A stretch of DNA of 64,000 nucleotides. It comes from Bryobacteraceae bacterium. Its GTDB lineage: Bacteria > Acidobacteriota > Terriglobia > Bryobacterales > Bryobacteraceae. Position 1 is the first letter of the stretch. Each line of letters starts with the position of its first letter. Below the pieces are notes generated by a model. That model had not been told where the DNA came from and searched no databases. It saw nothing but the letters and a program-made list of their open reading frames with translations. The position numbers were made by a program, and so were the translations under genes. This document shows positions 1 through 64,000 of the stretch, piece by piece. Where the stretch lies: assembly GCA_019752335.1 (NCBI GenBank), contig JAIEMJ010000030.1, forward strand, positions 274,597 through 338,596. Reading direction: 5' to 3'.

Positions 1-741
1 GAAGATCCCGCCAGAAGCCTCCAGCCGCCGATACTGAGAACGCATACTTGAAATCAGAAACCCGCCCCACTCACGCACCATCATCGCAATGGCCCCGGCA
101 AAACGAGTTCTAGTATAGCCTGGGACAGGGCCTACGGCACGAATAATCATCTCCATATCCTCGTTTACTTCGTTGATGGCCTGTTGAGCTGACGGTACGC
201 CAATGGTGGACTGCAAATCGAGCTTTACCGGCGAAACGCAGTAGTCGCAGGCATAAACGACACTTCTGAGGAGATCGGATATCTCGGGGTGTGAATCGAT
301 CAGAATGTAGTCGTAGTCAGAGGACAGCGGTTCGAGAACGTCGCGCAGCAAGCTCAAGTGACGAAGGAGTTGGCGGTTGTTCTCTCGGATGTTGTTGGAA
401 GCCGGCATTTTCTCCACCGTGACTTGCGCCAAGCGGGGATCAGCGGGAAGGAGACTGATACCTTCTTCAGTTGTGCGGACATCGACCACTGGCGAAAATG
501 TTGAACTGCTATAGAGCTGTTGAAACTTGTCGAACACAGTCGTCCCGGTCACCTGACCGCTTCGGAAGTCTTCCAGCAACTCTGGAATGAACCGGCATGT
601 GATGCCTCCCCGCTGGTAGTCTGTATCGACTACCAGCACTCGCTGGTCATGGAACCATTTGAGGCCAACGGCAATATGATAACAAGCCGTGGTCTTGCCG
701 ACTCCACCCTTTTCACTAATGAATCCCACGACTGTAGCCAT
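1..741 (-). CDS. ParA/MinD-type partition ATPase, truncated by window edge
   Basis: The frame is open from an ATG at 741 down to base 1 (247 codons) and runs off the window, so the C-terminus is missing. The N-terminus carries a deviant Walker A box, KGGVGKTT at about residues 11-18 after the conserved GFISE strand. A Walker A' segment follows (LVVDTD, about 36-41) and then an ILIDSHPE Walker B strand (about 146-153). This is the ParA/Soj/MinD superfamily, which forms ATP-dependent dimers to segregate plasmids, chromosomes or integrated elements. No ParB is visible; it may lie beyond base 1. The open frame continues upstream to about 904 but has no ATG there, and the conserved start of the family fits 741. 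Base composition is lower in GC than the genes from 1.5 kb on. Together with the hicBA remnant this suggests the edge of an acquired element. Family identity is confident; the cargo it partitions is unknown. Confidence 0.9.
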   Translation of the reverse strand, partial: MATVVGFISEKGGVGKTTACYHIAVGLKWFHDQRVLVVDTDYQRGGITCRFIPELLEDFRSGQVTGTTVFDKFQQLYSSSTFSPVVDVRTTEEGISLLPADPRLAQVTVEKMPASNNIRENNRQLLRHLSLLRDVLEPLSSDYDYILIDSHPEISDLLRSVVYACDYCVSPVKLDLQSTIGVPSAQQAINEVNEDMEMIIRAVGPVPGYTRTRFAGAIAMMVREWGGFLISSMRSQYRRLEASGGIF

Positions 742-859
742 ATTGAATTCTGGTCTGTCCTCATCATCTAGGTTAACGCGCCGAGCGAGCAACGTGGCGT
801 CGATATGCTGCCCCGCCCCTAACGTGTGAACGATCCATTGTCTGAATCTGCTGGTCAGG

Positions 860-901
860 AACGTTACGAACGTTGTTTCAGCGGGCTGACCCAGAAACGT
901 T
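860..901. promoter_or_regulatory. Triple AACGTT cluster upstream of parA, possible partition or operator site
   Basis: Three copies of the palindromic hexamer AACGTT lie at 860-865, 869-874 and 896-901, within 42 bp and about 120 bp upstream of the parA start. The cluster is flanked by GGTCAG at about 853-858 and 902-907. Repeated short palindromes next to parA genes are often autoregulatory operators or parS-like sites. That role is inference here. The stretch 742-993 otherwise holds no gene that I can support. Confidence 0.35.
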
Positions 902-993
902 GGTCAGTTGACGCGGGCCGCTAACCCAATGCCGAGATGCAGCATGTCGACCTGCGCGGGCGGATAGATCCACACTGACGGCATAGGGTCACG

Positions 994-1206
994 TCAAAGA
1001 TCATGCGGCTTCAATCCCGTCCGTTTCGCGATGCGAGCCAGCATCTTCTGCCCGATTTCGTCCTGATCGTAAATGGAAAACTCGTAGTCTGGCCGAGTCG
1101 GGTGGACCAAGAGACGGTGGGAGCCTCGCCGTCGCTTCACCTGCCAGCCGGCTCTCTCCAACGCGGCGAGGATACGCCGTGCTTTAGTGGCTGGCCAGTT
1201 GCTCAT
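994..1206 (-). CDS. hicA: HicA-family mRNA interferase toxin
   Basis: This 70-residue protein begins at the ATG at 1206, which overlaps the end of the upstream hicB remnant. It has the HicA/YcfA double-stranded RNA-binding-like fold: an N-terminal helix (KARRILAALERAG), a WQVKRRRGSH strand-turn with the conserved histidine at residue 30, then LLVHPTRP and a C-terminal helix. HicA toxins cleave mRNA and tmRNA and are neutralised by HicB. A longer frame to 1272 exists, but the extra 22 residues are hicB sequence read out of frame. The usual length of the family is 60-90 residues, so the toxin looks intact. The cognate antitoxin appears to be broken, which is odd for an active toxin, so the toxin may be inactive or controlled by another HicB. 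Confidence 0.8.
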   Translation of the reverse strand: MSNWPATKARRILAALERAGWQVKRRRGSHRLLVHPTRPDYEFSIYDQDEIGQKMLARIAKRTGLKPHDL

Positions 1207-1412
1207 CTGGAATCGAGAAGGAAACGGCGAGCGCTGCCGACGCCATTTCGCCGTGAGCAATTCGGTCCGCAATCACCTCGATCGCGAGTCGTTCGGCATT
1301 ACTGGATTGCCTCATCACGCGTCTGCCCGTAGCACATCACACCGGATAATTCGAGGGCTTCGGGGATCCAGCGACCGTCGTCTTCCCGATCTAGCTCAAT
1401 TGTCAGCTTCAC
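1184..1412 (-). pseudogene. hicB: HicB antitoxin, split by a single-base frameshift
   Basis: Reading from a GTG at 1412 gives a typical HicB N-terminus: KLTIELDREDDGRWIPEALE, then a G-V-M-C-Y-G segment and TRDEAIQ. A TAA at 1299-1301 then interrupts it. Shifting by one base at about 1300-1301 restores the expected continuation NAERLAIEVIADRIAHGE and a C-terminus that ends at 1184, overlapping the hicA start. The combined span is 229 bases, one more than a multiple of three. This fits a single inserted T, either real or a sequencing error. HicB proteins have a partial RNase H fold and usually a DNA-binding part; this one is short. Without the second half the antitoxin would lose most of its fold. 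Confidence 0.75.
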
Positions 1413-1550
1413 TCGTCCATCATACTCTGGAGCACTTCGTTTCCCAATAGCCCACGATCAACGTCGTAGCGTAGAGGAACTGGCCAGCGGTACGTCAAGC
1501 CGGGGCGTTGGCGATTGCTTAAGTGAACAGTATTGCGTCTCTAGCGCACC

Positions 1551-2375
1551 TTACGAGCGAGGACGGGGCGTAGCGTCGCCGTCTGTCATGCGCAGCACCC
1601 ACTTCATGCTCTCGAGGTACATCTTCTGCATGTCCGGACGGTCCCAGGCGGGGCTGTGGTGGCCGAAGGTGGAATAGAAGACGCGGCCCTTGCCGTAGTT
1701 GCGGACCCAGGCTACGGCGAAGTCGCCGTCGGTGCGGTGGACGTTGGGGCGCTTGAGGTCGATCTTGGTTTCGTCCAGACGGGCCAGGACGCGGACGCGC
1801 TGCCGGGAGAAGTCCTTCACCTGGTAGATCTCGTCCAGCGTGGTAAAGGTGGCCGGGAAGTGGCGCATCGTCGGATGGTCCCGGTCCTCGACGATCACCG
1901 GCGCTTCAAAGGTGTTCCACGGATGGCTATCGAAGTAGCCGCCCACCATCTCGCCGTATTCGGGCCACTTGTAATTCGTGTCGATGGCGCAGTGCGCGCC
2001 GACGAAGCCCTTGCCGTCTTCCTTCACGAAGGAGATCAGCGAAGCCTTCTGCTCGTCATCCAGGTCCAGTTCGCCGGTGGTCATGAAGAAGACAGCGTCG
2101 AAGTAATCGAGGTTCTTGGCGTTGCCGGTGAGCTTCTTCTTGGTGATGAGCTGGGTGTCGGTCTTGATGTAGGCGTCCCAGTAGCCGGTCTCCTTGCCGA
2201 GGCGCAGGATGTGGGCCATCCCCTCGGAGGTGGCGTCGTGCTGGAAGCCCTTGGTCTGCCCGATGCAGAGGACTTTCTTGCGGCGGGGCGGAGCTTGGCC
2301 CGAGAGTTGGGCGGAGAGGCCGAGTTGAGCGAGCAGGGCGGCGGAGGCTTGGCGGCGGGTCACGCTTGCCATCAT
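1551..2375 (-). CDS. Secreted ThuA-domain (trehalose-utilisation-like) protein
   Basis: This is a 274-residue protein. After a short signal-like N-terminus with RRQ followed by an Ala/Leu-rich segment, the ThuA fold (class I glutamine-amidotransferase-like) begins at KKVLCIGQTKGFQHDATSEG. It continues through FDAVFFMTTGE, GFVGAHCAID, YFDSHPW and GRVFYSTFGHH. ThuA proteins are linked to sugar or glycoside processing; their exact reaction is mostly unproven. The start is the first of two adjacent ATGs (2375 and 2372). It sits one base after the stop of the upstream SGNH hydrolase, and the GGAGAAGG inside that gene's tail serves as ribosome binding site. The two genes are therefore translationally coupled and probably act on the same extracellular carbohydrate. 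The substrate is unknown. The 138 bases between this gene's 3' end and hicB hold nothing I recognise. Confidence 0.85.
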   Translation of the reverse strand: MMASVTRRQASAALLAQLGLSAQLSGQAPPRRKKVLCIGQTKGFQHDATSEGMAHILRLGKETGYWDAYIKTDTQLITKKKLTGNAKNLDYFDAVFFMTTGELDLDDEQKASLISFVKEDGKGFVGAHCAIDTNYKWPEYGEMVGGYFDSHPWNTFEAPVIVEDRDHPTMRHFPATFTTLDEIYQVKDFSRQRVRVLARLDETKIDLKRPNVHRTDGDFAVAWVRNYGKGRVFYSTFGHHSPAWDRPDMQKMYLESMKWVLRMTDGDATPRPRS

Positions 2376-2376
2376 A

Positions 2377-3624
2377 TCAACTTGCCTTCTCCAATTTGAA
2401 GACATGTTCCACCGGCTGCGCGGCCAGGCGCTGCGCGCGTTCGAGCTCCAGGGCCAAGGCATCGAGCTGACTCATCGTGGCGGCGCTCGCGTCGAGCGCT
2501 TCGTTCTCCAAAGGCACCTGCAATTCGCGCCAACGGGCGTTCTTGATGCGCGTACGCTTCAGCGTGAGGTCATGGACGCGGCGGGCTTGCTTCGCCATGG
2601 GCGTCTCATAGTCGGCAAGATTGACGCCTTCGCGAAGCTGGGCCGCGCCTAGCCGGGCGATGGGCTGACGGTCGATCGAGAGGCTCCAGTCGCCGGCGGC
2701 GAGGCCGTGGACCGTCAGAAGATGCTGATTCAGGCGGGCGGTGAAGCCGCTGTGCTTTTGGGCGAGCGCGAGGGCCGGGTCCTTCGGGTCCACCGGCATG
2801 GGCAGGGCCCAATCCAATTGATTCCAGGTGACGGCGTCTTCGACGGCCAGGTCCGTGACGTTGGTGTTCTCGGTGACGATGACGTTGCGCGGATTCGTAT
2901 CGAGAACAGTGCGCGAGACGAGCGAAGGCGCGCGCCAGGCGTCGAGCAGGCTCTGCGCCATCACCAGATGGCCGCTGGGTTGGGGATGTACGCGGTCCGG
3001 CAGGAAGCGCTGGGCGAGGGTGGCGTTCTCGGCGTTGGCGCCTTGAAGCGTCTTAGCGAGGAGCCCGTTGAGGTCGGCGATGCCGCACTGGCGCTCCTGC
3101 GCGAGCTTGGCAAGAGCGTCGCCGTAGCGGACCAGCACCGCGTTGTAGCCGCCCTCGAACATGGGTGGCCGGGTGATGTCGTCGTAGGTGGAGGGGCGAA
3201 TCAGCGTGATGCGGCATTCGGGCACTCGCGCCTGGACTAGGCTCACCAGCCGGTTGTAGCCTTGCAGGAATTCGTCGAAGAAGGCCGGATCAAAGGCGCG
3301 ATAGCGGCCGTCGTTCATGCCCAGCATCGAGGTAAACACCGTGGGCCGGTGCGCGAAGACGTCCCGCTGCAAGCGCGTTTCGAGGTTACCACCGCCACCG
3401 CCGGTCACGCGGTCGCCCCCCCAGCCCGAATGCGTGAAGCGCACGGGCATCTTCGGATAGCGGGTGACGACAAACGTCTCGACAAAGGTGGTGTAGAGGC
3501 GCTGATCTGTGATGCTATCGCCGTAGAAGACGACGTGGTCGCCGCCCCGCAGGTAGAAGGCGTCAGTGGCCCGGAGGACGAACGGGGCGAAGGGAAGGGC
3601 CAGGAGATTTCGCCGGGAGAGCAT
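2377..3624 (-). CDS. Tat-exported SGNH/GDSL hydrolase
   Basis: The 415-residue protein starts with a Tat-like signal (SRRNLL). All four SGNH blocks are visible: GDSIT with the nucleophile serine at 37, the block II glycine in WGGD (68-71), GMND with the asparagine at 104, and D210-x-x-H213 completing the triad. Family members are carbohydrate or lipid esterases, often acetyl-xylan-type. The last 180 residues form a second region found in acidobacterial and planctomycete homologues whose role I do not know. It is the first gene of a two-gene unit with the ThuA protein. Only 23 bp separate its start from the divergent sigma factor gene, so the two promoters must overlap or lie within coding sequence. 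Exact substrate is not predictable. Confidence 0.9.
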   Translation of the reverse strand: MLSRRNLLALPFAPFVLRATDAFYLRGGDHVVFYGDSITDQRLYTTFVETFVVTRYPKMPVRFTHSGWGGDRVTGGGGGNLETRLQRDVFAHRPTVFTSMLGMNDGRYRAFDPAFFDEFLQGYNRLVSLVQARVPECRITLIRPSTYDDITRPPMFEGGYNAVLVRYGDALAKLAQERQCGIADLNGLLAKTLQGANAENATLAQRFLPDRVHPQPSGHLVMAQSLLDAWRAPSLVSRTVLDTNPRNVIVTENTNVTDLAVEDAVTWNQLDWALPMPVDPKDPALALAQKHSGFTARLNQHLLTVHGLAAGDWSLSIDRQPIARLGAAQLREGVNLADYETPMAKQARRVHDLTLKRTRIKNARWRELQVPLENEALDASAATMSQLDALALELERAQRLAAQPVEHVFKLEKAS

Positions 3625-3647
3625 GATTAGAGAATATCGCGCGGCGA

Positions 3648-4274
3648 GTGGAAGAGAATAGGGGTGTCGTGCGTCATAGCGAAGAACTCGTGAGTTTCCC
3701 CAGGGCGGAATCGGACTCGCCGCCCGCGGTGGTTGACGCGGCGCTGCTGTCGCGTTGCCAGCGAGGCGAACGTGCGGCGCTGGAGGAACTCGTCGAACGC
3801 GTGCAAGGGCGCGTCTACAATTTCGCCCTGCGCGCCTGTGGCAGCGTCCCCGCCGCCGAGGACGTCACGCAGCGCGTGCTGATGAAGATGGTGCGCGAGG
3901 TCGGCGCCTTTCGGGCCGAGGCCAGCTTCACGTCGTGGCTCTACCGCATCGTGGTAAACGAGTGGATCGACGAGCGGCGGCGGGTGAAGCGGCTGGTGTA
4001 TTGGCCGGTGGAGACGTTGGCGCGTTGGCGGTCAGCGCGGCCAGGGCCGGAGCAATTGGAGGGTCGCCGGGAGCGCGAGGAGGCAGTGCTGGCCGCGGTG
4101 GGCCGGCTGGAGCCCAAACTACGGGCGGTGGTGCTGCTGCGCTACTTGGAGGATCTGTCGTACGAAGAGGTCGCGGCGGCGTTGGGTTGTTCGATGGGCA
4201 CGGTGGCGTCGCGTTTATCGCGGGCGCACGCACGGTTACGAGAAGAATTGGGAGCGTATCGAGATGAGGTTTGA
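3648..4274 (+). CDS. ECF-subfamily RNA polymerase sigma factor
   Basis: The 208-residue protein has sigma region 2 at about residues 35-105 (LVERVQGRVYNFALRACG, AEDVTQRVLMKMV, FTSWLYRIVVNEWID). Region 4, a helix-turn-helix, is at about 150-200 (LRAVVLLRYLEDLSYEEVAAALG, GTVASRLSRAHARLREEL). It would direct RNA polymerase to a small regulon when released from its anti-sigma partner. The GTG at 3648 gives the longest form. GTG codons at 3669 and 3690 are equally possible, since region 2 only begins near residue 32. Its last codons overlap the start of the following small membrane protein (ATG at 4264), the classic arrangement of a sigma factor with its regulator. No target promoter motif could be identified. 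Confidence 0.93.
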   Translation: MEENRGVVRHSEELVSFPRAESDSPPAVVDAALLSRCQRGERAALEELVERVQGRVYNFALRACGSVPAAEDVTQRVLMKMVREVGAFRAEASFTSWLYRIVVNEWIDERRRVKRLVYWPVETLARWRSARPGPEQLEGRREREEAVLAAVGRLEPKLRAVVLLRYLEDLSYEEVAAALGCSMGTVASRLSRAHARLREELGAYRDEV

Positions 4275-4596
4275 AGAGATCTTGCGGAAGAGCGAGCGGG
4301 CGCAGCCATCGGAGGCGGCGGTGCGGCGTTGGCGGCAGGCGGTCTGGGGTCCAGCACCCGCACCGGCTTGGTTCCCTAATTTGGCCAGCGGACTGGCGAT
4401 GGCCGCCATGATGCTGCTGTTGTGGCCGGCGGCGGCGCGGGGTCCAGTGGCGTTGCGCGCGGCGGGCGAGGCTTGCGACGGCCGCTGGGAGCAATCGGTG
4501 CCCCTGCGAGCCGACGTGCGGACCCTGGCCCGGCCGCAACCGGTATCGCCGAGTTTGGCGGCCAGCGAGAATTGCGGCCTGTGCCACGTGCGTTAG
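4264..4596 (+). CDS. Putative membrane anti-sigma factor with C-terminal CxxCH motif
   Basis: A 110-residue protein whose ATG lies 11 bases inside the sigma factor gene, so the two are co-translated. The first 35 residues are charged (MRFEEILRKSERAQPSEAAV) and would bind the sigma factor in the cytoplasm. One transmembrane segment lies at about 38-58 (LASGLAMAAMMLLLWPAAA), and about 50 residues follow on the outside. The last ten residues contain CGLCH, the c-type haem attachment signature, five residues from the stop. There is no HxxxCxxC zinc anti-sigma motif at the N-terminus. Position and topology suggest an anti-sigma factor. The outward-facing CxxCH could bind haem or form a redox-active disulfide. 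This is inference; the family is not one I recognise by name. Confidence 0.6.
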   Translation: MRFEEILRKSERAQPSEAAVRRWRQAVWGPAPAPAWFPNLASGLAMAAMMLLLWPAAARGPVALRAAGEACDGRWEQSVPLRADVRTLARPQPVSPSLAASENCGLCHVR

Positions 4597-4701
4597 GGCC
4601 AATGCAGTTCAAGATCAACGCGCATACGCCGCGCAAGGCCAGAGATGTCTTCGAGTCCCCGGCACCGCCTCCAGTACTTTAACCGGCGTACACTGATTGA
4701 G

Positions 4702-4794
4702 ATGTTGATCTTCGTGGTCCCGCTGGCCGCACCGCAAGAAACGCCCCGCGAAGCGTTGCACGAGATACTGGCCGGCGGGGAGAGCGGCCGGTGA
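4702..4794 (+). CDS. Short 30-codon ORF coupled to the SpoIIE phosphatase
   Basis: The ATG at 4702 opens a 30-residue frame (MLIFVVPLAAPQE, then a charged helix and a GGESGR tail). Its TGA at 4792-4794 overlaps the GTG start of the phosphatase. The hydrophobic beginning followed by a polar tail could be a membrane micropeptide, a leader peptide, or a remnant. Overlap with the next start suggests translational coupling. No homologue is recognised, and whether it is translated is uncertain. Confidence 0.35.
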   Translation: MLIFVVPLAAPQETPREALHEILAGGESGR

Positions 4795-7160
4795 CGCGCC
4801 GCTTCGGCTGGTGGGAAGCTTTGTTGGCGTTCGGCTGCCTATGGATTGCAGCGGCGGATTTGCGCTGGTGGTCAGAATACACGCGTCGTCTCTGGGACCC
4901 GGCCATGCCGATGTTGATGAGCGACGCGGTCAGCGGACCCACGCGAGTCGCCGCCCCGTCGGCTCGTTTTGTCGAGGCAGGAGCGCAGGCGGGCGACCGC
5001 ATTCTGGCCGTCGATGGCCGCCCAGTGAAGAGCGTAATCGACTATCGTCGTGGCGTCTTCCGGCACGAGGTGGGCGACCAGATAGCCGTGCGCCTCCAAC
5101 GTGGATCGGCGCAACCCGTCGACGTCGTCACCACGGTGGAAGCGCGACCGCCGATGGCCGCTGAAGCGTGGCTCGCGAACATCCTGGTGGACATCGTCGG
5201 ACCAGCGTTCTGCCTGTTGGTCGGGATCTTCGTCGTGTACCACCGACCCCGTGACCCCGTGGCGCTCGCGTTGTTCGCGCTGTTGATGGGTTCCGCACAC
5301 CTGACCTTTATTAGCGACCCGCAATACAGAGCGCGCTTAGGGAACTGGGCAACAATGGTGCTCTATGGACTGCCTGCGGCTGGTATCCGGCTGATGGCTC
5401 TCGGCAGCCTTTGGTTCGGCTTATTGTTCCCCGATGGCCGCCCACCCAGGCGCTGGTTGCCGTGGATCGGAGGCTTGATCAGCGCGCCTCTGCTGACGGG
5501 CTCGATCGCCGCAACCATGTCCGAAGTGGAGCGGACACATGGATTCGGCTGGCCCACGGCGTGGACACGGCCGATCCTCGGCTACCTGCCGGTTCTCGCG
5601 TGGATGATCATTGTCGCAGCGATCAGCGTGGGCGGGGTGAGTTTGTTCTTGAAGCATGGGCGCGATCCGCGCCGGGTACGTTTCGTAGCCGTTGGGCTGC
5701 TCGCGGCCTTGGCGCCCGTCGTTTTGCTCTACTCGAGCACTTGGGCCTTGCAGCGCAATGCCGTGGACTTAGTGGGTACAGGCGGCGAACAGATGGTTCG
5801 CTTCATGCTGATGGCGATTGCCCCCTTCACCATGGCCTACGCTGTGCTGGTGGACCGGACGATCGATATCGGCGTCGCCCTCCGGCAGGGCTTGCAATAT
5901 GCACTAGCGGCCCGCGGCGTCGCCGTGATGCGACTGCTCCTCTTCGGATTATCGGTCTGGCTCGCCTCTTCGGCGGGTGCCTCCTTGTCGGGTTGGCAGC
6001 GATTCGGCGCCGTGGTTGGCTATCTAGGCGTGATGGCTGTGGGCGAACGCTCCGCCACCGGCCTGCGCGGCTGGCTGGACCGCCGCTTCTTCCGTGAAGC
6101 GGTAGACGCCGAGCGTCTGCTGCAAGGGCTCAGCGAAGAGGTGCAGCATCTGACGGACCCGGTGAGATTGATAGAGAAGGTGAAGAGCCGCATCCGCGAA
6201 GCGCTTCACGTAGACGACGTGGCCGTGTCGCTGGATCCCGCGCCACGTGCCCGCGGCGAACTGGTTTTGCCCCTGACTTCGGGCGGCCGCGAACTCGGCG
6301 TCTTGGCTTTAGGCGCCAAGCGTTCCGAGGAGCCGTACTCGCGCTCCGACGTGCAACTGTTGGAGGCCGTCGCCCGGCAGACGGGCCTCGCGCTGGAGAA
6401 TGGCCGCTTGGCCGAGTCGCTGGCCGATGAGGCCGCGAGGCGAGAGCGCGCGGCGCGCGAGCTTGAGATCGCTCGCGAAGTACAGCAGCGCTTGTTTCCT
6501 CAGAAACCTCCGGCGGTGGATGGGTTAACCATTGAGGGCCTGTGTGTGCCAGCGCAAACCATTGGGGGCGATTACTTCGACTACTTCGCGATGCCCAATG
6601 GAGATGTCGTGTTGGCGATTGGCGATGTCGCGGGCAAAGGTATTCCCGCCGCGCTACTCATGGCAAGTGTGCAATCGGCGGTACGCGCCTTCTGCGCCGA
6701 CGGGGTGACCGATCTGGCGGCTCTCATGACGAAGCTGAATCGAGTGATTTACGATGCGAGCCCAGCGAACAGGTTTGTGACGTTCTGGATCGGAATCTAC
6801 GAACCACCGTCACGCCGGTTGCGCTATTCGAGCGGCGGGCACAATCCGGCGCTACTGGTGCGCGGTGGGGGCACCATCGAATGGTTGCGCACGCGGGGTG
6901 TGGGCTTGGGATTGTCGCGCGGCGCCCGGTTCGAAGAGTCGGTCGTCGTGCTTGGGCCGGGTGATCGTTTGCTGCTTTACACGGATGGCGTGACGGAAGC
7001 TCTGAACGATGCGGGCGAAGAGTTTGGCGAGGAGCGTTTGGTGGAGGAATTTCAACGAAGGGAGTCAGCGAGTGGGTTGGTGGAGGAGTGCCTGCGCTTT
7101 GCCGGCCGGGCGCCGCAACACGACGACCTGACAGTGATCCGCGTGGCCGTTTCTTACTAA
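4791..7160 (+). CDS. Membrane PDZ-GAF-SpoIIE serine phosphatase (RsbU-like)
   Basis: This 789-residue protein has one N-terminal membrane segment (about 8-25). A PDZ-like domain follows at about 50-120 (AGAQAGDRILAVDGRPV). About seven further hydrophobic segments span about 130-420, then a GAF-like domain at about 440-545 (LLEAVARQTGLALENGRLA). A coiled linker precedes the PP2C-type SpoIIE phosphatase at about 558-789. The phosphatase carries the metal-binding motifs GGDYFDYF, GDVAGKG, LLYTDGVTEA and HDDLTVI. Such proteins dephosphorylate anti-sigma-factor antagonists (SpoIIAA/RsbV type) in partner-switching cascades, here in response to a periplasmic or membrane signal. It starts at a GTG overlapping the short ORF and lies about 200 bp after the sigma/anti-sigma pair, so it may feed the same response. 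No RsbV or RsbW is present in the window. A strong terminator follows. Confidence 0.92.
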   Translation: MTRRFGWWEALLAFGCLWIAAADLRWWSEYTRRLWDPAMPMLMSDAVSGPTRVAAPSARFVEAGAQAGDRILAVDGRPVKSVIDYRRGVFRHEVGDQIAVRLQRGSAQPVDVVTTVEARPPMAAEAWLANILVDIVGPAFCLLVGIFVVYHRPRDPVALALFALLMGSAHLTFISDPQYRARLGNWATMVLYGLPAAGIRLMALGSLWFGLLFPDGRPPRRWLPWIGGLISAPLLTGSIAATMSEVERTHGFGWPTAWTRPILGYLPVLAWMIIVAAISVGGVSLFLKHGRDPRRVRFVAVGLLAALAPVVLLYSSTWALQRNAVDLVGTGGEQMVRFMLMAIAPFTMAYAVLVDRTIDIGVALRQGLQYALAARGVAVMRLLLFGLSVWLASSAGASLSGWQRFGAVVGYLGVMAVGERSATGLRGWLDRRFFREAVDAERLLQGLSEEVQHLTDPVRLIEKVKSRIREALHVDDVAVSLDPAPRARGELVLPLTSGGRELGVLALGAKRSEEPYSRSDVQLLEAVARQTGLALENGRLAESLADEAARRERAARELEIAREVQQRLFPQKPPAVDGLTIEGLCVPAQTIGGDYFDYFAMPNGDVVLAIGDVAGKGIPAALLMASVQSAVRAFCADGVTDLAALMTKLNRVIYDASPANRFVTFWIGIYEPPSRRLRYSSGGHNPALLVRGGGTIEWLRTRGVGLGLSRGARFEESVVVLGPGDRLLLYTDGVTEALNDAGEEFGEERLVEEFQRRESASGLVEECLRFAGRAPQHDDLTVIRVAVSY

Positions 7161-7176
7161 ACGGCGTGAAGATATG

Positions 7177-7207
7177 GGCGGGCATCCGGCTTCCCGGATG
7201 CCCCGCC
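7177..7207. terminator. Bidirectional hairpin terminator between convergent genes
   Basis: The arm GGCGGGCATCCGG (7177-7189) pairs with CCGGATGCCCCGCC (7194-7207) over 13 base pairs with one bulged C and a CTTC loop. A pyrimidine-rich tail (TTCTTTCTTCC) follows on the plus strand. It lies between the phosphatase (plus) and the ComEA-like gene (minus) and can end transcription from both sides. Confidence 0.8.
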
Positions 7208-7221
7208 TTCTTTCTTCCAGA

Positions 7222-7527
7222 CTACTTCTGCTTGGCGATCACCAGATCCTTGATCTTGGCGTAAGTCGCCGCCGGAATGATGTTCTTGTCCACCAACTCG
7301 TTCTTGCCCTTGTAAGGCCGGCCCTTGATGATCTTTTCGCCCAGGGCCTTGCCGATACCCGGTAAGGCTTCCAACTGAGCCAAGGTGGCCCCGTTCAGGT
7401 CAACGAGGTCAGAGGCCTTGGTGGCCATTTTCTCCGTGGCGGCTTTCATCGGGGCCTTGGCGGCCTGGGCCCCGAAGAGCGACGTGGCGCAAAAGACGAG
7501 GGTGGCGATATAGTGTTGCAATTTCAT
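7222..7527 (-). CDS. Secreted helix-hairpin-helix (ComEA-like) protein
   Basis: A 101-residue protein starting at the ATG at 7527, preceded by GGGAG about ten bases upstream; a longer frame to 7551 has no such site. Residues 1-20 form a signal peptide ending near FGAQA. After an Ala/Lys-rich linker, the C-terminal half is a single helix-hairpin-helix repeat (DLNGATLAQLEALPGIGKAL, then EKIIKGRPYKGKNELV). This is the ComEA C-terminal domain that binds double-stranded DNA during uptake. It lacks the N-terminal SLBB part of Bacillus ComEA, as do most Gram-negative versions. A role in natural competence is possible; a secreted DNA-binding role is all that is directly supported. The next gene upstream ends 33 bp away on the same strand. 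Confidence 0.85.
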   Translation of the reverse strand: MKLQHYIATLVFCATSLFGAQAAKAPMKAATEKMATKASDLVDLNGATLAQLEALPGIGKALGEKIIKGRPYKGKNELVDKNIIPAATYAKIKDLVIAKQK

Positions 7528-7560
7528 GGATGAGGATTCTCCCTGATCCAAGATAAACGC

Positions 7561-8292
7561 TTATTCGATGCCCATCAAGTCCTTGCGCAAAATTCTTACC
7601 TCCCGGCGCGTGCTCTCCACCATCGGCGCCACCTTTTCGTTAAAGGCGCTATAGGCGGCGGGTTCCAAGGCGCGGGCGGCAACGCTCAGGCCTTTGTCGA
7701 GCTCGGCGTAGGATTCGAGCGGCGTGGTGATGACATACTGCAAGTCGTCACCCAAGGCGACGCGCCAAACCGAGACGTACTGCCCAGCTTTTTTCACCGC
7801 CGGCAGGACTTCTTTCTTCCAAAGGGCGTCGAACTCGGCGCGCTTGGCACCCACGTTTCGCGTGTACTGCACCAGCAGAATTGGGCTGTCGTGCGGCTTT
7901 TCGCGGTAGACGCTCATTTCCGGGACGCGGCGCAGGACGGTGGTGACGCGCGAGTCGATCAGTTGCGCCCGTTGGGCCGTCATGCGTCCGTACGCCGCCG
8001 CACCGGCGCCTTTTTCAAGCGTGCTGGTGGCGTTATCGTAGCCGGCGAAGGTGTCCACGTAGCTCGACATCGTGAAGACGCTGGCGTCGCCACCGATGGG
8101 CGCGGCCGAAAAGATGCGCGGCGAGGCGCCGCCTTTCTTCATGGCTGGCATCCACTTGTGCTTGAGAAAGTCAGCGAAGTCGGCGCTGGCGCCGGGCTTC
8201 GCGTGGTAGGTGGTCAACACCATGTACTTCGACGTTAGATTAGCCTGCGCGGCCAAAGGCAGCGCGGCCAGGATCAGGGTAATGAATTTCAT
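7561..8292 (-). CDS. Secreted dimeric alpha-beta-barrel (NIPSNAP-like) protein
   Basis: The chosen ATG at 8292 has a good GAGGAGA site and a signal peptide (MKFITLILAALPLAAQA), giving 243 residues. Two ferredoxin-like repeats are visible, each beginning with a strand and conserved helix: MVLTTYHAKPGASADFADFL with ...KWMPAMKKGG, and ILLVQYTRNVGAKRAEFDAL with ...KKEVLPAVKKAG. This matches the tandem antibiotic-biosynthesis-monooxygenase/NIPSNAP fold. Members are mostly of unknown function, and a catalytic role should not be assumed. It may be co-transcribed with the ComEA-like gene. No metal or cofactor motif is evident. Confidence 0.65.
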   Translation of the reverse strand: MKFITLILAALPLAAQANLTSKYMVLTTYHAKPGASADFADFLKHKWMPAMKKGGASPRIFSAAPIGGDASVFTMSSYVDTFAGYDNATSTLEKGAGAAAYGRMTAQRAQLIDSRVTTVLRRVPEMSVYREKPHDSPILLVQYTRNVGAKRAEFDALWKKEVLPAVKKAGQYVSVWRVALGDDLQYVITTPLESYAELDKGLSVAARALEPAAYSAFNEKVAPMVESTRREVRILRKDLMGIE

Positions 8293-8346
8293 CGGAATCT
8301 CCTCGCTGTCTGTAGCGCCAAAGGAGACCAAAAGCGGCCAATGATT

Positions 8347-8808
8347 CTATTCGTCTTCGAAAGCGCCGCCAGCTTCCTCGGCCTGGCGGGCGAGTTCTTC
8401 GTCCGAGATTTCGGACGAGAGTAACAGTTGCGCCTGCTCCACGAAGGCGGACGGCGTCAGCAGTTCGAGCGCGGCTAACGGATCCGCGTCGCCTTTGTGG
8501 AGGGCAAGCTCGCCGGCGAACCAGCAGGGGATCTCCTCGTTGCGCAGCAGGTCGCGGGCGAAGCGGGCTTCTTCCATGGAGTCGTACTTGGCAAGCGAAA
8601 CCAGGGCGCCGCCCTTGGCGGCGGCCGCCTCGGCTTCGGCGGTGGCGTCGGACTCCACTTCCGCTGGCCAAGCCAAGCCCCGGCTGGCCAGCTCTGCTTC
8701 GTAGATGCCCTGCGCGGCGGTAGTAAGGTCCTCGCGGTTCACTTCGAGCAACATCTCATCAGGCAGCGCGGCGGCGTGGCGGCGAATTTCGTCGAGGCTA
8801 GGTTCCAA
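8347..8808 (-). CDS. DUF2007-type putative signal-transducing protein
   Basis: A soluble acidic protein of 153 residues. The centre (about 65-125: LVSLAKYDSMEEARFARDLL, EEIPCWFAGE, followed by a short strand) has the DUF2007 ferredoxin-like pattern. That domain occurs in small proteins annotated as putative signal-transducing proteins. The N-terminal 55 residues form a helical extension (LDEIRRHAAALPDEMLLEV). It lies 29 bp downstream of the first DUF190 gene and on the same strand, so it may be the last gene of the metal-efflux operon. Function is unknown. Confidence 0.6.
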   Translation of the reverse strand: MEPSLDEIRRHAAALPDEMLLEVNREDLTTAAQGIYEAELASRGLAWPAEVESDATAEAEAAAAKGGALVSLAKYDSMEEARFARDLLRNEEIPCWFAGELALHKGDADPLAALELLTPSAFVEQAQLLLSSEISDEELARQAEEAGGAFEDE

Positions 8809-8837
8809 GGGAGTTTCCTTCGCTCCAGTGTAATCCC

Positions 8838-9146
8838 TTACGCGACCTCTACCTCTTGCAACGTAATCAGCCCTTCGGTGACCAAGGAGCGCATATCCGG
8901 CAGGACGGCGCGGACTCGCTCGGGTTCGTCGATGGCGACGATCACCATGGGCCGGTCATCGGAGACGCCGAAGAGCCGCGTGCGGTGGACCTGACCGTGC
9001 TTGCCATAGCCCATGACGCCGCGCAGCACGGTGGCGCCGGAGATGTGCTCATGGAGTAAACGCCGGACGATGGTTTCGTGCAGCGGCAGGTCGCCCGAGT
9101 CGCGGTCGGTTTCGTTCAGGTAGATCGTCATCTGCAGTTTCGTCAT
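8838..9146 (-). CDS. DUF190 PII-like protein of efflux module 1
   Basis: A 102-residue protein with the DUF190 pattern: MTIYLNETDRD, LHETIVRRLLHEHISGATVLRG, MGYGKHGQVHRT, then PMVIVAIDEPERV. The family adopts a trimeric PII/CutA-like ferredoxin fold and is usually encoded next to transporters, so it is thought to modulate them. Its ATG overlaps the last codons of czcA copy 1 (ATGA at 9143-9146). Compared with the second DUF190 protein at 14838-15161 it lacks about five residues in the loop after the first strand and is otherwise very similar. The pair was therefore duplicated together with its transporter. Confidence 0.85.
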   Translation of the reverse strand: MTKLQMTIYLNETDRDSGDLPLHETIVRRLLHEHISGATVLRGVMGYGKHGQVHRTRLFGVSDDRPMVIVAIDEPERVRAVLPDMRSLVTEGLITLQEVEVA

Positions 9147-12100
9147 GCGGCTTTGCCCTTTCCTCGCGCGGTGAGCGCGTACATGCTGGGTAACGCCAGC
9201 AGAGTCAATAAGAGTGTGGAGAGTAACCCTCCCACCACGACCGTGGCCAGCGGCCTTTGCACGTCCGAGCCGATCCCGCTGGCGCGCGCGGCCGGCACCA
9301 TGCCCAGCAGCGCCACCACCACCATCAGGAGTACCGGACGGAGTTGCGCCAAGGAACCCTGGATGATTGCTTGTTGTACCGGCAGTTCCGGATCCGCACG
9401 CCGCCGGCGGTTAATCTCGGCGATGACCAACACGCCGCTCATCACCGCGACACCGAATAAACTAATAAACCCGACCGCCGCGGAAACACTCAGATTAATG
9501 TTTCGCAGATACAGAAAAAGAATGCCGCCCACCAAGGAAAATGGCACATTCATCAACACCATGCCCGCGTATTTCGCCGAGCCAAACATGAAGAAGAGTA
9601 AGACGAAGATAATTCCAATAGTAATGGGCAGGATGACCGTAAGCCGCTTCTGTGCGCGTTGTAAGTTCTCAAATTGTCCGCCCCAGGTGACTTCGTAACC
9701 CACTGGCAATTTGATGGCCGCGGCGAAACGTTGTTGGGCGTCGGCGACGAAGCCGCCCTGGTCGCGACCGCGAATGTTCGTGCGCACGGTGATCTGCCGC
9801 TGATTTTCGCGCCGCGCAATGATACTCGCGCCGTTCACCACCCTAATTTCGGCCAATTGCGACAACGGTACCCGGCCGCCTTCGCGCGTCGGCACCAGCA
9901 CGTTGCCGATGGCGGTGATGTTGGTGCGGGCTTCCGGGATGTAGCGTACGGTGATGTCGAAGCGGCGTTCCCCTTCGAACATCGTGCCGGAAGCGCGGCC
10001 GCCGATGGCCATTTCGATCACGTCTTCCACATCGCGCACGTTGATGCCGTAGCGGGCGACGGCTTGCCGGTCAATCCGCAGACGCAGTTGCGCTTGCTCC
10101 GCTTCCTGCTCAATGGCGGTATCGGCGGCGCCGGGAACGGTGCGGACCACGGCCAGGATGCGCTCGGCGTTGGCGCGGAGGATGGCCAAATCCGGGCCGC
10201 GGATAATCACCGCCAAGTCCGCCGCGGAGCCGGTGACCGATTCGGTGACGTTATCAACGATAGGCTGCGTGAAACTGAAAGCAGCGCCCGGGATGCGGGC
10301 GTTTAGCTTCTTGCGCAATTCCTCAATGAGCGCTTGTTTATTGACTCCCTCGGGCCAGGTATCGTAAGCATTCAGGGCGAGGAAGAACTCGTTGCGGTTG
10401 GGGCCGTAAGGGTCAGTCCCGGCGTCGTTGCGGCCAGACTGGGACGAGACGAGCTTCACCTCGGGATACTCGGCGACGATGCTGCGAATCTGTCCGGCCA
10501 CTTGCGAGGACTTCTCAATGGACACGCCCGGCGGCAGTACCGCGCGGATCCAGATGACGCCCTCGTCGAGATTCGGGAGGAACTCGATGCCCAAGGCGCC
10601 CGCCAAGCCAAACGAAGCCAGCACCACTGCGCCGGAGACGCCGAACACCAGCCAGGGCTGCTTTACGGCGAACTTCAGCACACTGGCATACCGTTTTCCA
10701 AGCCAGGGAAGCAAGGGGTTTTCCCAACTTTTTGCACCGTTCCGGAATAAGTAAGTAGCCAGCACCGGAATCAGCGTGAGGGCGAGTAACATCGATCCGA
10801 GTAAGGCATAAGAAACGGTAAACGCCATCGAGGTAAATAGCTTGCGCTCCACCCGTTCCAGCGTGAAGAGAGGAATATAGGCTGCGATGATAATCATCAA
10901 CGAGAAGAAGATCGGACGCTCTACTTCGAGCGCCGCGTCCCGGATGGCGGCCAGCACGCCGCCATTGGCCTCGAAACCGGGCTGATGTTCGCGTTGGTGC
11001 AAGGTATGCAGAATATGCTCCACCATCACCAGCGTGGCGTCGACAATGATGCCAAAGTCCAGCGCGCCCAGGCTGAGTAAGTTCGCCGGGATACCCGAAA
11101 AATGCATGCAGACGAAGGCAAAGAGCAAGGAAAGCGGAATCGTAACGGCGGTGAGCAGGGCGGCGCGAAGACTACCGAGGAAGAAGAAGAGAACGATGAG
11201 GACAATACCCAAACCTTCGAGCAACGTATGGGTGACGGTATGCAGCGTATTATCGACTAAGTCCGTACGGTCATAGATGGGTGAGAGCTTGACACCCTCG
11301 GGCAGGCGGCTCCCGTTTAAGTCATCCACCGCGAGCTTGATGGACTTGAGCACGTCAGTAGGATTCTCGCCACGGCGCATGAGGACAATGCCCTCGACGC
11401 CGCCCGGGGTCTGGCCCACGCCGAAGATTCCGGTGGGCGCCGCCGAACCGAGTTGCACCCGTCCGACGTCCTTCACGAAGACGGGTACGCCGCGCGCTTC
11501 GGTGACCACAATATTTTCGATATCGGCGATACCCTGAATCAGACCGACGCCACGAATCACCATCGATTGCTGCCGGTTATCGAGCATCGCGCCGCCGGCG
11601 TTGCCATTGTTCGCGCGCACGGATTCGGCGATTTGGGCGATGGTAAGGGAGAATTTCGAGAGCGACAAAGGATCGATCTGAATCTGGTACTGCTTGATGA
11701 GGCCGCCGAAAGGAGTTACGTCAGCGACGCCGGGCACCTGCAAGAAGCGCGGCGCCACCACCCAATCCTGTAGCTCGCGCAGCTTCAGGGAATCGAGACC
11801 GGCACCGGAAATCGTGTAGCGGTAGAGTTCGCCGATGGGCGTCGAAAGCGGACCGAGCCCTGGCGCGACGCCTTCCGGTAAATCGGCGTCGCGGAGTTTC
11901 TCCAGTACCACCTGGCGCGCGAAATAGTCGTTCGTGCCGTAGTCAAAAGTAAGTTCGACGACGGAGAGGCCAAAGATGGTGCGCGAGCGGCGCGCGATGA
12001 CGTTTGGCGCGCTATTCAGGGCGCGCTCAATCGGAACGGTAACCTGTTGCTCCACCTCTTCGGCGGCGCGACCCGGAAACTGAGTTACCACGACGACTTG

Positions 12101-12235
12101 CGTGTCCGAGATATCGGGGTAAGCTTCGATCTTCAACTGCGCGAACGCCCACCAACCGGCGGCGATCAGCGTAAGTCCGGCTAAGAGGGTAATGAAGCGC
12201 TGGCGTAGCGCGTAGCGGAGTAATTGAGCAATCAA
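9143..12235 (-). CDS. Heavy-metal efflux RND transporter CzcA/CusA family, copy 1
   Basis: This 1030-residue HME-RND inner-membrane proton antiporter exports metal cations. It shows the N-terminal helix, the PDISDTQV and QVTVPIERAL segments of the porter domain, and twelve membrane segments in two sets. The TM4 charged motif is D393FGIIVD399ATLVMVE406, with the aspartates and glutamate used for proton coupling. The start is a TTG at 12235, conserved in the second copy. It follows the adaptor gene by 9 bp and overlaps DUF190-1. Over its whole equal length it is closely similar to copy 2, but it uses many TTA leucine codons where copy 2 uses CTG or CTC. Metal specificity cannot be read reliably; Zn/Co/Cd/Ni or Cu/Ag are all possible. 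Confidence 0.93.
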   Translation of the reverse strand: MIAQLLRYALRQRFITLLAGLTLIAAGWWAFAQLKIEAYPDISDTQVVVVTQFPGRAAEEVEQQVTVPIERALNSAPNVIARRSRTIFGLSVVELTFDYGTNDYFARQVVLEKLRDADLPEGVAPGLGPLSTPIGELYRYTISGAGLDSLKLRELQDWVVAPRFLQVPGVADVTPFGGLIKQYQIQIDPLSLSKFSLTIAQIAESVRANNGNAGGAMLDNRQQSMVIRGVGLIQGIADIENIVVTEARGVPVFVKDVGRVQLGSAAPTGIFGVGQTPGGVEGIVLMRRGENPTDVLKSIKLAVDDLNGSRLPEGVKLSPIYDRTDLVDNTLHTVTHTLLEGLGIVLIVLFFFLGSLRAALLTAVTIPLSLLFAFVCMHFSGIPANLLSLGALDFGIIVDATLVMVEHILHTLHQREHQPGFEANGGVLAAIRDAALEVERPIFFSLMIIIAAYIPLFTLERVERKLFTSMAFTVSYALLGSMLLALTLIPVLATYLFRNGAKSWENPLLPWLGKRYASVLKFAVKQPWLVFGVSGAVVLASFGLAGALGIEFLPNLDEGVIWIRAVLPPGVSIEKSSQVAGQIRSIVAEYPEVKLVSSQSGRNDAGTDPYGPNRNEFFLALNAYDTWPEGVNKQALIEELRKKLNARIPGAAFSFTQPIVDNVTESVTGSAADLAVIIRGPDLAILRANAERILAVVRTVPGAADTAIEQEAEQAQLRLRIDRQAVARYGINVRDVEDVIEMAIGGRASGTMFEGERRFDITVRYIPEARTNITAIGNVLVPTREGGRVPLSQLAEIRVVNGASIIARRENQRQITVRTNIRGRDQGGFVADAQQRFAAAIKLPVGYEVTWGGQFENLQRAQKRLTVILPITIGIIFVLLFFMFGSAKYAGMVLMNVPFSLVGGILFLYLRNINLSVSAAVGFISLFGVAVMSGVLVIAEINRRRRADPELPVQQAIIQGSLAQLRPVLLMVVVALLGMVPAARASGIGSDVQRPLATVVVGGLLSTLLLTLLALPSMYALTARGKGKAA

Positions 12236-12244
12236 GCAGTAATC

Positions 12245-13414
12245 CTAGTTCGCGCTCAGTAGCATGACCCCGTCGACGACCACGCGGTCCTCGCTGGCCA
12301 GGCCGGAGATGATGGCGACGCGGTCGCCGGTCTGCGTGCCGAGGGTCACCATCACTTTTTCAAAGACACCCTTGGCTTTCTCCCGCCACACGATGGCTTT
12401 GCCGTCCGTGGAAATGATCGCCGCCGCGGGCACGGTGGGGCGCAGTTCGGTGCGTTCCGCGAGTTGGATGTTGCCAAACATTTCGGGCTTCAGACGGCCG
12501 CCCGGATTCGGCATCTCCGCGCGGACCTTGACGGTACGCGTCTGCGGATCGACAACGTCGCCAATCAACGCGACGCGGCCCTGGAAATTCTCGCCCGGGT
12601 ACGCCGAAAGCTGGATGCGGCAAGCCTCGCCGGGCCGAATCAGACGAATGGCCGTCTCGGGGACGTCCGACGTCACCCAGACCGAGCTCAGGTCGGTGAT
12701 CGTCATGAGCGGCGCGCTCAAATCGTTGCGGAACTCGCCGTTCACCACCGACATTTCCAGCACCTTGCCCGAGATGGGGGAATTCACCGTGACGCGCTGG
12801 CCGAAGTTGCCCGCGTTAATGCCAAGAATCTGCAAGCGGCGTTTGGCCTGTTCGGCGACCGCCTGGGCCTGCTCCACGCCGGCGCGCGCCTGCACCAGCA
12901 CGGCCTCTCCGTTCAGGACTTCCTTCTGGGGAACGGCGCCGTGCTCGAAGAGGTCCTTCTGGCGGTCAAGGTCCATCTGCGCCTTCGCCAGGGCGGACTT
13001 AGCCTGGGTGACGGACGCCTGGGCCTGCAGGGAACTGGAGACCGCGGCATCGGCGTCGCCGCTTTCAATGGTGAGTAGCGGCTGGCCCTGGCGGACAAAG
13101 TCGCCGATCTTCGTATTCACCGCAGTGACTCGACCGGTGAGGGGCAGCACGACGTGTGCCGTGCGGTTGGCGTTGGCTTCCACCTTGCCCGGCGAAGAGA
13201 CGGTATCCACGGCGACCATGGTCATCGTCACCGGCTCCACGCGGATCTGCGCGAGTTGCGGCGAGTCCGCGGGGATGACGGCTTGGCCGGACTTGGACGC
13301 CTCGGCAACCTTGGCGGCAGGCTTGGGCTCGGCTTGGACGGCGCGCTCCGGTTTCTCGCAAGAGGTGAGCAAGGCGGCAACCGCCAAGACGGGCAGGAAT
13401 GTTTTCTTCAGCAT
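12245..13414 (-). CDS. RND periplasmic adaptor lipoprotein (CzcB/CusB type)
   Basis: The 389-residue membrane-fusion protein has a lipoprotein signal with lipobox LTSC (cysteine 19) and an AGGAGA site before its ATG. Domain order: a beta-barrel/lipoyl first half (VSSPGKVEANANR, VVLPLTGRV, GDFVRQGQPLLTIES), a helical hairpin rich in Ala and Gln (about 135-205), the second lipoyl half (VNSPISGKVLEM), a beta-barrel (about 240-310) and a membrane-proximal domain. It links the CzcA pump to the CzcC channel across the periplasm. It lies between czcC and czcA copy 1 in one leftward operon and must serve both CzcA copies if copy 2 is expressed, since no second adaptor exists here. Confidence 0.9.
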   Translation of the reverse strand: MLKKTFLPVLAVAALLTSCEKPERAVQAEPKPAAKVAEASKSGQAVIPADSPQLAQIRVEPVTMTMVAVDTVSSPGKVEANANRTAHVVLPLTGRVTAVNTKIGDFVRQGQPLLTIESGDADAAVSSSLQAQASVTQAKSALAKAQMDLDRQKDLFEHGAVPQKEVLNGEAVLVQARAGVEQAQAVAEQAKRRLQILGINAGNFGQRVTVNSPISGKVLEMSVVNGEFRNDLSAPLMTITDLSSVWVTSDVPETAIRLIRPGEACRIQLSAYPGENFQGRVALIGDVVDPQTRTVKVRAEMPNPGGRLKPEMFGNIQLAERTELRPTVPAAAIISTDGKAIVWREKAKGVFEKVMVTLGTQTGDRVAIISGLASEDRVVVDGVMLLSAN

Positions 13415-13438
13415 GATTCTCTCCTAGTTACCGCTCAC

Positions 13439-14710
13439 TCAATTACCGCTGACGGTGGCGCCCGAGACGGTGTCAATCAAATACAAACTGCGGGCGTAGT
13501 TCGCCTGGGCTTCGTTAAAGGTCTGCATGGCATCGTTGAAGGCGCGCTGCGCGTCGAGAAACTCGATGAGGCTGGCTTCGCCGCGCCGGTAAGAGTATTC
13601 CGTAGTGTCGCGGACGCTGCGCGCTTTGCCCAGCATGTCGGATTCGACGGCCGTCAGCAGTTGGCGCGACACGGTGTACTGCCGGTAGGCCTGCTCTACC
13701 TCCGCGGTAATGGAAGCGTCCAAGGCCTCAATCCGGGCGCGCGCCTGGCTGCCTTCGCGCTGCGCGCGGGCGATTTCGCCCTGGTTGCGATTGAAGACCG
13801 GCAGCGGCGCGCTAAAGTAAATGCCCACGGACGGGCCGCCGAAGCCGTAAGCGTTCTGATGGGTGAATTCCGTGCCGATGGAGTAATCCACCTTGCCGTT
13901 GGCGATTTGCAGGCGCAGGTCCGCCCGCGTCCGGGCTTGCGTTTGTTGGCCGAAGAGGTAATCCGGCCGGCGCGAAAGCGCCAGGCGCCGGATTTCGGCC
14001 TGCGGATCCACCACGACGTCGCGGCGCAGGGGTCCGGTGACGTCGAAGGCTTCCATGCGTTGCCGGCGGCCGATCAGATATTGCAATTGGATCTTGGCCT
14101 GATCCAATTGCAATTGCGCCTGCTGGACGGCGGTCCGGAATTGCAACGCAGCGACTTGCGACCGGTCAAGCTCCACCTGAGCCAGGTCGCCACTCTTCAA
14201 GCGCGATTCGTTAATCGCCACCACGCCTTCCAGGCTCTTCAAGTTGTCCTGCGCCAGCTTCAGCGCTTCCTTGGCGCGTTGCACATCGACGAAGGCGCTT
14301 TGGACGGCGAAGATCACTTGGCGCATTAACTCGCGCACGCCGAGTTCCGCCAGCGTCTTGTTCTCGCGGGCGAGGGCTTTGCGCTCCTCGCGCTTGCCGC
14401 CGCGCTCAATCGGAAAGTCAGTATGGAGGTTGAACTGATTCGGGCCCGCCGGACTGTTAGCGTTGTAGCGGGCGCCAATCAGGTTTAGCGTTTGGCCCGC
14501 CACCGTCAAGACTGGATTCGGCCTCAACGCCGCCGTAATTTCCTGCGCCTCCGCAATGCTGACATTCCACTTTTGCGCCGCAAGATCGAGATTCTTCGCC
14601 AAAGCCTCCTGGATGGCCTGTTCGAGGGTGATCACCTCCGGTAAGGCGGGAGCTTGCCCCAGTCCCATCCCCACCACAACGAGGGTTCCCCATAGTAATT
14701 TCTTGATCAC
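13439..14710 (-). CDS. TolC-family outer-membrane efflux protein (CzcC type)
   Basis: A 423-residue outer-membrane factor with a signal peptide ending near GQAPA. It has two OEP repeats (ITLEQAIQEALAKNLDLAAQKWNV near the start, and the AEVEQAYRQY / SLIEFLDAQRAFNDAMQTFNEA helices in the second half). Trimers form the channel through which the RND pump discharges. The start is a GTG at 14710. The last four codons plus stop (VSGN then TGA) are followed at once by a near-identical 15-base copy (GTG AGC GGT AAC TAG), so the 3' end is tandemly duplicated. First gene of the czcC-czcB-czcA1-DUF190-DUF2007 unit. The preceding 127-bp gap should carry its promoter. Confidence 0.9.
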   Translation of the reverse strand: MIKKLLWGTLVVVGMGLGQAPALPEVITLEQAIQEALAKNLDLAAQKWNVSIAEAQEITAALRPNPVLTVAGQTLNLIGARYNANSPAGPNQFNLHTDFPIERGGKREERKALARENKTLAELGVRELMRQVIFAVQSAFVDVQRAKEALKLAQDNLKSLEGVVAINESRLKSGDLAQVELDRSQVAALQFRTAVQQAQLQLDQAKIQLQYLIGRRQRMEAFDVTGPLRRDVVVDPQAEIRRLALSRRPDYLFGQQTQARTRADLRLQIANGKVDYSIGTEFTHQNAYGFGGPSVGIYFSAPLPVFNRNQGEIARAQREGSQARARIEALDASITAEVEQAYRQYTVSRQLLTAVESDMLGKARSVRDTTEYSYRRGEASLIEFLDAQRAFNDAMQTFNEAQANYARSLYLIDTVSGATVSGN

Positions 14711-14810
14711 ATCACTGAGTATGACCGAACGGCAGTTGGAAGGGACTCGCCTCAGGCAGGGATATTCGCACCTTTGACAAGGGATGCCCTCCCCAGAACC
14801 CTGGCCGATT

Positions 14811-14828
14811 ATCCCCTCCGCAGGGGAT
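14811..14828 (-). terminator. Short GC-rich hairpin after DUF190 copy 2
   Basis: ATCCCCT (14811-14817) pairs perfectly with AGGGGAT (14822-14828) across a four-base loop, ten bases beyond the stop of DUF190-2 on the minus strand. There is no long U tract on the minus strand, so termination efficiency is uncertain. It marks a break between the czcA2-DUF190-2 pair and the downstream czcCBA1 unit. Confidence 0.5.
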
Positions 14829-14837
14829 TGCGAAACG

Positions 14838-15161
14838 CTAAATCACTTCCACCGAGTGAACGGTGATGAGCTCTTCCGACAGTAGCGTCCGAATCTCCGG
14901 CAGCACGGCGCGGATGCGCGCCTCTTCATCGACGGCGACGATGACGACCGGCCGGTCATCCGACACGCCGAAGAGTCCGCTGCGGTGCACGCGATGATGC
15001 TTGCCGTAGCCCATCACGCCGCGCAGCACGGTGGCTCCAGCGATGCCATCGTGCAGCAGCCGGCGGACGATGGCCTCGTGCAGGGGCACGCTTTCGCCCA
15101 CGGCATCCACCTGGCTGCGGTCGGCTTCGGCGAGGTAAATCGTCAGTTGGAGGTGTTTCAT
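14838..15161 (-). CDS. DUF190 PII-like protein of efflux module 2
   Basis: A 107-residue paralogue of the protein at 8838-9146, with the same layout: LTIYLAEADRS, VPLHEAIVRRLLHDGIAGATV, MGYGKHHRVHRS, PVVIVAVDEEARI. It overlaps the end of czcA copy 2 by an ATGA (15158-15161), exactly as in module 1, so DUF190 and transporter were copied as one unit. The extra residues (VDAVGESV) lie in the loop after the first strand. It is the likely regulatory or accessory subunit of its RND pump; the ligand is unknown. Confidence 0.85.
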   Translation of the reverse strand: MKHLQLTIYLAEADRSQVDAVGESVPLHEAIVRRLLHDGIAGATVLRGVMGYGKHHRVHRSGLFGVSDDRPVVIVAVDEEARIRAVLPEIRTLLSEELITVHSVEVI

Positions 15162-18100
15162 GGTTTTCCTTTTGCGTCGCGGACCAGGAGGGCGTACATG
15201 CTGGGTAGGGCCACCAAAGTGAGCAGGAGGGTGGAGAGCAGGCCGCCCACCACGACGGTGGCCAACGGACGCTGGACGTCGGAACCGATGCCGCTCGCGC
15301 GCGCCGCGGGCACCATGCCCAACAGGGCCACAATCACCATCAGCAGCACCGGCCGCAGTTGCGCCAGCGAGCCGTCGATGATCGCGCGCCGCACCGGCAG
15401 GCTGGGATCCGACAGCCGCCGCCGGTTGATCTCCGCGATCACTAGCACGCCGCTCATCACGGCAACGCCGAACAAGCTGATAAAGCCCACCGCCGCCGAC
15501 ACGCTGAGGTTGATGCCGCGCAAATAAAGAAACAGGATGCCGCCCACTAACGAGAAGGGCACGTTCATCAGCACCATGCCCGCGTACTTCGGCGAGCCGA
15601 ACATGAAGAAGAGCAGCACAAAGATGATCGCGATGGTGATGGGCAGAATCACGGTAAGCCGTTTCTGCGCGCGTTGCAGATTCTCAAACTGGCCTCCCCA
15701 GGTGACTTCATAGCCGGGGGGCAGTTTGATAGCGGCGGCAAATTTCCGCTGGGCGTCGCCCACAAAGCCGCCTTGATCGCGGCCGCGAATGTTGGTGCGC
15801 ACGGTGATCTGGCGCTGATTCTCGCGCCGCGCGATGATGCTGGCTCCGTTCACCACCTTGATCTCGGCCAGTTGCGAGAGCGGCACGCGACCGCCTTCCC
15901 GCGTCGGCACCATCACATTGCCGATGGCCGTGATGTTGGTCCGGGCCTCCGGGATGTAGCGCACGGTGATGTCGAAGCGGCGCTCGCCTTCGAAGATAAT
16001 GCCCGCCGCGCGGCCGCCGATCGCCATCTCAATCACGTCCTGCACGTCGCGGACGTTGATGCCGTAGCGGGCGACGATTTGGCGGTCAATCCGGAGGCGC
16101 AATTGCGCTTGATCCGGCTCTTGTTCAATGGCCGTATCCGCCGCCCCGTTCACGGTGCGTAGCAGGGCTAGCGTTTCCTTCGCTTGCTCCCGCAGCAAGA
16201 CGAGATCGGGGCCACGAATGATCACGGCGAGGTCGGCCGACGAACCGGTAACGGACTCCGTCACCGTATCGATAATCGGCTGCGTGAAGCTAAAGGCGGT
16301 GCCCGGAATATCGGCATTCAAGCGCTTGCTGAGCGCTTCGATCAGCCGCTGCTTGTTCATGCCCTCGGGCCACGTCTCATAGGGCTGCAGGGCCAGGAAG
16401 AATTCGTTGCGGTTGGGGCCGAACGGATCCGTGCCAGAGTCGTTGCGGCCGGATTGCGACGACACCAGCTTCACCTCGGGATAGGTGGCCACAATGGCGC
16501 GAATCTGGTTCGCCACCTCCGCTGACTTGCCCAGCGAAATCCCGGGTGGCAGCACGGCGCGAATCCAAATCACGCCCTCATCCAGGTTCGGTAGAAACTC
16601 GATGCCCAGCGCCCCGGCCAGCGCGAAGCTCGCCAGGACGGCCGCGCCGGAAAAGGAGAAGACGAACAGCGGCCGCCGCACCACCCGCTCCAGCACGCTC
16701 TCGTAGCGCCGCCCCAACCAGGGCAAAATCGGATTCTCCCAGCTCTTTGCGCCGTTGCGGAAAAGGTAAGTGGCGAGCACGGGGATCAAGGTCAGGGCCA
16801 GTAACATCGAGCCGAGTAAGGCGTAGGAAACCGTAAACGCCATCGGAGTAAACAGCTTGCGTTCCACGCGCTCCAGGGTAAAGAGCGGAATGTAGGCGGC
16901 AATGATGATGATGAGCGAGAAGAAGATGGGACGCTCCACCTCGAGCGCCGCGTCACGAATAGCAGCCAGCACGCCGCCACTGGCCACGAAGCCAGGCTGA
17001 TGTTCCCGTTCGTGCAGGGTATGTAGAATATGCTCCACCATCACCAGCGTGGCGTCGACGATAATGCCGAAGTCCAAGGCGCCCAGGCTGAGCAAGTTCG
17101 CGGGAATGCCGGAAAAGTGCATACAGACGAAGGCGAAGAGCAAGGAGAGAGGAATGGTAATCGCGGTGAGTAAGGCGGCACGGGCGCTGCCCAGAAAGAC
17201 GAAGAGGACGATGAGGACAATGCCAAGGCCTTCGAGCAGCGTATGCGTTACCGTGGTCAAGGTATTGTCGACGAGATCCGTGCGGTCGTAGATGGGCGAC
17301 AGTTGGACGCCTCTGGGGAGCCGGTTCCCGTTCAAGTCGTCGACAGCTGTCTTGAGCGCCTTTAGCACTTCAGTGGGATTCTCGCCGCGGCGCATGAGCA
17401 CAATGCCCTCCACGCCCCCGGTGGTCTGGTTCACGCCGAAGATGCCCGTCTGCGGGGCGGCTCCTACTTGCACGCGGCCCAGGTCCTTCACGAAAACCGG
17501 GACCCCGCGGCTTTCGGCCACCACGACATTCTCGATATCTGCCGTTCCCTGGATCAGGCCGACGCCGCGAATCACCATGGACTGCTGCTGATTGTCGAGC
17601 ATCGCGCCGCCGGCGTTGCCGTTGTTGGCGCGCACGGCTTCCGCGATCTGCGTGATGGTGAGCCCGTATTTTGAGAGGCCGCTGGGGTCAATCTGGATCT
17701 GATACTGCTTGACCAGGCCGCCAAACGGCGCGACGTCGGCTACGCCGGGCACCTGCAGAAAACGGGGCTGCACCACCCAGTCCTGCAATTCGCGCAGTTG
17801 GAGGGAATCGCGCCCTCCTCCTGAGAGTGTGTAGCGGTAGAGTTCGCCGATGGGCGTCGAGAGCGGGCCCAGCCCAGGGGTCACGCCTTCGGGCAGGTCA
17901 GCGTCGCGCAGCTTTTCCAGCACCACCTGGCGAGCGAAGTAATCGTTCACGCCGTAGTCGAAGGTGAGTTCCACCACGGACAAGCCGAAGATGGTGCGCG
18001 AGCGGCGCGCGATCACGCTGGGGGCGCTGTTCAGGGCTCGCTCCACAGGCACCGTCACCTGCTGCTCCACCTCTTCGGCGGCGCGGCCCGGGTACTGCGT

Positions 18101-18250
18101 AATCACCACCACCTGCGTGTCCGAGATATCCGGGTAGGCTTCCACCTTCAACTGCGCGAAGGCCCACAAACCAGCGCCAATCAGCGTGAGGCCGATCAGG
18201 ACCGTGATGAAACGCTGCCGCAGGGCAAAGCGCAGAAGCTGAGCGATCAA
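15158..18250 (-). CDS. Heavy-metal efflux RND transporter CzcA/CusA family, copy 2
   Basis: At 1030 residues it has the same length and nearly the same sequence as copy 1, including the TM4 motif DFGIIVDATLVMVE and the second-half motifs (MVLMNVPFSLVGGILFLYLR, SLFGVAVMSGVLVIAEINRR). Start is a TTG at 18250 preceded by GGAG and a T-run. Differences are scattered and concentrated in the porter domain. Unlike copy 1 it mostly uses CTG and CTC for leucine. It forms a two-gene unit with DUF190-2, separated from the DUF4397 gene upstream by a strong hairpin. It probably shares the single CzcB/CzcC pair downstream. Whether the two copies form a heteromeric pump or serve different metals is open. Confidence 0.93.
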   Translation of the reverse strand: MIAQLLRFALRQRFITVLIGLTLIGAGLWAFAQLKVEAYPDISDTQVVVITQYPGRAAEEVEQQVTVPVERALNSAPSVIARRSRTIFGLSVVELTFDYGVNDYFARQVVLEKLRDADLPEGVTPGLGPLSTPIGELYRYTLSGGGRDSLQLRELQDWVVQPRFLQVPGVADVAPFGGLVKQYQIQIDPSGLSKYGLTITQIAEAVRANNGNAGGAMLDNQQQSMVIRGVGLIQGTADIENVVVAESRGVPVFVKDLGRVQVGAAPQTGIFGVNQTTGGVEGIVLMRRGENPTEVLKALKTAVDDLNGNRLPRGVQLSPIYDRTDLVDNTLTTVTHTLLEGLGIVLIVLFVFLGSARAALLTAITIPLSLLFAFVCMHFSGIPANLLSLGALDFGIIVDATLVMVEHILHTLHEREHQPGFVASGGVLAAIRDAALEVERPIFFSLIIIIAAYIPLFTLERVERKLFTPMAFTVSYALLGSMLLALTLIPVLATYLFRNGAKSWENPILPWLGRRYESVLERVVRRPLFVFSFSGAAVLASFALAGALGIEFLPNLDEGVIWIRAVLPPGISLGKSAEVANQIRAIVATYPEVKLVSSQSGRNDSGTDPFGPNRNEFFLALQPYETWPEGMNKQRLIEALSKRLNADIPGTAFSFTQPIIDTVTESVTGSSADLAVIIRGPDLVLLREQAKETLALLRTVNGAADTAIEQEPDQAQLRLRIDRQIVARYGINVRDVQDVIEMAIGGRAAGIIFEGERRFDITVRYIPEARTNITAIGNVMVPTREGGRVPLSQLAEIKVVNGASIIARRENQRQITVRTNIRGRDQGGFVGDAQRKFAAAIKLPPGYEVTWGGQFENLQRAQKRLTVILPITIAIIFVLLFFMFGSPKYAGMVLMNVPFSLVGGILFLYLRGINLSVSAAVGFISLFGVAVMSGVLVIAEINRRRLSDPSLPVRRAIIDGSLAQLRPVLLMVIVALLGMVPAARASGIGSDVQRPLATVVVGGLLSTLLLTLVALPSMYALLVRDAKGKP

Positions 18251-18275
18251 AAAAAGGACTCCTCGATGCCAAACC

Positions 18276-18310
18276 AGGCCAGTCTTTGAGCGTAGCGCAA
18301 AGACCGGCCT
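18276..18310 (-). terminator. Strong 12-bp hairpin between DUF4397 gene and czcA copy 2
   Basis: AGGCCAGTCTTTG (18276-18288) pairs with CAAAGACCGGCCT (18298-18310) over 12 pairs with one A/C mismatch and a nine-base loop. It lies 24 bp after the DUF4397 stop and 25 bp before the czcA2 start. It most simply ends the DUF4397 transcript. Because it sits in the czcA2 leader it could also be a regulatory element of the efflux unit. Confidence 0.55.
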
Positions 18311-18333
18311 TGAAGTCTGGACCGGAGGTGACC

Positions 18334-19011
18334 TTAGTTACGGTCGGGCAGGATCAACAGGTCAAACGGAGCGCCGCCGCCACGGTTATCCACGGCGACA
18401 ATCGTGCGCACCATGTTGTTCCAGGTGACGAGCCGGTGCGAGTCAATGGCGACGGTCTTCGTTCCCGCCACGGCGACGCGCGCCTGGTAGAGCGACACCG
18501 GCACGGAGAGGTAAGGGGACACGGCGCCAAAAGGAACCGCGGAGAGGCCCGGCTGCTTATCGCGGATCGTTTCGAAGGGTGTGGTGAGGTAGATGTCGAC
18601 CGCCGGGGCCGAAGCGGCGCCGTGGACGATGCGGAACTTCACGCCGTTATTCGGGGCCAGCGTGTTGTCGTCGCGCAGCAGCAACAGATCGAGCGCGGGC
18701 GTACGGGCAGGCGTGGCGAAGCCGGTGGCGATCGCCGTGTAGTCAACTCCGGCCGCGATCATCGGATTGGCGCGCAGCACCGTCGTGGTGGTGCCGGTCA
18801 CGTTGACGCGGATTTCCTGGGCTCCCGCGGGCACGGGCAAGTATTCGGTGTATTCGCGAAAGGGCAAGGCTTCGATCACGATGGCGCCGTTCACTAGGAT
18901 GTCGACAGCGGGCGCGTCCGGCGAAGCGTGCAGCACGCGTACGCGGCCGGTGGTCTGCGCGAAGGAAAGGGTGGCCATGGCCAGGGAAACAAGGACAAGG
19001 TTTCGGAACAT
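18334..19011 (-). CDS. Secreted DUF4397-domain protein
   Basis: A 225-residue protein whose ATG at 19011 has GGAG six bases upstream and begins a signal peptide (FRNLVLVSLAMATLSFAQ). Two DUF4397 repeats follow, each with the same opening: VRVLHASPDAPAVDILVNG (about 22-40) and FRIVHGAASAPAVDIYLTT (about 125-143). The first repeat continues with YLPVPAGAQEIRV, the second with YLSVPVSLYQARV. These are extracytoplasmic beta-rich domains of unknown function. The gene is divergent from tetR and its own promoter is not obvious. No sorting or anchor signal is seen at the C-terminus (ILPDRN). Confidence 0.85.
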   Translation of the reverse strand: MFRNLVLVSLAMATLSFAQTTGRVRVLHASPDAPAVDILVNGAIVIEALPFREYTEYLPVPAGAQEIRVNVTGTTTTVLRANPMIAAGVDYTAIATGFATPARTPALDLLLLRDDNTLAPNNGVKFRIVHGAASAPAVDIYLTTPFETIRDKQPGLSAVPFGAVSPYLSVPVSLYQARVAVAGTKTVAIDSHRLVTWNNMVRTIVAVDNRGGGAPFDLLILPDRN

Positions 19012-19114
19012 CAGGGACTCCAAAAAGTTATGGGTGTAAGGCAACTGCGCCTTCGTTTTGTGTAGATCACAAGGCGCTCGCGGCAGATGGAATATTTTTA
19101 ACGTTAGTTTACAA

Positions 19115-19157
19115 TTGACTGTTCATTCTTCGTTTGATAAATTGAACAGTGTTCAAT
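19115..19157 (+). promoter_or_regulatory. Sigma-70-type promoter and TetR palindrome at the tetR start
   Basis: TTGACT (19115-19120), a 17-bp spacer and TAAATT (19138-19143) form a good housekeeping promoter. A perfect palindrome, ATTGAACA-G-TGTTCAAT (19141-19157), overlaps the -10 box and the ATG at 19156. The same motif recurs at 19784-19800, so this is very probably the autoregulatory operator of the TetR protein. The predicted transcript leader is only a few bases long. Confidence 0.8.
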
Positions 19158-19767
19158 GTCGGTAAGCGAAAGAAGAGCTTCGTACCGCGAGTCACTGCGC
19201 CAGGAGATCCTGGACGCGGCCCGCGAGCTTTTCGTCGTGGAAGGCTACGATGCGACGTCGGTTCGCCGGATCGCGGTGAAGGCCGGCTGTTCGGCGGGTA
19301 TCCTCTACCACTACTTTGAGGACAAGGCCGCCATCATGGCCCAACTGGTGCGCGAAACGTTTGGGCGGTTGAATAGCCGCTTAACGGAGGTCCGCGAGGA
19401 TCCGGCGCCGCCGCTGGACCGTCTGCGCCGAGCCTTAAGGACCTATATCGACTTCGGTTTGGATCATCCGCATCACTACGGAGTGCTGTTTACTAAGCCG
19501 ATTCTGCCGGATAGCAAGATTATGGAGGTCTTCCACACGGAAGGCAACCAGTGTTTCGGCTGCTTGCAGACCCTCACCGGCTTTACTATCGCCTCGGGAG
19601 CGTTGCGGCCAGAACTTACCGACGCGGCGGAAGTCGCCCAGGCCTTGTGGGTGAGTATTCACGGGCTGGTGTCCGCGATGACGCTGGCCAAGGGCTTTCC
19701 TTTTGTGGAGCGCAGCCGTCTGGTGGAGCGCCAGGTAGACATCTTGATCGCCGGAGTGCGGCGGTGA
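19156..19767 (+). CDS. TetR/AcrR-family transcriptional regulator of the export operon
   Basis: This 203-residue protein has the N-terminal TetR helix-turn-helix (ILDAARELFVVEGYDATSVRRIAVKAGCSAGILYHYFEDK, about residues 16-55). A helical ligand-binding domain follows (LRRALRTYIDFGLDHPHHYGVLF, then further helices). It sits directly before the DevCAB-TolC operon on the same strand. Matching palindromes lie over its own start and just before the operon, so it most likely represses both and is released by an exported compound. The ATG overlaps its operator. The ligand is unknown. Family assignment is firm; the regulatory role rests on the shared operator. Confidence 0.93.
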   Translation: MSVSERRASYRESLRQEILDAARELFVVEGYDATSVRRIAVKAGCSAGILYHYFEDKAAIMAQLVRETFGRLNSRLTEVREDPAPPLDRLRRALRTYIDFGLDHPHHYGVLFTKPILPDSKIMEVFHTEGNQCFGCLQTLTGFTIASGALRPELTDAAEVAQALWVSIHGLVSAMTLAKGFPFVERSRLVERQVDILIAGVRR

Positions 19768-19783
19768 TTTTTTTTGCATCCTG

Positions 19784-19800
19784 ATTGAACGTTGTTCAAT
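19784..19800 (+). promoter_or_regulatory. Second TetR operator, upstream of the export operon
   Basis: ATTGAAC-GTT-GTTCAAT (19784-19800) repeats the arms of the palindrome at the tetR start, 30 bp before the permease ATG. A further half site, GTTGTTCAG, follows at about 19809-19817. The site begins 17 bases after the tetR stop. It should control the four downstream genes separately from tetR. Confidence 0.8.
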
Positions 19801-19829
19801 CATGTAATCGTTGTTCAGAAAGGAGTTGT

Positions 19830-20969
19830 ATGAATTTCGTAGCGTGGCAGATGTTAACCGGGGATCGGGCCAAGTATCTCGGCCTGATCTTCGCCATCGC
19901 CTTTTCCACCTTCCTGATGTCGCATCAGGTATCGATTTTTTGCGGACTGATGAACCGCACGAGATCGCAGATTACGGACGTCCGCGACGCCAGCGTCTGG
20001 GTGATGGACGCCAAGACCCAATACCTGGACGAAGTGAAGGCCCTCACCGATCAGGACCTCTTCCGCGTCCGCGGCGTGAAGGGCGTCGAATGGGCCGTGC
20101 CGCTCTTCAAGGGCACCTCCCGCGCCAAAGGCGCCGACGGCAAGTTCCGCGGCGTGATCCTGATGGGCCTGGACGACTCTACCCTGGTGGGCGCACCGCG
20201 CAAGGTGATCCTCGGCAGTTGGGCCGAGTTGCGCGGACCCGAAACCATCGCCATCGATCAGACCGGCTACAAATTCTTCTTCCCGGATCAACCGCTCGAA
20301 CTCGGCCGGCAACTCGACCTGAACGACCATCAGGTCCGCATCGTGGCAATCGTGGATTCTGAGGCGCCCTTCGTCAACCTGCCGGTCTTCTACACGCGCT
20401 ATACGCAGGCCATCACCTTCGTGGGGCGGGAACGCAACCAGATGTCCTTCGTCCTGGTGAAGCCCCAGGCGGGCCTCAGCGATGGGGAAATCACGAAGCG
20501 TATCACCGCCGCCACTGGGTTGAAGGCGTCGACCTCGCTCGACTTCGGCTGGGAGACGATCTGGTACTACATCAAGAACACCGGCATCCCGATTAACTTC
20601 GGCATCACGGTGGCCATCGCCCTCATCGTCGGCACCGTGGTGGCCGGACAGACCTTCTACTTATTCACAGTGGAGAACCTAAAGCAATTCGGCGCGCTGA
20701 AAGCGATTGGTGTCACCAACGGCCGCATCGTCGGCATGATTCTGATGCAAGCGGTGATCGTCGGCGCCGTGGGCTACGCCCTCGGCATCACCATGACCGC
20801 GCTGTTTTTTGACCTTACCCAAAACAACCTCGACTTACGCGGCTTCCGGCTCTTACCCGAAATCATGATGGGCACGGCGGCCGCAGTATTTCTGATTGTC
20901 TTAATGGCCAGCATCGTCAGCGTCCGGCGCGTCATCGTCCTAGAGCCGGCCGTGGTGTTCCGAGGATAA
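19830..20969 (+). CDS. DevC/FtsX-type ABC transporter permease
   Basis: The ATG at 19830 has AAGGAG eight bases upstream, giving 379 residues; earlier in-frame ATG-like codons lie in the operator. The architecture is that of FtsX/MacB-like permeases: one N-terminal membrane helix (KYLGLIFAIAFSTFLMSHQ), a large periplasmic domain (about 40-255), then three helices (about 262-290, 315-340, 350-372). The opening NFVAWQMLTGDRAKYLG is typical of DevC-like proteins. These work with a DevA ATPase, a DevB fusion protein and TolC to export glycolipids or drugs from the inner membrane or periplasm. All four partners follow in order here. The substrate is unknown. Confidence 0.9.
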   Translation: MNFVAWQMLTGDRAKYLGLIFAIAFSTFLMSHQVSIFCGLMNRTRSQITDVRDASVWVMDAKTQYLDEVKALTDQDLFRVRGVKGVEWAVPLFKGTSRAKGADGKFRGVILMGLDDSTLVGAPRKVILGSWAELRGPETIAIDQTGYKFFFPDQPLELGRQLDLNDHQVRIVAIVDSEAPFVNLPVFYTRYTQAITFVGRERNQMSFVLVKPQAGLSDGEITKRITAATGLKASTSLDFGWETIWYYIKNTGIPINFGITVAIALIVGTVVAGQTFYLFTVENLKQFGALKAIGVTNGRIVGMILMQAVIVGAVGYALGITMTALFFDLTQNNLDLRGFRLLPEIMMGTAAAVFLIVLMASIVSVRRVIVLEPAVVFRG

Positions 20970-20970
20970 T

Positions 20971-21672
20971 ATGCAAAGCAAAGCGGTCGTCTGTAAGAAC
21001 TTACGCAAGGACTTCGGCAAAGGCGAGGACGCGGTAAAAGTCCTCCGCGGCGTCGACTTCCAGGTGAACTACGGCGAGATGACGTTTCTCGTCGGTCCCT
21101 CCGGCTGCGGCAAAACGACGTTACTGAGTGTCGTCGCCGGCTTACTCAATCCCACCGCGGGCGACTTAGCCGTCCTCGACGCTGATATCGCCAAGTTACA
21201 CAGTAGCGAAGCGGTCCTCTTCCGGCGTAAGAATCTGGGCTTCGTTTTTCAACAATTCAATTTACTCCCCGCGCTGACGGCGGCGGAAAATGCCGCCGTG
21301 CCTCTGCTGGCGGCTGGGTGGTCGCGCAAGCCGGCCGTCGAAAAAGCGGTAGTTCTCTTACGCGATCTCGGACTGGGCGAACGCGCGCACGCCAAGCCGA
21401 ATCAGCTTTCGGGCGGCCAGCAACAGCGCGTTGCTTTCGCGCGGGCGCTGATTCATGAGCCCCGCTTATTGGTGTGTGACGAGCCGACTTCGGCGCTCGA
21501 TGCGGAAACCGGCCACCACGTGATGGAGTTACTCAGAAAGTCCGCGGTGCGGGCGGATCGGGCCGTATTAGTGGTGACCCACGATAGCCGGATCTATAAC
21601 TTCGCCGATCGGATTGCTTATATGAACGATGGACTCATAACTCGAATCGAGGAACAACAAAATGCTGCTTAA
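20971..21672 (+). CDS. DevA/LolD-type ABC transporter ATPase
   Basis: The 233-residue nucleotide-binding subunit has Walker A GPSGCGKTT (about 46-54), Q-loop FQQFN, signature LSGGQQQR (about 146-153), Walker B LLVCDEPTSALD, and the H-loop histidine in THDS. It starts one base after the permease stop and its end overlaps the fusion protein gene, so the subunits are made together. About ten leucines are encoded by TTA, whereas the TolC gene of the same operon has none that I could find. It powers the DevC permease in a mechanotransmission-type exporter. Confidence 0.93.
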   Translation: MQSKAVVCKNLRKDFGKGEDAVKVLRGVDFQVNYGEMTFLVGPSGCGKTTLLSVVAGLLNPTAGDLAVLDADIAKLHSSEAVLFRRKNLGFVFQQFNLLPALTAAENAAVPLLAAGWSRKPAVEKAVVLLRDLGLGERAHAKPNQLSGGQQQRVAFARALIHEPRLLVCDEPTSALDAETGHHVMELLRKSAVRADRAVLVVTHDSRIYNFADRIAYMNDGLITRIEEQQNAA

Positions 21673-22714
21673 GTATGGATTGCCTGTATTTGGCGCCCTC
21701 GCTATGGCCTGGGCTTTGATGAGCGTGAAACGCATGACGCCGGTGGATGCCAAGGTATTGCCGCCGTCGCCGCCGCCGGTGGCGGCTTATCCGAATCAAG
21801 TGGGCGCGGTCGGCTTAGTGGAAGCGTCTAGCGAGAATATCGCGGTAAGTCTTCCCGTTCCCGGGCTGGTAATCAGCGTGCAGGTAAAGGCGGGCGACAC
21901 GGTACGCCGTGGCCAGCCTTTATTCACACTCGACGACCGCGACTTACGCGCCGAGTTAGCGCTGCGCCAATCGACGGCGGAGTTAGCCGAGAAGAAGTTA
22001 CTCCGCCTGGAGTCGTCGCCACGGCCCGAAGAAATTCCACCCGCCGAGGCCCGCGTTCGCGAGGCGCAGGCGCAACTCAGCGACGCGCAGACGCAGTTAC
22101 AAATGATGGAGGCCGTGAAGGACAAACGCGCCATCCGCAATGAAGACCTGGAGCGCCGCCGCCGCGCGGTGGATACGGCGCAGGCGCGCGTCCAAGAGGC
22201 GCAAGCCCAACTCGGCCTCCTGAAGGCCGGCACCTGGCGTCCGGACCTCGAAGTCGCTCGCGCCGAGGTCGCGCAGGCCAAGCAACAAGTCGCCCGGCTC
22301 CAAGCCGACCTCGGCCGCCTTATCGTCACGGCGCCCATTGACGGCCAGATTCTTCAATGCAAGGTCCGCCCCGGTGAATACGCGCAGGCCGGCGTGCTGG
22401 CGCAGCCGCTGTTGCTGATGGGCGACGTCCGGCGCCTGCATGTCCGCGCCGACATTGATGAGAAAGACGCGTGGCGCGTCGCCCCGGGAGCGAAGTCCAT
22501 CGCTTCGGTCCGGGGCAATTCTACGACTCGCTACCCGCTTGAATTCGTGCGCCTGGAGCCTTACGTGGTGCCCAAGCGCAACCTCACCGGCGACGCCACG
22601 GAGCGCGTGGATACGCGCGTGCTTCAAGCGATCTACCGGCTACCCGAGGGCATCAACCTGCACCCCGGACAACAGATGGACCTCTCGATCGAGGCGAAGG
22701 AGCAAGCGCGATGA
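21662..22714 (+). CDS. HlyD/DevB-type membrane fusion protein
   Basis: A 350-residue adaptor with an N-terminal membrane anchor (LLKYGLPVFGALAMAWALMS). The first lipoyl half is at about 45-80 (GLVISVQVKAGDTVRRGQPLFTLDD) and a long alpha-helical hairpin at about 85-210 (AELAEKKLLRLES, ARVREAQAQLSDAQTQL, ARAEVAQAKQQVARLQADL). The second lipoyl half (VTAPIDGQILQCKVRPGEY) and a beta-barrel domain complete it. It bridges the DevAC complex to the outer-membrane channel. Its ATG lies inside the ATPase gene, and its end overlaps the TolC start by ATGA. Confidence 0.9.
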   Translation: MLLKYGLPVFGALAMAWALMSVKRMTPVDAKVLPPSPPPVAAYPNQVGAVGLVEASSENIAVSLPVPGLVISVQVKAGDTVRRGQPLFTLDDRDLRAELALRQSTAELAEKKLLRLESSPRPEEIPPAEARVREAQAQLSDAQTQLQMMEAVKDKRAIRNEDLERRRRAVDTAQARVQEAQAQLGLLKAGTWRPDLEVARAEVAQAKQQVARLQADLGRLIVTAPIDGQILQCKVRPGEYAQAGVLAQPLLLMGDVRRLHVRADIDEKDAWRVAPGAKSIASVRGNSTTRYPLEFVRLEPYVVPKRNLTGDATERVDTRVLQAIYRLPEGINLHPGQQMDLSIEAKEQAR

Positions 22715-24015
22715 TCCTCCTTCTCGCTACCCTGAGCCTGGCGCCCTGGTGGAGCGCTTACGGCGACAAGCAACTCGACGCGCTGGTGGAGCGCGCCCTG
22801 GCCGCCAACCTCGACGTGAAGTCGGCCGAGGCCCGCATTCGCGAGTCGCGAGCGCTGGCCGGCGAGTCCCGCAGTAAGCTGCTGCCGGCCATTAACCTGA
22901 CTTCGAATGCCGGCCGCCTACGTGGCGGTTTTCAGCAGGGCGTCGCTCGCATCCCCACCATGCCGGGAGCCGCGCAGAGCGGCAGCTTTGTGGCTCCATT
23001 TGATACGGCGATCTACCAAGGCAGCTTGGACATGCGCTGGGAACTCGACTTCTGGGGCGCCAACCGCGCCGGCCGCGACGCCGCCCTGGCGGATACCGTC
23101 TCCTCCACTGAGATGCGCGAGGATATGGCGCTGATCGTGAGCGCGGAGGTGGTCCGCGCGTACGTCGAGTTGCGCGGCCTTGGCGAGCGCATCGCCATCA
23201 CCGAACGCAGCCGCGACGCGCAGAAAGAATTGCTCGATCTCACCACCTCACGGGCCGACGCCGGGCTCTCCTCGCAACTCGACGTGGAGCGTCAGCGCGC
23301 CCTGCTCGAAAACACCGAAGCTTCGCTGCCCCCGCTCGAAGCCGAGCGCAGCATCCGGCGCCATCATCTGGCCGTGTTGCTGGGCGATCGTACGGCGCCG
23401 ATCACGATTGGCGACGGCGCGCTCACCGCGCCCGCCCTGCCGGCGGCGCTCGACTCCGAGCTTCTGAAGCGCCGACCGGACGTGCGCGCCGCCGAAGTGC
23501 GCATCAACGCCGCGATGCTGCGGCTGAAGCAAGCCCGCACGGACCTGTTTCCCAAGATCGCCCTCAGTGGCCTTATGGGCCGCCAGTCGACGTCGCTGGG
23601 TGGACTGTCGTTGGGCGGCGGCAACTTCTTTAACCTCGCCCCGCAGCTACAATTGCCGATCTTCTCCGGCGGCCGCATCCGCCAGCAGATCGCCGCGCAG
23701 GATGCCCGCGTGGAGCAGGCGCGGCTCGAATACCAGAAGGAGGTGCTGGCCGCCTTTGAAGAAGCCGCGAACGCGCTGGCTGGCTATCAACGGCAACAGG
23801 AGCGGGCCCAAAAGCTGACTGCCGCGACGGAGTCCGCCGCGCGTAGCTTGGCGCTGTCGCGAGAGCTGGCTACGGCCGGGCTCGGCGACTTCCTCACGGT
23901 GCTGGACGCGCAGCGGACCTTGCTGGATGCTGAATTTCAGAAGTCCGCCGCGGCGACGTCGGCGCTGGTGGAGTCGGTGACGTTGCACAAGGCCTTGGCC
24001 GGCGGCTGGAAATAG
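22711..24015 (+). CDS. TolC/NodT-family outer-membrane efflux protein
   Basis: This 434-residue outer-membrane factor is the last gene of the operon and starts within the fusion gene stop (ATGA). Its first residues (MILLLATLSLAPWWSAYGDKQLDALVERALAAN) resemble NodT/OprM proteins, but the usual lipoprotein cysteine is absent. Two repeats of long helices and strands are present, with QLDVERQRALLENTEASL and the FPKIALSGLMG / LQLPIFSGGRIRQQI segments typical of the family. It supplies the exit channel for the DevCAB complex. It is distinct from the CzcC protein of the metal operon. Confidence 0.9.
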   Translation: MILLLATLSLAPWWSAYGDKQLDALVERALAANLDVKSAEARIRESRALAGESRSKLLPAINLTSNAGRLRGGFQQGVARIPTMPGAAQSGSFVAPFDTAIYQGSLDMRWELDFWGANRAGRDAALADTVSSTEMREDMALIVSAEVVRAYVELRGLGERIAITERSRDAQKELLDLTTSRADAGLSSQLDVERQRALLENTEASLPPLEAERSIRRHHLAVLLGDRTAPITIGDGALTAPALPAALDSELLKRRPDVRAAEVRINAAMLRLKQARTDLFPKIALSGLMGRQSTSLGGLSLGGGNFFNLAPQLQLPIFSGGRIRQQIAAQDARVEQARLEYQKEVLAAFEEAANALAGYQRQQERAQKLTAATESAARSLALSRELATAGLGDFLTVLDAQRTLLDAEFQKSAAATSALVESVTLHKALAGGWK

Positions 24016-24051
24016 CTGCGCCGGTTGCCGCAGCTTCTGCGCCGGATGACG

Positions 24052-24453
24052 CTACTTCACTTGCTTGGAGCGGATGAACTCCACCAGGCGCCGGACGCGG
24101 ACTAAGCCGAGGTCCTGATCCTCTTCCACGCGCCGGAACACAGGTCCCCAAACGGGCATCTGACGGGAGCCGTGGGCCAAGCGGGAGTCAGCTTCGCCGA
24201 GAATGATCTTCTCCAGGTCGGTGGCGGGAAACTTACCCTGACGGCGCTTTGCCAGCGTCGTCAGGTCGGGAACCAAAGCCTTTAACGCCGACGCCACCGG
24301 ACCTTGCCCCTTGGCGTCAGCGCCATGGCAGGAGGCGCAGTAGGCTTGAAAAAGATCGTTGCCGGCAAGCGAAGGAATTAGCTTGCGGGGCGATTGCTCT
24401 TGCGCGCCGGCCAGCATGCCGGCGAGCGCGATCAGACTGAGTAAGCGGATCAT
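24052..24453 (-). CDS. Small periplasmic c-type cytochrome
   Basis: A 133-residue protein with a signal peptide (IRLLSLIALAGMLAGAQEQ). Residues 32 onward form a class I cytochrome c: CASCHGADAKGQGP supplies the covalent haem site and histidine ligand, and MPVWGP supplies the distal methionine. It is preceded on the same strand by the TrbI-like gene and convergent with tolC. It is a single-haem electron carrier of the kind found beside oxidases or dehydrogenases; no partner enzyme is adjacent. Electron donor and acceptor are not predictable. Confidence 0.9.
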   Translation of the reverse strand: MIRLLSLIALAGMLAGAQEQSPRKLIPSLAGNDLFQAYCASCHGADAKGQGPVASALKALVPDLTTLAKRRQGKFPATDLEKIILGEADSRLAHGSRQMPVWGPVFRRVEEDQDLGLVRVRRLVEFIRSKQVK

Positions 24454-24486
24454 GCCAGATGCAATGCACGCTGGCTGCCAACTCGC

Positions 24487-25257
24487 TTACATCACGCCAG
24501 GGATGACGCGGCGTCCGCCTGGCGTCGCCGAGCCACGGCGGCTGGGCAGTGGACCCGTGCCGGTTTCCCGCACCCGTACGGCGCCCGGCGTAAAGGCAAG
24601 GTCGTCATCGTTGAACTCGATTTGGCGATCCAGCACCATCTCGACGGTGCTGCCCTTGGCGAGCACGGCGTCGGGTCCGCGCGTCAGCAGGACGCCGATC
24701 AGGCCGGCCGTCGCGCCGGCGGCGGCGCCAATGCCCGCGCCACCCAGGCGGCTTCCCTGCCCCATGGCGCCAGCAATGCTCCCCACAACGGCGCCCGTGG
24801 AAGCCCCGGCAGCGATGGTGGTGGCGTCGCCCGTCTTGTTACCTTCGCTCGTGATCTTGCCTTCCTTGCGGTCGAAGCTCTCCGCGGCGCGGCCGTCCAT
24901 GGTGCCCATGCGCGCGCGGAAGTCGCGCACGACGCCATTGGGAAGAATCAGGGAGTCAAAGCGTACGTAGAGTTCGCCGCGGCCCTTTACGCGGCCGGGC
25001 CGCTTCACACTGGTCACCGTGCCCGCCACGTTCGAACCGACGGGGATCACAATCCGGCCGCCCGACATGATCGGGAAGACGGTTTCGAGATAGACCCGGT
25101 CACCCTCCACCGAGTGCTTTGTACTGACGCTATTCAGCAGGCCCAGCGGAATCTTGGTTCCGGGATCCAGCGCGTAGGTCTTCGGCGCCGGCTTGGGCTC
25201 GTCTTGCCCGAAGGCCAGCAAACTCACGGCAAATAGACTGGCGGCACGAAAAAGCAT
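24487..25257 (-). CDS. Secreted TrbI/VirB10-like protein with glycine zipper
   Basis: The chosen ATG at 25257 has GTGAGGA close upstream and opens a signal peptide (FRAASLFAVSLLAFGQ), giving 256 residues; a GTG at 25272 is an alternative. The beta-rich part resembles the C-terminal domain of TrbI/VirB10 (LDPGTKIPLGLLNSVSTK, IVIPVGSNVAGTVTSV, GELYVRFDSLILPNG). A Gly/Ala zipper follows at about 150-205. In type IV secretion VirB10 spans both membranes. Here no other secretion gene is near and the N-terminal membrane part is missing, so it is probably a stand-alone envelope protein common in Acidobacteriota. Function unknown. Confidence 0.65.
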   Translation of the reverse strand: MLFRAASLFAVSLLAFGQDEPKPAPKTYALDPGTKIPLGLLNSVSTKHSVEGDRVYLETVFPIMSGGRIVIPVGSNVAGTVTSVKRPGRVKGRGELYVRFDSLILPNGVVRDFRARMGTMDGRAAESFDRKEGKITSEGNKTGDATTIAAGASTGAVVGSIAGAMGQGSRLGGAGIGAAAGATAGLIGVLLTRGPDAVLAKGSTVEMVLDRQIEFNDDDLAFTPGAVRVRETGTGPLPSRRGSATPGGRRVIPGVM

Positions 25258-25330
25258 AGGAATCCTCACCACTATTGTAGTCCTGAAGGATTAAACGCGG
25301 CAGCCAAGCAATTAGTTGCGTTGCTGGGAC

Positions 25331-25369
25331 TTGACGACCGACGCACACATTGATCTACTAATTTGTAGA
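25331..25369 (+). promoter_or_regulatory. Promoter/operator of the mazEF-type pair, likely leaderless
   Basis: TTGACG (25331-25336) and TCTACT (25354-25359) are separated by 17 bp. The -10 region is embedded in the inverted repeat TCTAC-TAATTT-GTAGA (25354-25369), whose last base is the A of the antitoxin ATG. Transcription would start at or next to the start codon, giving a leaderless mRNA. The palindrome is the natural site for autoregulation by the ribbon-helix-helix antitoxin. Confidence 0.6.
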
Positions 25370-25617
25370 TGCCTTCGACCACAATTCGAGTTACACCTGA
25401 CACACATGAGACTCTGCGTGCTCTGGCGCAGGAGGAAAATCTCTCCATTCAGTCGGTAGTCGATAAGGCCGTCTCCGAATACCACCGGCGACAGATTCTG
25501 GCGCAAGGAAATGCGGCTTATGCCGCTCTGCGGGCCGATCCCGCCGCGTGGGCCGAGGAGTTGGAAGAGCGGCAGGCCTGGGAAGCGACTCTGGCCGACG
25601 GGCTCGACGGCCAATGA
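25369..25617 (+). CDS. Ribbon-helix-helix antitoxin of a MazF-type pair
   Basis: An 82-residue protein opening with a short strand (STTIRVTPDTHETLRALA) and two helices (SIQSVVDKAVSEYHRRQ). This is the ribbon-helix-helix/CopG DNA-binding fold. The acidic C-terminal tail (WAEELEERQAWEATLADGLDG) is the likely toxin-wrapping segment. The gene overlaps the toxin start by ATGA at 25614-25617. The protein should bind its own operator and neutralise the MazF-like partner. Identity as antitoxin rests on fold and position. Confidence 0.85.
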   Translation: MPSTTIRVTPDTHETLRALAQEENLSIQSVVDKAVSEYHRRQILAQGNAAYAALRADPAAWAEELEERQAWEATLADGLDGQ

Positions 25618-25967
25618 GCCTTCCGTTGCGCGGAGAGATCTGGACCGTGGATTTGAACCCGGTGCGTGGCCATGAACAGGCTGGCCGAAGGCCTTGCCTG
25701 GTGATTTCGGACGACATCTATAACCAGGGCCCCGCCGCGAAGCACATCGTCCTGCCAGTCACGTCTCGGCACAAAGGTATCCCTTACCATTTGACCCTGC
25801 AGCCGCCCGAAGGCGGACTGCGGCTAACCAGCTACGTCATGTGCGACGACGTCCGCAGCGTTTCCCGTGAGCGCTTCGGTGAACGGCTGGGAGCCGTGTC
25901 CAGCCAGACGTTATGTTTGGTGAAAGAGAATCTGGGCATTCTGCTGGGTTTTTCTGTCTCGTGTTAG
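25614..25967 (+). CDS. MazF/PemK-family endoribonuclease toxin
   Basis: A 117-residue protein with the MazF SH3-like barrel: LRGEIWTVDLNPVRGHEQAG with the conserved arginine-rich turn, RPCLVISDD, HIVLPVTS, and VMCDDVRSVSRERF. MazF toxins cut mRNA at short specific sequences. The ATG overlaps the antitoxin stop, and a longer upstream frame is antitoxin sequence out of frame. Only 15 bp separate it from the receptor kinase that follows. Cleavage specificity cannot be predicted. Confidence 0.9.
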   Translation: MSLPLRGEIWTVDLNPVRGHEQAGRRPCLVISDDIYNQGPAAKHIVLPVTSRHKGIPYHLTLQPPEGGLRLTSYVMCDDVRSVSRERFGERLGAVSSQTLCLVKENLGILLGFSVSC

Positions 25968-25982
25968 ACTTGCCTCTACTCC

Positions 25983-28610
25983 GTGGACCCAAAACAGAAG
26001 CTCGGACACTATGAGATCCAGTCCCGCCTAGGCACTGGGGGCATGGGCGAAGTCTATCTTGCGCGCGACACGCGCTTGAACCGGTTGGTGGCCATCAAGA
26101 CGCTGCTCTCCTCCTTCGCCGCCGACGAGCAGCGGCTGAAGCGCTTCCTGCAAGAGGCGAAGGTGACCTCGTCGCTGAATCACCCCAATATCGGGCACTT
26201 ATACGAAATCGGGGAAGCGGACGGGGTCTGGTATCTGGCGCTCGAATACGTCGAGGGGCCGACGGTCGGCGCGCGCCTGCAGTCCGGGCCGATCCCCATG
26301 CCCGAACTGCTCGACCTCGCCGTCCAAGCCGCCGACGCTCTCACGGAAGCGCACGCCCAAGGCGTCCTGCACCGCGATCTGAAGCCCGATAACCTCATGA
26401 TCGACCGGCGCGGCCAGCTCAAAGTGCTGGACTTCGGCCTCGCCCGTACGGATGCAAAAGCAGGCAACGTAGCCGACGAGACCCGCACGCAGATGTTGAC
26501 GAATCCGGGCGTCGTGATGGGCACGCCGCGCTACATGAGTCCGGAACAGGCGCTGGGGCGGCCTTTGGATGCCCGGTCCGATCTGTTTTCGATGGGCGTC
26601 GTTCTTTACCAGATGGCGACAGGCGCCGTCCCCTTTGACGGCAAGACGGGGCCGGAGATCACCGACGCGATTCTGCACCATACGCCGGCCGCTCCCGCGC
26701 GCCTGAACGCCGCAATTTCGCCCGAGTTCGAGCGCATTCTGTCGCGTGCGATGGAGAAAGATCCGGCCCTGCGCTACCAGACCGCCTCCGACCTGCGCGC
26801 CGACCTGAAGCGCCTGAAGCGCGACTCGGAGAGCGGCCAACAAGCTCCCGCGCCGCCACCGCCAGCCGCACCCGGGTGGAGCAACGCCCTCTGGATCGGC
26901 TTGGCGGCGGCCGCCGCGCTCGCCGCCGGGGCCATCATCTGGCTGCGACCGGCCAGCGCTCCTCCGGCGCAGCCCGCCGCCGAAATGGCGATCACCTCGA
27001 TCCTCAACTCGCAAACCGCCGAAGTACAACCCTCGATCTCCGCCGACGGCAAGTCGGTCGCCTATGCCTGGGACGGCGAAGAAGGCAAGAACTTCGACAT
27101 CTACGTGAAGCTGATCGATGCCGGGAATCCTTTGCGGCTCACCAACACACCGGAGCGGGAGGCCAGCCCGAAGTGGTCACCAGACGGGAAGTATGTCGCT
27201 TTTGTGCGAAGAAAGGAAACCGAGGCGCATTTGCTGATCGTGCCCGCGCTCGGTGGCGTAGAGCGGCTGCTCTTCACCTGGCGCACCCCAACCAGAATCT
27301 CATATTCATATTCTATCTATACATGGCATCCGGATGGCAAACACATCGCCTACGCCATCCCCGGCGGGGGGAGCGAGACTGCCGGGCTGCACTTGCTCGA
27401 CCTCGACGCCGGCACATCAACGCGACTAACGAGCGTTCCTTCTGCGAACTACTCCGATCTGTCGCCAGTGTTCTTCGATGGCGGATCGAAATTGGCGTTT
27501 ATCCGCTCCCAGGATTCATCCGGTACCGTGGAAGTCCTCACGCTCGGAGACAAAACGACACGCGGCTATTCCGTCGATGGCCAAATGCTAGCAATCGAGA
27601 TCGTGCCGGGTGCGAAGCCCGAGGAGAAAGAAGCGTTGATCACCTTGGGTAGCAGCGGGGGCGGGGGGAAGCGCCTTCGGCTCGACACCGGAGAGGTCCG
27701 CGACCTGGAACCGCTTCTCCGGACAGTGCGACTTCCATCGATTTCCGCTGATGGCCGGCGAATGGTGTTCGAGCAAGCGACGAATGACCTGAATATCTGG
27801 CACGTAACGCTGGACCGCCCTGGGCACGCTGGGTCTCCGGAGCAGTGGATCGCCTCGACCCATTCCGATCGGGTTCCGCGCTATTCCGCTACGGGCGAAC
27901 AGATCCTCTTCGCCTCCAACCGGTCGGGTAAAGGCTTGCGGCCGTGGATCGCAGACCGGCAGGGCCGCAACGCCCAGATGGTTCCCCTGAATGGGCCGTT
28001 TACGGGATCTCCCAGTTGGTCGCCCGACGGCGGGCGGATCGCCTACGATGCTACCGTGGACGGTTTTTATCAAGTGATGGCGGTCTCCGCCATGGGCGGC
28101 TCTCCGAAGCAACTAACGACGGATAAGTCCGTAAACATCGGGCCCCGGTGGTCGCACGATGGCCGCTGGGTTTACTACTGTTCCAACCGTTCCGGTCGCC
28201 AGGAGATCTGGCGGGTCCGCCCCGAGGGCGGGACCTCAGAGCAGGTGACGCGGGACGGCGGTTTCGAGGCCCAGGAAAGCCGCGACGGCCAGTACCTCTA
28301 CTTCTCCCGCAGCCAGAGCCAGCCCACCGTGCTGTGGAGACGGACGCCCGCTGGCCCTGAAGAGATGCTGGTGCCGGAAGCCCTCGGGAGGGGGTGGGTG
28401 GCTGGCAGTGAGGGGATTTACTTCGCCAAGGGGCAGGATCTGATGTATCTGGATTTCGTTACTCGGAAGACGGTGAAGGTGCTTACCTTTGCCAAGCGCG
28501 TTTCGTTTGGCGCGCGGGAGATGGACCTGTCGCCCGACGGCCGGGAGTTGATCTGGACACAGCTCGATTCCGCCAGTTCCGACATCGCGCTGGTGGAGAA
28601 CTTCCGGTAG
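25983..28610 (+). CDS. PknB-like Ser/Thr kinase with TolB-type beta-propeller
   Basis: The 875-residue protein has a kinase domain at about 10-275: glycine loop GTGGMGEVY (17-25), VAIK lysine 39, catalytic HRDLKPDN (about 130-137), DFG, and an SPE in place of APE. One transmembrane helix lies at about 299-321. The rest (about 335-875) is an extracytoplasmic WD40/PD40 propeller with repeated SADGKSVAYAWDG, SPDGKYVAFVRR, SPDGGRIAYDA, SHDGRWVYYCSNR and SPDGRELIWT units. This architecture is abundant in Acidobacteriota: the propeller senses a ligand and the kinase phosphorylates cytoplasmic targets. The start is a GTG at 25983 with no clear ribosome site. It converges with the permease gene. Confidence 0.93.
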   Translation: MDPKQKLGHYEIQSRLGTGGMGEVYLARDTRLNRLVAIKTLLSSFAADEQRLKRFLQEAKVTSSLNHPNIGHLYEIGEADGVWYLALEYVEGPTVGARLQSGPIPMPELLDLAVQAADALTEAHAQGVLHRDLKPDNLMIDRRGQLKVLDFGLARTDAKAGNVADETRTQMLTNPGVVMGTPRYMSPEQALGRPLDARSDLFSMGVVLYQMATGAVPFDGKTGPEITDAILHHTPAAPARLNAAISPEFERILSRAMEKDPALRYQTASDLRADLKRLKRDSESGQQAPAPPPPAAPGWSNALWIGLAAAAALAAGAIIWLRPASAPPAQPAAEMAITSILNSQTAEVQPSISADGKSVAYAWDGEEGKNFDIYVKLIDAGNPLRLTNTPEREASPKWSPDGKYVAFVRRKETEAHLLIVPALGGVERLLFTWRTPTRISYSYSIYTWHPDGKHIAYAIPGGGSETAGLHLLDLDAGTSTRLTSVPSANYSDLSPVFFDGGSKLAFIRSQDSSGTVEVLTLGDKTTRGYSVDGQMLAIEIVPGAKPEEKEALITLGSSGGGGKRLRLDTGEVRDLEPLLRTVRLPSISADGRRMVFEQATNDLNIWHVTLDRPGHAGSPEQWIASTHSDRVPRYSATGEQILFASNRSGKGLRPWIADRQGRNAQMVPLNGPFTGSPSWSPDGGRIAYDATVDGFYQVMAVSAMGGSPKQLTTDKSVNIGPRWSHDGRWVYYCSNRSGRQEIWRVRPEGGTSEQVTRDGGFEAQESRDGQYLYFSRSQSQPTVLWRRTPAGPEEMLVPEALGRGWVAGSEGIYFAKGQDLMYLDFVTRKTVKVLTFAKRVSFGAREMDLSPDGRELIWTQLDSASSDIALVENFR

Positions 28611-28629
28611 ACCCAGCCGGTCCTGTGGG

Positions 28630-31305
28630 TCACTCGCCGCGCAAGGCGATGACGGGATCCAGTTTCGTGGCCCGGCGCGCCGGGAGGTAGCAAGCCAGGA
28701 GGGCTACGGCTGCGAGGAGCAAGGTGGCCGTGAAGAGCACACGGGGGTCCATCGGCGCCACGCCGTAGAGCATGCCGGCCAAGAGCCGCGTGATGCCGAA
28801 AGCTGCCCCGATCCCGCAGGCTACGCCAGCCAGAGTCCAACTCATGCTGTGCCCCACCAGCAACTTCAGCACATCGACGGGGCGGGCGCCCATGGCGATG
28901 CGGATGCCAATTTCGTGGGCGCGCTGGGCCACCGAGTAACTGACGACTCCCGAGATCCCCACGCCGGCGAGCAGCAGAGCGAGCAGGCCAAAGGCGGCAA
29001 TGAGGAAAGTGGGCACGCGGCGCGGCCCCATGGAGCGTTGAATGACGTCCGCCATGGTGGCGACGCCCGAAGCGGCCTGATCCGGGTCCGTGGCCAGGAG
29101 GGCGGCTTTCACCAGTGGCGTAAAGGTCTCCGGGGTGGAGGCCGTGCGCACCACCACCGTCATGCCCGGCCAGGCGGCCTGCGTGTAAGGACGGTATAGT
29201 TCCGCCGGCGGCGCTTCATCCAGGCCGTGGTGATGCACGGCGCCCACAGTGCCTACGATGGTGATCCAGGGCTCGGCATCGCTCACGCCTTCCAGCCGGA
29301 TCCGCTGGCCGATGGGACTGCGGCCGGGCCAGATGCGCTGCGCCATGGCTTGGTTAATCAGGGCGACGGGCAGGGAGCCCGCGGTATCGCGATGGTCGAA
29401 CTCGCGGCCAGCCAACAAAGGGATGCCCATGGCCCGGAAGTAGTCCGGACAGGCCACCGCATAGCCGCCCTGGGGCCGCTCGTCGGGACCAGGATCGGCG
29501 CGCCCCTCGACGTTGAAGGATCGCCCCGCCGACGCTCCGCTGACCGGCAGGTGACTGATGGCGCTCACCGAGAGTACGCCGGGAATCGCGCCCGCACGCT
29601 CGGAAAGATCGCGGCAGAACGTTCCGCGCACCGGTGGGCCGTAGTAGATCACTTTTTGCGGTAATGAGACCCTCAGCGTCAGCACGTTCCTGGGATTGAA
29701 GCCGGGTTCGACGCGCAGGACGCGGGTCATGCTTTCCAGCATCACGCCGGCGCCGGTGAGGACGCCCAAAGCCAGCGCCACTTCCGCCGCCACCAAGGCG
29801 TAGCGCAGGCGGCCGCCTTGGCCCGTGGCGCCCCGTCCTTGCCCCTCCTTCAGATGGACATTCACGTCCAACCGCAGTGCGCTGAAGCCGGCCACCAGGC
29901 CAAAGAGCGCCCCGGTGAGGCCACAAATCAGGAAGTTGAAGACGAAGACGTTGGCGTCGAGGCGAATGTTGTCGAAGCTGCGCAAAGGCAGGGCGCCGAC
30001 GTACGTGGGCAGCGTCTGTTCCAGAATCCCGATCCCTACGGCGGCCAGGGCCAGGCCCAGAATTCCTCCCAGGAAGGCCAGGATGAGGCTCTCGGTGAGC
30101 AACTGGCGCACGATCCGCCATCGCCCGGCACCGAGGGCGCGTCGGATGCCGAGTTCCTTTTGCCGGGCGGCTCCGCGCGCCAGCATGAGGTTGGCGACGT
30201 TGACGCAGGCAATCAGCAGGACAAAGCCCACCACGGCGAAGAGGGCCACGAAGGTGGATTCGAGATTCTTCACGCCGAGGTCAGAGAGCGGGGTGACGGT
30301 CGCGGTCTGGCCGGCGCCTTGCACGTCCTTGGGGTACTGCTGGGCCAGCCTCCGGGCGATCAGGCCCATCTCCTGGTTGGCTTGCGCCAGCGTGACTCCC
30401 GGTTTGAGCCGGGCGCAACTACCGAACGAATTGGAGCTTCGTTGCCGGTCGCCCACGTCGAGCCCCACGGGAACCCAAAGCTCACTCTGACTGCTGAAGC
30501 CCGCAAAGTTGAAGCCGCTCGGCATCACGCCGATCACCGCGAAGCTCTCGCCATCCACGCGAATGCTCCGGCCCACGAGTTGGCGGTCGCCGCCGTAGCG
30601 GCGTTGCCAGAGGCCATGGCTGAGGACCACGACGCGATGCTTGCCCAGCGTTTCTTCCTCCAGGGTAAAGGTACGGCCCAGCAGCGGGCGCACGCCCAAA
30701 GTCGGAAATAAGCTGGCGGAGACCCGCAAGCCCTGCACCCGCTCCGGATCTTTCGCGCCGGCGAGGCTATAACCCTTGCCGGCCGAATCGAAGAAAGCCA
30801 TGGACTGGAAGACCGTGCTTTGCGCTTGCCAATCTAGGAAGTTCGGGGCGGAGATGATGTTCTTGCTCCCCGGCTGAGCGATGTAGGAGGTCCAGATATT
30901 CACCAGCCGTTGCGGTTCGGGATAGGGCAGGGGCGCGAGAAAGAGGAGCTGGGCGACGCTGAAGATCACGGTGTTTGCGCCAATGCCGAGCGCCAGGGTG
31001 AGCGCGGCCACGGCGGTGAAGCCAGGGCTTTTGACGAGGGTCCGGCAGCCGAAGCGGAGGTCCTGCAGGAGGGTGTCGAGTTGGGGCAGGCGAAGCTGGT
31101 CGCGGTAGGACTCGTGAATCTGCGCGGCGCCGCCTAGCTTCAGGTGGGCGGCCCGTCGCGCCGCTTCGGGGGACAGGCCGCGGCGCAGGTTCTCTTCGGT
31201 CAGCAGCGCGAGATGCGTTTCGAGCTCTTCGGCGAGTTCGCCATCACGCTCCCGGCCAAACATCGCCTGGAGGCGGGACGCCAATACGGTGAGCCACGTG
31301 AGCAT
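28630..31305 (-). CDS. Orphan MacB-like ABC permease (acidobacterial duplicated type)
   Basis: This 891-residue protein has a prefix region ([20 protein letters not shown], about 1-75) with helices typical of the acidobacterial orphan permease family. Two copies of the MacB periplasmic core plus FtsX domain follow: membrane helices near 95-120, 360-460, then 510-535 and 770-880. There is no ATPase domain and no ATPase gene next to it. In the Acidobacteriota these permeases are commonly encoded behind a PadR regulator, as here (3 bp gap). Transport substrate and energy source are unknown. It could use an ATPase encoded elsewhere, for example the one at 51.5 kb; that pairing is speculation. Confidence 0.9.
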
Positions 31306-31308
31306 GGC

Positions 31309-31653
31309 TTACTCTCCTTCCATTCGCAGCAGTTGGCCCATGATGCTGGCGAGGCGGAGCCAGCTTTCCGTTTCCGCGGCCAGTTGCTTCTGGCCGGTCT
31401 TCGTGATGGCGTAGAACTTCGCTTTGCGGTTGTTCTCTGAGACACCCCACGTGGCGGAGATCCAACGCTTCTGCTGAAGCCGCAGCAGCGAGGCATAGAT
31501 CGTGCCTTGGTTGAGTTGCAGGACGTCTTCGCTCACTTGCTCAATGCGGCGGGCGATGCCGTAGCCGTGCAGCGGACCCATGGCTTCCAGCGTTTGGAGC
31601 ACCATCAAGTCGAGGGTGCCTTGCAGAACGGCGGTCTTCTTTTCGGGGGGCAT
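31309..31653 (-). CDS. PadR-family transcriptional regulator
   Basis: The ATG at 31653 has AGGAGC nine bases upstream, giving 114 residues. The winged helix is clear: LQGTLDLMVLQTLEAMGPLHGYGIARRIEQ, LNQGTIYASLLRLQQKRWI, then the wing KAKFYAITKTGQKQL and a C-terminal dimerisation helix. The compact length fits the PadR-s2 subgroup, one wHTH plus one helix. It precedes the orphan permease in a two-gene operon and is divergent from the TonB receptor. A perfect palindrome over its own -10 box indicates autorepression. The inducer is unknown. Confidence 0.92.
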   Translation of the reverse strand: MPPEKKTAVLQGTLDLMVLQTLEAMGPLHGYGIARRIEQVSEDVLQLNQGTIYASLLRLQQKRWISATWGVSENNRKAKFYAITKTGQKQLAAETESWLRLASIMGQLLRMEGE

Positions 31654-31673
31654 GGCTTGCTCCTGTGGGGAAT

Positions 31674-31709
31674 GCACATGAGTATGCCATGTGCCCTGTG
31701 GGATGTCAA
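31674..31709 (-). promoter_or_regulatory. padR promoter with PadR-type operator over the -10 box
   Basis: On the minus strand TTGACA (31709-31704), a 17-bp spacer and CATACT (31686-31681) form a near-consensus promoter. The perfect inverted repeat GCACATG-N7-CATGTGC (31674-31694) covers the -10 box. It has the ATGT/ACAT core typical of PadR operators. Binding would block transcription of padR and the permease. Confidence 0.8.
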
Positions 31710-31769
31710 CAGGAGCGTAGCAACCAATCGAGGTCCATGATAGACTCCCCCGTAGTTCAGGAGTCTCGT

Positions 31770-34700
31770 ATGAAAATCTATTCCGCCTTCGTCAGGCTTG
31801 GCCTGCTTCTCACGTCGCTGGCCTACTTAAGCCAAGCGCAAACTTTCACCGGCAACATCACGGGCATCATCAGCGACGCCTCCGGCGCGGCCCTGGCGGG
31901 CGCCCAGGTGGGCCTGCGCAACAACGCCACGAATGACAACCGCACGGCCACCACCAATGAGAGTGGCCTCTATAACTTTGCCCAGATCCCGCCCGGCAAC
32001 TATCGCCTGGAAGTGGAAATGAAGGGCTTCAAAAAGTATCAGGTGGCGTCGATCCCCCTGCAAAGCGCGCAGGTGGCCGAGGTGAACGCGCAGCTTACTT
32101 TGGGCGACGTCAGCGAAAGCGTCAAAGTGGAGGCGGCCGCGGTGGCCATCGACACGCAGACCGCGAATAAAGAAGTCACCCTCTCGAGCGCCATGATCGC
32201 CGAACTGCCCGTGAACGCCCGCATTCCTTTCGTGATGGTCCACGCCACGGCCGGGGTCACCGCCGTGCGCACGGGTGTCTCCGGCGCGTCGACTGACCAG
32301 AATCACAACCGCTTCTCCCTCAACGGCGGGCGCGGCCAGGGCGGGCTCATCCTAATTGACGGCGTCCCGGCCACCGCCGGCGACTGGGGTGGACTGATCG
32401 CCAGCCCCGGCGTCGATAGTGTCGCCGAGACGCAAGTGATCCGCACCACCTTCGACGCCCAGTATGGCCGTACGGACGGCGGCGTCGTAGCGCTCGTAAC
32501 CAAAGGCGGTTCCAGCAAATTCCACGGCACCGGTTTTGAGTATCTACGGAACAGCCGGCTGGACGCCAACACCTGGGCGAACAACCTGCGCGGCGTGGCC
32601 AAGCCCACCTTTCAGCGCCATCAGTACGGCGGCAACTTCGGGGGCCCCATTGTGAACAAGTGGAACCTCTTTTTCTTCGGCGCCTACGAAGGCCTCCGTC
32701 AAGCCAGCCCGAACGTAAACATCTCGTCGGTGCCCAGCCTGCTTGAGCGCAATGGCAACTTCTCGAATACCCGCAACGCCGACGGTAGCCTCTCGCCCAT
32801 CTTCGACCCCTTCACGACCCGGCCCAACCCGAACGGCGCCGGCCAGATCCGCGACGCCATCCCGGGCAACATCATTCCCGCCAGCCGCTTCGACGCGGTG
32901 GGACGCCGCGTCGTTGGCCTATATCCGGAGCCGAACGTGACGGGCGATGCTTTCACCAATACCCGCAATTTCGCGCGCGGTGGCAAGTCGATCACGCACA
33001 ACGACCGCTACGATGGCCGCGTCGATTGGGCCAAGAGCTCAAAGTTCACCATGTACGGCCGCTTCACCAAGGCCTTTCAGGAAGATATCGTCCCTGAGTT
33101 CTTCGGCAACGGCGCCGATTCGAATTTCGGCGGCAAGAACCCGCGCCACTTCTCTTCGATCGGCGCCACGTACGTCCCCAGCCCCACCCTGGTGATCAAC
33201 GTCCTCTTAGGCCACGGCCAGTGGCGCGAAACGCAGATCGCCACCAGCCAGGGCCGCGGCGGCAGCATCACGGGCCTTCCCGGCAGTCTGCTCGCCCAAT
33301 TGCAAGCGACGACAATCCCGCAGTTCTCCGTCGCCAACTATGCCCAGATCGGCAACTCGCGCTACCTCAACTTTCCGCGGCGTACCGACACCTGGCAGGT
33401 AAACGCCTCGAAGGAATACCGCAACCACAGCTTTAAGTTCGGCCTCCAACGCGACACGTCGTACCTCAACTCCACCGACATCAACAACGGCACTTTCTCC
33501 TTCAATCGCGGCCTTACGGGCGCGCAGTTGGATGCCGCGGGCAACGCCACCGCCGTGGCGAACTCCACCAACACCGGCAATGCCATCGCCAGCCTGCTGC
33601 TGGGCACCGGCTCCGGCGGGAGCATCCCGATCAACAACCAGCCGGCCTACGTGCAGCCCATCCTGGCCTTCTATGCGCAGGACACCTGGCGGCTGACGCG
33701 CCGCCTGACGCTCAACTACGGCCTTCGCTTCGAGCATCAGGGCGGCCGCGTGGAACGGTTCAATCGCATCAACTGGTTTAACAACACCGCCCCGAATACG
33801 ACGCTCAGCACGGCCTCCGGACGCAGCGTCACCGGCGGCCTGGAGTTCGCCTCGCCCGATAACCGCAACCTGCAGGACACCGACGCGCTCAACCTGGCTC
33901 CGCGCCTGGGCATCGCTTATAAGCTCACCGAACGCCTGGTGGTCCGTACGGGCTTCGGCATGTATTACCCGACGGCCTGGGCGACGCTCGCCGCCGTCGA
34001 CGGCTTCTCCACCACCACCACCTGGATCTCCACCGCCGGTGGTGGCGGACTCGTCCCTGCCAGTCTCGTCTCGAATCCTTTTCCCTCCGGCCTAAACCAA
34101 CCCTTTGGCAACACGCGCGGCTTGAATACTCTCACCGGCGAGTCCATCACGGGCTGGCAGCGCGCCCGTCCGAGCAGCTATTCGATGAACTACAGCTTCG
34201 ATCTGCAGTACGACCTCGGCAAAGGCGCCATCCTCGAAGTTGGTTACATCGGCACGCAAGGCCGCAAGCTTCCCTACGGCATCTCGCGCAACATGAACCA
34301 GTTGGATCCACAGTTCCTGTCGCTGGGCCAAAGCCTCAACGATCCGGTGGCCAACCCCTTTGCGGGCCGGTTCGCCTCGGGCACCATCAACGGCGCCACC
34401 GTGCCTCGCAATCAGTTGCTGCGCCCCTATCCGCAGTTCCAGAGCATTGCTACCTCGGCGGATACACCGGGCGCCACGGCCAATTACAACGCGCTGAACG
34501 TCAAGTTCCAGAAGCGCTTCGGCAACGGCATGTCCACCCTGGTGACTTACCAGTGGAGCAAAGCGATCGACACCACGTCGGAGACCCAGGGCTGGGAGGT
34601 GGGCGACGCCAGCCGCGATTATTACAACCAGGCCATTGAGCGCTCCATCTCGGCCCACGATCTACCCCAGAGCATCGCGACGGCCTTCGTGTATGAGTTG

Positions 34701-35216
34701 CCCGTCGGGCGTGGCAAGAAGTTCGGCTCCGGCATGGGCAAGGTGGCTGACGCGGTGGTGGGCGGCTGGCAGGTCTCGGGCATCGGCCGCCTGTCGAGCG
34801 GGTTGCCCTTGCAATTCAGCGCCCCGAACACACTGGCGCCCTTTGGCTTCGGTGTGGCACGGCCGAATATCGCTGACCGAAGTATCCTGGCCGTAGATAA
34901 CCCCACGCCGGATCGTTGGTTTAACACCGCCGCGGTCACGGCGCCGGCCGCTTTCACGATCGGCAACGCGCCGCGCTGGGTGCAGAACGTGCGCTTCGGC
35001 CCCACGCGCAATCTCGACTTCTCGGTCGCCAAGAACTGGAAGCTCATGGAGCGTTTTCGCCTGCAGTTCCGGGCCGAATCCTTCAATCTGACGAACACTC
35101 CGCAGTTCGGCCGCGCCAGTACCACGGTGGGCGCCGGCGACTTCGGCCGCGTCTCGGGCACGGCGCCGGGCGTCACGCCCCGAAATATCCAAGGCGTGTT
35201 GCGGCTCAGTTTCTAA
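31770..35216 (+). CDS. TonB-dependent receptor, OAR-like, with carboxypeptidase-regulatory domain (1)
   Basis: The start at 31770 (MKIYSAFVRLGLLLTSLAYLSQA) gives a signal peptide and 1148 residues; upstream in-frame codons belong to the intergenic region. Residues about 25-105 are a carboxypeptidase-regulatory-like Ig domain (GNITGIISDASGAALAGAQ, YNFAQIPPGNYRLEVEMKGF). A plug domain spans about 120-250 and a large outer-membrane barrel ends in LRLSF with the terminal aromatic. This is the OAR-like receptor type widespread in Acidobacteriota, importing large nutrients with TonB energy; the ligand is unknown. No SusD-like partner is present. It is followed by a strong palindrome and the DUF1592 operon on the same strand. 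Confidence 0.9.
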   Translation: MKIYSAFVRLGLLLTSLAYLSQAQTFTGNITGIISDASGAALAGAQVGLRNNATNDNRTATTNESGLYNFAQIPPGNYRLEVEMKGFKKYQVASIPLQSAQVAEVNAQLTLGDVSESVKVEAAAVAIDTQTANKEVTLSSAMIAELPVNARIPFVMVHATAGVTAVRTGVSGASTDQNHNRFSLNGGRGQGGLILIDGVPATAGDWGGLIASPGVDSVAETQVIRTTFDAQYGRTDGGVVALVTKGGSSKFHGTGFEYLRNSRLDANTWANNLRGVAKPTFQRHQYGGNFGGPIVNKWNLFFFGAYEGLRQASPNVNISSVPSLLERNGNFSNTRNADGSLSPIFDPFTTRPNPNGAGQIRDAIPGNIIPASRFDAVGRRVVGLYPEPNVTGDAFTNTRNFARGGKSITHNDRYDGRVDWAKSSKFTMYGRFTKAFQEDIVPEFFGNGADSNFGGKNPRHFSSIGATYVPSPTLVINVLLGHGQWRETQIATSQGRGGSITGLPGSLLAQLQATTIPQFSVANYAQIGNSRYLNFPRRTDTWQVNASKEYRNHSFKFGLQRDTSYLNSTDINNGTFSFNRGLTGAQLDAAGNATAVANSTNTGNAIASLLLGTGSGGSIPINNQPAYVQPILAFYAQDTWRLTRRLTLNYGLRFEHQGGRVERFNRINWFNNTAPNTTLSTASGRSVTGGLEFASPDNRNLQDTDALNLAPRLGIAYKLTERLVVRTGFGMYYPTAWATLAAVDGFSTTTTWISTAGGGGLVPASLVSNPFPSGLNQPFGNTRGLNTLTGESITGWQRARPSSYSMNYSFDLQYDLGKGAILEVGYIGTQGRKLPYGISRNMNQLDPQFLSLGQSLNDPVANPFAGRFASGTINGATVPRNQLLRPYPQFQSIATSADTPGATANYNALNVKFQKRFGNGMSTLVTYQWSKAIDTTSETQGWEVGDASRDYYNQAIERSISAHDLPQSIATAFVYELPVGRGKKFGSGMGKVADAVVGGWQVSGIGRLSSGLPLQFSAPNTLAPFGFGVARPNIADRSILAVDNPTPDRWFNTAAVTAPAAFTIGNAPRWVQNVRFGPTRNLDFSVAKNWKLMERFRLQFRAESFNLTNTPQFGRASTTVGAGDFGRVSGTAPGVTPRNIQGVLRLSF

Positions 35217-35242
35217 GGAATCCGGCCAGGCACCGGTACGGA

Positions 35243-35272
35243 GTGAAGGTAGGTACCAGGTACCTACCTCAC
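35243..35272 (+). terminator. Near-perfect 23-bp palindrome/hairpin after TonB receptor 1
   Basis: AGGTAGGTACC (35247-35257) and GGTACCTACCT (35259-35269) are perfect inverted arms around a single A, extended by GTG/CAC with a bulged A (35243-35272). A related GGTAC occurs just upstream at about 35235. It lies 27 bp after the receptor stop and 46 bp before the next start. There is no U-run, so it may be a terminator, an RNA-processing site or an operator. Confidence 0.5.
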
Positions 35273-35317
35273 GGCTCCTGTAACAAAATCCTTCGGCGCA
35301 TCGTACTCTTAGAAGAG

Positions 35318-37603
35318 ATGCGCTTAATCTGCCTGGGCCTCGTTTTCGCCACTACCGCCGCCGGACAATTACCTGATCGGGCTTTTGAGCAGGCGGTGCA
35401 ACCGGTGCTCGCCAAACACTGCGCCGGCTGCCACCAGGACCGCCTCGCCTCGGGCGGCTTCAACGCGACCCCCTACATGAAGGCCGCTTCCCTCTCTCAA
35501 CGCGACGACTGGGAGCGCATCGTTCAGCGCCTCCGCACTGGCGAAATGCCGCCCAAGGGCGCGCCCGCCCCCACCGCCGCCGAGGCGCAGTCGCTCATCC
35601 GCTTCGTCGAAGGCGAATTCGCCAAAGCTGACAAGCTCGTCAAGCCCGACCCCGGCCGCGTCACCGCCCGGCGGCTCAACCGCGCCGAGTACTCCAATAC
35701 CATCCGCGACCTCCTGGGCGTCGACTTCCGCGCCGACCGCGACTTCCCCTCTGACGACTCCGGCCACGGCTTCGACAACATCGGCGACGTCCTCACCATC
35801 TCGCCCATCCTCATGGAGAAGTACCTCACCGCCGCCGAGCGCATCGCCGCCCGCGCCATCGGCGCCGACCCCTTGCCCCAGAAGCCACTCGAGTTCGAGT
35901 ACCACGCCAAGGACAAGACCATCCGCCGCCCGAATCGCAGCTCCATCGAAGCCACCCATCGCGTCGAATGGGAGGCCGAGTACATCGTCCGCCTCGGCCT
36001 GCCCGGGGAACGCGCCGCCGGCGCCGCGCCCGTCAAGCTGGGCTTCTGGATGGACGGCAAGTTGCTGACCACAAAAATGGTGGAGACCAAGCCCTCCGGC
36101 CTCGTCTACTTCAACCCGTACTCGGCCGAAGAGCTCCGCGTCGCGCTGCCCGAAGGCGACCATACCTTCCGTGCCGGCTTCATTGACGACGAGTTCGTCA
36201 AAGGCCTGAGCGAAAAGGACGCCTACAGCGACAAGCGCAATAAGTTCCTCAACTCGATGACCTTCGTCGGCCCCTTCGCGGCCAAAGGGGAGCGCCCCAG
36301 CCGCAAAAAGCTGTTGATTTGCGATCCCAACCTGCCCGGCTGCACCACGAGGATTCTCACCTCCATCGCCCGCCGAGCCTACCGTCGCCCCGTCACGCGC
36401 GCCGAGGTCGCCTCGCTCGAACGCTTCGTCACGCTCGCCAAGGCCGATGGCCAGTCCGCTGAACAGGGCATCCAACTCGCGTTGCAGGCGATGTTGGTCT
36501 CGCCCCATTTCCTCTTCCGCATCGAGCGCGATCCCGCCCCCGGCGTCGTCCATCCCGTCACTGACCTGGATCTCGCCTCGCGCCTCTCTTACTTCCTGTG
36601 GAGCTCCATGCCCGACGAAGAGCTCCTCGCGCTCGCCGAAGCCAAGCAACTCCGCCCCAAGCTCGACGCGCAGATTCAGCGCATGTTGAAGGACGACAAA
36701 GCCGTCGCGCTGGCCGATAACTTCGCCGGCCAATGGCTCGAAACCCGCAACCTCGACCAGGTGAAGCCGGACCCCAAGAAGTTCCCCGAATGGTCTCCCG
36801 ACCTGCGCGACGCCATGAAGACGGAAACGCGCCTGTTCTTCCAGCACTTGCTGCGGGAGAACCGCCCGCTCACGGAATTCCTCGACGCCAATTACACCTT
36901 CCTGAATGACCGCCTGGCCGCGCACTACGGCGTGCCCGGCGTGGAAGGGCCCGAGTTCCGGCAGGTCACTTTCAGTACGCCGGAACGCGGCGGCATCCTG
37001 AGCCACGCCAGCGTGCTCACGGTCTCCAGTTACCCCACCCGCACTTCGCCGGTGATTCGCGGCAAATACGTCCTGCAGAACATCCTCGGCACCCCGCCGC
37101 CGCCCCCGCCGCCCGACGTCCCCGCGCTCGACGAAGCCTCCGTCGGCAACGCCGGTTCGCTGCGGCAACAAATGGAGAAACATCGTTCGAGCCCCGTCTG
37201 CGCCTCGTGCCACAGCCGCATGGACGTGCTCGGCTTTGGCCTCGAAAACTACGACGGCACCGGCAAGTGGCGCACGCGCGACGGCAAGTTCGACATCGAC
37301 GCCAGCGGCACCCTGCCCGGCGGCAAAACCTTTCAGTCGCCCGCTGAACTGCGCACACTCCTCAAGGACAACGCCCCGGAGTTCTCGCGCTGCCTCACCG
37401 AAAAGATGCTCACCTACGCCCTGGGCCGCGGCCTGGAGCGATATGATCGAAAGACGATTGAAGAGATCAACCAGCGCGTGATCGGCTCGGGCTACCGCTT
37501 TGAGTCGCTGGTCCGCGAAATTGTCCACAGTTTGCCGTTCCTCGAACGGCGGGGCGAAAGCCCGAAGAATCTTCCCGCGAAAACGGAGTCCGCCAGCCGA
37601 TGA
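35318..37603 (+). CDS. Haem-containing DUF1587/1595/1592/1588/1585 multidomain protein
   Basis: From the ATG at 35318 the protein has 761 residues with a signal peptide ending near TTAAGQ. CAGCH (35-39) is a first c-type haem site. DUF1587 follows (RRLNRAEYSNTIRDLLGVD), then a carbohydrate-binding-like insert (about 200-320), DUF1595 (ARRAYRRPVTRAEVASLERF), DUF1592 (AMLVSPHFLFRIE, LASRLSYFLWSSMPDEEL), DUF1588 (FLDANYTFLNDRLAAHYG) and DUF1585 (CASCHSRMDVLGFGLENYDG, about 628). The C-terminal DUF1585 motif also holds a CxxCH. Such proteins are always seen with DUF1552 proteins in planctomycetes and Acidobacteriota and are assumed to work in the periplasm; the reaction is unknown. The gene overlaps the DUF1552 gene by ATGA. 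Confidence 0.9.
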   Translation: MRLICLGLVFATTAAGQLPDRAFEQAVQPVLAKHCAGCHQDRLASGGFNATPYMKAASLSQRDDWERIVQRLRTGEMPPKGAPAPTAAEAQSLIRFVEGEFAKADKLVKPDPGRVTARRLNRAEYSNTIRDLLGVDFRADRDFPSDDSGHGFDNIGDVLTISPILMEKYLTAAERIAARAIGADPLPQKPLEFEYHAKDKTIRRPNRSSIEATHRVEWEAEYIVRLGLPGERAAGAAPVKLGFWMDGKLLTTKMVETKPSGLVYFNPYSAEELRVALPEGDHTFRAGFIDDEFVKGLSEKDAYSDKRNKFLNSMTFVGPFAAKGERPSRKKLLICDPNLPGCTTRILTSIARRAYRRPVTRAEVASLERFVTLAKADGQSAEQGIQLALQAMLVSPHFLFRIERDPAPGVVHPVTDLDLASRLSYFLWSSMPDEELLALAEAKQLRPKLDAQIQRMLKDDKAVALADNFAGQWLETRNLDQVKPDPKKFPEWSPDLRDAMKTETRLFFQHLLRENRPLTEFLDANYTFLNDRLAAHYGVPGVEGPEFRQVTFSTPERGGILSHASVLTVSSYPTRTSPVIRGKYVLQNILGTPPPPPPPDVPALDEASVGNAGSLRQQMEKHRSSPVCASCHSRMDVLGFGLENYDGTGKWRTRDGKFDIDASGTLPGGKTFQSPAELRTLLKDNAPEFSRCLTEKMLTYALGRGLERYDRKTIEEINQRVIGSGYRFESLVREIVHSLPFLERRGESPKNLPAKTESASR

Positions 37604-38949
37604 TAATTACGCGAAAATCGCTCAACCGGAGAACCTTCCTGCGCGGCGCCGGTTCTGCCGTCGCGCTCCCTTTCCTCGACGCCATGGCCCCGGCGCTCAC
37701 CGCGGCTGCCGCGCCGCCCGTCCGCATGGGCTTCGTCTACGTGCCCAATGGCATCGACATGCGCAACTGGAATCCCAGTTACGAAGGCGCGCTGGGCGAG
37801 TTGCCCCGCATCCTCAAGCCGATGGAGCCCTTCCGCCAGGACATTACGCTGCTCAGCAACCTGACCCACAACGGCGGCCGCGCCCTACTCGACGGCGCCG
37901 GCGACCACGGCCGTTGCTGCGGCGGTTACCTCTCCGGCGTCCAGGTCCGCAAGACGATGGTCGACATCAAGGCCGGCATCTCCTGTGACCAGATCGTCGC
38001 CAACGACATCGGCCAAAAGACTCGCTTCCCGTCCCTCGAAGTCGGCCTCGAAGACGCGCGCCAGGCCGGCGACTGCGACTCCGGCTACTCCTGCGCCTAC
38101 ACCAACAACCTCGCCTGGCGCGGCGACGCGCAACCCCTGCCCCCCGTCCTCGATCCGCGCGCGCTCTTCGAACGACTCTTCGGCGACGGCGCCAATCTCT
38201 CGCCCGCGCAGAAGGCCCTGCGCTCCAAGCAACGCCGCAGCATCCTGGACTTTGTCAGCGGCGACACCAAGGCCCTGCAAGCCAATCTCGGCCCCACAGA
38301 CAAGCGCAAGCTCGACGAGTATCTCTCCTCCATCCGCGACATTGAACGGCAGTTACTCAAGGCCGAAAATGACAACGCCCAAGTGAACCCCGGCATGGAC
38401 AAGCCCTACGGCGTCCCCGCCGATTTCGCCGAGCACTTCAAGCTGATGACTGACATGATGACGGTCGCCTTCCAGGCCGACCTCACCCGCGTCATGACCT
38501 TCCTCGTCACCCGCGAAGGCACCTCGCGCGCTTACCGCGAAATCGGCATCGCCGACGGCCACCATCCCCTCACGCACCATCGCAATGAGCCCGACATGAT
38601 GGAGAAAGTCGCCCAGATCAACACCTACCACGTCACCCAATTCGCCGCGTGGATGGAGAAGATGAAGTCGCTCCGCGAAGGCGACGGCAGCCTGCTCGAC
38701 AATTCGATGATCGTCTACGGCGCGGGCCTCTCCGATGGCAACCGCCACACGCACGAGGATCTGCCCACCATGCTCGTCGGCCGCGGCGGCAAGCACCTCG
38801 GCGGCGGCATCAAGGCCGGACGCCGCATCGTCTATCGCAAGGAAACGCCGATGTCGAATCTCTTCCTCACCATGATGGATCGCATGGGTACCCGCGTCGA
38901 CCACTTCGGCGACGCTACCGGCCGCCTGGAAGGCCTGGATCTCGCCTAA
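37600..38949 (+). CDS. Tat-exported DUF1552 protein
   Basis: A 449-residue protein with a Tat signal (RRTFLRG followed by GSAVALPFLDAM). The body shows the DUF1552 pattern: MGFVYVPNGIDMRNW, FRQDITLLSNLTHNGG, DHGRCCGGYLSG, SCDQIVA, and a C-terminal SLLDNSMIVYGAGLSDGNRH ... LPTMLVGRGG segment. The last resembles DUF1501/sulfatase-like alkaline-phosphatase folds. It is the obligate neighbour of DUF1592 proteins and the two start/stop codons overlap, so a periplasmic complex is likely. The Tat route suggests a folded, possibly metal-bound protein. Function not established. Confidence 0.9.
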   Translation: MIITRKSLNRRTFLRGAGSAVALPFLDAMAPALTAAAAPPVRMGFVYVPNGIDMRNWNPSYEGALGELPRILKPMEPFRQDITLLSNLTHNGGRALLDGAGDHGRCCGGYLSGVQVRKTMVDIKAGISCDQIVANDIGQKTRFPSLEVGLEDARQAGDCDSGYSCAYTNNLAWRGDAQPLPPVLDPRALFERLFGDGANLSPAQKALRSKQRRSILDFVSGDTKALQANLGPTDKRKLDEYLSSIRDIERQLLKAENDNAQVNPGMDKPYGVPADFAEHFKLMTDMMTVAFQADLTRVMTFLVTREGTSRAYREIGIADGHHPLTHHRNEPDMMEKVAQINTYHVTQFAAWMEKMKSLREGDGSLLDNSMIVYGAGLSDGNRHTHEDLPTMLVGRGGKHLGGGIKAGRRIVYRKETPMSNLFLTMMDRMGTRVDHFGDATGRLEGLDLA

Positions 38950-38955
38950 ATCCTC

Positions 38956-39897
38956 ATGCAGTTCATCGGCTCGAAACCCTCCGTTGGTGTTTTGTATGAT
39001 GGCGCCCTTGGCTACCGCATCGACGCGGCGCTTGGCCTCGCCGTCCTCTACGGCCTCGACGCCAAGAACGAATGTCGCGTAGTTTCGCTCAGCGTTCCCA
39101 CTAACAACTTACACGCCGCGGGATTTACGGAGTTACTCGGCCGTTTCTACGCCGGGGCCGTCAGTGGCAGCTTCGGCGCCATCGGCCGCACTCTGCCCGT
39201 CGGCATGGCTACCGGTAAGCCGATGGAAGATTCGCCAATGCTCAAGGCGGTACTCGGGAATCCCGCCTACTCCCACGGCATTAACCATCTGAACGACACG
39301 GCCGATCCTCGTGCGATGCTGCGCAACGCCCTCACCGCGCAGCACGATCAGAACGCCTTGGTCGTCCTCGCTGGCCCGGCGACGAACTTAGCCAACTTAC
39401 TCGATCTGCCTGGCGCCAAGCCCTGGATAAAAGACAAGGTGAAGTTACTCGCCTTGGTCCCCGACACTGCCGACTTACCCGCCCTGCGCAAAGTGATTAC
39501 CGAATGGCCCTCACCGATCGTCGTGGTGCCGGACGGCGGCAACTTCCCTGGCGCGGCCATCGAAAAGGATTTCGCCTGGTCCAAGGCCCACCCCGTCGTG
39601 GACGCCTACCGGGCGGCCCGCCCCATGCCTTACGACGCGCCCGCCGCGGCGCTGGCTGCTGTCCTGGCCGCGGTACGCCCGGAGTCCGGCCTCTTTCAGT
39701 ACTCACCTGCCGGCGCTCTGTCCATTTCTGAAAAAGGCGAAATCACTGTCGCCGGCTCTGGTCCGCATCGCTTATTGCGCCTGGATCCAGCCCAACAGGA
39801 AAAGCTCGTCGCCACTTATGTGGAACTCGCCAGCATGAAGCCCGTCCCCCGCGTGCCGCGCTTCCGCCGTCCGCAGGTTGACGCCGTGAAACCCTGA
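38956..39897 (+). CDS. Nucleoside-hydrolase-like protein, catalytic aspartates not seen
   Basis: This 313-residue protein starts 6 bp after the DUF1552 stop, so it is in the same operon. Its organisation follows inosine-uridine nucleoside hydrolases: an N-terminal strand and helix (VGVLYDGALGYRIDAALGLA), LVVLAGPATNLANLL and a C-terminal lid. The DxDxxxDD calcium site at the start of true hydrolases is here reduced to YDGALGYRIDAA, so only two acidic residues remain. It has no clear signal peptide although its partners are exported. It could be a binding protein or a divergent enzyme. Leucine is often encoded by TTA, unlike in the two genes before it. Relation to the family is moderate, function unknown. 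Confidence 0.6.
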   Translation: MQFIGSKPSVGVLYDGALGYRIDAALGLAVLYGLDAKNECRVVSLSVPTNNLHAAGFTELLGRFYAGAVSGSFGAIGRTLPVGMATGKPMEDSPMLKAVLGNPAYSHGINHLNDTADPRAMLRNALTAQHDQNALVVLAGPATNLANLLDLPGAKPWIKDKVKLLALVPDTADLPALRKVITEWPSPIVVVPDGGNFPGAAIEKDFAWSKAHPVVDAYRAARPMPYDAPAAALAAVLAAVRPESGLFQYSPAGALSISEKGEITVAGSGPHRLLRLDPAQQEKLVATYVELASMKPVPRVPRFRRPQVDAVKP

Positions 39898-40047
39898 TCC
39901 AATCCAGTTCGCCACGCTTCGCAAGCGCTTGGCCCCAAATACATTCCTTTCCTGGCGGTTAGCCGTTATACCGGAGTTAACGTCTCGTTCACCTCCCGGC
40001 GCACGCTGCTGCGCTCCAGTCTCTTCAGGAAAGGTTTCTGCCCCGCT

Positions 40048-43000
40048 ATGTTCCTTCGAATTCTCACGCTGTTGCTTGCCACTTTCTCCCTCCTAAACGG
40101 CCAAGCGATGGATGGCAATATTACTGGCACGGTGACTGACTCGAGCGGGGCCGCGCTGAAGGGCGCGGCCTTGGAACTGGTAAATGCCGCCACCGGCGTC
40201 AAGTTCAGCACACTGTCGGGCGAAGCCGGCTCTTACCGCTTCATCAATGTCCTACCCGGGCGCTATCAACTTACGGCTTCTCTAACCGGCTTCCAGTCCT
40301 CCGGCGTGCAGAACCTAGCCATCGAACTCAATAAAACTTCCACCGTAAATCTCACCTTAACCGTGGGCCAAGTAAGTACCTCGGTGGAAGTAACGGACGC
40401 CGCTGCCGCTATCGACACCACCACGGCCACCGTCGGCAATACGTTCACGGGCATGCAAGCCATCCAATTGCCTTCAAGTGGCACCGGCACCCTGGGCGTA
40501 ATCAACCTTGCTCTGCTGAACGCGGGAGTTACCTCTAGCGGCGGGCTCGGCTATGGCACGGGGCCTTCCGTCGGTGGTCAACGCCCCACCAACAACAACT
40601 TCATGATCGAAGGCGTCGACAATAACAATCGCAGCGTTACCGGGCCCCTGGTAAACGTTTCGAACGAAGCCGTGGCGGAGTTCTCGGTCCAGCAGAATCA
40701 GTTCTCCGTCGAGTTCGGCCACTCCACGGGTGGGCAGTTTAACACCGTGGTTAAGTCCGGCAGCAACGACTTACACGGATCGCTGTATGACTATTTGCAG
40801 AATCGAAAGCTGAACGCGATCGACGAACAATTCCTCCGCCAGGGCATCACCACCAATCCGCGGTCGGACCAGAATCGTCTCGGCGCCACACTCGGCGGTC
40901 CGGTGCTGAAAAACAAGTGGTTCTACTTCGGCAATTTCGAATATCTTCCCAGCGGTGCAGCCGCCACGAATGCCACTGTCGTCTCCGTGCCTACCGCCGC
41001 CGGCATTAGCCTGCTCGATGCCATCCCCGGTTTGAGTAAGCGCAATCTCGACATCTTCAAGCGCGAGGTACCCGCCGCCAGCGCTGCGACGGGTGCCGTA
41101 AGTGTTTTGGGCCAGCGGATTCCCATTGGCCAACTTCGCGTTAGCGCGCCGGCTTTCACCAACGACTATCGTGCCGTCATTTCCAGCGACTACAACCTTT
41201 CCAGTCGCGATCAGTTCCGCGCGCGCTACTTCTACTTTAAGCAGGACGGCATTGATTCCACGCCCAACCTGCCTCAATTCTTCACGCCAACTAAATCTAT
41301 CGGCCATGTCGCCAGCTTCACCCACTTACATACGTTTCTCCCTAATCTCACCAACGAACTGCGCGCCGCCTACAACCGCCGCGTCGACGATCGCGTCGTC
41401 GGTCCGCAGCAGTTTCCCGGGTTGGACGCCTTCCCGAACCTCGTTCTGCTGGAACTCGGTCTCACGGTCGGACCCAATCAGAGCTATCCGCAAAGCAGCC
41501 GCTCCAACATGTATCAGTTGGTGGAAAATCTAAACTGGATCAAAGGCCGCCATACTCTTAAGTTCGGCTACGACGGCCGCAAGCTCAATAGCTCGAACTT
41601 CTTCGTTCAACGCGCGCGCGGGGAGTATCAATACAACACGCTCGAGCGCTACTTACAGGACTTGATGCCCAATCAGGCGGAGCGCTCCGTCGGTGGCTTC
41701 CCGTTTATTGGCAACTTACTCTCGCACTACCTCTATGCCAACGACGAGATCCGGTTGCGGCGCAATCTAACTCTCAACCTCGGCCTGCGCTACGAGTATG
41801 TCGGCGTACCCACCGGTTCGCAGCAGCAGAACTTGAACGCCCTCTCCTCAGTGCCCGGTCTCCTCGACATTCGCGCCCCGCGCGCGGGCAAGAAGGACTT
41901 CGCGCCACGCGTTGGACTCGCCTGGAGCCCCGGACGCGACGGCAAAACTTCTGTCCGGGCCGGTTTCGGCCTGGGCTACGATCAGGTCTACCAGAATCTG
42001 GGTTCGAACTCTCTCCCGCCGCAATTCTCCACCACCATTAACTCCCACATTGGCAACCCCAACGGCACGAATTTTCTGGGCAGCGGCGGCACCCCCGGCG
42101 TGGCCGTGCCCATAACGGATCCGGCTGTCGCACGCGCGCGGACTGCGGCTTTCGTTCCCGATCAACAGCGGCCGTACTCCATCCAGTGGAACTTCGGCGT
42201 GCAACGCGTGCTTTGGAACGACTATACGGTGGAAGCCCGCTACCTCGGCTCTCGTGGCATTCACCTGCCCTTCCAGTTGCAAACCAACCGCCGCGCCGGG
42301 TTGCCCGCTGGCCAGTCCCTCCCGGTCTTCTTGCAACGCCCCACGGTGGCGGAGTTAGATCGCCTCACACTAACCCGCGAGTCTTTGGCCATCGGCGTTC
42401 ATCCTTTGAATACCGCTGGCTTCACCAGCACGATTACTTCCTTTACTCCACGCGGTAACTCCACTTACCATGGCCTGGCGACCCAAGTAACCAAGCGCTA
42501 CTCGAGAAACCTCACCGTCAACGGCGCCTATACCTGGTCAAAGAATATTGACGACTCCACGGCCGCCTTGAACTCCACCGTCCTTACCCCCCGGCGTCCC
42601 TATGACTTCGAAAGCCTACGGCAGGAGCGCGCGAACTCCGCGCTGGACCGCCGCCATCGCCTGAGTCTGGCCTGGGTCTACGACACTCCTTGGATGAAGA
42701 ACCACAAGAATTGGGCTGTCCGGAACGTCGCCGGCAACTGGGCCTTCTCCGGAAGCTACATCGCGGAGACCGGTGCCTGGGGCACCCCGCGTTCCGGCGT
42801 CGACGTCAACTTCAACGGCGACAATGCCGCTGATCGCACTTACATCAATACCGCCGGCGATGCCAACACCGGATCGGCTTCCACGGCTCTCCTGAATAGC
42901 GCGGGCCGCACCGTGGCTTACTTGGCCACCAATCCGAACGCCCGTTACATCGCCGTCGGCCCCGGTGGCACCGTAAATGCCGGCCGGAATACGCTGCGCC

Positions 43001-43269
43001 TACCGGGCATTAACAATTTCGATGTCGCCTTTGCCAAACGCATTACCGTAAAGGAAGGCAAGTTATTCGAGTTACGCGCTGAGCTCTACAACGCCATCAA
43101 TCACGCGCAGTTTACGCCGGGTTATCCGAGCGCGGGCAACGTGCGCGCGCGATCTTCCGCCGCGGCCCAGAACCTACTCTTCCCGCAGAACGCCCTCTTT
43201 AACCGTCCGGACCTGGCATTCCAGAGCAATGCCCGCACCATCCAGATGGTTGCTCGTTTTCAGTTCTGA
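40048..43269 (+). CDS. TonB-dependent receptor, OAR-like, with carboxypeptidase-regulatory domain (2)
   Basis: The 1073-residue receptor has a signal peptide (LRILTLLLATFSLLNGQ). A carboxypeptidase-regulatory Ig domain is at about 22-105 (GNITGTVTDSSGAALKGAA, YRFINVLPGRYQLTASLTGF), a plug at about 115-250 (VGGQRPTNNNFMIEGVDNNN) and a barrel ends in VARFQF. It follows a 150-bp gap after the nucleoside-hydrolase-like gene. Many asparagine-rich loops are typical of extracellular barrel loops. Substrate unknown. It differs from receptors 1 and 3 throughout the barrel, so the three probably bind different ligands. Confidence 0.9.
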   Translation: MFLRILTLLLATFSLLNGQAMDGNITGTVTDSSGAALKGAALELVNAATGVKFSTLSGEAGSYRFINVLPGRYQLTASLTGFQSSGVQNLAIELNKTSTVNLTLTVGQVSTSVEVTDAAAAIDTTTATVGNTFTGMQAIQLPSSGTGTLGVINLALLNAGVTSSGGLGYGTGPSVGGQRPTNNNFMIEGVDNNNRSVTGPLVNVSNEAVAEFSVQQNQFSVEFGHSTGGQFNTVVKSGSNDLHGSLYDYLQNRKLNAIDEQFLRQGITTNPRSDQNRLGATLGGPVLKNKWFYFGNFEYLPSGAAATNATVVSVPTAAGISLLDAIPGLSKRNLDIFKREVPAASAATGAVSVLGQRIPIGQLRVSAPAFTNDYRAVISSDYNLSSRDQFRARYFYFKQDGIDSTPNLPQFFTPTKSIGHVASFTHLHTFLPNLTNELRAAYNRRVDDRVVGPQQFPGLDAFPNLVLLELGLTVGPNQSYPQSSRSNMYQLVENLNWIKGRHTLKFGYDGRKLNSSNFFVQRARGEYQYNTLERYLQDLMPNQAERSVGGFPFIGNLLSHYLYANDEIRLRRNLTLNLGLRYEYVGVPTGSQQQNLNALSSVPGLLDIRAPRAGKKDFAPRVGLAWSPGRDGKTSVRAGFGLGYDQVYQNLGSNSLPPQFSTTINSHIGNPNGTNFLGSGGTPGVAVPITDPAVARARTAAFVPDQQRPYSIQWNFGVQRVLWNDYTVEARYLGSRGIHLPFQLQTNRRAGLPAGQSLPVFLQRPTVAELDRLTLTRESLAIGVHPLNTAGFTSTITSFTPRGNSTYHGLATQVTKRYSRNLTVNGAYTWSKNIDDSTAALNSTVLTPRRPYDFESLRQERANSALDRRHRLSLAWVYDTPWMKNHKNWAVRNVAGNWAFSGSYIAETGAWGTPRSGVDVNFNGDNAADRTYINTAGDANTGSASTALLNSAGRTVAYLATNPNARYIAVGPGGTVNAGRNTLRLPGINNFDVAFAKRITVKEGKLFELRAELYNAINHAQFTPGYPSAGNVRARSSAAAQNLLFPQNALFNRPDLAFQSNARTIQMVARFQF

Positions 43270-43314
43270 GCCAGCGTCTCCCCGCGGTCACTCATTTTTT
43301 GGGTATCCTGTACC

Positions 43315-46300
43315 ATGCTCGCTAGAATCGTGGTTATTCTCTCCCTTTCCGCCGCTGCCTGGGCGCAGACTTCTGACGGGGCGGTGGCCGGGACGGTGCG
43401 CGACCCCAGCGGTGCCGTAATCCCTGGCGCCAAGCTCGAAGCCACCAATACGAGCACCGGGGTCGTCACCCGCGTCACCACCAATGCCCAGGGCGTTTAC
43501 TCCTTCGCGTCCCTTCGCACAGGAGTCTACCGGTTGACGGCCCTCTCTGATGGCTTTAAGACGAGCGCGCTCGAAGGAATTCGACTGGATGTCGGCGCGC
43601 GTTTGAGCCTCGACCTTACGCTGGAGGTCGCTACGGCTGGCTCGCAAGTGGAGGTCGTTGCGGTAGAAGCGAAACTCGACATGTCGCAGGCGACTTCCTC
43701 GGTCGGTGGCGTGCTCGATGAAAAGAAGATCCTGGAGTTACCCCTCACCAGCCGCAATGCCATCCTACTCGCCACCACCCAGGCCGGCACCTTTGGCGAC
43801 TACTTTAGCGGCGCGCGGATCGGCACCCTGAATATTCAAGTGGATGGCGTAAATATTCAAGACGCGCGCATTAACCAGGGCCGTTCGACGCCCTTCTTCT
43901 TATCTACCGATCGCATCGCGGAGTTTCGCGTCGTTACTTCTCCCGCCGATGCCGAATATGGTCGCGGCAGTGGACAAATCCAGATGATCACGCGTTCGGG
44001 CACGAACGATTTTCACGGTAGCCTTTTCGAGTTCCATCGCAATACGGTGTTGAACGCCAATACGTGGTTTAATAACTTCCAGGGAAATAACGCCAGTGGC
44101 ACGCCGATTGCCCCGCGCAATTTCCTCATTCGCAATCAATACGGTGCTCGCGTGGGCGGTCCGCTTTCTTTGCCGAAACTCTATAGCGGCAAGAATCGCA
44201 CTTTCTTTCATTTCCTCTGGGAAGCCGAACGCATCGCCCAACGCAACCGGGTTACGCGCACCGTGTATACCGACACGGCCCGGCGCGGGATCTACCGCTT
44301 CTTCCCGGGAGTACAGAATGCCAACGCCAGCGCCGCCGCGCCCGTAGTCGATTTTCAGGGTAATCCTTTGGCCAGCCGCGGCACCCTCTCCAGCACCAGC
44401 GTCTATAGCGTCGATCCCCTACGCCCCGGCCCCGACCCTACCGGGGCCATCCGCCAAATGCTCAACCTCATGCCGCTGCCCAACGTCTTCAACACCGGCG
44501 ACGGACTCAATACCGCCGGCTACGCCTGGATTCAACGCGCCAGTTCCAAGCGCGACCAATACAACCTCAAGCTGGACCATAATTTCAATGACCGCCACCG
44601 GCTCACCTTCAGTTGGAATCGCGAGGACTCTCTCAGCCTCAACGGTTTCCAAAGCCAGCGCTTCCCCGACGCTCCCGGCGGCACCGTCGATTCGCCGGAT
44701 AACGCCTTCGCTCTCAAGGTATTTTCTGTACTTACCCCCAGCTTAATGAACGAATTCACCGTCGGCATTCTGCGCAGCCGCTCCCGCAGTTTCGCGCCTT
44801 GGGAAGTGGCCGGCGGACTCGAAGCACTGCCCAAAATCAACGGCCAGCCCTACTTAGTCGACTTACTCACCGTTACCGATCCTATCCTGGTCGATAACGA
44901 CCCCCAAGGCCGTATTTCACCGAATTACCAGTGGGGAGATACGATTTCCTGGCTCAAAGGGAAACATAACCTCCGCGCCGGTGGCGGCGTCTGGTTTGTC
45001 TCCTCGAATGGCTTTAACTCTTTCGACGTCATGCCGCGCGTGGTGATCGGCAATGGACTGCAGCCCGTCCAGAATATGGGCAACGTCGCCGGCATCGGCC
45101 TAAATCGGACCGGCGCGGAAAACCTGCTCAACAATCTGGCTGGTTCCGTCAGCACCGTTACCCAAGCCTTCAACGCCCCCGGTGGCGCCAATCCGCAGTT
45201 CCTGCCCGGTGAGTATAAACAACGCACGTGGAAAAACCGCGAGTATTATTTCTTCGTGAAAGATGATTATCGCGTCTCCAAGCGGCTCACCCTGAATCTT
45301 GGCATGCGCTACGAGTATTACGGCGTGCAGTACGATCCCAACGGAAAGACCGCGGCGCTGGTGGGAGGCAGTTCTTCGCTTTTTGGCATCTCCGGCACCG
45401 ATTATTCGGCGATGTTTCGTCCCGGTGCCTCTGGTGGCGCCTTAACGCGCGTGGAACTGATCGGGCCTGGCTCCGCCAATCCCAACCGCCAGCTTTTCCG
45501 GCCAGACCGCAATAACTTCGCTCCGCACCTCGGACTCAGTTGGTCCTTGCCCTGGCTCGGTGAAAACAAGACGATCCTCCGCCTCGGCTACAGCATGGGT
45601 TACGAGCGCAACGCCCTCCGCCTGGTCGACGTCGTGAGCGGCGACCAGCCTGGGCTGCGTGAGTTGGCCGTACAGCGCCCCAGCGCCTACACGCCATTGG
45701 GCGCGGTCCGTCTCCCGCTCACCACCAATGGAAAACCCCTCGACACCGTCCCGTTGACTGACCGGAGCCAGACCATTCGCACCTTTGACGAAAACTTGCG
45801 CACGCCTTACGTGCAGAACTTCAACGTCAGCCTGCAACGGTCGCTGCCGAAGAACTTACTCCTCGACTTACGCTATGTCGGCAACAAAGGCACCCGGCTG
45901 ATCCGCGCCACCAACGTGAACGAGGGCAATGCTTTTGAGAATAGCCTCCTCGACGCCTATCTGGCCGCTCAGCGCGGCGGCGAATCGCCGTTGCTGGATC
46001 GAATTTTCGCGCCGCTGCGCGGCAATTCCTCCGGGGCTACTTTTGCCCGCACCAACGCGACCCTGCAAGCGGCCTTAGCCAATAACAACGTCGGCTCGTT
46101 CCTTAGCTTTATCAATACGCAGAATGTCAGCGGCCGTAATGGCGGTCTGCTTTCCGCCGCCGGACTCCCCGAGAACTTCATCGTCGTGAATCCCCAGTTT
46201 GCCAGCGCCCAACTCGTGAGTAACTTCGCCAATTCCACCTATCACTCCTTCCAGGTCGACCTTTCCAAACGCTTCTCCGCCGGCCTCACCATGCAGATGA

Positions 46301-47058
46301 ATTACACCTTCGCCAAAGCGCTGGGCGAGGAAGAGGGTGCTGGCCAGAGCTTACTCGACAGCTACCGTACTATCCGCAACCGGCGGCTCGACAAACGCCA
46401 ATTGTCTTTCGGCGCTCCCCATGTCTTCCGCTCGAATTGGACGTGGAACTTACCCTTGGGACCCAAGCGCCGCTGGTTCAGCACCGGCCCGCGCTGGGCC
46501 GGCAAGTTACTCGAGAATTGGCAAATCGGCGCGCTCTACAACGTCTTTTCCGGCACTCCCATGAGTTGGGAAAGCTTGATCTCGTCCTTCAACAACATCT
46601 CGGACGATACCAGCGTCGATTTGATCTCGGGCGTGCCGCGCAAAGGCAAGGTAGAGAAGCGCGGCAACGGTGTCTTCTTTTATCCGGGTTACACGGTCAA
46701 AGCAGACCCCTACGTGCAGAACCTCGCGGCCGGCCCGGTGCGCGATCGCAGCACGCTCCTCGCGGTTTACGATGCCAGCGGACGCCCCATCGCGACCAAT
46801 CCTGCTCCTGGGACGCTCGGCACCCTCCAGGCCCGCTCCTTCTACGGCCCCGGTTATTTTTCACTCGACATGAATCTAGTGAAAACCATCACCCTGCGCG
46901 AGCGCATCCAAGTGCAATTCGGTATCACCGCCGACAACGTAACTAACTCACCCGCGTTCGAAGATCCGAATACCTCCATCAACTCGGTCACCTTCGGGCA
47001 GATCACCGCGGCTGGCGGCAACCGGATTGTCATCCTGAGTGGACGAATCTCCTTTTAA
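43315..47058 (+). CDS. TonB-dependent receptor, OAR-like, with carboxypeptidase-regulatory domain (3)
   Basis: At 1247 residues this is the largest receptor here. A signal peptide (ARIVVILSLSAAAWAQ) is followed by the carboxypeptidase-regulatory Ig domain (GAVAGTVRDPSGAVIPGAK, YSFASLRTGVYRLTALSDGF). The plug begins near LPLTSRNAILLATTQAG and the barrel ends in GRISF. Its start lies 45 bp after receptor 2, suggesting co-transcription. Its 3' end overlaps the convergent sulfatase gene by four bases (47055-47058). Proximity to the sulfatase allows the guess that a sulfated compound is taken up, which is weak evidence. Confidence 0.9.
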   Translation: MLARIVVILSLSAAAWAQTSDGAVAGTVRDPSGAVIPGAKLEATNTSTGVVTRVTTNAQGVYSFASLRTGVYRLTALSDGFKTSALEGIRLDVGARLSLDLTLEVATAGSQVEVVAVEAKLDMSQATSSVGGVLDEKKILELPLTSRNAILLATTQAGTFGDYFSGARIGTLNIQVDGVNIQDARINQGRSTPFFLSTDRIAEFRVVTSPADAEYGRGSGQIQMITRSGTNDFHGSLFEFHRNTVLNANTWFNNFQGNNASGTPIAPRNFLIRNQYGARVGGPLSLPKLYSGKNRTFFHFLWEAERIAQRNRVTRTVYTDTARRGIYRFFPGVQNANASAAAPVVDFQGNPLASRGTLSSTSVYSVDPLRPGPDPTGAIRQMLNLMPLPNVFNTGDGLNTAGYAWIQRASSKRDQYNLKLDHNFNDRHRLTFSWNREDSLSLNGFQSQRFPDAPGGTVDSPDNAFALKVFSVLTPSLMNEFTVGILRSRSRSFAPWEVAGGLEALPKINGQPYLVDLLTVTDPILVDNDPQGRISPNYQWGDTISWLKGKHNLRAGGGVWFVSSNGFNSFDVMPRVVIGNGLQPVQNMGNVAGIGLNRTGAENLLNNLAGSVSTVTQAFNAPGGANPQFLPGEYKQRTWKNREYYFFVKDDYRVSKRLTLNLGMRYEYYGVQYDPNGKTAALVGGSSSLFGISGTDYSAMFRPGASGGALTRVELIGPGSANPNRQLFRPDRNNFAPHLGLSWSLPWLGENKTILRLGYSMGYERNALRLVDVVSGDQPGLRELAVQRPSAYTPLGAVRLPLTTNGKPLDTVPLTDRSQTIRTFDENLRTPYVQNFNVSLQRSLPKNLLLDLRYVGNKGTRLIRATNVNEGNAFENSLLDAYLAAQRGGESPLLDRIFAPLRGNSSGATFARTNATLQAALANNNVGSFLSFINTQNVSGRNGGLLSAAGLPENFIVVNPQFASAQLVSNFANSTYHSFQVDLSKRFSAGLTMQMNYTFAKALGEEEGAGQSLLDSYRTIRNRRLDKRQLSFGAPHVFRSNWTWNLPLGPKRRWFSTGPRWAGKLLENWQIGALYNVFSGTPMSWESLISSFNNISDDTSVDLISGVPRKGKVEKRGNGVFFYPGYTVKADPYVQNLAAGPVRDRSTLLAVYDASGRPIATNPAPGTLGTLQARSFYGPGYFSLDMNLVKTITLRERIQVQFGITADNVTNSPAFEDPNTSINSVTFGQITAAGGNRIVILSGRISF

Positions 47059-48401
47059 GGAGCGCTATAGAACTGGCGGCGGTGCTCCTCAGCGTAGGCC
47101 TGGAGTTGCTTGGCCATCTGTGGATTCTTATCGATGAGATTGGTAGTCTCGTAGGGATCTCTTTCAAGATGGTAGAGACTGAGTCCGATTTCCGTGCGCC
47201 GGTAGGTACCGGGGGCACCGTCGTTGCCGATCTTGGTGAGTTGGCGATAGTCGTGGGGTAGGTGAAGTTTCCAGCGGCCATCGCCAGAGATCACGCCTTC
47301 GAAGACATTGCCGGTGGAAAAGGCGTAGTAGGGATGCGGATTCGTCGCGCCACGCTGGGCGGTGATCAGCGGCCAGACGTTCAGGCCGTCAATCGGATTT
47401 GCCGGTAATTTGGCGTTCGCCAGATTTGCGATCGTCGGCAAGAGATCAATCGTGCAGAGAGCTTTCGTCGAAACACTGCCCGCCTTGATCTTGCCGGGGT
47501 AACGCATCAGGCAAGCGCTGCGCGTGCCTCCGTCAAAACCGGTGCCCTTGCTTTCGCGGTAAGGCGTGCTCCCGGCGTGATTGCCGTAGGAAGTCCACGG
47601 TCCATTGTCCGAGGTGAGAATCACGAGAGTATTATCCGCGACGCCAGCTTGGTCGAGCGCGCCGAGAATTTGGCCGATAGACCAATCGAGCTCCATAATC
47701 ACGTCACCGTAGACGCCGTGCTTCGACTTACCCGCGAATTCAGGGCTCCGGAAGATCGGCACGTGGGGCATGGAGTGGGGAACATACAAGAAAAATGGGC
47801 TGGCGCGATGGCGCTGAATAAAGCTGGTGGCGTGTTCGGTGTACCAGCGCGTGAGATTCGGCTGATGCTCGCTGGTTACGCGGTCAATTTTTACTTGGCC
47901 GTTCTCCCAGAATTGTAACGGCTGAGGAAAGTCCTGCGGACGCTCGGGATGGAACTCCCACATGTCATTCGAGTACATCAGGCCGCAGGACTCGTCGAAG
48001 CCGCGCGCGGGCGGACGAGTTTCCGGTTGGTCGCCGATATGCCATTTGCCGAAGACGCCCGTGCGATAGCCGGCGGTCTTGAGGACTTCGCCGAGCGTGG
48101 CGAACTTCGGGTCCACCCCACGCGCCCCGGGTCCGTGAGCACCGAACATCCGGGTGCGCCCGGGATAACAGCCCGTGAGTAAGGCGGAACGGGAAGCGGA
48201 ACAGATGGCCTGCGGCACATAGAAGTTACGAAAGGCGCAGCCCTGTTTGGCCAAGCGCTCAACGTGGGGAGTGGGATAAGGTGGATTGCCGAAAGGATGA
48301 AAATCGGAGTAACCGGAGTCGTCGAGGAAGATGATCACCACGTTGGGCTTAGGCAAGGTGGACGCCAGAGTGGCCTGGAGAAAGGTTCTACGTGAGAGCA
48401 T
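47055..48401 (-). CDS. Tat-exported type I (formylglycine) sulfatase
   Basis: From the ATG at 48401 the protein has 448 residues, beginning with a Tat-like SRRTFLQ signal. The calcium-binding pair DD (27-28) in IIFLDDSGYSD, the active-site core C67-S-A-S-R71, LLTGCYPGR, and the C-terminal LTSDNGPW metal motif are all present. The nucleophile is cysteine and the proline of the usual CxPxR is alanine. CxAxR is accepted by anaerobic-type maturases (anSME). No maturase gene is in the window. It would hydrolyse a sulfate ester in the periplasm. A longer upstream frame to 48485 overlaps the divergent hydrolase region and lacks a signal peptide. Confidence 0.92.
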   Translation of the reverse strand: MLSRRTFLQATLASTLPKPNVVIIFLDDSGYSDFHPFGNPPYPTPHVERLAKQGCAFRNFYVPQAICSASRSALLTGCYPGRTRMFGAHGPGARGVDPKFATLGEVLKTAGYRTGVFGKWHIGDQPETRPPARGFDESCGLMYSNDMWEFHPERPQDFPQPLQFWENGQVKIDRVTSEHQPNLTRWYTEHATSFIQRHRASPFFLYVPHSMPHVPIFRSPEFAGKSKHGVYGDVIMELDWSIGQILGALDQAGVADNTLVILTSDNGPWTSYGNHAGSTPYRESKGTGFDGGTRSACLMRYPGKIKAGSVSTKALCTIDLLPTIANLANAKLPANPIDGLNVWPLITAQRGATNPHPYYAFSTGNVFEGVISGDGRWKLHLPHDYRQLTKIGNDGAPGTYRRTEIGLSLYHLERDPYETTNLIDKNPQMAKQLQAYAEEHRRQFYSAP

Positions 48402-48499
48402 GCGCCGCCCAGTATACCCGTAATCGAAAGGCGATAGCTTCCTCGGCGGCCTGTTGGAGCCGACTGAGTTCCAGGGAGGCCGCAAGTGGGCGTTCTCCG

Positions 48500-49234
48500 A
48501 TGACGATTGACGAGGTAGCCGCGGTTACACGCTATGATTTCCGGGTGGCTACTCTCTCACTGACGGATGAAGCCGGACCTTTCGGCGTGACGTTGCTCGA
48601 GGCGGCGGAATCGCGCCGGACAGTTTTGTTCTCCGTTGGGGCGGGCGGCAATCCCGAGCGGCACTTGCCACTCCTGCGCTCGCTTCAGGAAAATGGCTTC
48701 ACCGTCGTTGCCCCACATTTTGAGCGGCTTGTCGCTCCTGAAATTACCGAGAACGACTTCCTGCTCCGAGCGCGCCGGCTTCGGCTGGCCCTCGACCGCG
48801 TCACCCCGCAGGAAGCGGGAGCCGTCGGCGTGGGGCACTCCATTGGCGCGACCCTGCTGCTGGCCATGGCTGGAGGCCAGGCCTGGACCCGGCAGGGCCA
48901 CCGGCTTTCCGTTGATCGCGATGAGCGCCTACGAAAACTGACGCTTCTCGCTCCCGCTACCGGTTTCTTCCAGGCCCCTGCCGCGCTCGACGGCGTCCGC
49001 ATACCGGTTCTCGCCTGGGCCGGGAGCAAGGACACGGTTACTCCCCCCGCTCAGGTGGAGTTTCTGCGGCGGGCTCTGGCGGAGCGGGTGCCGATGGAAG
49101 TCCACGTCGAGGAAGGTGCAGGCCACTTCTCGTTTATGAACGTGCCGCCGCCAAACGTGATCGAGCCGCTGGCGGACCGGGCAGAGTTTCTCACCCGTCT
49201 CACGGCCGGCGTGCTTCGGTTCGCGCGGGACTGA
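48500..49234 (+). CDS. Alpha/beta hydrolase (dienelactone-hydrolase-like)
   Basis: The ATG at 48500 gives 244 residues without signal peptide. The nucleophile elbow GHSIG has serine 114, the acid is D178 in AGSKDTVTP, and the histidine is H209 in GAGHFSF, so the triad is complete. The N-terminal half begins with a strand/turn TVLFSVGAGGNPERH that forms the oxyanion region. It lacks a lid domain, as in small cytoplasmic dienelactone hydrolase-like enzymes. It lies 9 bp before the uracil-DNA glycosylase gene, so they may share a transcript without an obvious functional link. Substrate unknown. Confidence 0.85.
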   Translation: MTIDEVAAVTRYDFRVATLSLTDEAGPFGVTLLEAAESRRTVLFSVGAGGNPERHLPLLRSLQENGFTVVAPHFERLVAPEITENDFLLRARRLRLALDRVTPQEAGAVGVGHSIGATLLLAMAGGQAWTRQGHRLSVDRDERLRKLTLLAPATGFFQAPAALDGVRIPVLAWAGSKDTVTPPAQVEFLRRALAERVPMEVHVEEGAGHFSFMNVPPPNVIEPLADRAEFLTRLTAGVLRFARD

Positions 49235-49243
49235 CTCGGCGCT

Positions 49244-49894
49244 ATGACTTTGAACCACCTGAATGCCGAAATCACCGCCTGCGAGCGCTGCCCACGTCTC
49301 CGCGCGCATTGCGCCGAGATCGCACGCGTCAAGCGGCGCGCCTACCGTGACCAGCAGTACTGGGGCCGGCCCGTCCCCAGCTTCGGTGACCCTCAGGCCC
49401 GCCTGCTGATCCTCGGCCTGGCCCCCGGGGCGCACGGCGCCAATCGCACCGGGCGGATGTTCACTGGCGACCGCTCCGGTGACTTCCTCTTCCGCGCGCT
49501 GCACGACACCGGCTTCGCCTCGCAACCGGAAAGCACCCACCGGGACGACGGGTTGCGCCTGCACGACTGCTACATCACCGCCTCCGCCCACTGCGCCCCG
49601 CCGGACAACAAACCCACGCCCGAGGAGGTGCGGCAGTGCCGGCCGTATCTGGAACGCGAACTCGTCCTGCTGCGGCGCTTACAAGTTGTGGTCGCGCTGG
49701 GCCGGCTGGCCTTCGACAATTACTTATCGCGCGGAACGGAAAGGGCCTTATTCGCCCACGGCGCCGAGGCCCGCATCGGCGGCCGTTGGCTGATCGCCAG
49801 CTATCATCCCAGCCAGCAAAACACCCAAACCGGGCGGCTGACCGCCGAAATGCTTCGCCAGATATTCGCTCAAGCGCGCATCCGGTTCACATAA
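49244..49894 (+). CDS. Family 5 uracil-DNA glycosylase (UDGb type)
   Basis: A 216-residue base-excision repair enzyme. Motif A reads GLAPGAHGAN (58-67), where family 5 has no acidic catalytic residue, and motif B is H188-P-S-x-x-N193. Four cysteines (C13, C16, C117, C132) in CERCPRL and C-APPDNKPTPEEV-C spacing are the expected 4Fe-4S ligands. Family 5 enzymes remove uracil, and also hypoxanthine or ethenocytosine, from DNA. The start ATG at 49244 is the first after the upstream gene. Assignment is confident from the motifs. Confidence 0.93.
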   Translation: MTLNHLNAEITACERCPRLRAHCAEIARVKRRAYRDQQYWGRPVPSFGDPQARLLILGLAPGAHGANRTGRMFTGDRSGDFLFRALHDTGFASQPESTHRDDGLRLHDCYITASAHCAPPDNKPTPEEVRQCRPYLERELVLLRRLQVVVALGRLAFDNYLSRGTERALFAHGAEARIGGRWLIASYHPSQQNTQTGRLTAEMLRQIFAQARIRFT

Positions 49895-49952
49895 GTTTGC
49901 AAAGTTGTAAGCGCGCCCGCCCTGGCGCGTACATCCAAACGTCGGTGTTACG

Positions 49953-49970
49953 ATAGTTTGAGCGAACTAT
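49953..49970. promoter_or_regulatory. Inverted repeat upstream of the MacA-like adaptor
   Basis: ATAGTT (49953-49958) and AACTAT (49965-49970) are perfect inverted arms separated by six bases, 75 bp before the adaptor start. The position suits an operator or a short hairpin. No regulator gene is adjacent, so the call is tentative. Confidence 0.3.
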
Positions 49971-50045
49971 TGCTCTCCCTGTTGCGTTCATCTAACCAGC
50001 GCGCCGCGCGAAAATGCTAACCAGTATTGAGGAGTTTCGGATCCT

Positions 50046-51452
50046 GTGAAGAGGAAATGGAAGATTTTGATTGGCTTGGTGGTGGTGCTCGGGGCCAGCA
50101 TCGCCGCCTTCGCGAACTACCGCTTAAAGCAGGCCGCGATTATTAAGGTGCAAACCGGGAAATCCACCCGGCAGGACCTGAAGCAGATCGTGACGGCCTC
50201 GGGCGAGATCAAGCCGCGGAATTACGTCAATATCGGCACGAATGCCAATGTGCCCTCGCGCATCACGGACATCCTGGTGGTGGAAGGCCAACGCGTGCGC
50301 CGTGGCCAACTGCTCGCCAAGCTCGAGAGCGTGCAACCGGAGGCCGATGTGGCCGCGCAGCGCGCCAACGTCAGTTCCACCGAAGCCGACTCCGCCGCTT
50401 CCGAGGCGGCGTTGAAGTCCGCCGACGAAAATATCAAGACCCTACAGGCTTCGCTGGATCGGTCGAAGACCGAACTCGAGCGCGCCAAGATTGATTTCGA
50501 CCGCACCTCGAAGCTGTGGGACGAGAAGCTGGTGGCGCGCCAGGAATTTGATCAGCGCCGCATCGCCGTCGACGCCGCCGCCGCCGCCGTGCGCGAGGCC
50601 GAGGCCCGCATCAACCAGTTCCGCGCCCAGCGCGCCCAGGCCATGGCCGCCCTTTCAGCCACGCAGCGCCGGATTACCTTGGCGCAGGCCAACTTACGCC
50701 GCGCCTCTGACGTCCTGGCGCGTACCCAGTCGATCGCGCCGCTCGACGGCGTGGTGACGAACCTGCCCATCCGTGTGGGCGAAACCGTCGTGCCCGGCGT
50801 ACAGAACTCCTCGGCCAGCCTCATCATGACCATCGCCGACATGTCGGTGATCACGGCCGAAGTGAAGGTGGACGAGACGGACATCGTGAACGTCACGCTC
50901 GGCCAACCTGCCGAAGTGACCATCGACGCCATGCCGAATAAGACCTTCACGGGCAAGGTGATCGAGATCGGCAATACGGCCATCTTGCGCTCCTCCGGTT
51001 TGGCGGCCTCGCAAAGCGCCGTTTCGAGCCAGGAAGCGAAGGATTTTAAGGTGGTAATCGCGCTCGAGAATCCGCCCGACGAAATGCGTCCGGGCTTAAG
51101 TTGCACCGCGCGTGTAACCACGGCCACTCGCCAGAACGCCATCACTATTCCGATCCAGGCGCTCACCGTCCGCCAGAAGGGCGACTTGGCGCCGGAGAAG
51201 AAGGACGGGCCGCCTCCGGTGGCCGACAAGGAAGCGAAGAAGGAAATACAGGGCGTTTTCGTGGTGAAGGGCGACACGGTGGAATTCCGCGAAGTGAAAA
51301 CGGGGATCACCGGCGCCACGGAGATCGAGGTACTGAGCGGCGTGACGGACGGCGAAGAGATCATCACCGGCAGTTATAAGGTGATCCGCACGCTCCGCAA
51401 TCAGGCCAAGGTCCAGATCGACAATAAAGTCGCGGCGAAAACCGAGTCATAA
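50046..51452 (+). CDS. MacA-like periplasmic adaptor
   Basis: A 468-residue membrane-fusion protein starting at a GTG, with GAGGAG about 14 bases upstream. It has an N-terminal anchor (KILIGLVVVLGASIAAFANY), a first lipoyl half (about 60-95), a very long helical hairpin of heptads (about 100-220, ADVAAQRANVSSTEADSA ...), a second lipoyl half (APLDGVVTNLPIRVGETV), a beta-barrel (about 255-345) and a membrane-proximal domain up to the end. This matches MacA of MacAB-TolC exporters. The ATPase gene follows 18 bp later, but the MacB-type permease is missing. It is not one of the RND adaptors at 12.2 kb. Confidence 0.88.
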   Translation: MKRKWKILIGLVVVLGASIAAFANYRLKQAAIIKVQTGKSTRQDLKQIVTASGEIKPRNYVNIGTNANVPSRITDILVVEGQRVRRGQLLAKLESVQPEADVAAQRANVSSTEADSAASEAALKSADENIKTLQASLDRSKTELERAKIDFDRTSKLWDEKLVARQEFDQRRIAVDAAAAAVREAEARINQFRAQRAQAMAALSATQRRITLAQANLRRASDVLARTQSIAPLDGVVTNLPIRVGETVVPGVQNSSASLIMTIADMSVITAEVKVDETDIVNVTLGQPAEVTIDAMPNKTFTGKVIEIGNTAILRSSGLAASQSAVSSQEAKDFKVVIALENPPDEMRPGLSCTARVTTATRQNAITIPIQALTVRQKGDLAPEKKDGPPPVADKEAKKEIQGVFVVKGDTVEFREVKTGITGATEIEVLSGVTDGEEIITGSYKVIRTLRNQAKVQIDNKVAAKTES

Positions 51453-51470
51453 TCGACAGAACGAGCATTC

Positions 51471-52217
51471 ATGGCAACCACGGCAGCAGACATTACCGAC
51501 CTTCAGGCACGCGGCGAAGAGCTGAAGCGCCAAGGCATCGTGATCCAGAGCTATAACCTCTGGAAGACCTATGTGATGGGCGACCAGACGATCAACGCCG
51601 TCTCCGGCGTCGATATGACGATTCGCCGCGGCGAGTACGTCGCCATCATGGGACCTTCGGGCTCGGGTAAATCGACCCTGATGAACCTGATCGGCTGCCT
51701 GGATTCGCCGTCCGAAGGCCAGTACTACATCAACGGTAATCTGGCTTCGGCCATGTCCGACGATGACCTCGCCCGTATCCGCAACAAGGAAATCGGCTTC
51801 GTCTTTCAGACCTTCAACCTGCTCGCCCGCGCGACGGCCTTGCACAACGTGGAACTGCCGTTGATCTACGCCGGCATCCCCACCGACCAGCGCCAACAGA
51901 TGGCCCAGGAGCGTCTGCGCCAGGTCGACTTGGCGCAACGCATGCACCACAAGCCAAACGAGCTCTCGGGCGGCCAGCGCCAGCGTGTCGCCATCGCGCG
52001 CGCCCTGGTGAACAACCCCTCCATCCTGCTGGCCGACGAACCCACCGGCGCCTTGGACTCGGCCACCGGCGTCGAAATCATGGGCCTCTTCGAGCGGCTG
52101 CATCAGCAAGGCAACACCATCATTCTCGTCACGCACGAGCACGATATCGCCATGCACGCCCACCGCGTGATCTATATCCGCGACGGCAAGATCGAAAAAG
52201 ACGACAAGATCAAGTAG
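51471..52217 (+). CDS. MacB/LolD-type ABC ATPase without adjacent permease
   Basis: This 248-residue ATPase has Walker [10 protein letters not shown] (about 60-68), signature LSGGQRQR, Walker [13 protein letters not shown] and the H-loop in THEHD. The N-terminal 25 residues ([20 protein letters not shown]) are an unusual extension before the first strand. It follows the MacA-like adaptor by 18 bp. In typical macAB-like sets a permease gene or a fused permease domain is next; here YgfZ follows instead. The permease must be encoded elsewhere in the genome. Confidence 0.92.
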
Positions 52218-52240
52218 ATCGCTGCCGCATCCAATCCAGC

Positions 52241-53095
52241 ATGAACGGATATGACGCTCTACTCGAAGGCGCCGCTTGGTTGCGCCTCCCCCGCGGACTG
52301 ATCCGCGCCACCGGCGAGGACCGCGCTCGCCTGCTGCATGCCATGTCGACGAACCAGGTGCAGGCCCTCACGCCCGGGCAATGCGCCCATGCCTTCTTTT
52401 TGAACGCCCAAGGCCGGATTCTGGCCGATGCCTGGATCGTCTGCCAGGCGGACGCCCTGCTAATCGATACCGAGGCTGAAACCAAGGACAAGCTGCTCGC
52501 GCACCTTGACAAGTACATCATCGCCGACGATGTCGTACTGGAGGACGTCAGCGGGCTTAGCGTAACGGCCATCGAAGGTCCGCTGGCCGCCGCTCCCGGT
52601 CCGGACTGGTTCCCGATCTCGGCCGTCGGCGGCCAGGGTTTTCGTTATTACGGCGACACGCCGCCTCCGGATCTCCCCGAAGCGACCCTGGCGGACCTCG
52701 AACTCGTACGCCTGGAAAACGGCTATCCACGCTACGGCGTCGACATCCTGGAGACTCACCTGGTGCAGGAGACCGGTCAGATGGCGTCGGTGAGCTTCAC
52801 CAAGGGCTGTTACCTGGGGCAGGAGATCGTGGAGCGCGTGCGGTCGCGCGGCGCGGTACATAAGCACCTGCGATCTTTCCGGGTCACGGGTCAAGCGGTC
52901 CCCGCGGCGGGCAGCGAGCTTCTTTCTGGCGAGACCAAGGCCGGAGTCCTGACGAGTGCCGCGTACTCGCCGAGGTTCGGTGAAGTAGTGGCGCTCGGCT
53001 ACCTGAATACCTTGTTCGAAAAGGGCGACCGTCCCTTACACCTCGCCGACGGCACGGTGGCCGCACTGGTGACGCCCTCCGCGAGCGGACTCTGA
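52241..53095 (+). CDS. ygfZ: YgfZ/GcvT-like folate-binding Fe-S assembly protein
   Basis: A 284-residue protein with the signature KGCYLGQE (about 188-195) that defines YgfZ. The N-terminal GcvT-like fold (LLHAMSTNQVQALTPGQ, AFFLNAQGRILADAW) binds tetrahydrofolate, and the invariant cysteine is needed for function. In Escherichia coli YgfZ supports repair or synthesis of certain iron-sulfur clusters, for example in MiaB. It starts 24 bp after the ATPase on the same strand. No other Fe-S assembly gene is adjacent. The last gene of a rightward set, it converges with the VapBC region. Confidence 0.92.
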   Translation: MNGYDALLEGAAWLRLPRGLIRATGEDRARLLHAMSTNQVQALTPGQCAHAFFLNAQGRILADAWIVCQADALLIDTEAETKDKLLAHLDKYIIADDVVLEDVSGLSVTAIEGPLAAAPGPDWFPISAVGGQGFRYYGDTPPPDLPEATLADLELVRLENGYPRYGVDILETHLVQETGQMASVSFTKGCYLGQEIVERVRSRGAVHKHLRSFRVTGQAVPAAGSELLSGETKAGVLTSAAYSPRFGEVVALGYLNTLFEKGDRPLHLADGTVAALVTPSASGL

Positions 53096-53118
53096 TTACG
53101 TCGAGCCAAGGTCAAGAG

Positions 53119-53322
53119 TCAATTCCACAGCCATCCCTCACCGGGCACCCAACGGATTGACTGGCCGGCTCCGGGCTCCACCAGAGCTTCCGTATCTTCG
53201 TCCGGCAAGCTCCGTACCCACTCGTCGAACCCCTGTTCACCCAGTTGGCTAGTCTCGGGGTGCGGATGAGCCAAAGAGCGAAGCAGTTCAATCTTTCGAA
53301 CTGTATCTTCCGTGCTCGCCAT
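53119..53322 (-). CDS. Hypothetical protein downstream of vapBC
   Basis: The ATG at 53322 has GGAGG eight bases upstream and gives 67 residues, starting MASTEDTVRKIELLRSLA. The protein is acidic, with a short helix and a tryptophan-rich end (VPGEGWLWN). No family is recognised. It starts 17 bp after the vapC stop, so it is in the same transcript, and it could be a third component of the toxin-antitoxin operon or an unrelated passenger. Good ribosome site and spacing make it a likely real gene. Confidence 0.45.
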   Translation of the reverse strand: MASTEDTVRKIELLRSLAHPHPETSQLGEQGFDEWVRSLPDEDTEALVEPGAGQSIRWVPGEGWLWN

Positions 53323-53339
53323 GTCATACCCTCCAGAAC

Positions 53340-53729
53340 TTATCGAATCACCCGAATCTCGACGCCCAGATCGGGCAGTTTGCCCCACTCGCGATCAGCC
53401 GTGAGCACCGGCAGCCGCAGGTGGCGAGCGGTAGCGAGGCAGATGCGGTCTCCTAAGGCCAAGCCGTGACTCTTGGCGAACGGACTCAGGTCAGCAGCCT
53501 CTTCGGCCAAACCCTGGTCCCACACGACGACCTTGAGGTCGAGCCCGGCTAGCGTGGAGACGGCCAAATCCCGGCTGACGCCCGCGCGCATCTGCCGGGC
53601 GAGCACTTCCGTGTAGTTCACCGCCGGGATGATCACCTCGCCCGCCAACGCTTCGGCGACGATTTCGTGGCCCGTCTCCTTGAACAGAACCGTTAACAGG
53701 GCCGACGCGTCCAACACCACAGGCGTCAA
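53340..53729 (-). CDS. vapC: VapC-type PIN-domain ribonuclease toxin
   Basis: A 129-residue PIN-domain protein. The metal-binding acidic residues are D7 (VVLDASALL), E41 (NYTEVL), D94 (LGDRICLATA) and D112 (LTADREW), all in their usual places. VapC toxins cut tRNA or rRNA in a magnesium-dependent reaction. Its start overlaps the end of vapB by ATGA (53726-53729), and the pair has its own promoter. Target RNA is unknown. Confidence 0.9.
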   Translation of the reverse strand: MTPVVLDASALLTVLFKETGHEIVAEALAGEVIIPAVNYTEVLARQMRAGVSRDLAVSTLAGLDLKVVVWDQGLAEEAADLSPFAKSHGLALGDRICLATARHLRLPVLTADREWGKLPDLGVEIRVIR

Positions 53730-53968
53730 CCGCGCAACTCCTCTTCACGCCGATCCGCCAGGAAGCTATCCACGATACTGTCGCTACACTTGTAGCTCTC
53801 CATGGCCGCCTGCGCCTTCTGCAAAGCCGCCAGCCGAGTGGTGATCCGGAGTTCGCCGTTTTCCAAGGACACCAAGACCTCGGAACCTTCGCCCAAGCCA
53901 AGTTCAGAGCGGAAAGGCTGAGGCAATAGTATTCTTCCCGCACGATCCATTTTTGCCGCAATCATCAT
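53726..53968 (-). CDS. vapB: VapB-type AbrB/SpoVT-fold antitoxin
   Basis: An 80-residue protein with a swapped-hairpin AbrB DNA-binding domain at the start (AAKMDRAGRILLPQPFRSEL, EGSEVLVSLENGELRI). A helical tail (AALQKAQAAMESYKC) and an acidic end probably wrap the VapC toxin. Two ATGs (53968, 53965) are possible; the first lies only six bases after the -10 box. It should autoregulate the operon together with VapC. Confidence 0.9.
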   Translation of the reverse strand: MMIAAKMDRAGRILLPQPFRSELGLGEGSEVLVSLENGELRITTRLAALQKAQAAMESYKCSDSIVDSFLADRREEELRG

Positions 53969-53974
53969 ATTCCC

Positions 53975-54003
53975 ACTTTACGGAAAGATTGGGGAACTGT
54001 CAA
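53975..54003 (-). promoter_or_regulatory. vapBC promoter, near-consensus and leaderless
   Basis: On the minus strand TTGACA (54003-53998), exactly 17 bp of spacer and TAAAGT (53980-53975) precede the vapB ATG by six bases. Transcription starting about seven bases after the -10 box would begin at the ATG itself, so the mRNA should have no leader. The promoter lies in the narrow gap to the MFS gene that ends at 54006. Confidence 0.8.
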
Positions 54004-54005
54004 GA

Positions 54006-55286
54006 CTATTCCAAAATAGAGGACTCCCGCCAATCCCGCGTGATCCAAAGCCAGAGACCGATCGGCAGCAGCATCACCAGCGCCGTCGCCAAGGCGGCTT
54101 GGCGGGCGGGAACGCCGTGGTCGATGGCCCAGCCGGCGGAGTAGCTGGAGAGGGAGATCGAGATGACCATGCCGGCGAAGTCAGTGGACATGAGGCGGCC
54201 GCGGAAGGCGTCGTCGCTGAGGGTTTGCAGAAGATTCGTGGAGAAGACGAAGGCGGTGGAGGCGCCGGCGTGGGCCAGGGCGATCCCCGCGAAGGCCAGC
54301 GCCAAGGACTTCGATTGCGACAGCGTCCCATAGCCGAGCAGCACCATGGCGAAGCCGGCGGCGATGCCCAGGCGCATCCGGAGCGGATCGTGCCCGGCCC
54401 AGCGCCCGACCAGCCAAGGCCCGGTCATCGCGCCGAAGCCGCGCGCGGCCATCAGCGTAGAGATGCCCATCATCGACGCTGCGGCGGCATCTGAAGTGAA
54501 CCATTTGAGGGCGAATTCCCGCTGGCCCAGCACGCTGAGGATCACGTAGTTGGAGCCCAACAAGCCGACGCCGGCCTTCACCATCAGCGTCGCGCGGCGC
54601 TTCGGCTCGGCCCAGGCATAGGACAAGCCCTCGGTGAAGGCGCCCGCGCCGAGTAAGTCTCGCGCCGTGCGCTTCGGCGCGTTCACCAGATGCGGCTCGG
54701 CGAAGCGCATGCGCGAGAGGAGCCAGGCCGAGAAGAGGAACGACGCGGCGTCGAAGGCGAAGACAAAGTCCCGCCCGAAGGCGGCGGCGAGAAAGCCACC
54801 CAGCGACGAGCCCAGGAAGAAGGCCGCCGCCCAAGTCACCCCGCCGAGCGTATTCGCGGTGAGGCGCTCATCGTCGTTGCGCGTGATGTTGGGAATCACC
54901 GCCGAACGCCCCGGCTCGAAGAAAGCCCACAGCACGGTTTCGAGCACCAACAGGATGTACAGCAGCCACAACTGCTCCGCGCCGCGGACGAGCAGCATAG
55001 CGGCGATGACGACCGCGCGGCCCAAGTCGGTGGCGATCATCACGCGTTGGCGGCTGATGCGGTCGTTGAGGACGCCGGCCATCGGACTCACAAATAGCTG
55101 CGGCAGAAGCTGCAGCACCAGCGCGATGCCGATGCTCTCGGCGCGGCCGGTGATTTGGAGCAGGAGGCTATAGAGCACGACGGCATAGAGCCAGTCGCCC
55201 ACTTCGCTGATCACTTGCGCGGACCACAACAGGCGGAAATTGCGATTCCCCTGAAGCAACCGCAAGATGCCGCGGAAGGAGATCAT
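54006..55286 (-). CDS. Major facilitator superfamily transporter
   Basis: The 426-residue protein has about twelve hydrophobic segments in two halves. The loop 2-3 motif is GVLNDRISRQRVMI, close to the MFS consensus DRxGRR. The overall pattern (NFRLLWSAQVISEVGDWL at the start and LWAFFEPGRSAVIPNI after TM4) matches the MFS_3/enterobactin exporter-like group. Its start overlaps the trpS stop by ATGA, so trpS and the transporter are co-expressed although no functional link is known. A drug or siderophore exporter role is possible, not proven. Confidence 0.88.
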   Translation of the reverse strand: MISFRGILRLLQGNRNFRLLWSAQVISEVGDWLYAVVLYSLLLQITGRAESIGIALVLQLLPQLFVSPMAGVLNDRISRQRVMIATDLGRAVVIAAMLLVRGAEQLWLLYILLVLETVLWAFFEPGRSAVIPNITRNDDERLTANTLGGVTWAAAFFLGSSLGGFLAAAFGRDFVFAFDAASFLFSAWLLSRMRFAEPHLVNAPKRTARDLLGAGAFTEGLSYAWAEPKRRATLMVKAGVGLLGSNYVILSVLGQREFALKWFTSDAAAASMMGISTLMAARGFGAMTGPWLVGRWAGHDPLRMRLGIAAGFAMVLLGYGTLSQSKSLALAFAGIALAHAGASTAFVFSTNLLQTLSDDAFRGRLMSTDFAGMVISISLSSYSAGWAIDHGVPARQAALATALVMLLPIGLWLWITRDWRESSILE

Positions 55287-56263
55287 GTGTAGAGGCCCAT
55301 GCGGTCCTTGGTGAGGCGCACCGTGGCTTCGGCCACCGGACGGATACGGTTCGCGCCTTGCCGGAGTAAGTCGTCGAGGTTGCCGGTGGTGACTTCGCGA
55401 TACCGCGCCTGAATCGGCTCGAGCGACTGCGCCACCTGCTCGGCGACCTTCTTCTTCAGGTCGCCATAACGCAGGCCCGCGAATTCGTTCTGCATCTGTT
55501 CATTGGACGCGCCGCTGAAGGCCTGATAGATGCCGAGTAAGTTGCGGACGCCGGGGCCCATCGTTTCGAAGTCCACCGCGGGGTTCGAGTCCGTCGTGGC
55601 GCGCATGATCTTCTTTTTGGCTTGCGCCAGGTCGTCCAGTAAGCCAATCGCGTGGCTGGTGCCGGTGGCGGACTTACTCATTTTCTTTTCCGGATCGTCC
55701 AAGCCCATCACGCGCGCGCCGTGGGTGGGTAGCTTGGTGGCCGGCACGGTGAAGGTATCGCCGTAGCGCGAGTTGAAGCTCTGGGCGATGTCGCGGGTGA
55801 GCTCCAGATGCTGGCTTTGGTCGTCACCCACGGGGACGATCTTGCTTTGGTAGAGCAGGATGTCGGCGGCCATCAGCACCGGATACTGCAAGAGGCCAGC
55901 GCCGATCGTCTCCTGCTTGGCGCTCTTGTCCTTGTACTGGGTCATGCGTTCGAGCCAGCCGAGCGGCGTAACGCAAGTGAGAAGCCAGCCGAGTTCGGCG
56001 TGGCCCGAGACGCTCGACTGCACCATCAGCGTGGCGACGTTAGGATCAATGCCGCAGGCGATGAAGAGCGCGGCGATTTCGCGGATCTTGCGGCGCAGCT
56101 CCGCCGGCTCCTGATAGACGGTGACGGCGTGCAGATCGACGACGCAAAAGATGCAGTCGTACTCGTGCTGGAGGCGCACGAAGTTCTGAATCGCGCCGAG
56201 ATAATTGCCGATGTGGAGGTGGCCGGTGGGCTGCACCCCGGAAAATACGCGTGCCTTGGTCAT
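55283..56263 (-). CDS. trpS: Tryptophanyl-tRNA synthetase
   Basis: A 326-residue class I synthetase that charges tRNA-Trp. The HIGH-like motif is HIGN (17-20) after SGVQPTGHL, and KMSKS is at about 193-197. The Rossmann fold (GAIQNFVRLQ, CVVDLHAVT) and the tryptophan-binding GDDQSQHLELTRDIA segment are visible, with length normal for the bacterial enzyme. The start ATG at 56263 is in a CATG that also gives an ATG on the other strand for the divergent methyltransferase frame. The longer frame to 56341 adds non-conserved residues. Confidence 0.96.
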   Translation of the reverse strand: MTKARVFSGVQPTGHLHIGNYLGAIQNFVRLQHEYDCIFCVVDLHAVTVYQEPAELRRKIREIAALFIACGIDPNVATLMVQSSVSGHAELGWLLTCVTPLGWLERMTQYKDKSAKQETIGAGLLQYPVLMAADILLYQSKIVPVGDDQSQHLELTRDIAQSFNSRYGDTFTVPATKLPTHGARVMGLDDPEKKMSKSATGTSHAIGLLDDLAQAKKKIMRATTDSNPAVDFETMGPGVRNLLGIYQAFSGASNEQMQNEFAGLRYGDLKKKVAEQVAQSLEPIQARYREVTTGNLDDLLRQGANRIRPVAEATVRLTKDRMGLYT

Positions 56264-56291
56264 GAAAGTGAGAGAATTCCATGGTAGCCCG

Positions 56292-57515
56292 ATGGAAACT
56301 CCCGAAACAAACCCCGATACCGGTACAGTCCCGGTGGACATAAAGATTGAGAAGCTCGTTTACGGCGGGCAAGGCCTGGCGCGCACCGCGAACAAGGTGG
56401 TGATGATGCCCTTCGTCATCCCCGGCGAGACCGTCACCTGGCAGACGATTAAGGAGCATCCGGGGCACATTGAAGCCCGGCTGGCGAATATCATCACGCC
56501 GTCCGAGGCGCGGATCATTCCGCCGTGCCCGGTGTACGGCCGCTGCGGCGGCTGTCATTACCAGCACCTCGAATACGACTTGCAGGTGGAGCACAAGAAG
56601 AAGATTCTGGCCGAGAGCCTGCAGCGCATCGGCAAGCTGACGCCCCCCGACGAGATCGGCGTCCTGCGGGCAGATCCCTACGGCTACCGCAACCGCATCC
56701 AGATCCACTTTGACGGCCGCCGCATGGGCTTCCGCGCCGCGGGCTCCCGCAATCTGGTGCCGATCGAGAATTGCCCACTGGCCTCGCCGGCTTTGCAGCA
56801 CGCGCTCAGCGCGATCCAGAGCCGCTTGCGCGACCATCGCTTCCCGGATTTCCTCGAAGAGGTGGAGCTCTTCACGAACGAAGACGAGGTGGTCTTCAAC
56901 GTACTAAAGTCCCGGCGTGGTGTCGCCAAGGAGTTCTTCCCTTGGATGGCGCAAGTGATTCCGGGGGCGGACCAGAGCCGCCTGGCTTACCAAGTGGGCG
57001 AGAACCGCTTCCGCGTGAGCTACCAGAGCTTCTTCCAGGTGAATCGCTTTCTGCTGGAGCCGCTGGTGGAGGCGGTGCTGGGTGAGGCGAAGCCAGCCTG
57101 GGCGCTCGATCTCTACGCCGGCGTCGGACTCTTCAGTGTGCCGCTGGCCAAGCGCGGGGGACGCGTAACGGCGGTGGAAGTGGTGCGCGGCGCGGCGGCG
57201 GATCTCGAACACAACAAGTCAGCGGGCGTCGAGGTGGTGCAGAAGGCCGTTGAATTCTACCTCGAGAAATTCGAAGGCCGGCCGGATCTCATCCTCGCCG
57301 ACCCGCCCCGCGTGGGACTGGGCAAGAAGACCGTCGAGCATCTGGTGCGCGTCAAGGCGCCCGAGATCTGCCTGGTCTCCTGCGACCCCACGACGCTGGC
57401 GCGCGACGCCGCTGGTCTAGTAGCGGGCGGCTACGAGATCACGTCGCTCACCATGGCCGACCTCTTCCCGCAGACCTATCACCTCGAAGCGATCGTCCGC
57501 CTGCGGCTGCGGTAG
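56292..57515 (+). CDS. TrmA/RlmD-type RNA (uracil-5-)-methyltransferase
   Basis: With the ATG at 56292 the protein has 407 residues; an in-frame ATG at 56262 would add ten. Order: TRAM-like barrel (about 10-70, IEKLVYGGQGLART), a 4Fe-4S cluster site (CPVYGRCGGC, plus a cysteine in IENCPLAS), the central domain, and the SAM-binding fold (LDLYAGVGLFSVPLA), ending with ADPPRVGLG and the catalytic SCDPTTLARD. These enzymes methylate uracil-1939/747 of 23S rRNA or U54 of tRNA. Which one cannot be decided from sequence by eye. It is divergent from trpS. Confidence 0.93.
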   Translation: METPETNPDTGTVPVDIKIEKLVYGGQGLARTANKVVMMPFVIPGETVTWQTIKEHPGHIEARLANIITPSEARIIPPCPVYGRCGGCHYQHLEYDLQVEHKKKILAESLQRIGKLTPPDEIGVLRADPYGYRNRIQIHFDGRRMGFRAAGSRNLVPIENCPLASPALQHALSAIQSRLRDHRFPDFLEEVELFTNEDEVVFNVLKSRRGVAKEFFPWMAQVIPGADQSRLAYQVGENRFRVSYQSFFQVNRFLLEPLVEAVLGEAKPAWALDLYAGVGLFSVPLAKRGGRVTAVEVVRGAAADLEHNKSAGVEVVQKAVEFYLEKFEGRPDLILADPPRVGLGKKTVEHLVRVKAPEICLVSCDPTTLARDAAGLVAGGYEITSLTMADLFPQTYHLEAIVRLRLR

Positions 57516-57728
57516 TCGAAACGAACCGGGAAGTCGTTGAAATCATGACGCGTGGCCGCGTCCTGAGGGGCAGAACCGGGCGCCCTCTCCCAGTCCGCGC
57601 ACCTACGACGAATGGTGAACCCGGCACCGCCGGGGGCGGCGACGGGGGATGAAACCAGGCGAGATCAGCGTTTTGCCCCCGAACAGCTTATTCGGACCTA
57701 ACCCGCGCAATATGGCAAGGGATGGCTC
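57516..57728 (+). other. Convergent intergenic region rich in stable hairpins, possible structured RNA
   Basis: Between the methyltransferase and ssb ends there are 213 bp with several perfect stems. GACGCG-TGGC-CGCGTC is at 57547-57562, CCCGGC-ACC-GCCGGG at 57620-57634, and GGGGG at 57644-57648 could pair with CCCCC at 57676-57680. CCGAA...TTCGG lies at about 57679-57695. A GAGGG/CCCTC pair is at 57565-57569 and 57583-57587. No coding signal is convincing in any frame. It could be a double terminator or a small non-coding RNA gene; no known RNA family is recognised, and strand is undecided. Confidence 0.35.
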
Positions 57729-58211
57729 CTAGAACGGCACATCGTCGTCGGAAATGCCGGGCTCAAAGGCTGGCGCGGCCGGAGGCTGGGTGCGTTGCGC
57801 GCTGCGCGGCATCGATACCGGCGCTCCGCCGCCACTCGGACGTTCATAGCCGCCACCGCCACCCTCCTCACCGCCCCGCGGACCCGAGGTAAGCAGCATC
57901 AACTCTTCGCACACCACTTCGGTGTAGCTGCGCTTTTGCCCTTCCTTGTCCTCATAGGAGCTGGTGCGCAAGCGGCCCTCCACGTAGACCTGCTTGCCCT
58001 TGGTGAGGTACGGGGCCACGTTTTCCTGCTTCCACAGGGTGACGTTGTGCCACTCCGCCTCTTCTTTCCAGTCGCCAGTCGCCTGGTCCTTCCAACGCCG
58101 TTGGGTCGCGAGGGTGAATTTGGTGACGGGCGTGCCGCCCGCCGTGAACTTCGTCTCCGCGTCCTTACCTAGATTGCCAATCAGAATTACTTTATTTACG
58201 CTTCGGGCCAT
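57729..58211 (-). CDS. ssb: Single-stranded DNA-binding protein
   Basis: A 160-residue SSB: OB-fold at 1-108 (NKVILIGNLGKDAETKFTAGG, TKFTLATQRRWKD, WHNVTLWKQENVA, VYVEGRLRTSSYEDKEG). A glycine- and proline-rich linker follows, with the acidic tip DDDVPF at the very end that recruits repair and replication proteins. Homotetramers protect single-stranded DNA. It is the last of three closely spaced leftward genes (pilZ, tauE, ssb). The usual length is 150-180 residues, so it is complete. Confidence 0.96.
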   Translation of the reverse strand: MARSVNKVILIGNLGKDAETKFTAGGTPVTKFTLATQRRWKDQATGDWKEEAEWHNVTLWKQENVAPYLTKGKQVYVEGRLRTSSYEDKEGQKRSYTEVVCEELMLLTSGPRGGEEGGGGGYERPSGGGAPVSMPRSAQRTQPPAAPAFEPGISDDDVPF

Positions 58212-58229
58212 GTTGTCTCGAATGTACCT

Positions 58230-58970
58230 TTATTTGGGGAGGAAGAGCAATATGGTGCCCAGAAAGGCGAGCGACAGGGCGATGCGCTCAAACCAGATTT
58301 CCGGCAGCACGTTCAGCAGATGGCGGCCCAGCAACGCGCCGGCGATCGCCGCCGGGGCCAGGGCCAGGTCAAACAGCAGGCTTTGGCAACTGAAGAGCCC
58401 GTGGTAGGCGTAGACCGGCGCCTTGGAGACGTTGACACAAAAGAAGAACCAGGCGCCCGTCGCGACGAACTCCTCGCGCGGCAGGCGGCGGCTCAACAGA
58501 TAGACGTTCATCACCGGTCCGGCGGCATTGGCCACCATCGTGGAGAAGCCCGCCGCGCCCCCGTAGAAGCCCGCGTACCACCAGGCGTCCACCGGCAACT
58601 GCGTCGCGCGCCGCCGACCGAGCCAAAAAAGGAACAGAATCGCCAGCATGATGCAGCCCACCAGCGGCCGCAGGACGCTCTCCGGGTAGCTGAGCGCGTA
58701 AGCGCCCGCGGCGAGCCCCAGGGCCACCGACGGCAGCAACGTGAAGAGGCGATTGGCGGCGGCGTGCCGGCGATAGTAGACGATGGCGAAGAGGTCAGCG
58801 ACCAGGAGAATGGGCAGCAGCCAACCGGCCGAGAGCCGGGCGTCGCCGACGGTGAGGACGAAGAGCGGAATCGCCATGATGCCCAAACCGGGCATGCCGG
58901 TTTTTGCGAGTCCGATATTGAAGGCGCAGAAGAGGCCGACGGCCCACTTCCACCAGACGAGTTCCGGCAA
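58230..58970 (-). CDS. TauE/SafE-family membrane permease
   Basis: A 246-residue integral membrane protein with about eight hydrophobic segments. It shows the TauE/SafE pattern: GLAKTGMPGLGIMAIPLF near the start and GFYGGAAGFSTMVANAAGP in the middle, two related half-repeats. Family members export sulfite, sulfoacetate or other organosulfur anions. Nothing in the neighbourhood indicates sulfur metabolism besides the distant sulfatase at 47 kb. It follows pilZ by 9 bp and precedes ssb by 18 bp, so the three genes probably share a transcript. Confidence 0.88.
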   Translation of the reverse strand: MPELVWWKWAVGLFCAFNIGLAKTGMPGLGIMAIPLFVLTVGDARLSAGWLLPILLVADLFAIVYYRRHAAANRLFTLLPSVALGLAAGAYALSYPESVLRPLVGCIMLAILFLFWLGRRRATQLPVDAWWYAGFYGGAAGFSTMVANAAGPVMNVYLLSRRLPREEFVATGAWFFFCVNVSKAPVYAYHGLFSCQSLLFDLALAPAAIAGALLGRHLLNVLPEIWFERIALSLAFLGTILLFLPK

Positions 58971-58979
58971 TCTTCCAGT

Positions 58980-59354
58980 CTAGCTGACGTTCTTGGTGGC
59001 GCGCTCCAGGCTTCGCTGCACCAGGCGGCGGGGGTCCAGCATGTGCAGCGGCTTGAACTGGCTCCGCGACCAATGGCTGTCCGCGGCGAACTCAACGCCC
59101 AGGAAGTAGCCCACGGGCTCGCTGTACTTGCAGTAGCGCACTTCGCCCGCAAACGTGCCCCGGCTATGTTGAATCCGCACCGGCGTGCCCAAGGGAAGCT
59201 CCTCTTCCACCTGGAGACACACGCCGTTGGTGGAGATGTCCTCCAGATTGGCGGTGGTCTCTTGGGGCTGTCCAGCCGCGTCCTGGTAAACCACGGTTAC
59301 CAGATCCGCACAGAGCATTCGGGGTTTGGTGCGCCTATCGTGCATACGCTCCAT
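58980..59354 (-). CDS. PilZ-domain cyclic-di-GMP-binding protein
   Basis: The ATG at 59354 has GGAGG eight bases upstream. In 124 residues the c-di-GMP-binding motifs are RRTKPR with RxxxR at 8-12 and D-I-S-T-N-G in LEDISTNGVCLQV (the D/NxSxxG motif). The beta-barrel strands PVRIQHSRGTFAGEVRYCKY and YFLGVEF follow. There is no other domain, so it is a single-domain PilZ adaptor that would signal to a partner protein when c-di-GMP rises. Partner unknown. It heads the pilZ-tauE-ssb set. Confidence 0.88.
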   Translation of the reverse strand: MERMHDRRTKPRMLCADLVTVVYQDAAGQPQETTANLEDISTNGVCLQVEEELPLGTPVRIQHSRGTFAGEVRYCKYSEPVGYFLGVEFAADSHWSRSQFKPLHMLDPRRLVQRSLERATKNVS

Positions 59355-59475
59355 ATATCGACCTCCAGGGTGCTTGGGATTACCTAATTTGTAACGTCAA
59401 TTTTTGCTTATGGTTGTAGTAGTACTTTGAGTCTATCCCGAAATGGTACTGGGCTTGCGCCAGCAGAAAATCTCC

Positions 59476-59486
59476 TGTAAATTACA
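59476..59486 (+). promoter_or_regulatory. Operator-like palindrome at the antitoxin start
   Basis: TGTAA-A-TTACA (59476-59486) is a perfect 11-bp palindrome four bases before the antitoxin ATG at 59491. Its position suits binding by the Phd/YefM-type antitoxin to repress the pair. Confidence 0.5.
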
Positions 59487-59490
59487 TGTT

Positions 59491-59784
59491 ATGTCCATCG
59501 ATCTCGCCGACATCCGTTCCCTCAGCGACTTCCAACGCCATACGCGGGACTACATTCGCAAGTTGAAGGAGTCGGGCCGGCCCACCGTGCTCACTGTGAA
59601 TGGCGAGGCTGAAGTCGTTGTGCAGAGCGCGGAAGCCTATCAGAAGCTACTTGACGATCAAGAACTGCTGGCTGACCTTCGGGGTATCGGACGTGGCTTG
59701 GAGCAAGCGAAGCGTGGCGAAGGCCGGCCGATGCGAGACTTTCTGATCGCTTTAGGACTCGAACACGGTATTGCGATCAAGTGA
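59491..59784 (+). CDS. Phd/YefM-type antitoxin
   Basis: From the ATG at 59491 the protein has 97 residues. The start SIDLADIRSLSDFQRHTRDY and the following KLKESGRPTVLTVNGEAEVVVQSAEAYQKL are the Phd/YefM dimerisation and DNA-binding fold (strand-helix, TVLTVNG beta hairpin, VVQSAEAY). The C-terminal helix likely covers the toxin. The upstream in-frame residues back to 59443 lie in the promoter area. It forms a pair with the RelE-like gene 4 bp downstream. Confidence 0.88.
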   Translation: MSIDLADIRSLSDFQRHTRDYIRKLKESGRPTVLTVNGEAEVVVQSAEAYQKLLDDQELLADLRGIGRGLEQAKRGEGRPMRDFLIALGLEHGIAIK

Positions 59785-59788
59785 AGCC

Positions 59789-60112
59789 GTGAAACGCTAC
59801 ACGGTCGTAGTCACGGCAGAGGCTCAGACAGGGATTCGAGAGTCTTTTCTCTACATTTTCGAACGCTCCCCTGAAAATGCGGCGGTTTGGTTACAGGGTC
59901 TCTATAACCAGATCGACACCTTGGAACGTACCCCCGAGCGCTGCGCCTATGCGCGCGAACGCATATACCTGGACGAGGATCTGCGCCAGTTAATCTACAA
60001 ATCTCATCGCGTCGTTTTTTGTGTGGATCACAAACAATCTGCGGTCTACGTGCTGCATGTCCGGCACGGGAAACGCCGGGCCATCGGCGAACAGTTCGAT
60101 GGCGATGAATGA
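59789..60112 (+). CDS. RelE/ParE-superfamily toxin
   Basis: A 107-residue protein. The fold is visible: KRYTVVVTAEAQTGIRESFLYI, the helical pair with NAAVWLQGLYNQIDTLERTPERC, RQLIYKSHRVVFCVD and VYVLHVRHGKRR with the conserved arginine-histidine tail. The GTG at 59789 is chosen because it sits 4 bp after the antitoxin stop; a TTG at 59771 would add six residues overlapping the antitoxin. It could be a gyrase poison (ParE) or a ribosome-dependent RNase (RelE); sequence alone does not separate them. Confidence 0.85.
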   Translation: MKRYTVVVTAEAQTGIRESFLYIFERSPENAAVWLQGLYNQIDTLERTPERCAYARERIYLDEDLRQLIYKSHRVVFCVDHKQSAVYVLHVRHGKRRAIGEQFDGDE

Positions 60113-60264
60113 CCACTGGCGCCGCCCAAAGACTGCTGCTTTGGAGCAAGATTGTAGGCTGCCTTGCTGCGTCTTCCCCTGTCGGCCAACGAAGTCGGCA
60201 CTCGCAATAGAGTAGAGCAAAGCGCGCCAAGGTTGACTGCACGTTGTGGCATCATCCAGTTAGG

Positions 60265-61281
60265 ATGAACGAAGAGCAAACGGTCGATGACAATTTGGAA
60301 GACTGGCGCCGCCGCATTTCCTCGGTAGTAGCAGTCGGACTTTCCCCCTCTGTCGTACACTGCGATAATTTCAACGCATTTGTATTCACCAACCATGCCG
60401 ACGATCTCGGGGGTATTCAAAGATGGGTCGAGGCCCTTGGGGGCGACTGGGTGTATCGCGGCCAGCGGGACGAGGCATGGGCGCTTGAAACGGCCATCGA
60501 CCGGGCATCGAAGCGGTGGGTAAAGCTGCCAACGCATGATGGGCGAGAGAATCCGGGTCACATGCTGTTGAATCCGTCTGGCAACGAAAAGAATATGCTA
60601 GAAGAGTTCCGCCGCCGAGCTCATCATTTCCTTAGTTCAACGCCAGCCGATCATGAGATTTTAGATTGGTTGACTCTCATGCAACACTACGGCGCCCCTA
60701 CTAGAATGTTAGATTGGTCTCACTCGCCGTATGTAGCTGGGTACTTTGCTATTGAGAAACTGGCGCTAGAACACAGTCGCGGGCATGCTATCTGGGCGAT
60801 TTCCCTCGAATGGCTCCGAACAAGGTCCAACGAAGATCTCAGTCGCGTGGACGACTTCTTTGCCACCGGGTCCGCCTGGGCTGATGCAAGGAAGCGAGCA
60901 AGTCGAATCAACGCTCTCCTTCAGGCAGACATGGAGAATGTCTTCGCACGGACACCGGATGTCGTAACAGCAGCCAGCAGTTTCCGTGTCAATGAAAGAC
61001 AAGCCGCACAGCAGGGCGTGTCCCTATTTGTGTTGAGCCATCTAAGCCGTTTCAGAATCAGCCTGCTCCGAATGATGGAAGAGCCCTCATTGGTTCAAGA
61101 GCCAGTCCTTCGAAAGCTAGTCCTGAAGCCTCAGGCACGATTGGAACTTCTGAGGGAACTCAAGCGGATGAACATTACAGGGGCATCTCTTTTTCCAGGG
61201 CTCGACGGATTCTCGCGGGGACTAAGGATCAATTTGGAACTTGAGGTGGACGCGGCGAAGCGAAGTATCGAGGGCCGCTAG
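60265..61281 (+). CDS. FRG-domain protein
   Basis: The ATG at 60265 gives 338 residues. The FRG domain spans about 60-165: YRGQRDEAWALE (64-75) and then MQHYGAPTRMLDWSHSPYVAGYFA (139-162), with the conserved Q-H-x-x-x-P-T-R-x-x-D-W core. The FRG domain occurs widely in prophages and defence islands and its activity is not established. The rest of the protein is helical without recognised motif. GC content is visibly lower than in the central genes. It lies 150 bp after the RelE-type pair, in an accessory stretch with decayed genes. Possible defence or stress effector; that is inference. Confidence 0.75.
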   Translation: MNEEQTVDDNLEDWRRRISSVVAVGLSPSVVHCDNFNAFVFTNHADDLGGIQRWVEALGGDWVYRGQRDEAWALETAIDRASKRWVKLPTHDGRENPGHMLLNPSGNEKNMLEEFRRRAHHFLSSTPADHEILDWLTLMQHYGAPTRMLDWSHSPYVAGYFAIEKLALEHSRGHAIWAISLEWLRTRSNEDLSRVDDFFATGSAWADARKRASRINALLQADMENVFARTPDVVTAASSFRVNERQAAQQGVSLFVLSHLSRFRISLLRMMEEPSLVQEPVLRKLVLKPQARLELLRELKRMNITGASLFPGLDGFSRGLRINLELEVDAAKRSIEGR

Positions 61282-61480
61282 CCTCTCGAATCAATCGCTT
61301 TCCAGTCCGGGCGGCCCCATTTTTCGGCGTCTCAGAACGCCAGGTCAAGGGCAATTGCGCAACAGGATGTTGCACAATTTCATGAGCAGAGGCAATGCAG
61401 ATGGATCACATTCACAATAAATGCCTGAGTGACAAGGACACAGTCGGCTGGCGGGGGCGATTCTTGATCGCTCCCCAGAC

Positions 61481-61890
61481 TCAGCCCGTCGAAGCCTGTC
61501 GCACCCGCTCTGCCAAATCTGCCGAAATCCACAGCGCCGGTCCCGCCGGACCACCCAGACGGTACTCCATGCCCTCCCGAAACCAGACCTTCTTTGGGCT
61601 GACCGTAATGTCCGACCAGGGAATGAAAAGCGGCGCATGGCCCAACCGAAAGGGGATCATCATGGCCAGATAGAGTCCCTCTTGGTTGGCCCCGATACTT
61701 AGGACATTTACGCAGGTTTACCCAACCAAGCTGGCCACTTTGCATGCGTCAAAGCTTACCCACAAACTTGTCATTCGCCCGGTAGCGGCTGGCCAGTCCT
61801 CGCCAACCTGACACAAAGCCCAGCAGGAAAAGCACCGTAAGCCACACCAGCGCGAAAAGACCAAGCAGGGGCCAAATCTGTGCAGTTGAC
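61481..61890 (-). pseudogene. Decayed small membrane protein gene (stop codon plus frameshift)
   Basis: On the minus strand a membrane helix and following motif read LLGLFALVWLTVLFLLGFV, then SGWRGLASRYR. A TGA at 61749-61751 interrupts the frame. The next part, RMQSGQLGWVNLRK, is in the same frame. A one-base shift at about 61698-61703 is then needed to join SIGANQEGLYLAMMIPFRLG and its continuation HAPLFIPWSDITV, ending at 61481. The joined sequence looks like one membrane-anchored protein of a family of unknown function. Two separate lesions indicate decay rather than a single error. Upstream of about 61890 the N-terminus is not clear. The 199 bp between the FRG gene and 61480, and 61891-62145, hold no gene I can support. 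Confidence 0.5.
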
Positions 61891-62145
61891 GAATCCACGC
61901 CTTGATGATAGACGATAACCCGATCCTGCGACGCATGACCCGCGCCTTCGAACTGGTCTTCATCTCGAGATGAGCGTGACCCGTTTGCGCCGGATCGGCT
62001 GGTAATTCATCTCCGGTCGGCACGCGGGTCTGGCGGCAATTTTCACAAGTGCGGTTTGGCTCGCCGGCAACGAGAAGTTCTGCATGCCTGAGGCCTCGAC
62101 GAGCACAGTAGATAAAGGGAGCCCCGTCCTGCCACGAGCGAGCCT

Positions 62146-63111
62146 TTAGGCGAAGGCTTCGGCCAGCTTTGACACCGCGAGATCGACGGCCGTGCGGGCG
62201 GCTTCGGTCTCTGCGAGATCATTCAGCATCACGAAATCGTGAATCGTGGCTTGAAACCGGACCGCCGTCACTTCGACGCCCGCCTGAATCAGCTTCAAGG
62301 CGTAGGCTTCGCCTTCATCGCGCAGGACGTCGTTGGCCGCGGTGACGACCAGAGCCGGGGGCATGCCCGTGAGTTCCGCGACGGTGGCGCGGTTGGGCGA
62401 TACGGTGGGCTCGTCATGCGTGGCGGGATCCGGCGCGTACGCGTCCCAAAACCAGGCCATCGCCGCTTGGGTGAGCCAGGGGCCCTCCGCGAACTCGCGA
62501 TACGATGCGGTGTCTAACCTCGCGTCGGTTACCGGATAAAACAGGATTTGACAACAAATGCGCGGCCCTCCTCGTTGCTTCGCCAACATCGCTACGGCCG
62601 TAGCCATATTGGCGCCGGCACTATCTCCCACGACGGCGAGTTGGGAACCGTTGAGGTTGAGTTCGTTGCCATGTTCCGCAAGGTATGTGGTCGCGGCATA
62701 GGCTTCTTCCAGCGCGGTCGGATATTGGGCTTCGGGGGAGCGAGTGAATTTCACGAAGACCACGGCAGCGTCGGCGCCCACGGCCAACGCGCGAATGAGC
62801 CGATCATGCGTGTTCTCACTGCCAAGGATCCAGCCCCCTCCGTGAAAGAAGAGGATAACCGGAAGTGGGCGGTGCGAGCCGGTGGGGCGGACGATCCGCA
62901 CATCGACTTGCCCGTTCGGACCGATCGGCAGGCTGCGGTCTTCGATTCGGGCGGGAAACGCGCCGTTGAAGCCGGACTGTGCTTTCTCCAGCACGAGGCG
63001 CGCTTCTGCCGGGGCAAGTGTGTAGATCGGTGGGCCGCCTTCGGCGGCGGCCGCGTCGAGAAACTGCTGGACTTGGGCTTCGAGGATCATGCTGATAGTA
63101 CGAGGTTCCAT
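62146..63111 (-). CDS. HSL-family alpha/beta hydrolase (acetyl-esterase-like)
   Basis: A 321-residue esterase without signal peptide. The oxyanion motif HGGG is at 90-93 in VILFFHGGGWILGSE, the nucleophile serine is S164 in GDSAG, the acid is the Asp in NDVLRDEGEAY and the histidine is in ATIHDFV. This is the hormone-sensitive-lipase/Aes-like family IV that hydrolyses short acyl esters. A second ATG at 63090 would shorten the N-terminal cap. It follows the hypothetical gene at 63148-63597 by 36 bp on the same strand. Confidence 0.92.
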   Translation of the reverse strand: MEPRTISMILEAQVQQFLDAAAAEGGPPIYTLAPAEARLVLEKAQSGFNGAFPARIEDRSLPIGPNGQVDVRIVRPTGSHRPLPVILFFHGGGWILGSENTHDRLIRALAVGADAAVVFVKFTRSPEAQYPTALEEAYAATTYLAEHGNELNLNGSQLAVVGDSAGANMATAVAMLAKQRGGPRICCQILFYPVTDARLDTASYREFAEGPWLTQAAMAWFWDAYAPDPATHDEPTVSPNRATVAELTGMPPALVVTAANDVLRDEGEAYALKLIQAGVEVTAVRFQATIHDFVMLNDLAETEAARTAVDLAVSKLAEAFA

Positions 63112-63147
63112 GGTGTCTGGTTTGCGTCGGAGGCTTGCCTCTCCACC

Positions 63148-63597
63148 TCAAGTGAGCTCTGCGGGCACCGCGGAGGACACGAGCGACTCGATGCCGCCGC
63201 GAATGTAGTAGTCCATGGCCTGTGGCCGCCAGGGACCCACGATCTCCTGCGCCCGCAGCGCTTCAGACTCAGTAGGGCAATGTACGGCCACAAAACCCGC
63301 GCCGGCCTTAGCTCGCTGTTCGTCGCGCAACGCATTCGCCCCTTCGGTGTCCGTCAAACGGGAAATCGCGGACATGATCATCCCCGTGGCGGTCGAGCGT
63401 ATTTCACCCAGGTACTCCAGCAGTTCGCGGGCCGATATAAAGCGCACGCTGTCATGGTCAAATCCGTCCTGCAGCAACGCCTGGGTGGCGTCTTGCGCCG
63501 CTGAGTAAGACCGGAAGGAGATGATGGCGAACGTCATGGGGTAAAAAACGCCCATGGAGGTTGGGGCATCCCTAAAAAACTGCGTCAAATGCTGCAT
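63148..63597 (-). CDS. Hypothetical protein with stress-protein-like repeat
   Basis: With the ATG at 63597 (AAGGA about seven bases upstream) the protein has 149 residues. The opening MTFAIISFRSYSAAQDATQALLQDGFDHDSVRFIS resembles the alpha/beta unit of general-stress-type or glycine-zipper proteins. A second strand-helix unit, AGAGFVAVHCPTESEALRAQEIV, follows, then a conserved-looking DYYIRGGIESL end. Function is unknown. It is in tandem with the esterase. Confidence 0.5.
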   Translation of the reverse strand: MQHLTQFFRDAPTSMGVFYPMTFAIISFRSYSAAQDATQALLQDGFDHDSVRFISARELLEYLGEIRSTATGMIMSAISRLTDTEGANALRDEQRAKAGAGFVAVHCPTESEALRAQEIVGPWRPQAMDYYIRGGIESLVSSAVPAELT

Positions 63598-63720
63598 ATC
63601 CGAATCCTTCTGGAGGCAAATTCTGCCGTCATGGAGCCATCCGTCGGGCCCCTGCGAGTCATAGGGCACGTTAAGGGCCAACTCTGCCAATTTTCCCGAT
63701 GTCCACAGAGCGGAGACCTG

Positions 63721-64000
63721 CTATTCAGCCAGGCCGTCGGTATCGAGGCCGGGTGCAAACTCTCCTTCGATTTGCTCGATGGTTGGCAAACTGCCTTGGA
63801 GCTGTGCGGACAACTGGTCGAGACAACGGAATTCGGCGACCCCCATAGTTTCTTGCTCTTGCAGAGAATCAGCCCCAGGCTGGGGTTATCACTCGGGTGC
63901 TTTAGCGTGTCATCGACGGCGGCGAGATCTCCGGTTGAAAGGGCTCCGCCTTCAGCTCAATGACGACGTAGCACCGCAGCTTCAGATGGTAGAAGAGCAG
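63721..64000 (-). pseudogene. DUF1016/YhcG-type PDDEXK nuclease, decayed and truncated
   Basis: On the minus strand from the window edge, one frame reads LLFYHLKLRCYVVIELKAEPFQPE, the core of the YhcG PDDEXK nuclease with the I-E-L-K catalytic strand. The next expected residues are missing. The sequence resumes in another frame at LAAVDDTLKHP, then SDNPSLGLILCKSKK. After a second gap it resumes in a further frame at GVAEFRCLDQLSAQLQGS, then LPTIEQIE, and reaches a TAG at 63721-63723. Two internal deletions, each changing frame, show a dead gene. The family (DUF1016, Holliday-junction-resolvase-like) is common in mobile and defence regions. Confidence 0.7.

Follow-up and report, generated by a model that had tools for sequence, protein, structure and literature searches.

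What would an anti-sigma factor sense if its sequence ended in the signature of a c-type haem attachment site? This question is raised by two overlapping genes in a 64,000-nucleotide stretch of DNA from a soil bacterium of the Bryobacteraceae (hereafter, the window), which a preliminary description, made from the letters alone, had read as an ECF sigma factor paired with a membrane protein that might form an unusual redox or haem sensor. Based on the architecture of the pair, the conservation of its motif, its genomic neighborhoods and its promoters, we consider it fairly probable that the two proteins form an autoregulated sigma/membrane anti-sigma switch for cytochrome c maturation, with the anti-sigma factor's own c-haem site as the sensor.

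The sigma/anti-sigma gene pair

The sigma gene lies in an open reading frame spanning positions 3,648 to 4,274 of the forward strand, the product of which matches the two sigma-70 regions that define an ECF sigma factor, region 2 (Pfam Sigma70_r2, E = 8.3e-16, 58 bits) and region 4 (Sigma70_r4_2, E = 1e-16, 60.8 bits), both above cut-off. The frame is open from 3,648, which had been taken as the start of the gene; since a conserved ECF-type promoter covers this position (−35 element GGAAG at 3,650 to 3,654, −10 element CGTC at 3,672 to 3,675), translation probably does not start there but downstream, with GTG 3,690 as the nearest in-frame candidate, so that the putative gene occupies 3,690 (or a later start) to 4,274. 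The partner gene (4,264 to 4,596, forward strand) encodes a single-pass protein of 110 residues with a C-terminal CxxCH and shares 11 nucleotides with the sigma reading frame. This overlap, the like arrangement in relatives and the alignment of the partners (A4, below) mark it as a predicted anti-sigma gene beside that of its putative cognate ECF sigma factor, and the pairing of a sigma gene with an overlapping membrane-protein gene, as originally described, is borne out.

As modelled by AF2, the window protein consists of two N-terminal helices, a helix at residues 36 to 58 and an unfolded tail; the model has a pTM of 0.32, and thus we use it for the helices only. The N-terminal helices (residues 3 to 12 and 17 to 28; positions 4,270 to 4,347, forward strand; block pLDDT 86 to 92) are the presumed cytoplasmic part that would bind sigma. 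The membrane helix (4,369 to 4,437, forward strand) coincides with the one hydrophobic segment in the hydropathy scan, residues 35 to 53, in agreement with the single membrane helix first proposed. The presumed periplasmic tail (4,438 to 4,593, forward strand) has no predicted fold, with block pLDDT 49 to 58 from residue 61; its placement rests on homology to relatives that bear a zinc-binding (ZAS) domain. It comprises about 50 residues, with no Met and no His besides that of the motif, and ends in ENCGLCHVR. The CGLCH motif (residues 104 to 108; positions 4,573 to 4,587, forward strand), a predicted c-haem type attachment site on the basis of sequence and conservation, is terminal, as had been noticed, although only two residues, V and R, separate it from the stop and not the five given earlier.

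Conservation and placement of the CxxCH motif

The closest comparison is with a relative of the same genus (G001), whose partner is 66% identical over the protein and keeps CGLCH; between the two partner genes dN is 0.32 and dS 1.18 (pN 0.26, pS 0.60). This was the sole clear relative in a single-protein search of 61 genomes; the remaining rows were weak, and one of them, L003, looked unrelated on inspection. Several of the best homologues of the sigma factor in the family (in G077, G031, G025, G035, G078, G083, G084 and G010) likewise have small membrane partners ending in CxxCH. A sigma profile (A2), built mostly from loci already known to carry the motif, was run over 399 genomes of the class, and the independent conservation test consists of the 21 new loci from this search with a sigma score of at least 249 bits, chosen by that score alone. 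The partner has a CxxCH starting at most 33 residues from its end in 20 of these 21, the exception being L231. At L135, which lies near the clade with a sigma score of 244 bits, CxxC is followed by Thr. None of the 16 larger partners at sister loci, L231 included, contains CxxCH, nor was it found near the end of any of 49 candidate partners of ordinary ECF sigma factors outside the clade (control loci L065 to L125, where 49 of 61 yielded a partner candidate and the other 12 lacked a detected sigma or reading frame). Conservation among homologues, which the preliminary description had made a test of its proposal, is thus found, apart from L231 and L135. The sister group itself (L131, L139, L140, L231 to L242 and L245) is characterized by a shared periplasmic domain in its 16 larger partners that looks FecR-like by eye.

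These counts bear on whether the motif could work without haem, its CxxC cycling between thiol and disulfide as an apocytochrome mimic for the reductive branch of the Ccm machinery. CxxC is a usual redox pair, and L135 has one with Thr in place of His; however, His is present in all 20 independent C-terminal CxxC motifs (L135 being outside that set), a residue that a thiol pair does not need, and a plain disulfide switch is disfavoured on this ground. Furthermore, Ccm-I is reported to conjugate haem to virtually any CxxCH it meets (PMC6962350), so that an exported CxxCH tail would be likely to receive haem in this organism, whose genome encodes Ccm. We regard a haem-free thiol sensor as quite improbable.

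Alignment A4 comprises the 30 readable partners with CxxCH, excluding L135, which lacks it, and L132, which is unreadable near a contig end; because only CxxCH-bearing partners were taken in, the invariance of the two Cys and the His is partly by choice. The only other invariant residues are the initiator Met and an Ala within an AP motif near the N terminus. Several partners, the window protein among them, have no domain between helix and motif and retain the motif, and some have shrunk to about 25 to 50 residues past the helix. On the sigma tree, where L132 was labelled as a CxxCH row with its partner unread, the CxxCH rows require three changes and form no single supported clade; they may nonetheless have one origin.

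The window partner has no meaningful match in Pfam or NCBIfam. Sixteen of the 30 aligned members, the window protein not among them, match NCBIfam NF052375 ("anti-sigma factor") at E ≤ 0.01, the best at 7.4e-14 and 52.3 bits, below that model's 100-bit cut-off, and three of the 30 match zf-HC2. Pfam cytochrome families match none of the 30 at E 0.01, and PDB profile matches to cytochromes occur only at E above 1.

The same ending is found on a wider set of anti-sigma factors. Profile A3, built from the longer partners and run over 396 genomes of the phylum Acidobacteriota, recovered a second branch. Of the 28 loci whose partner could be read, 19 carry CxxCH (L250 to L268), in most cases together with a zf-HC2-like motif at the N terminus and with endings such as RGQQSCIVCH; the nine lower-scoring loci (L269 to L277) lack it. 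A profile of this branch (A5) found CxxCH in 10 of the 15 best loci of Methylomirabilota, in 0 of 11 matches in the phylum of a Herbaspirillum genome and in 0 of 20 in that of a Myxococcales genome. Both profiles include the CxxCH columns, which inclines their best matches towards the motif, and reading was confined to the top loci, so these counts are not a census; they do show a CxxCH ending on anti-sigma factors of the ZAS type in other Acidobacteriota and in Methylomirabilota. The expectation that such a partner always stands beside an ECF sigma gene holds by construction for loci found through the sigma factor, and in the second branch a sigma gene lies directly upstream in 17 of 19 loci, L251 being cut by a contig edge and L255 showing none.

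These relatives also indicate on which side of the membrane the motif lies. Exactly one membrane segment precedes CxxCH in 43 of 48 sequences scanned with a 19-residue hydropathy window (L221 counted twice); four have no segment at threshold and one has two. The window protein lacks the HxxxCxxC zinc motif of ZAS domains, which L127, L221, L225 and 17 of the 18 rows of A5 possess. In known ZAS anti-sigma factors this motif is in the cytoplasmic sigma-binding part, and in the members that bear it the order is zinc motif, single helix, CxxCH. Since one helix thus separates the ZAS domain from CxxCH in these homologues, the tail of the window protein is probably periplasmic, and the export that a c-haem site requires may be read from their topology, alongside the presence and conservation of the motif itself. 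The positive-inside rule does not settle the matter for the window protein because, by eye, positive residues flank its helix on both sides.

A longer member, L129, is informative on the same point. Its AF2 model (pLDDT 80.7) has a helix at residues 38 to 65 followed by a beta domain, the structural matches of which at ranks 1 to 6 are all RseB/MucB (Z 7.7 to 8.0, next 6.1); against the small domain of RseB/MucB, Z is 8.0 with an rmsd of 2.6 over 88 aligned residues, and the best Foldseek E is 1.5e-3. RseB and MucB are periplasmic regulators of sigma-E. With this domain between helix and motif in L129, and with the topology of the ZAS homologues, a cytoplasmic C terminus, which would have counted against the original proposal, is probably not the case. 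The likeness to the RseA-RseB and MucA-MucB systems is moderate and is drawn from this one longer relative; in contrast to those systems, the domain in L129 is fused to the anti-sigma factor and followed by CxxCH, and the window protein has no such domain. The likeness may be no more than a common arrangement.

A further parallel is with transmembrane anti-sigma factors of the ZAS type (zf-HC2; ChrR, RsrA, NF052375), which share the position beside an ECF sigma gene and an N-terminal presumed sigma-binding part; several relatives of the window protein indeed combine a zf-HC2 site with a single helix. The window protein and most of its clade differ in lacking the zinc motif, whereas the classical homologues inspected lack the C-terminal CxxCH (0 of 9, 0 of 11 and 0 of 20).

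Neighbouring genes and promoters

In 14 of the 30 loci of the clade, a ccmE gene of the same strand begins 38 to 95 nucleotides downstream of the anti-sigma stop codon, and in 13 of these 14 it is followed by ccmF, ccmH, an unassigned reading frame, ccmA, ccmB and ccmC, the contig of L217 ending earlier. Pfam identifies CcmE, CcmF, CcmH and CcmC in the operon of L129. At L133, ccmF alone is near the pair, while L134 and L136, with less than 430 nucleotides of downstream sequence, are poorly judged for linkage. The same test, in which CcmA was disregarded because its ABC type is widespread, found ccm genes at none of the 16 sister loci. CcmH belongs to the thiol pathway of cytochrome c maturation, and its presence in the linked operons would suit a haem-free thiol sensor. 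The window pair falls outside the ccm-linked group of the sigma tree and is unlinked to ccm in its own genome, in which the operon (CcmE, CcmF, CcmH, CcmA, CcmB and CcmC identified) lies on another contig, C19.

The unassigned reading frame between ccmH and ccmA encodes a protein of about 345 residues and is present in all 13 uncut sigma-linked operons (for example, L129:3517-4551, minus strand) and in the genome of the window (L171, about 10868-11719); it has no Pfam match at E 0.01 and is possibly an additional Ccm component. That genome's operon also encodes, at L171:10524-10931, a small protein ending in a zinc ribbon, for which the only Pfam matches are sub-threshold and of the DZR type.

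Within the window, a gene for a PDZ-GAF-SpoIIE phosphatase protein (4,791 to 7,160, forward strand) follows the pair after 194 nucleotides; we dropped a functional link between them because a different gene follows the pair in G001. A GDSL lipase gene (2,377 to 3,624, reverse strand) is divergent from the sigma gene, with a reading frame of similar start at the same place in G001, and a HicA-type toxin gene (Pfam 3.1e-11) lies at 997 to 1,272 on the reverse strand.

The other branches have different neighbours. In the second branch of Acidobacteriota, the gene divergent from the pair encodes a di-haem peroxidase (CCP_MauG by Pfam on L279, with like proteins in L281, L286, L290 and L297) or, in L282 and L296, another protein with two CxxCH motifs (a sub-threshold DHOR match in L282, no Pfam match in L296). 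In Methylomirabilota, Pfam identifies in the operon after the L361 pair a metallophosphatase, a SoxA/TsdA-like cytochrome, a SoxYZ-like protein, COX1 and FixO/cytochrome c; inspection of the protein starts by eye showed a COX1-like one at 10 of 14 loci, while Pfam was applied to L361 and one L367 gene only. Three branches therefore adjoin three kinds of c-cytochrome genes, those for maturation (ccm), a di-haem peroxidase and a cbb3-like oxidase, which makes a c-haem role for the motif likelier than a bare disulfide. This much of the initial suggestion of a redox or haem sensor is favoured by the neighbours; the sensing itself we infer.

In all three branches the C-terminal motif goes together with cytochrome c genes, which speaks against CxxCH being a Zn, Cu or Fe site of a metal-sensing anti-sigma factor. 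Zinc sites do occur in anti-sigma factors, as the three zf-HC2 matches among the 30 members illustrate, but these lie N-terminally, ahead of the helix, and we consider a metal site at the C terminus highly improbable.

More serious is the possibility that the anti-sigma factor is always matured and that its haem c, possibly five-coordinate, senses redox state or a ligand (O2, NO, CO or peroxide), oxidation or ligand binding at the exposed haem freeing sigma to adjust the respiratory cytochromes. This is kept alive by the di-haem cytochrome c peroxidase (L279) and by the cbb3-like oxidase with SoxYZ and cytochromes (L361) beside which the other branches stand, and the window tail, without another His or Met, offers no usual distal ligand. 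On the other hand, what stands most often next to the pair within the window's own clade is the maturation operon (14 of 30), and a tail with no predicted fold gives no haem pocket for tuning a sensor; lacking fold and further His or Met, it looks more like a reporter of haem attachment than a tuned gas sensor. We therefore judge a redox or ligand sensor unlikely, although with an appreciable share of the probability.

The promoters may extend the link with maturation to genomes in which the genes are apart. The word GGAAG-N17-CGTC occurs upstream of the clade sigma genes in 24 of 30 regions (L132 included, L213 without an anchor), whereas in six block-shuffled sets no word reaches more than 3 to 4; the aligned sites also show an A-rich stretch before it and, at position 28 (two bases past CGTC plus one), an A. 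The window copy, a predicted and presumably autoregulatory promoter at 3,650 to 3,675 on the forward strand, has a matrix score of 22.3 in the window, the next best there being 12.5, and of 21.8 in the scan of the genome. Since the clade promoter sits upstream of the sigma factor's own gene, sigma is probably autoregulated. In the 7.2-Mb genome of the window, GGAAG-N17-CGTC-NNA has 12 matches and the backward-read control 29, so that an isolated match says little unless its score and location are taken into account. Only two of the 12 score above 15: the window sigma promoter and a site before ccmE (17.2), whose −35 word begins 68 nucleotides before the ccmE ATG. The other 10, all within reading frames called by a simple gene picker and scoring at most 12.5, were set aside.

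With a matrix derived from sigma promoters only, we scored the 300 nucleotides before ccmE in 65 genomes, leaving out L164 and L393, which have too little upstream sequence. A score of at least 12, a cut-off chosen with the scores in view, was reached in 8 of the 17 genomes whose clade sigma factor is unlinked versus 0 of 48 in which no clade sigma factor was found among the best 30 or best 8 candidates per genome (Fisher 4.8e-6, the genomes being related and not independent); at a cut-off of 15 the counts are 6 of 17 versus 0 of 48 (Fisher 1.5e-4), and a Mann-Whitney test gives 4e-4. No site reaching 12 is present in 9 of the 17 genomes with the sigma factor, so either the link to ccmE does not hold in all of them or the site has diverged. 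Stronger matches inside the ccmE coding sequence (24.3 in the genome of the window, 21.8 in G001) lie outside the tested upstream region and may reflect conserved coding sequence.

A different word, GGAAT-N15/16-(G)TGTT, faces the sigma gene in 11 of 19 regions of the second branch, eight of which also have a divergent copy. Both orientations are found upstream of sigma at L281, L282, L284, L289, L291, L293, L296 and L297; at L281, L282, L296 and L297 the divergent gene encodes two CxxCH motifs.

A proposed sensor of cytochrome c maturation

Read from the sequences are the architecture of the pair, the conservation of CxxCH, the linkage to ccm in relatives and the promoter shared by the sigma gene and the unlinked ccmE; from these we infer a switch in which sigma binding, haem attachment, the signal, the inducing state, and release or proteolysis would be as follows. 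The N terminus of the anti-sigma factor would retain sigma in the cytoplasm, its one helix would span the membrane, and the periplasmic CxxCH would be filled with haem by the Ccm machinery. When maturation is adequate, with haem available, thiols reduced and Ccm active, the tail would carry haem c and sigma would be held. When maturation fails, the tail would be apo, and the anti-sigma factor would release sigma or be degraded; free sigma would then direct RNA polymerase to the GGAAG-N17-CGTC promoters, inducing the sigma pair and the ccm operon.

In a wider form of this proposal, haem-c anti-sigma factors would be a family of Ccm clients that report the output of the machinery and feed back on ccm, with related branches controlling peroxidase or terminal oxidase genes, in two phyla; for this broader claim we see the balance as even.

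Haem-responsive ECF sigma/anti-sigma pairs are known in HasI/HasS and HxuI/HxuR, in which, according to excerpts of PMC12670364 and PMC11442138, an outer-membrane receptor senses external haem; in the window system, by contrast, the motif is on the anti-sigma factor itself. Excerpts of these two papers and of PMC3174227 and PMC3601427 describe no c-haem-tailed anti-sigma system, and we found no published description of one in a partial literature search that did not extend to the ECF group classification, so that novelty is unproven. An ECF sigma factor with a membrane anti-sigma factor is a known kind of system; its sensing element and the process it controls appear to be new here.

To our knowledge, extracytoplasmic sensing of cytochrome c maturation is poorly understood. 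If the proposed switch is correct, a sensor consisting of one motif on an anti-sigma factor, signalling to the maturation operon, would directly answer how maturation is sensed. The anti-sigma factor should then be a haem protein in Ccm-competent cells, and CxxCH motifs would have a regulatory meaning beyond the classical cytochromes.
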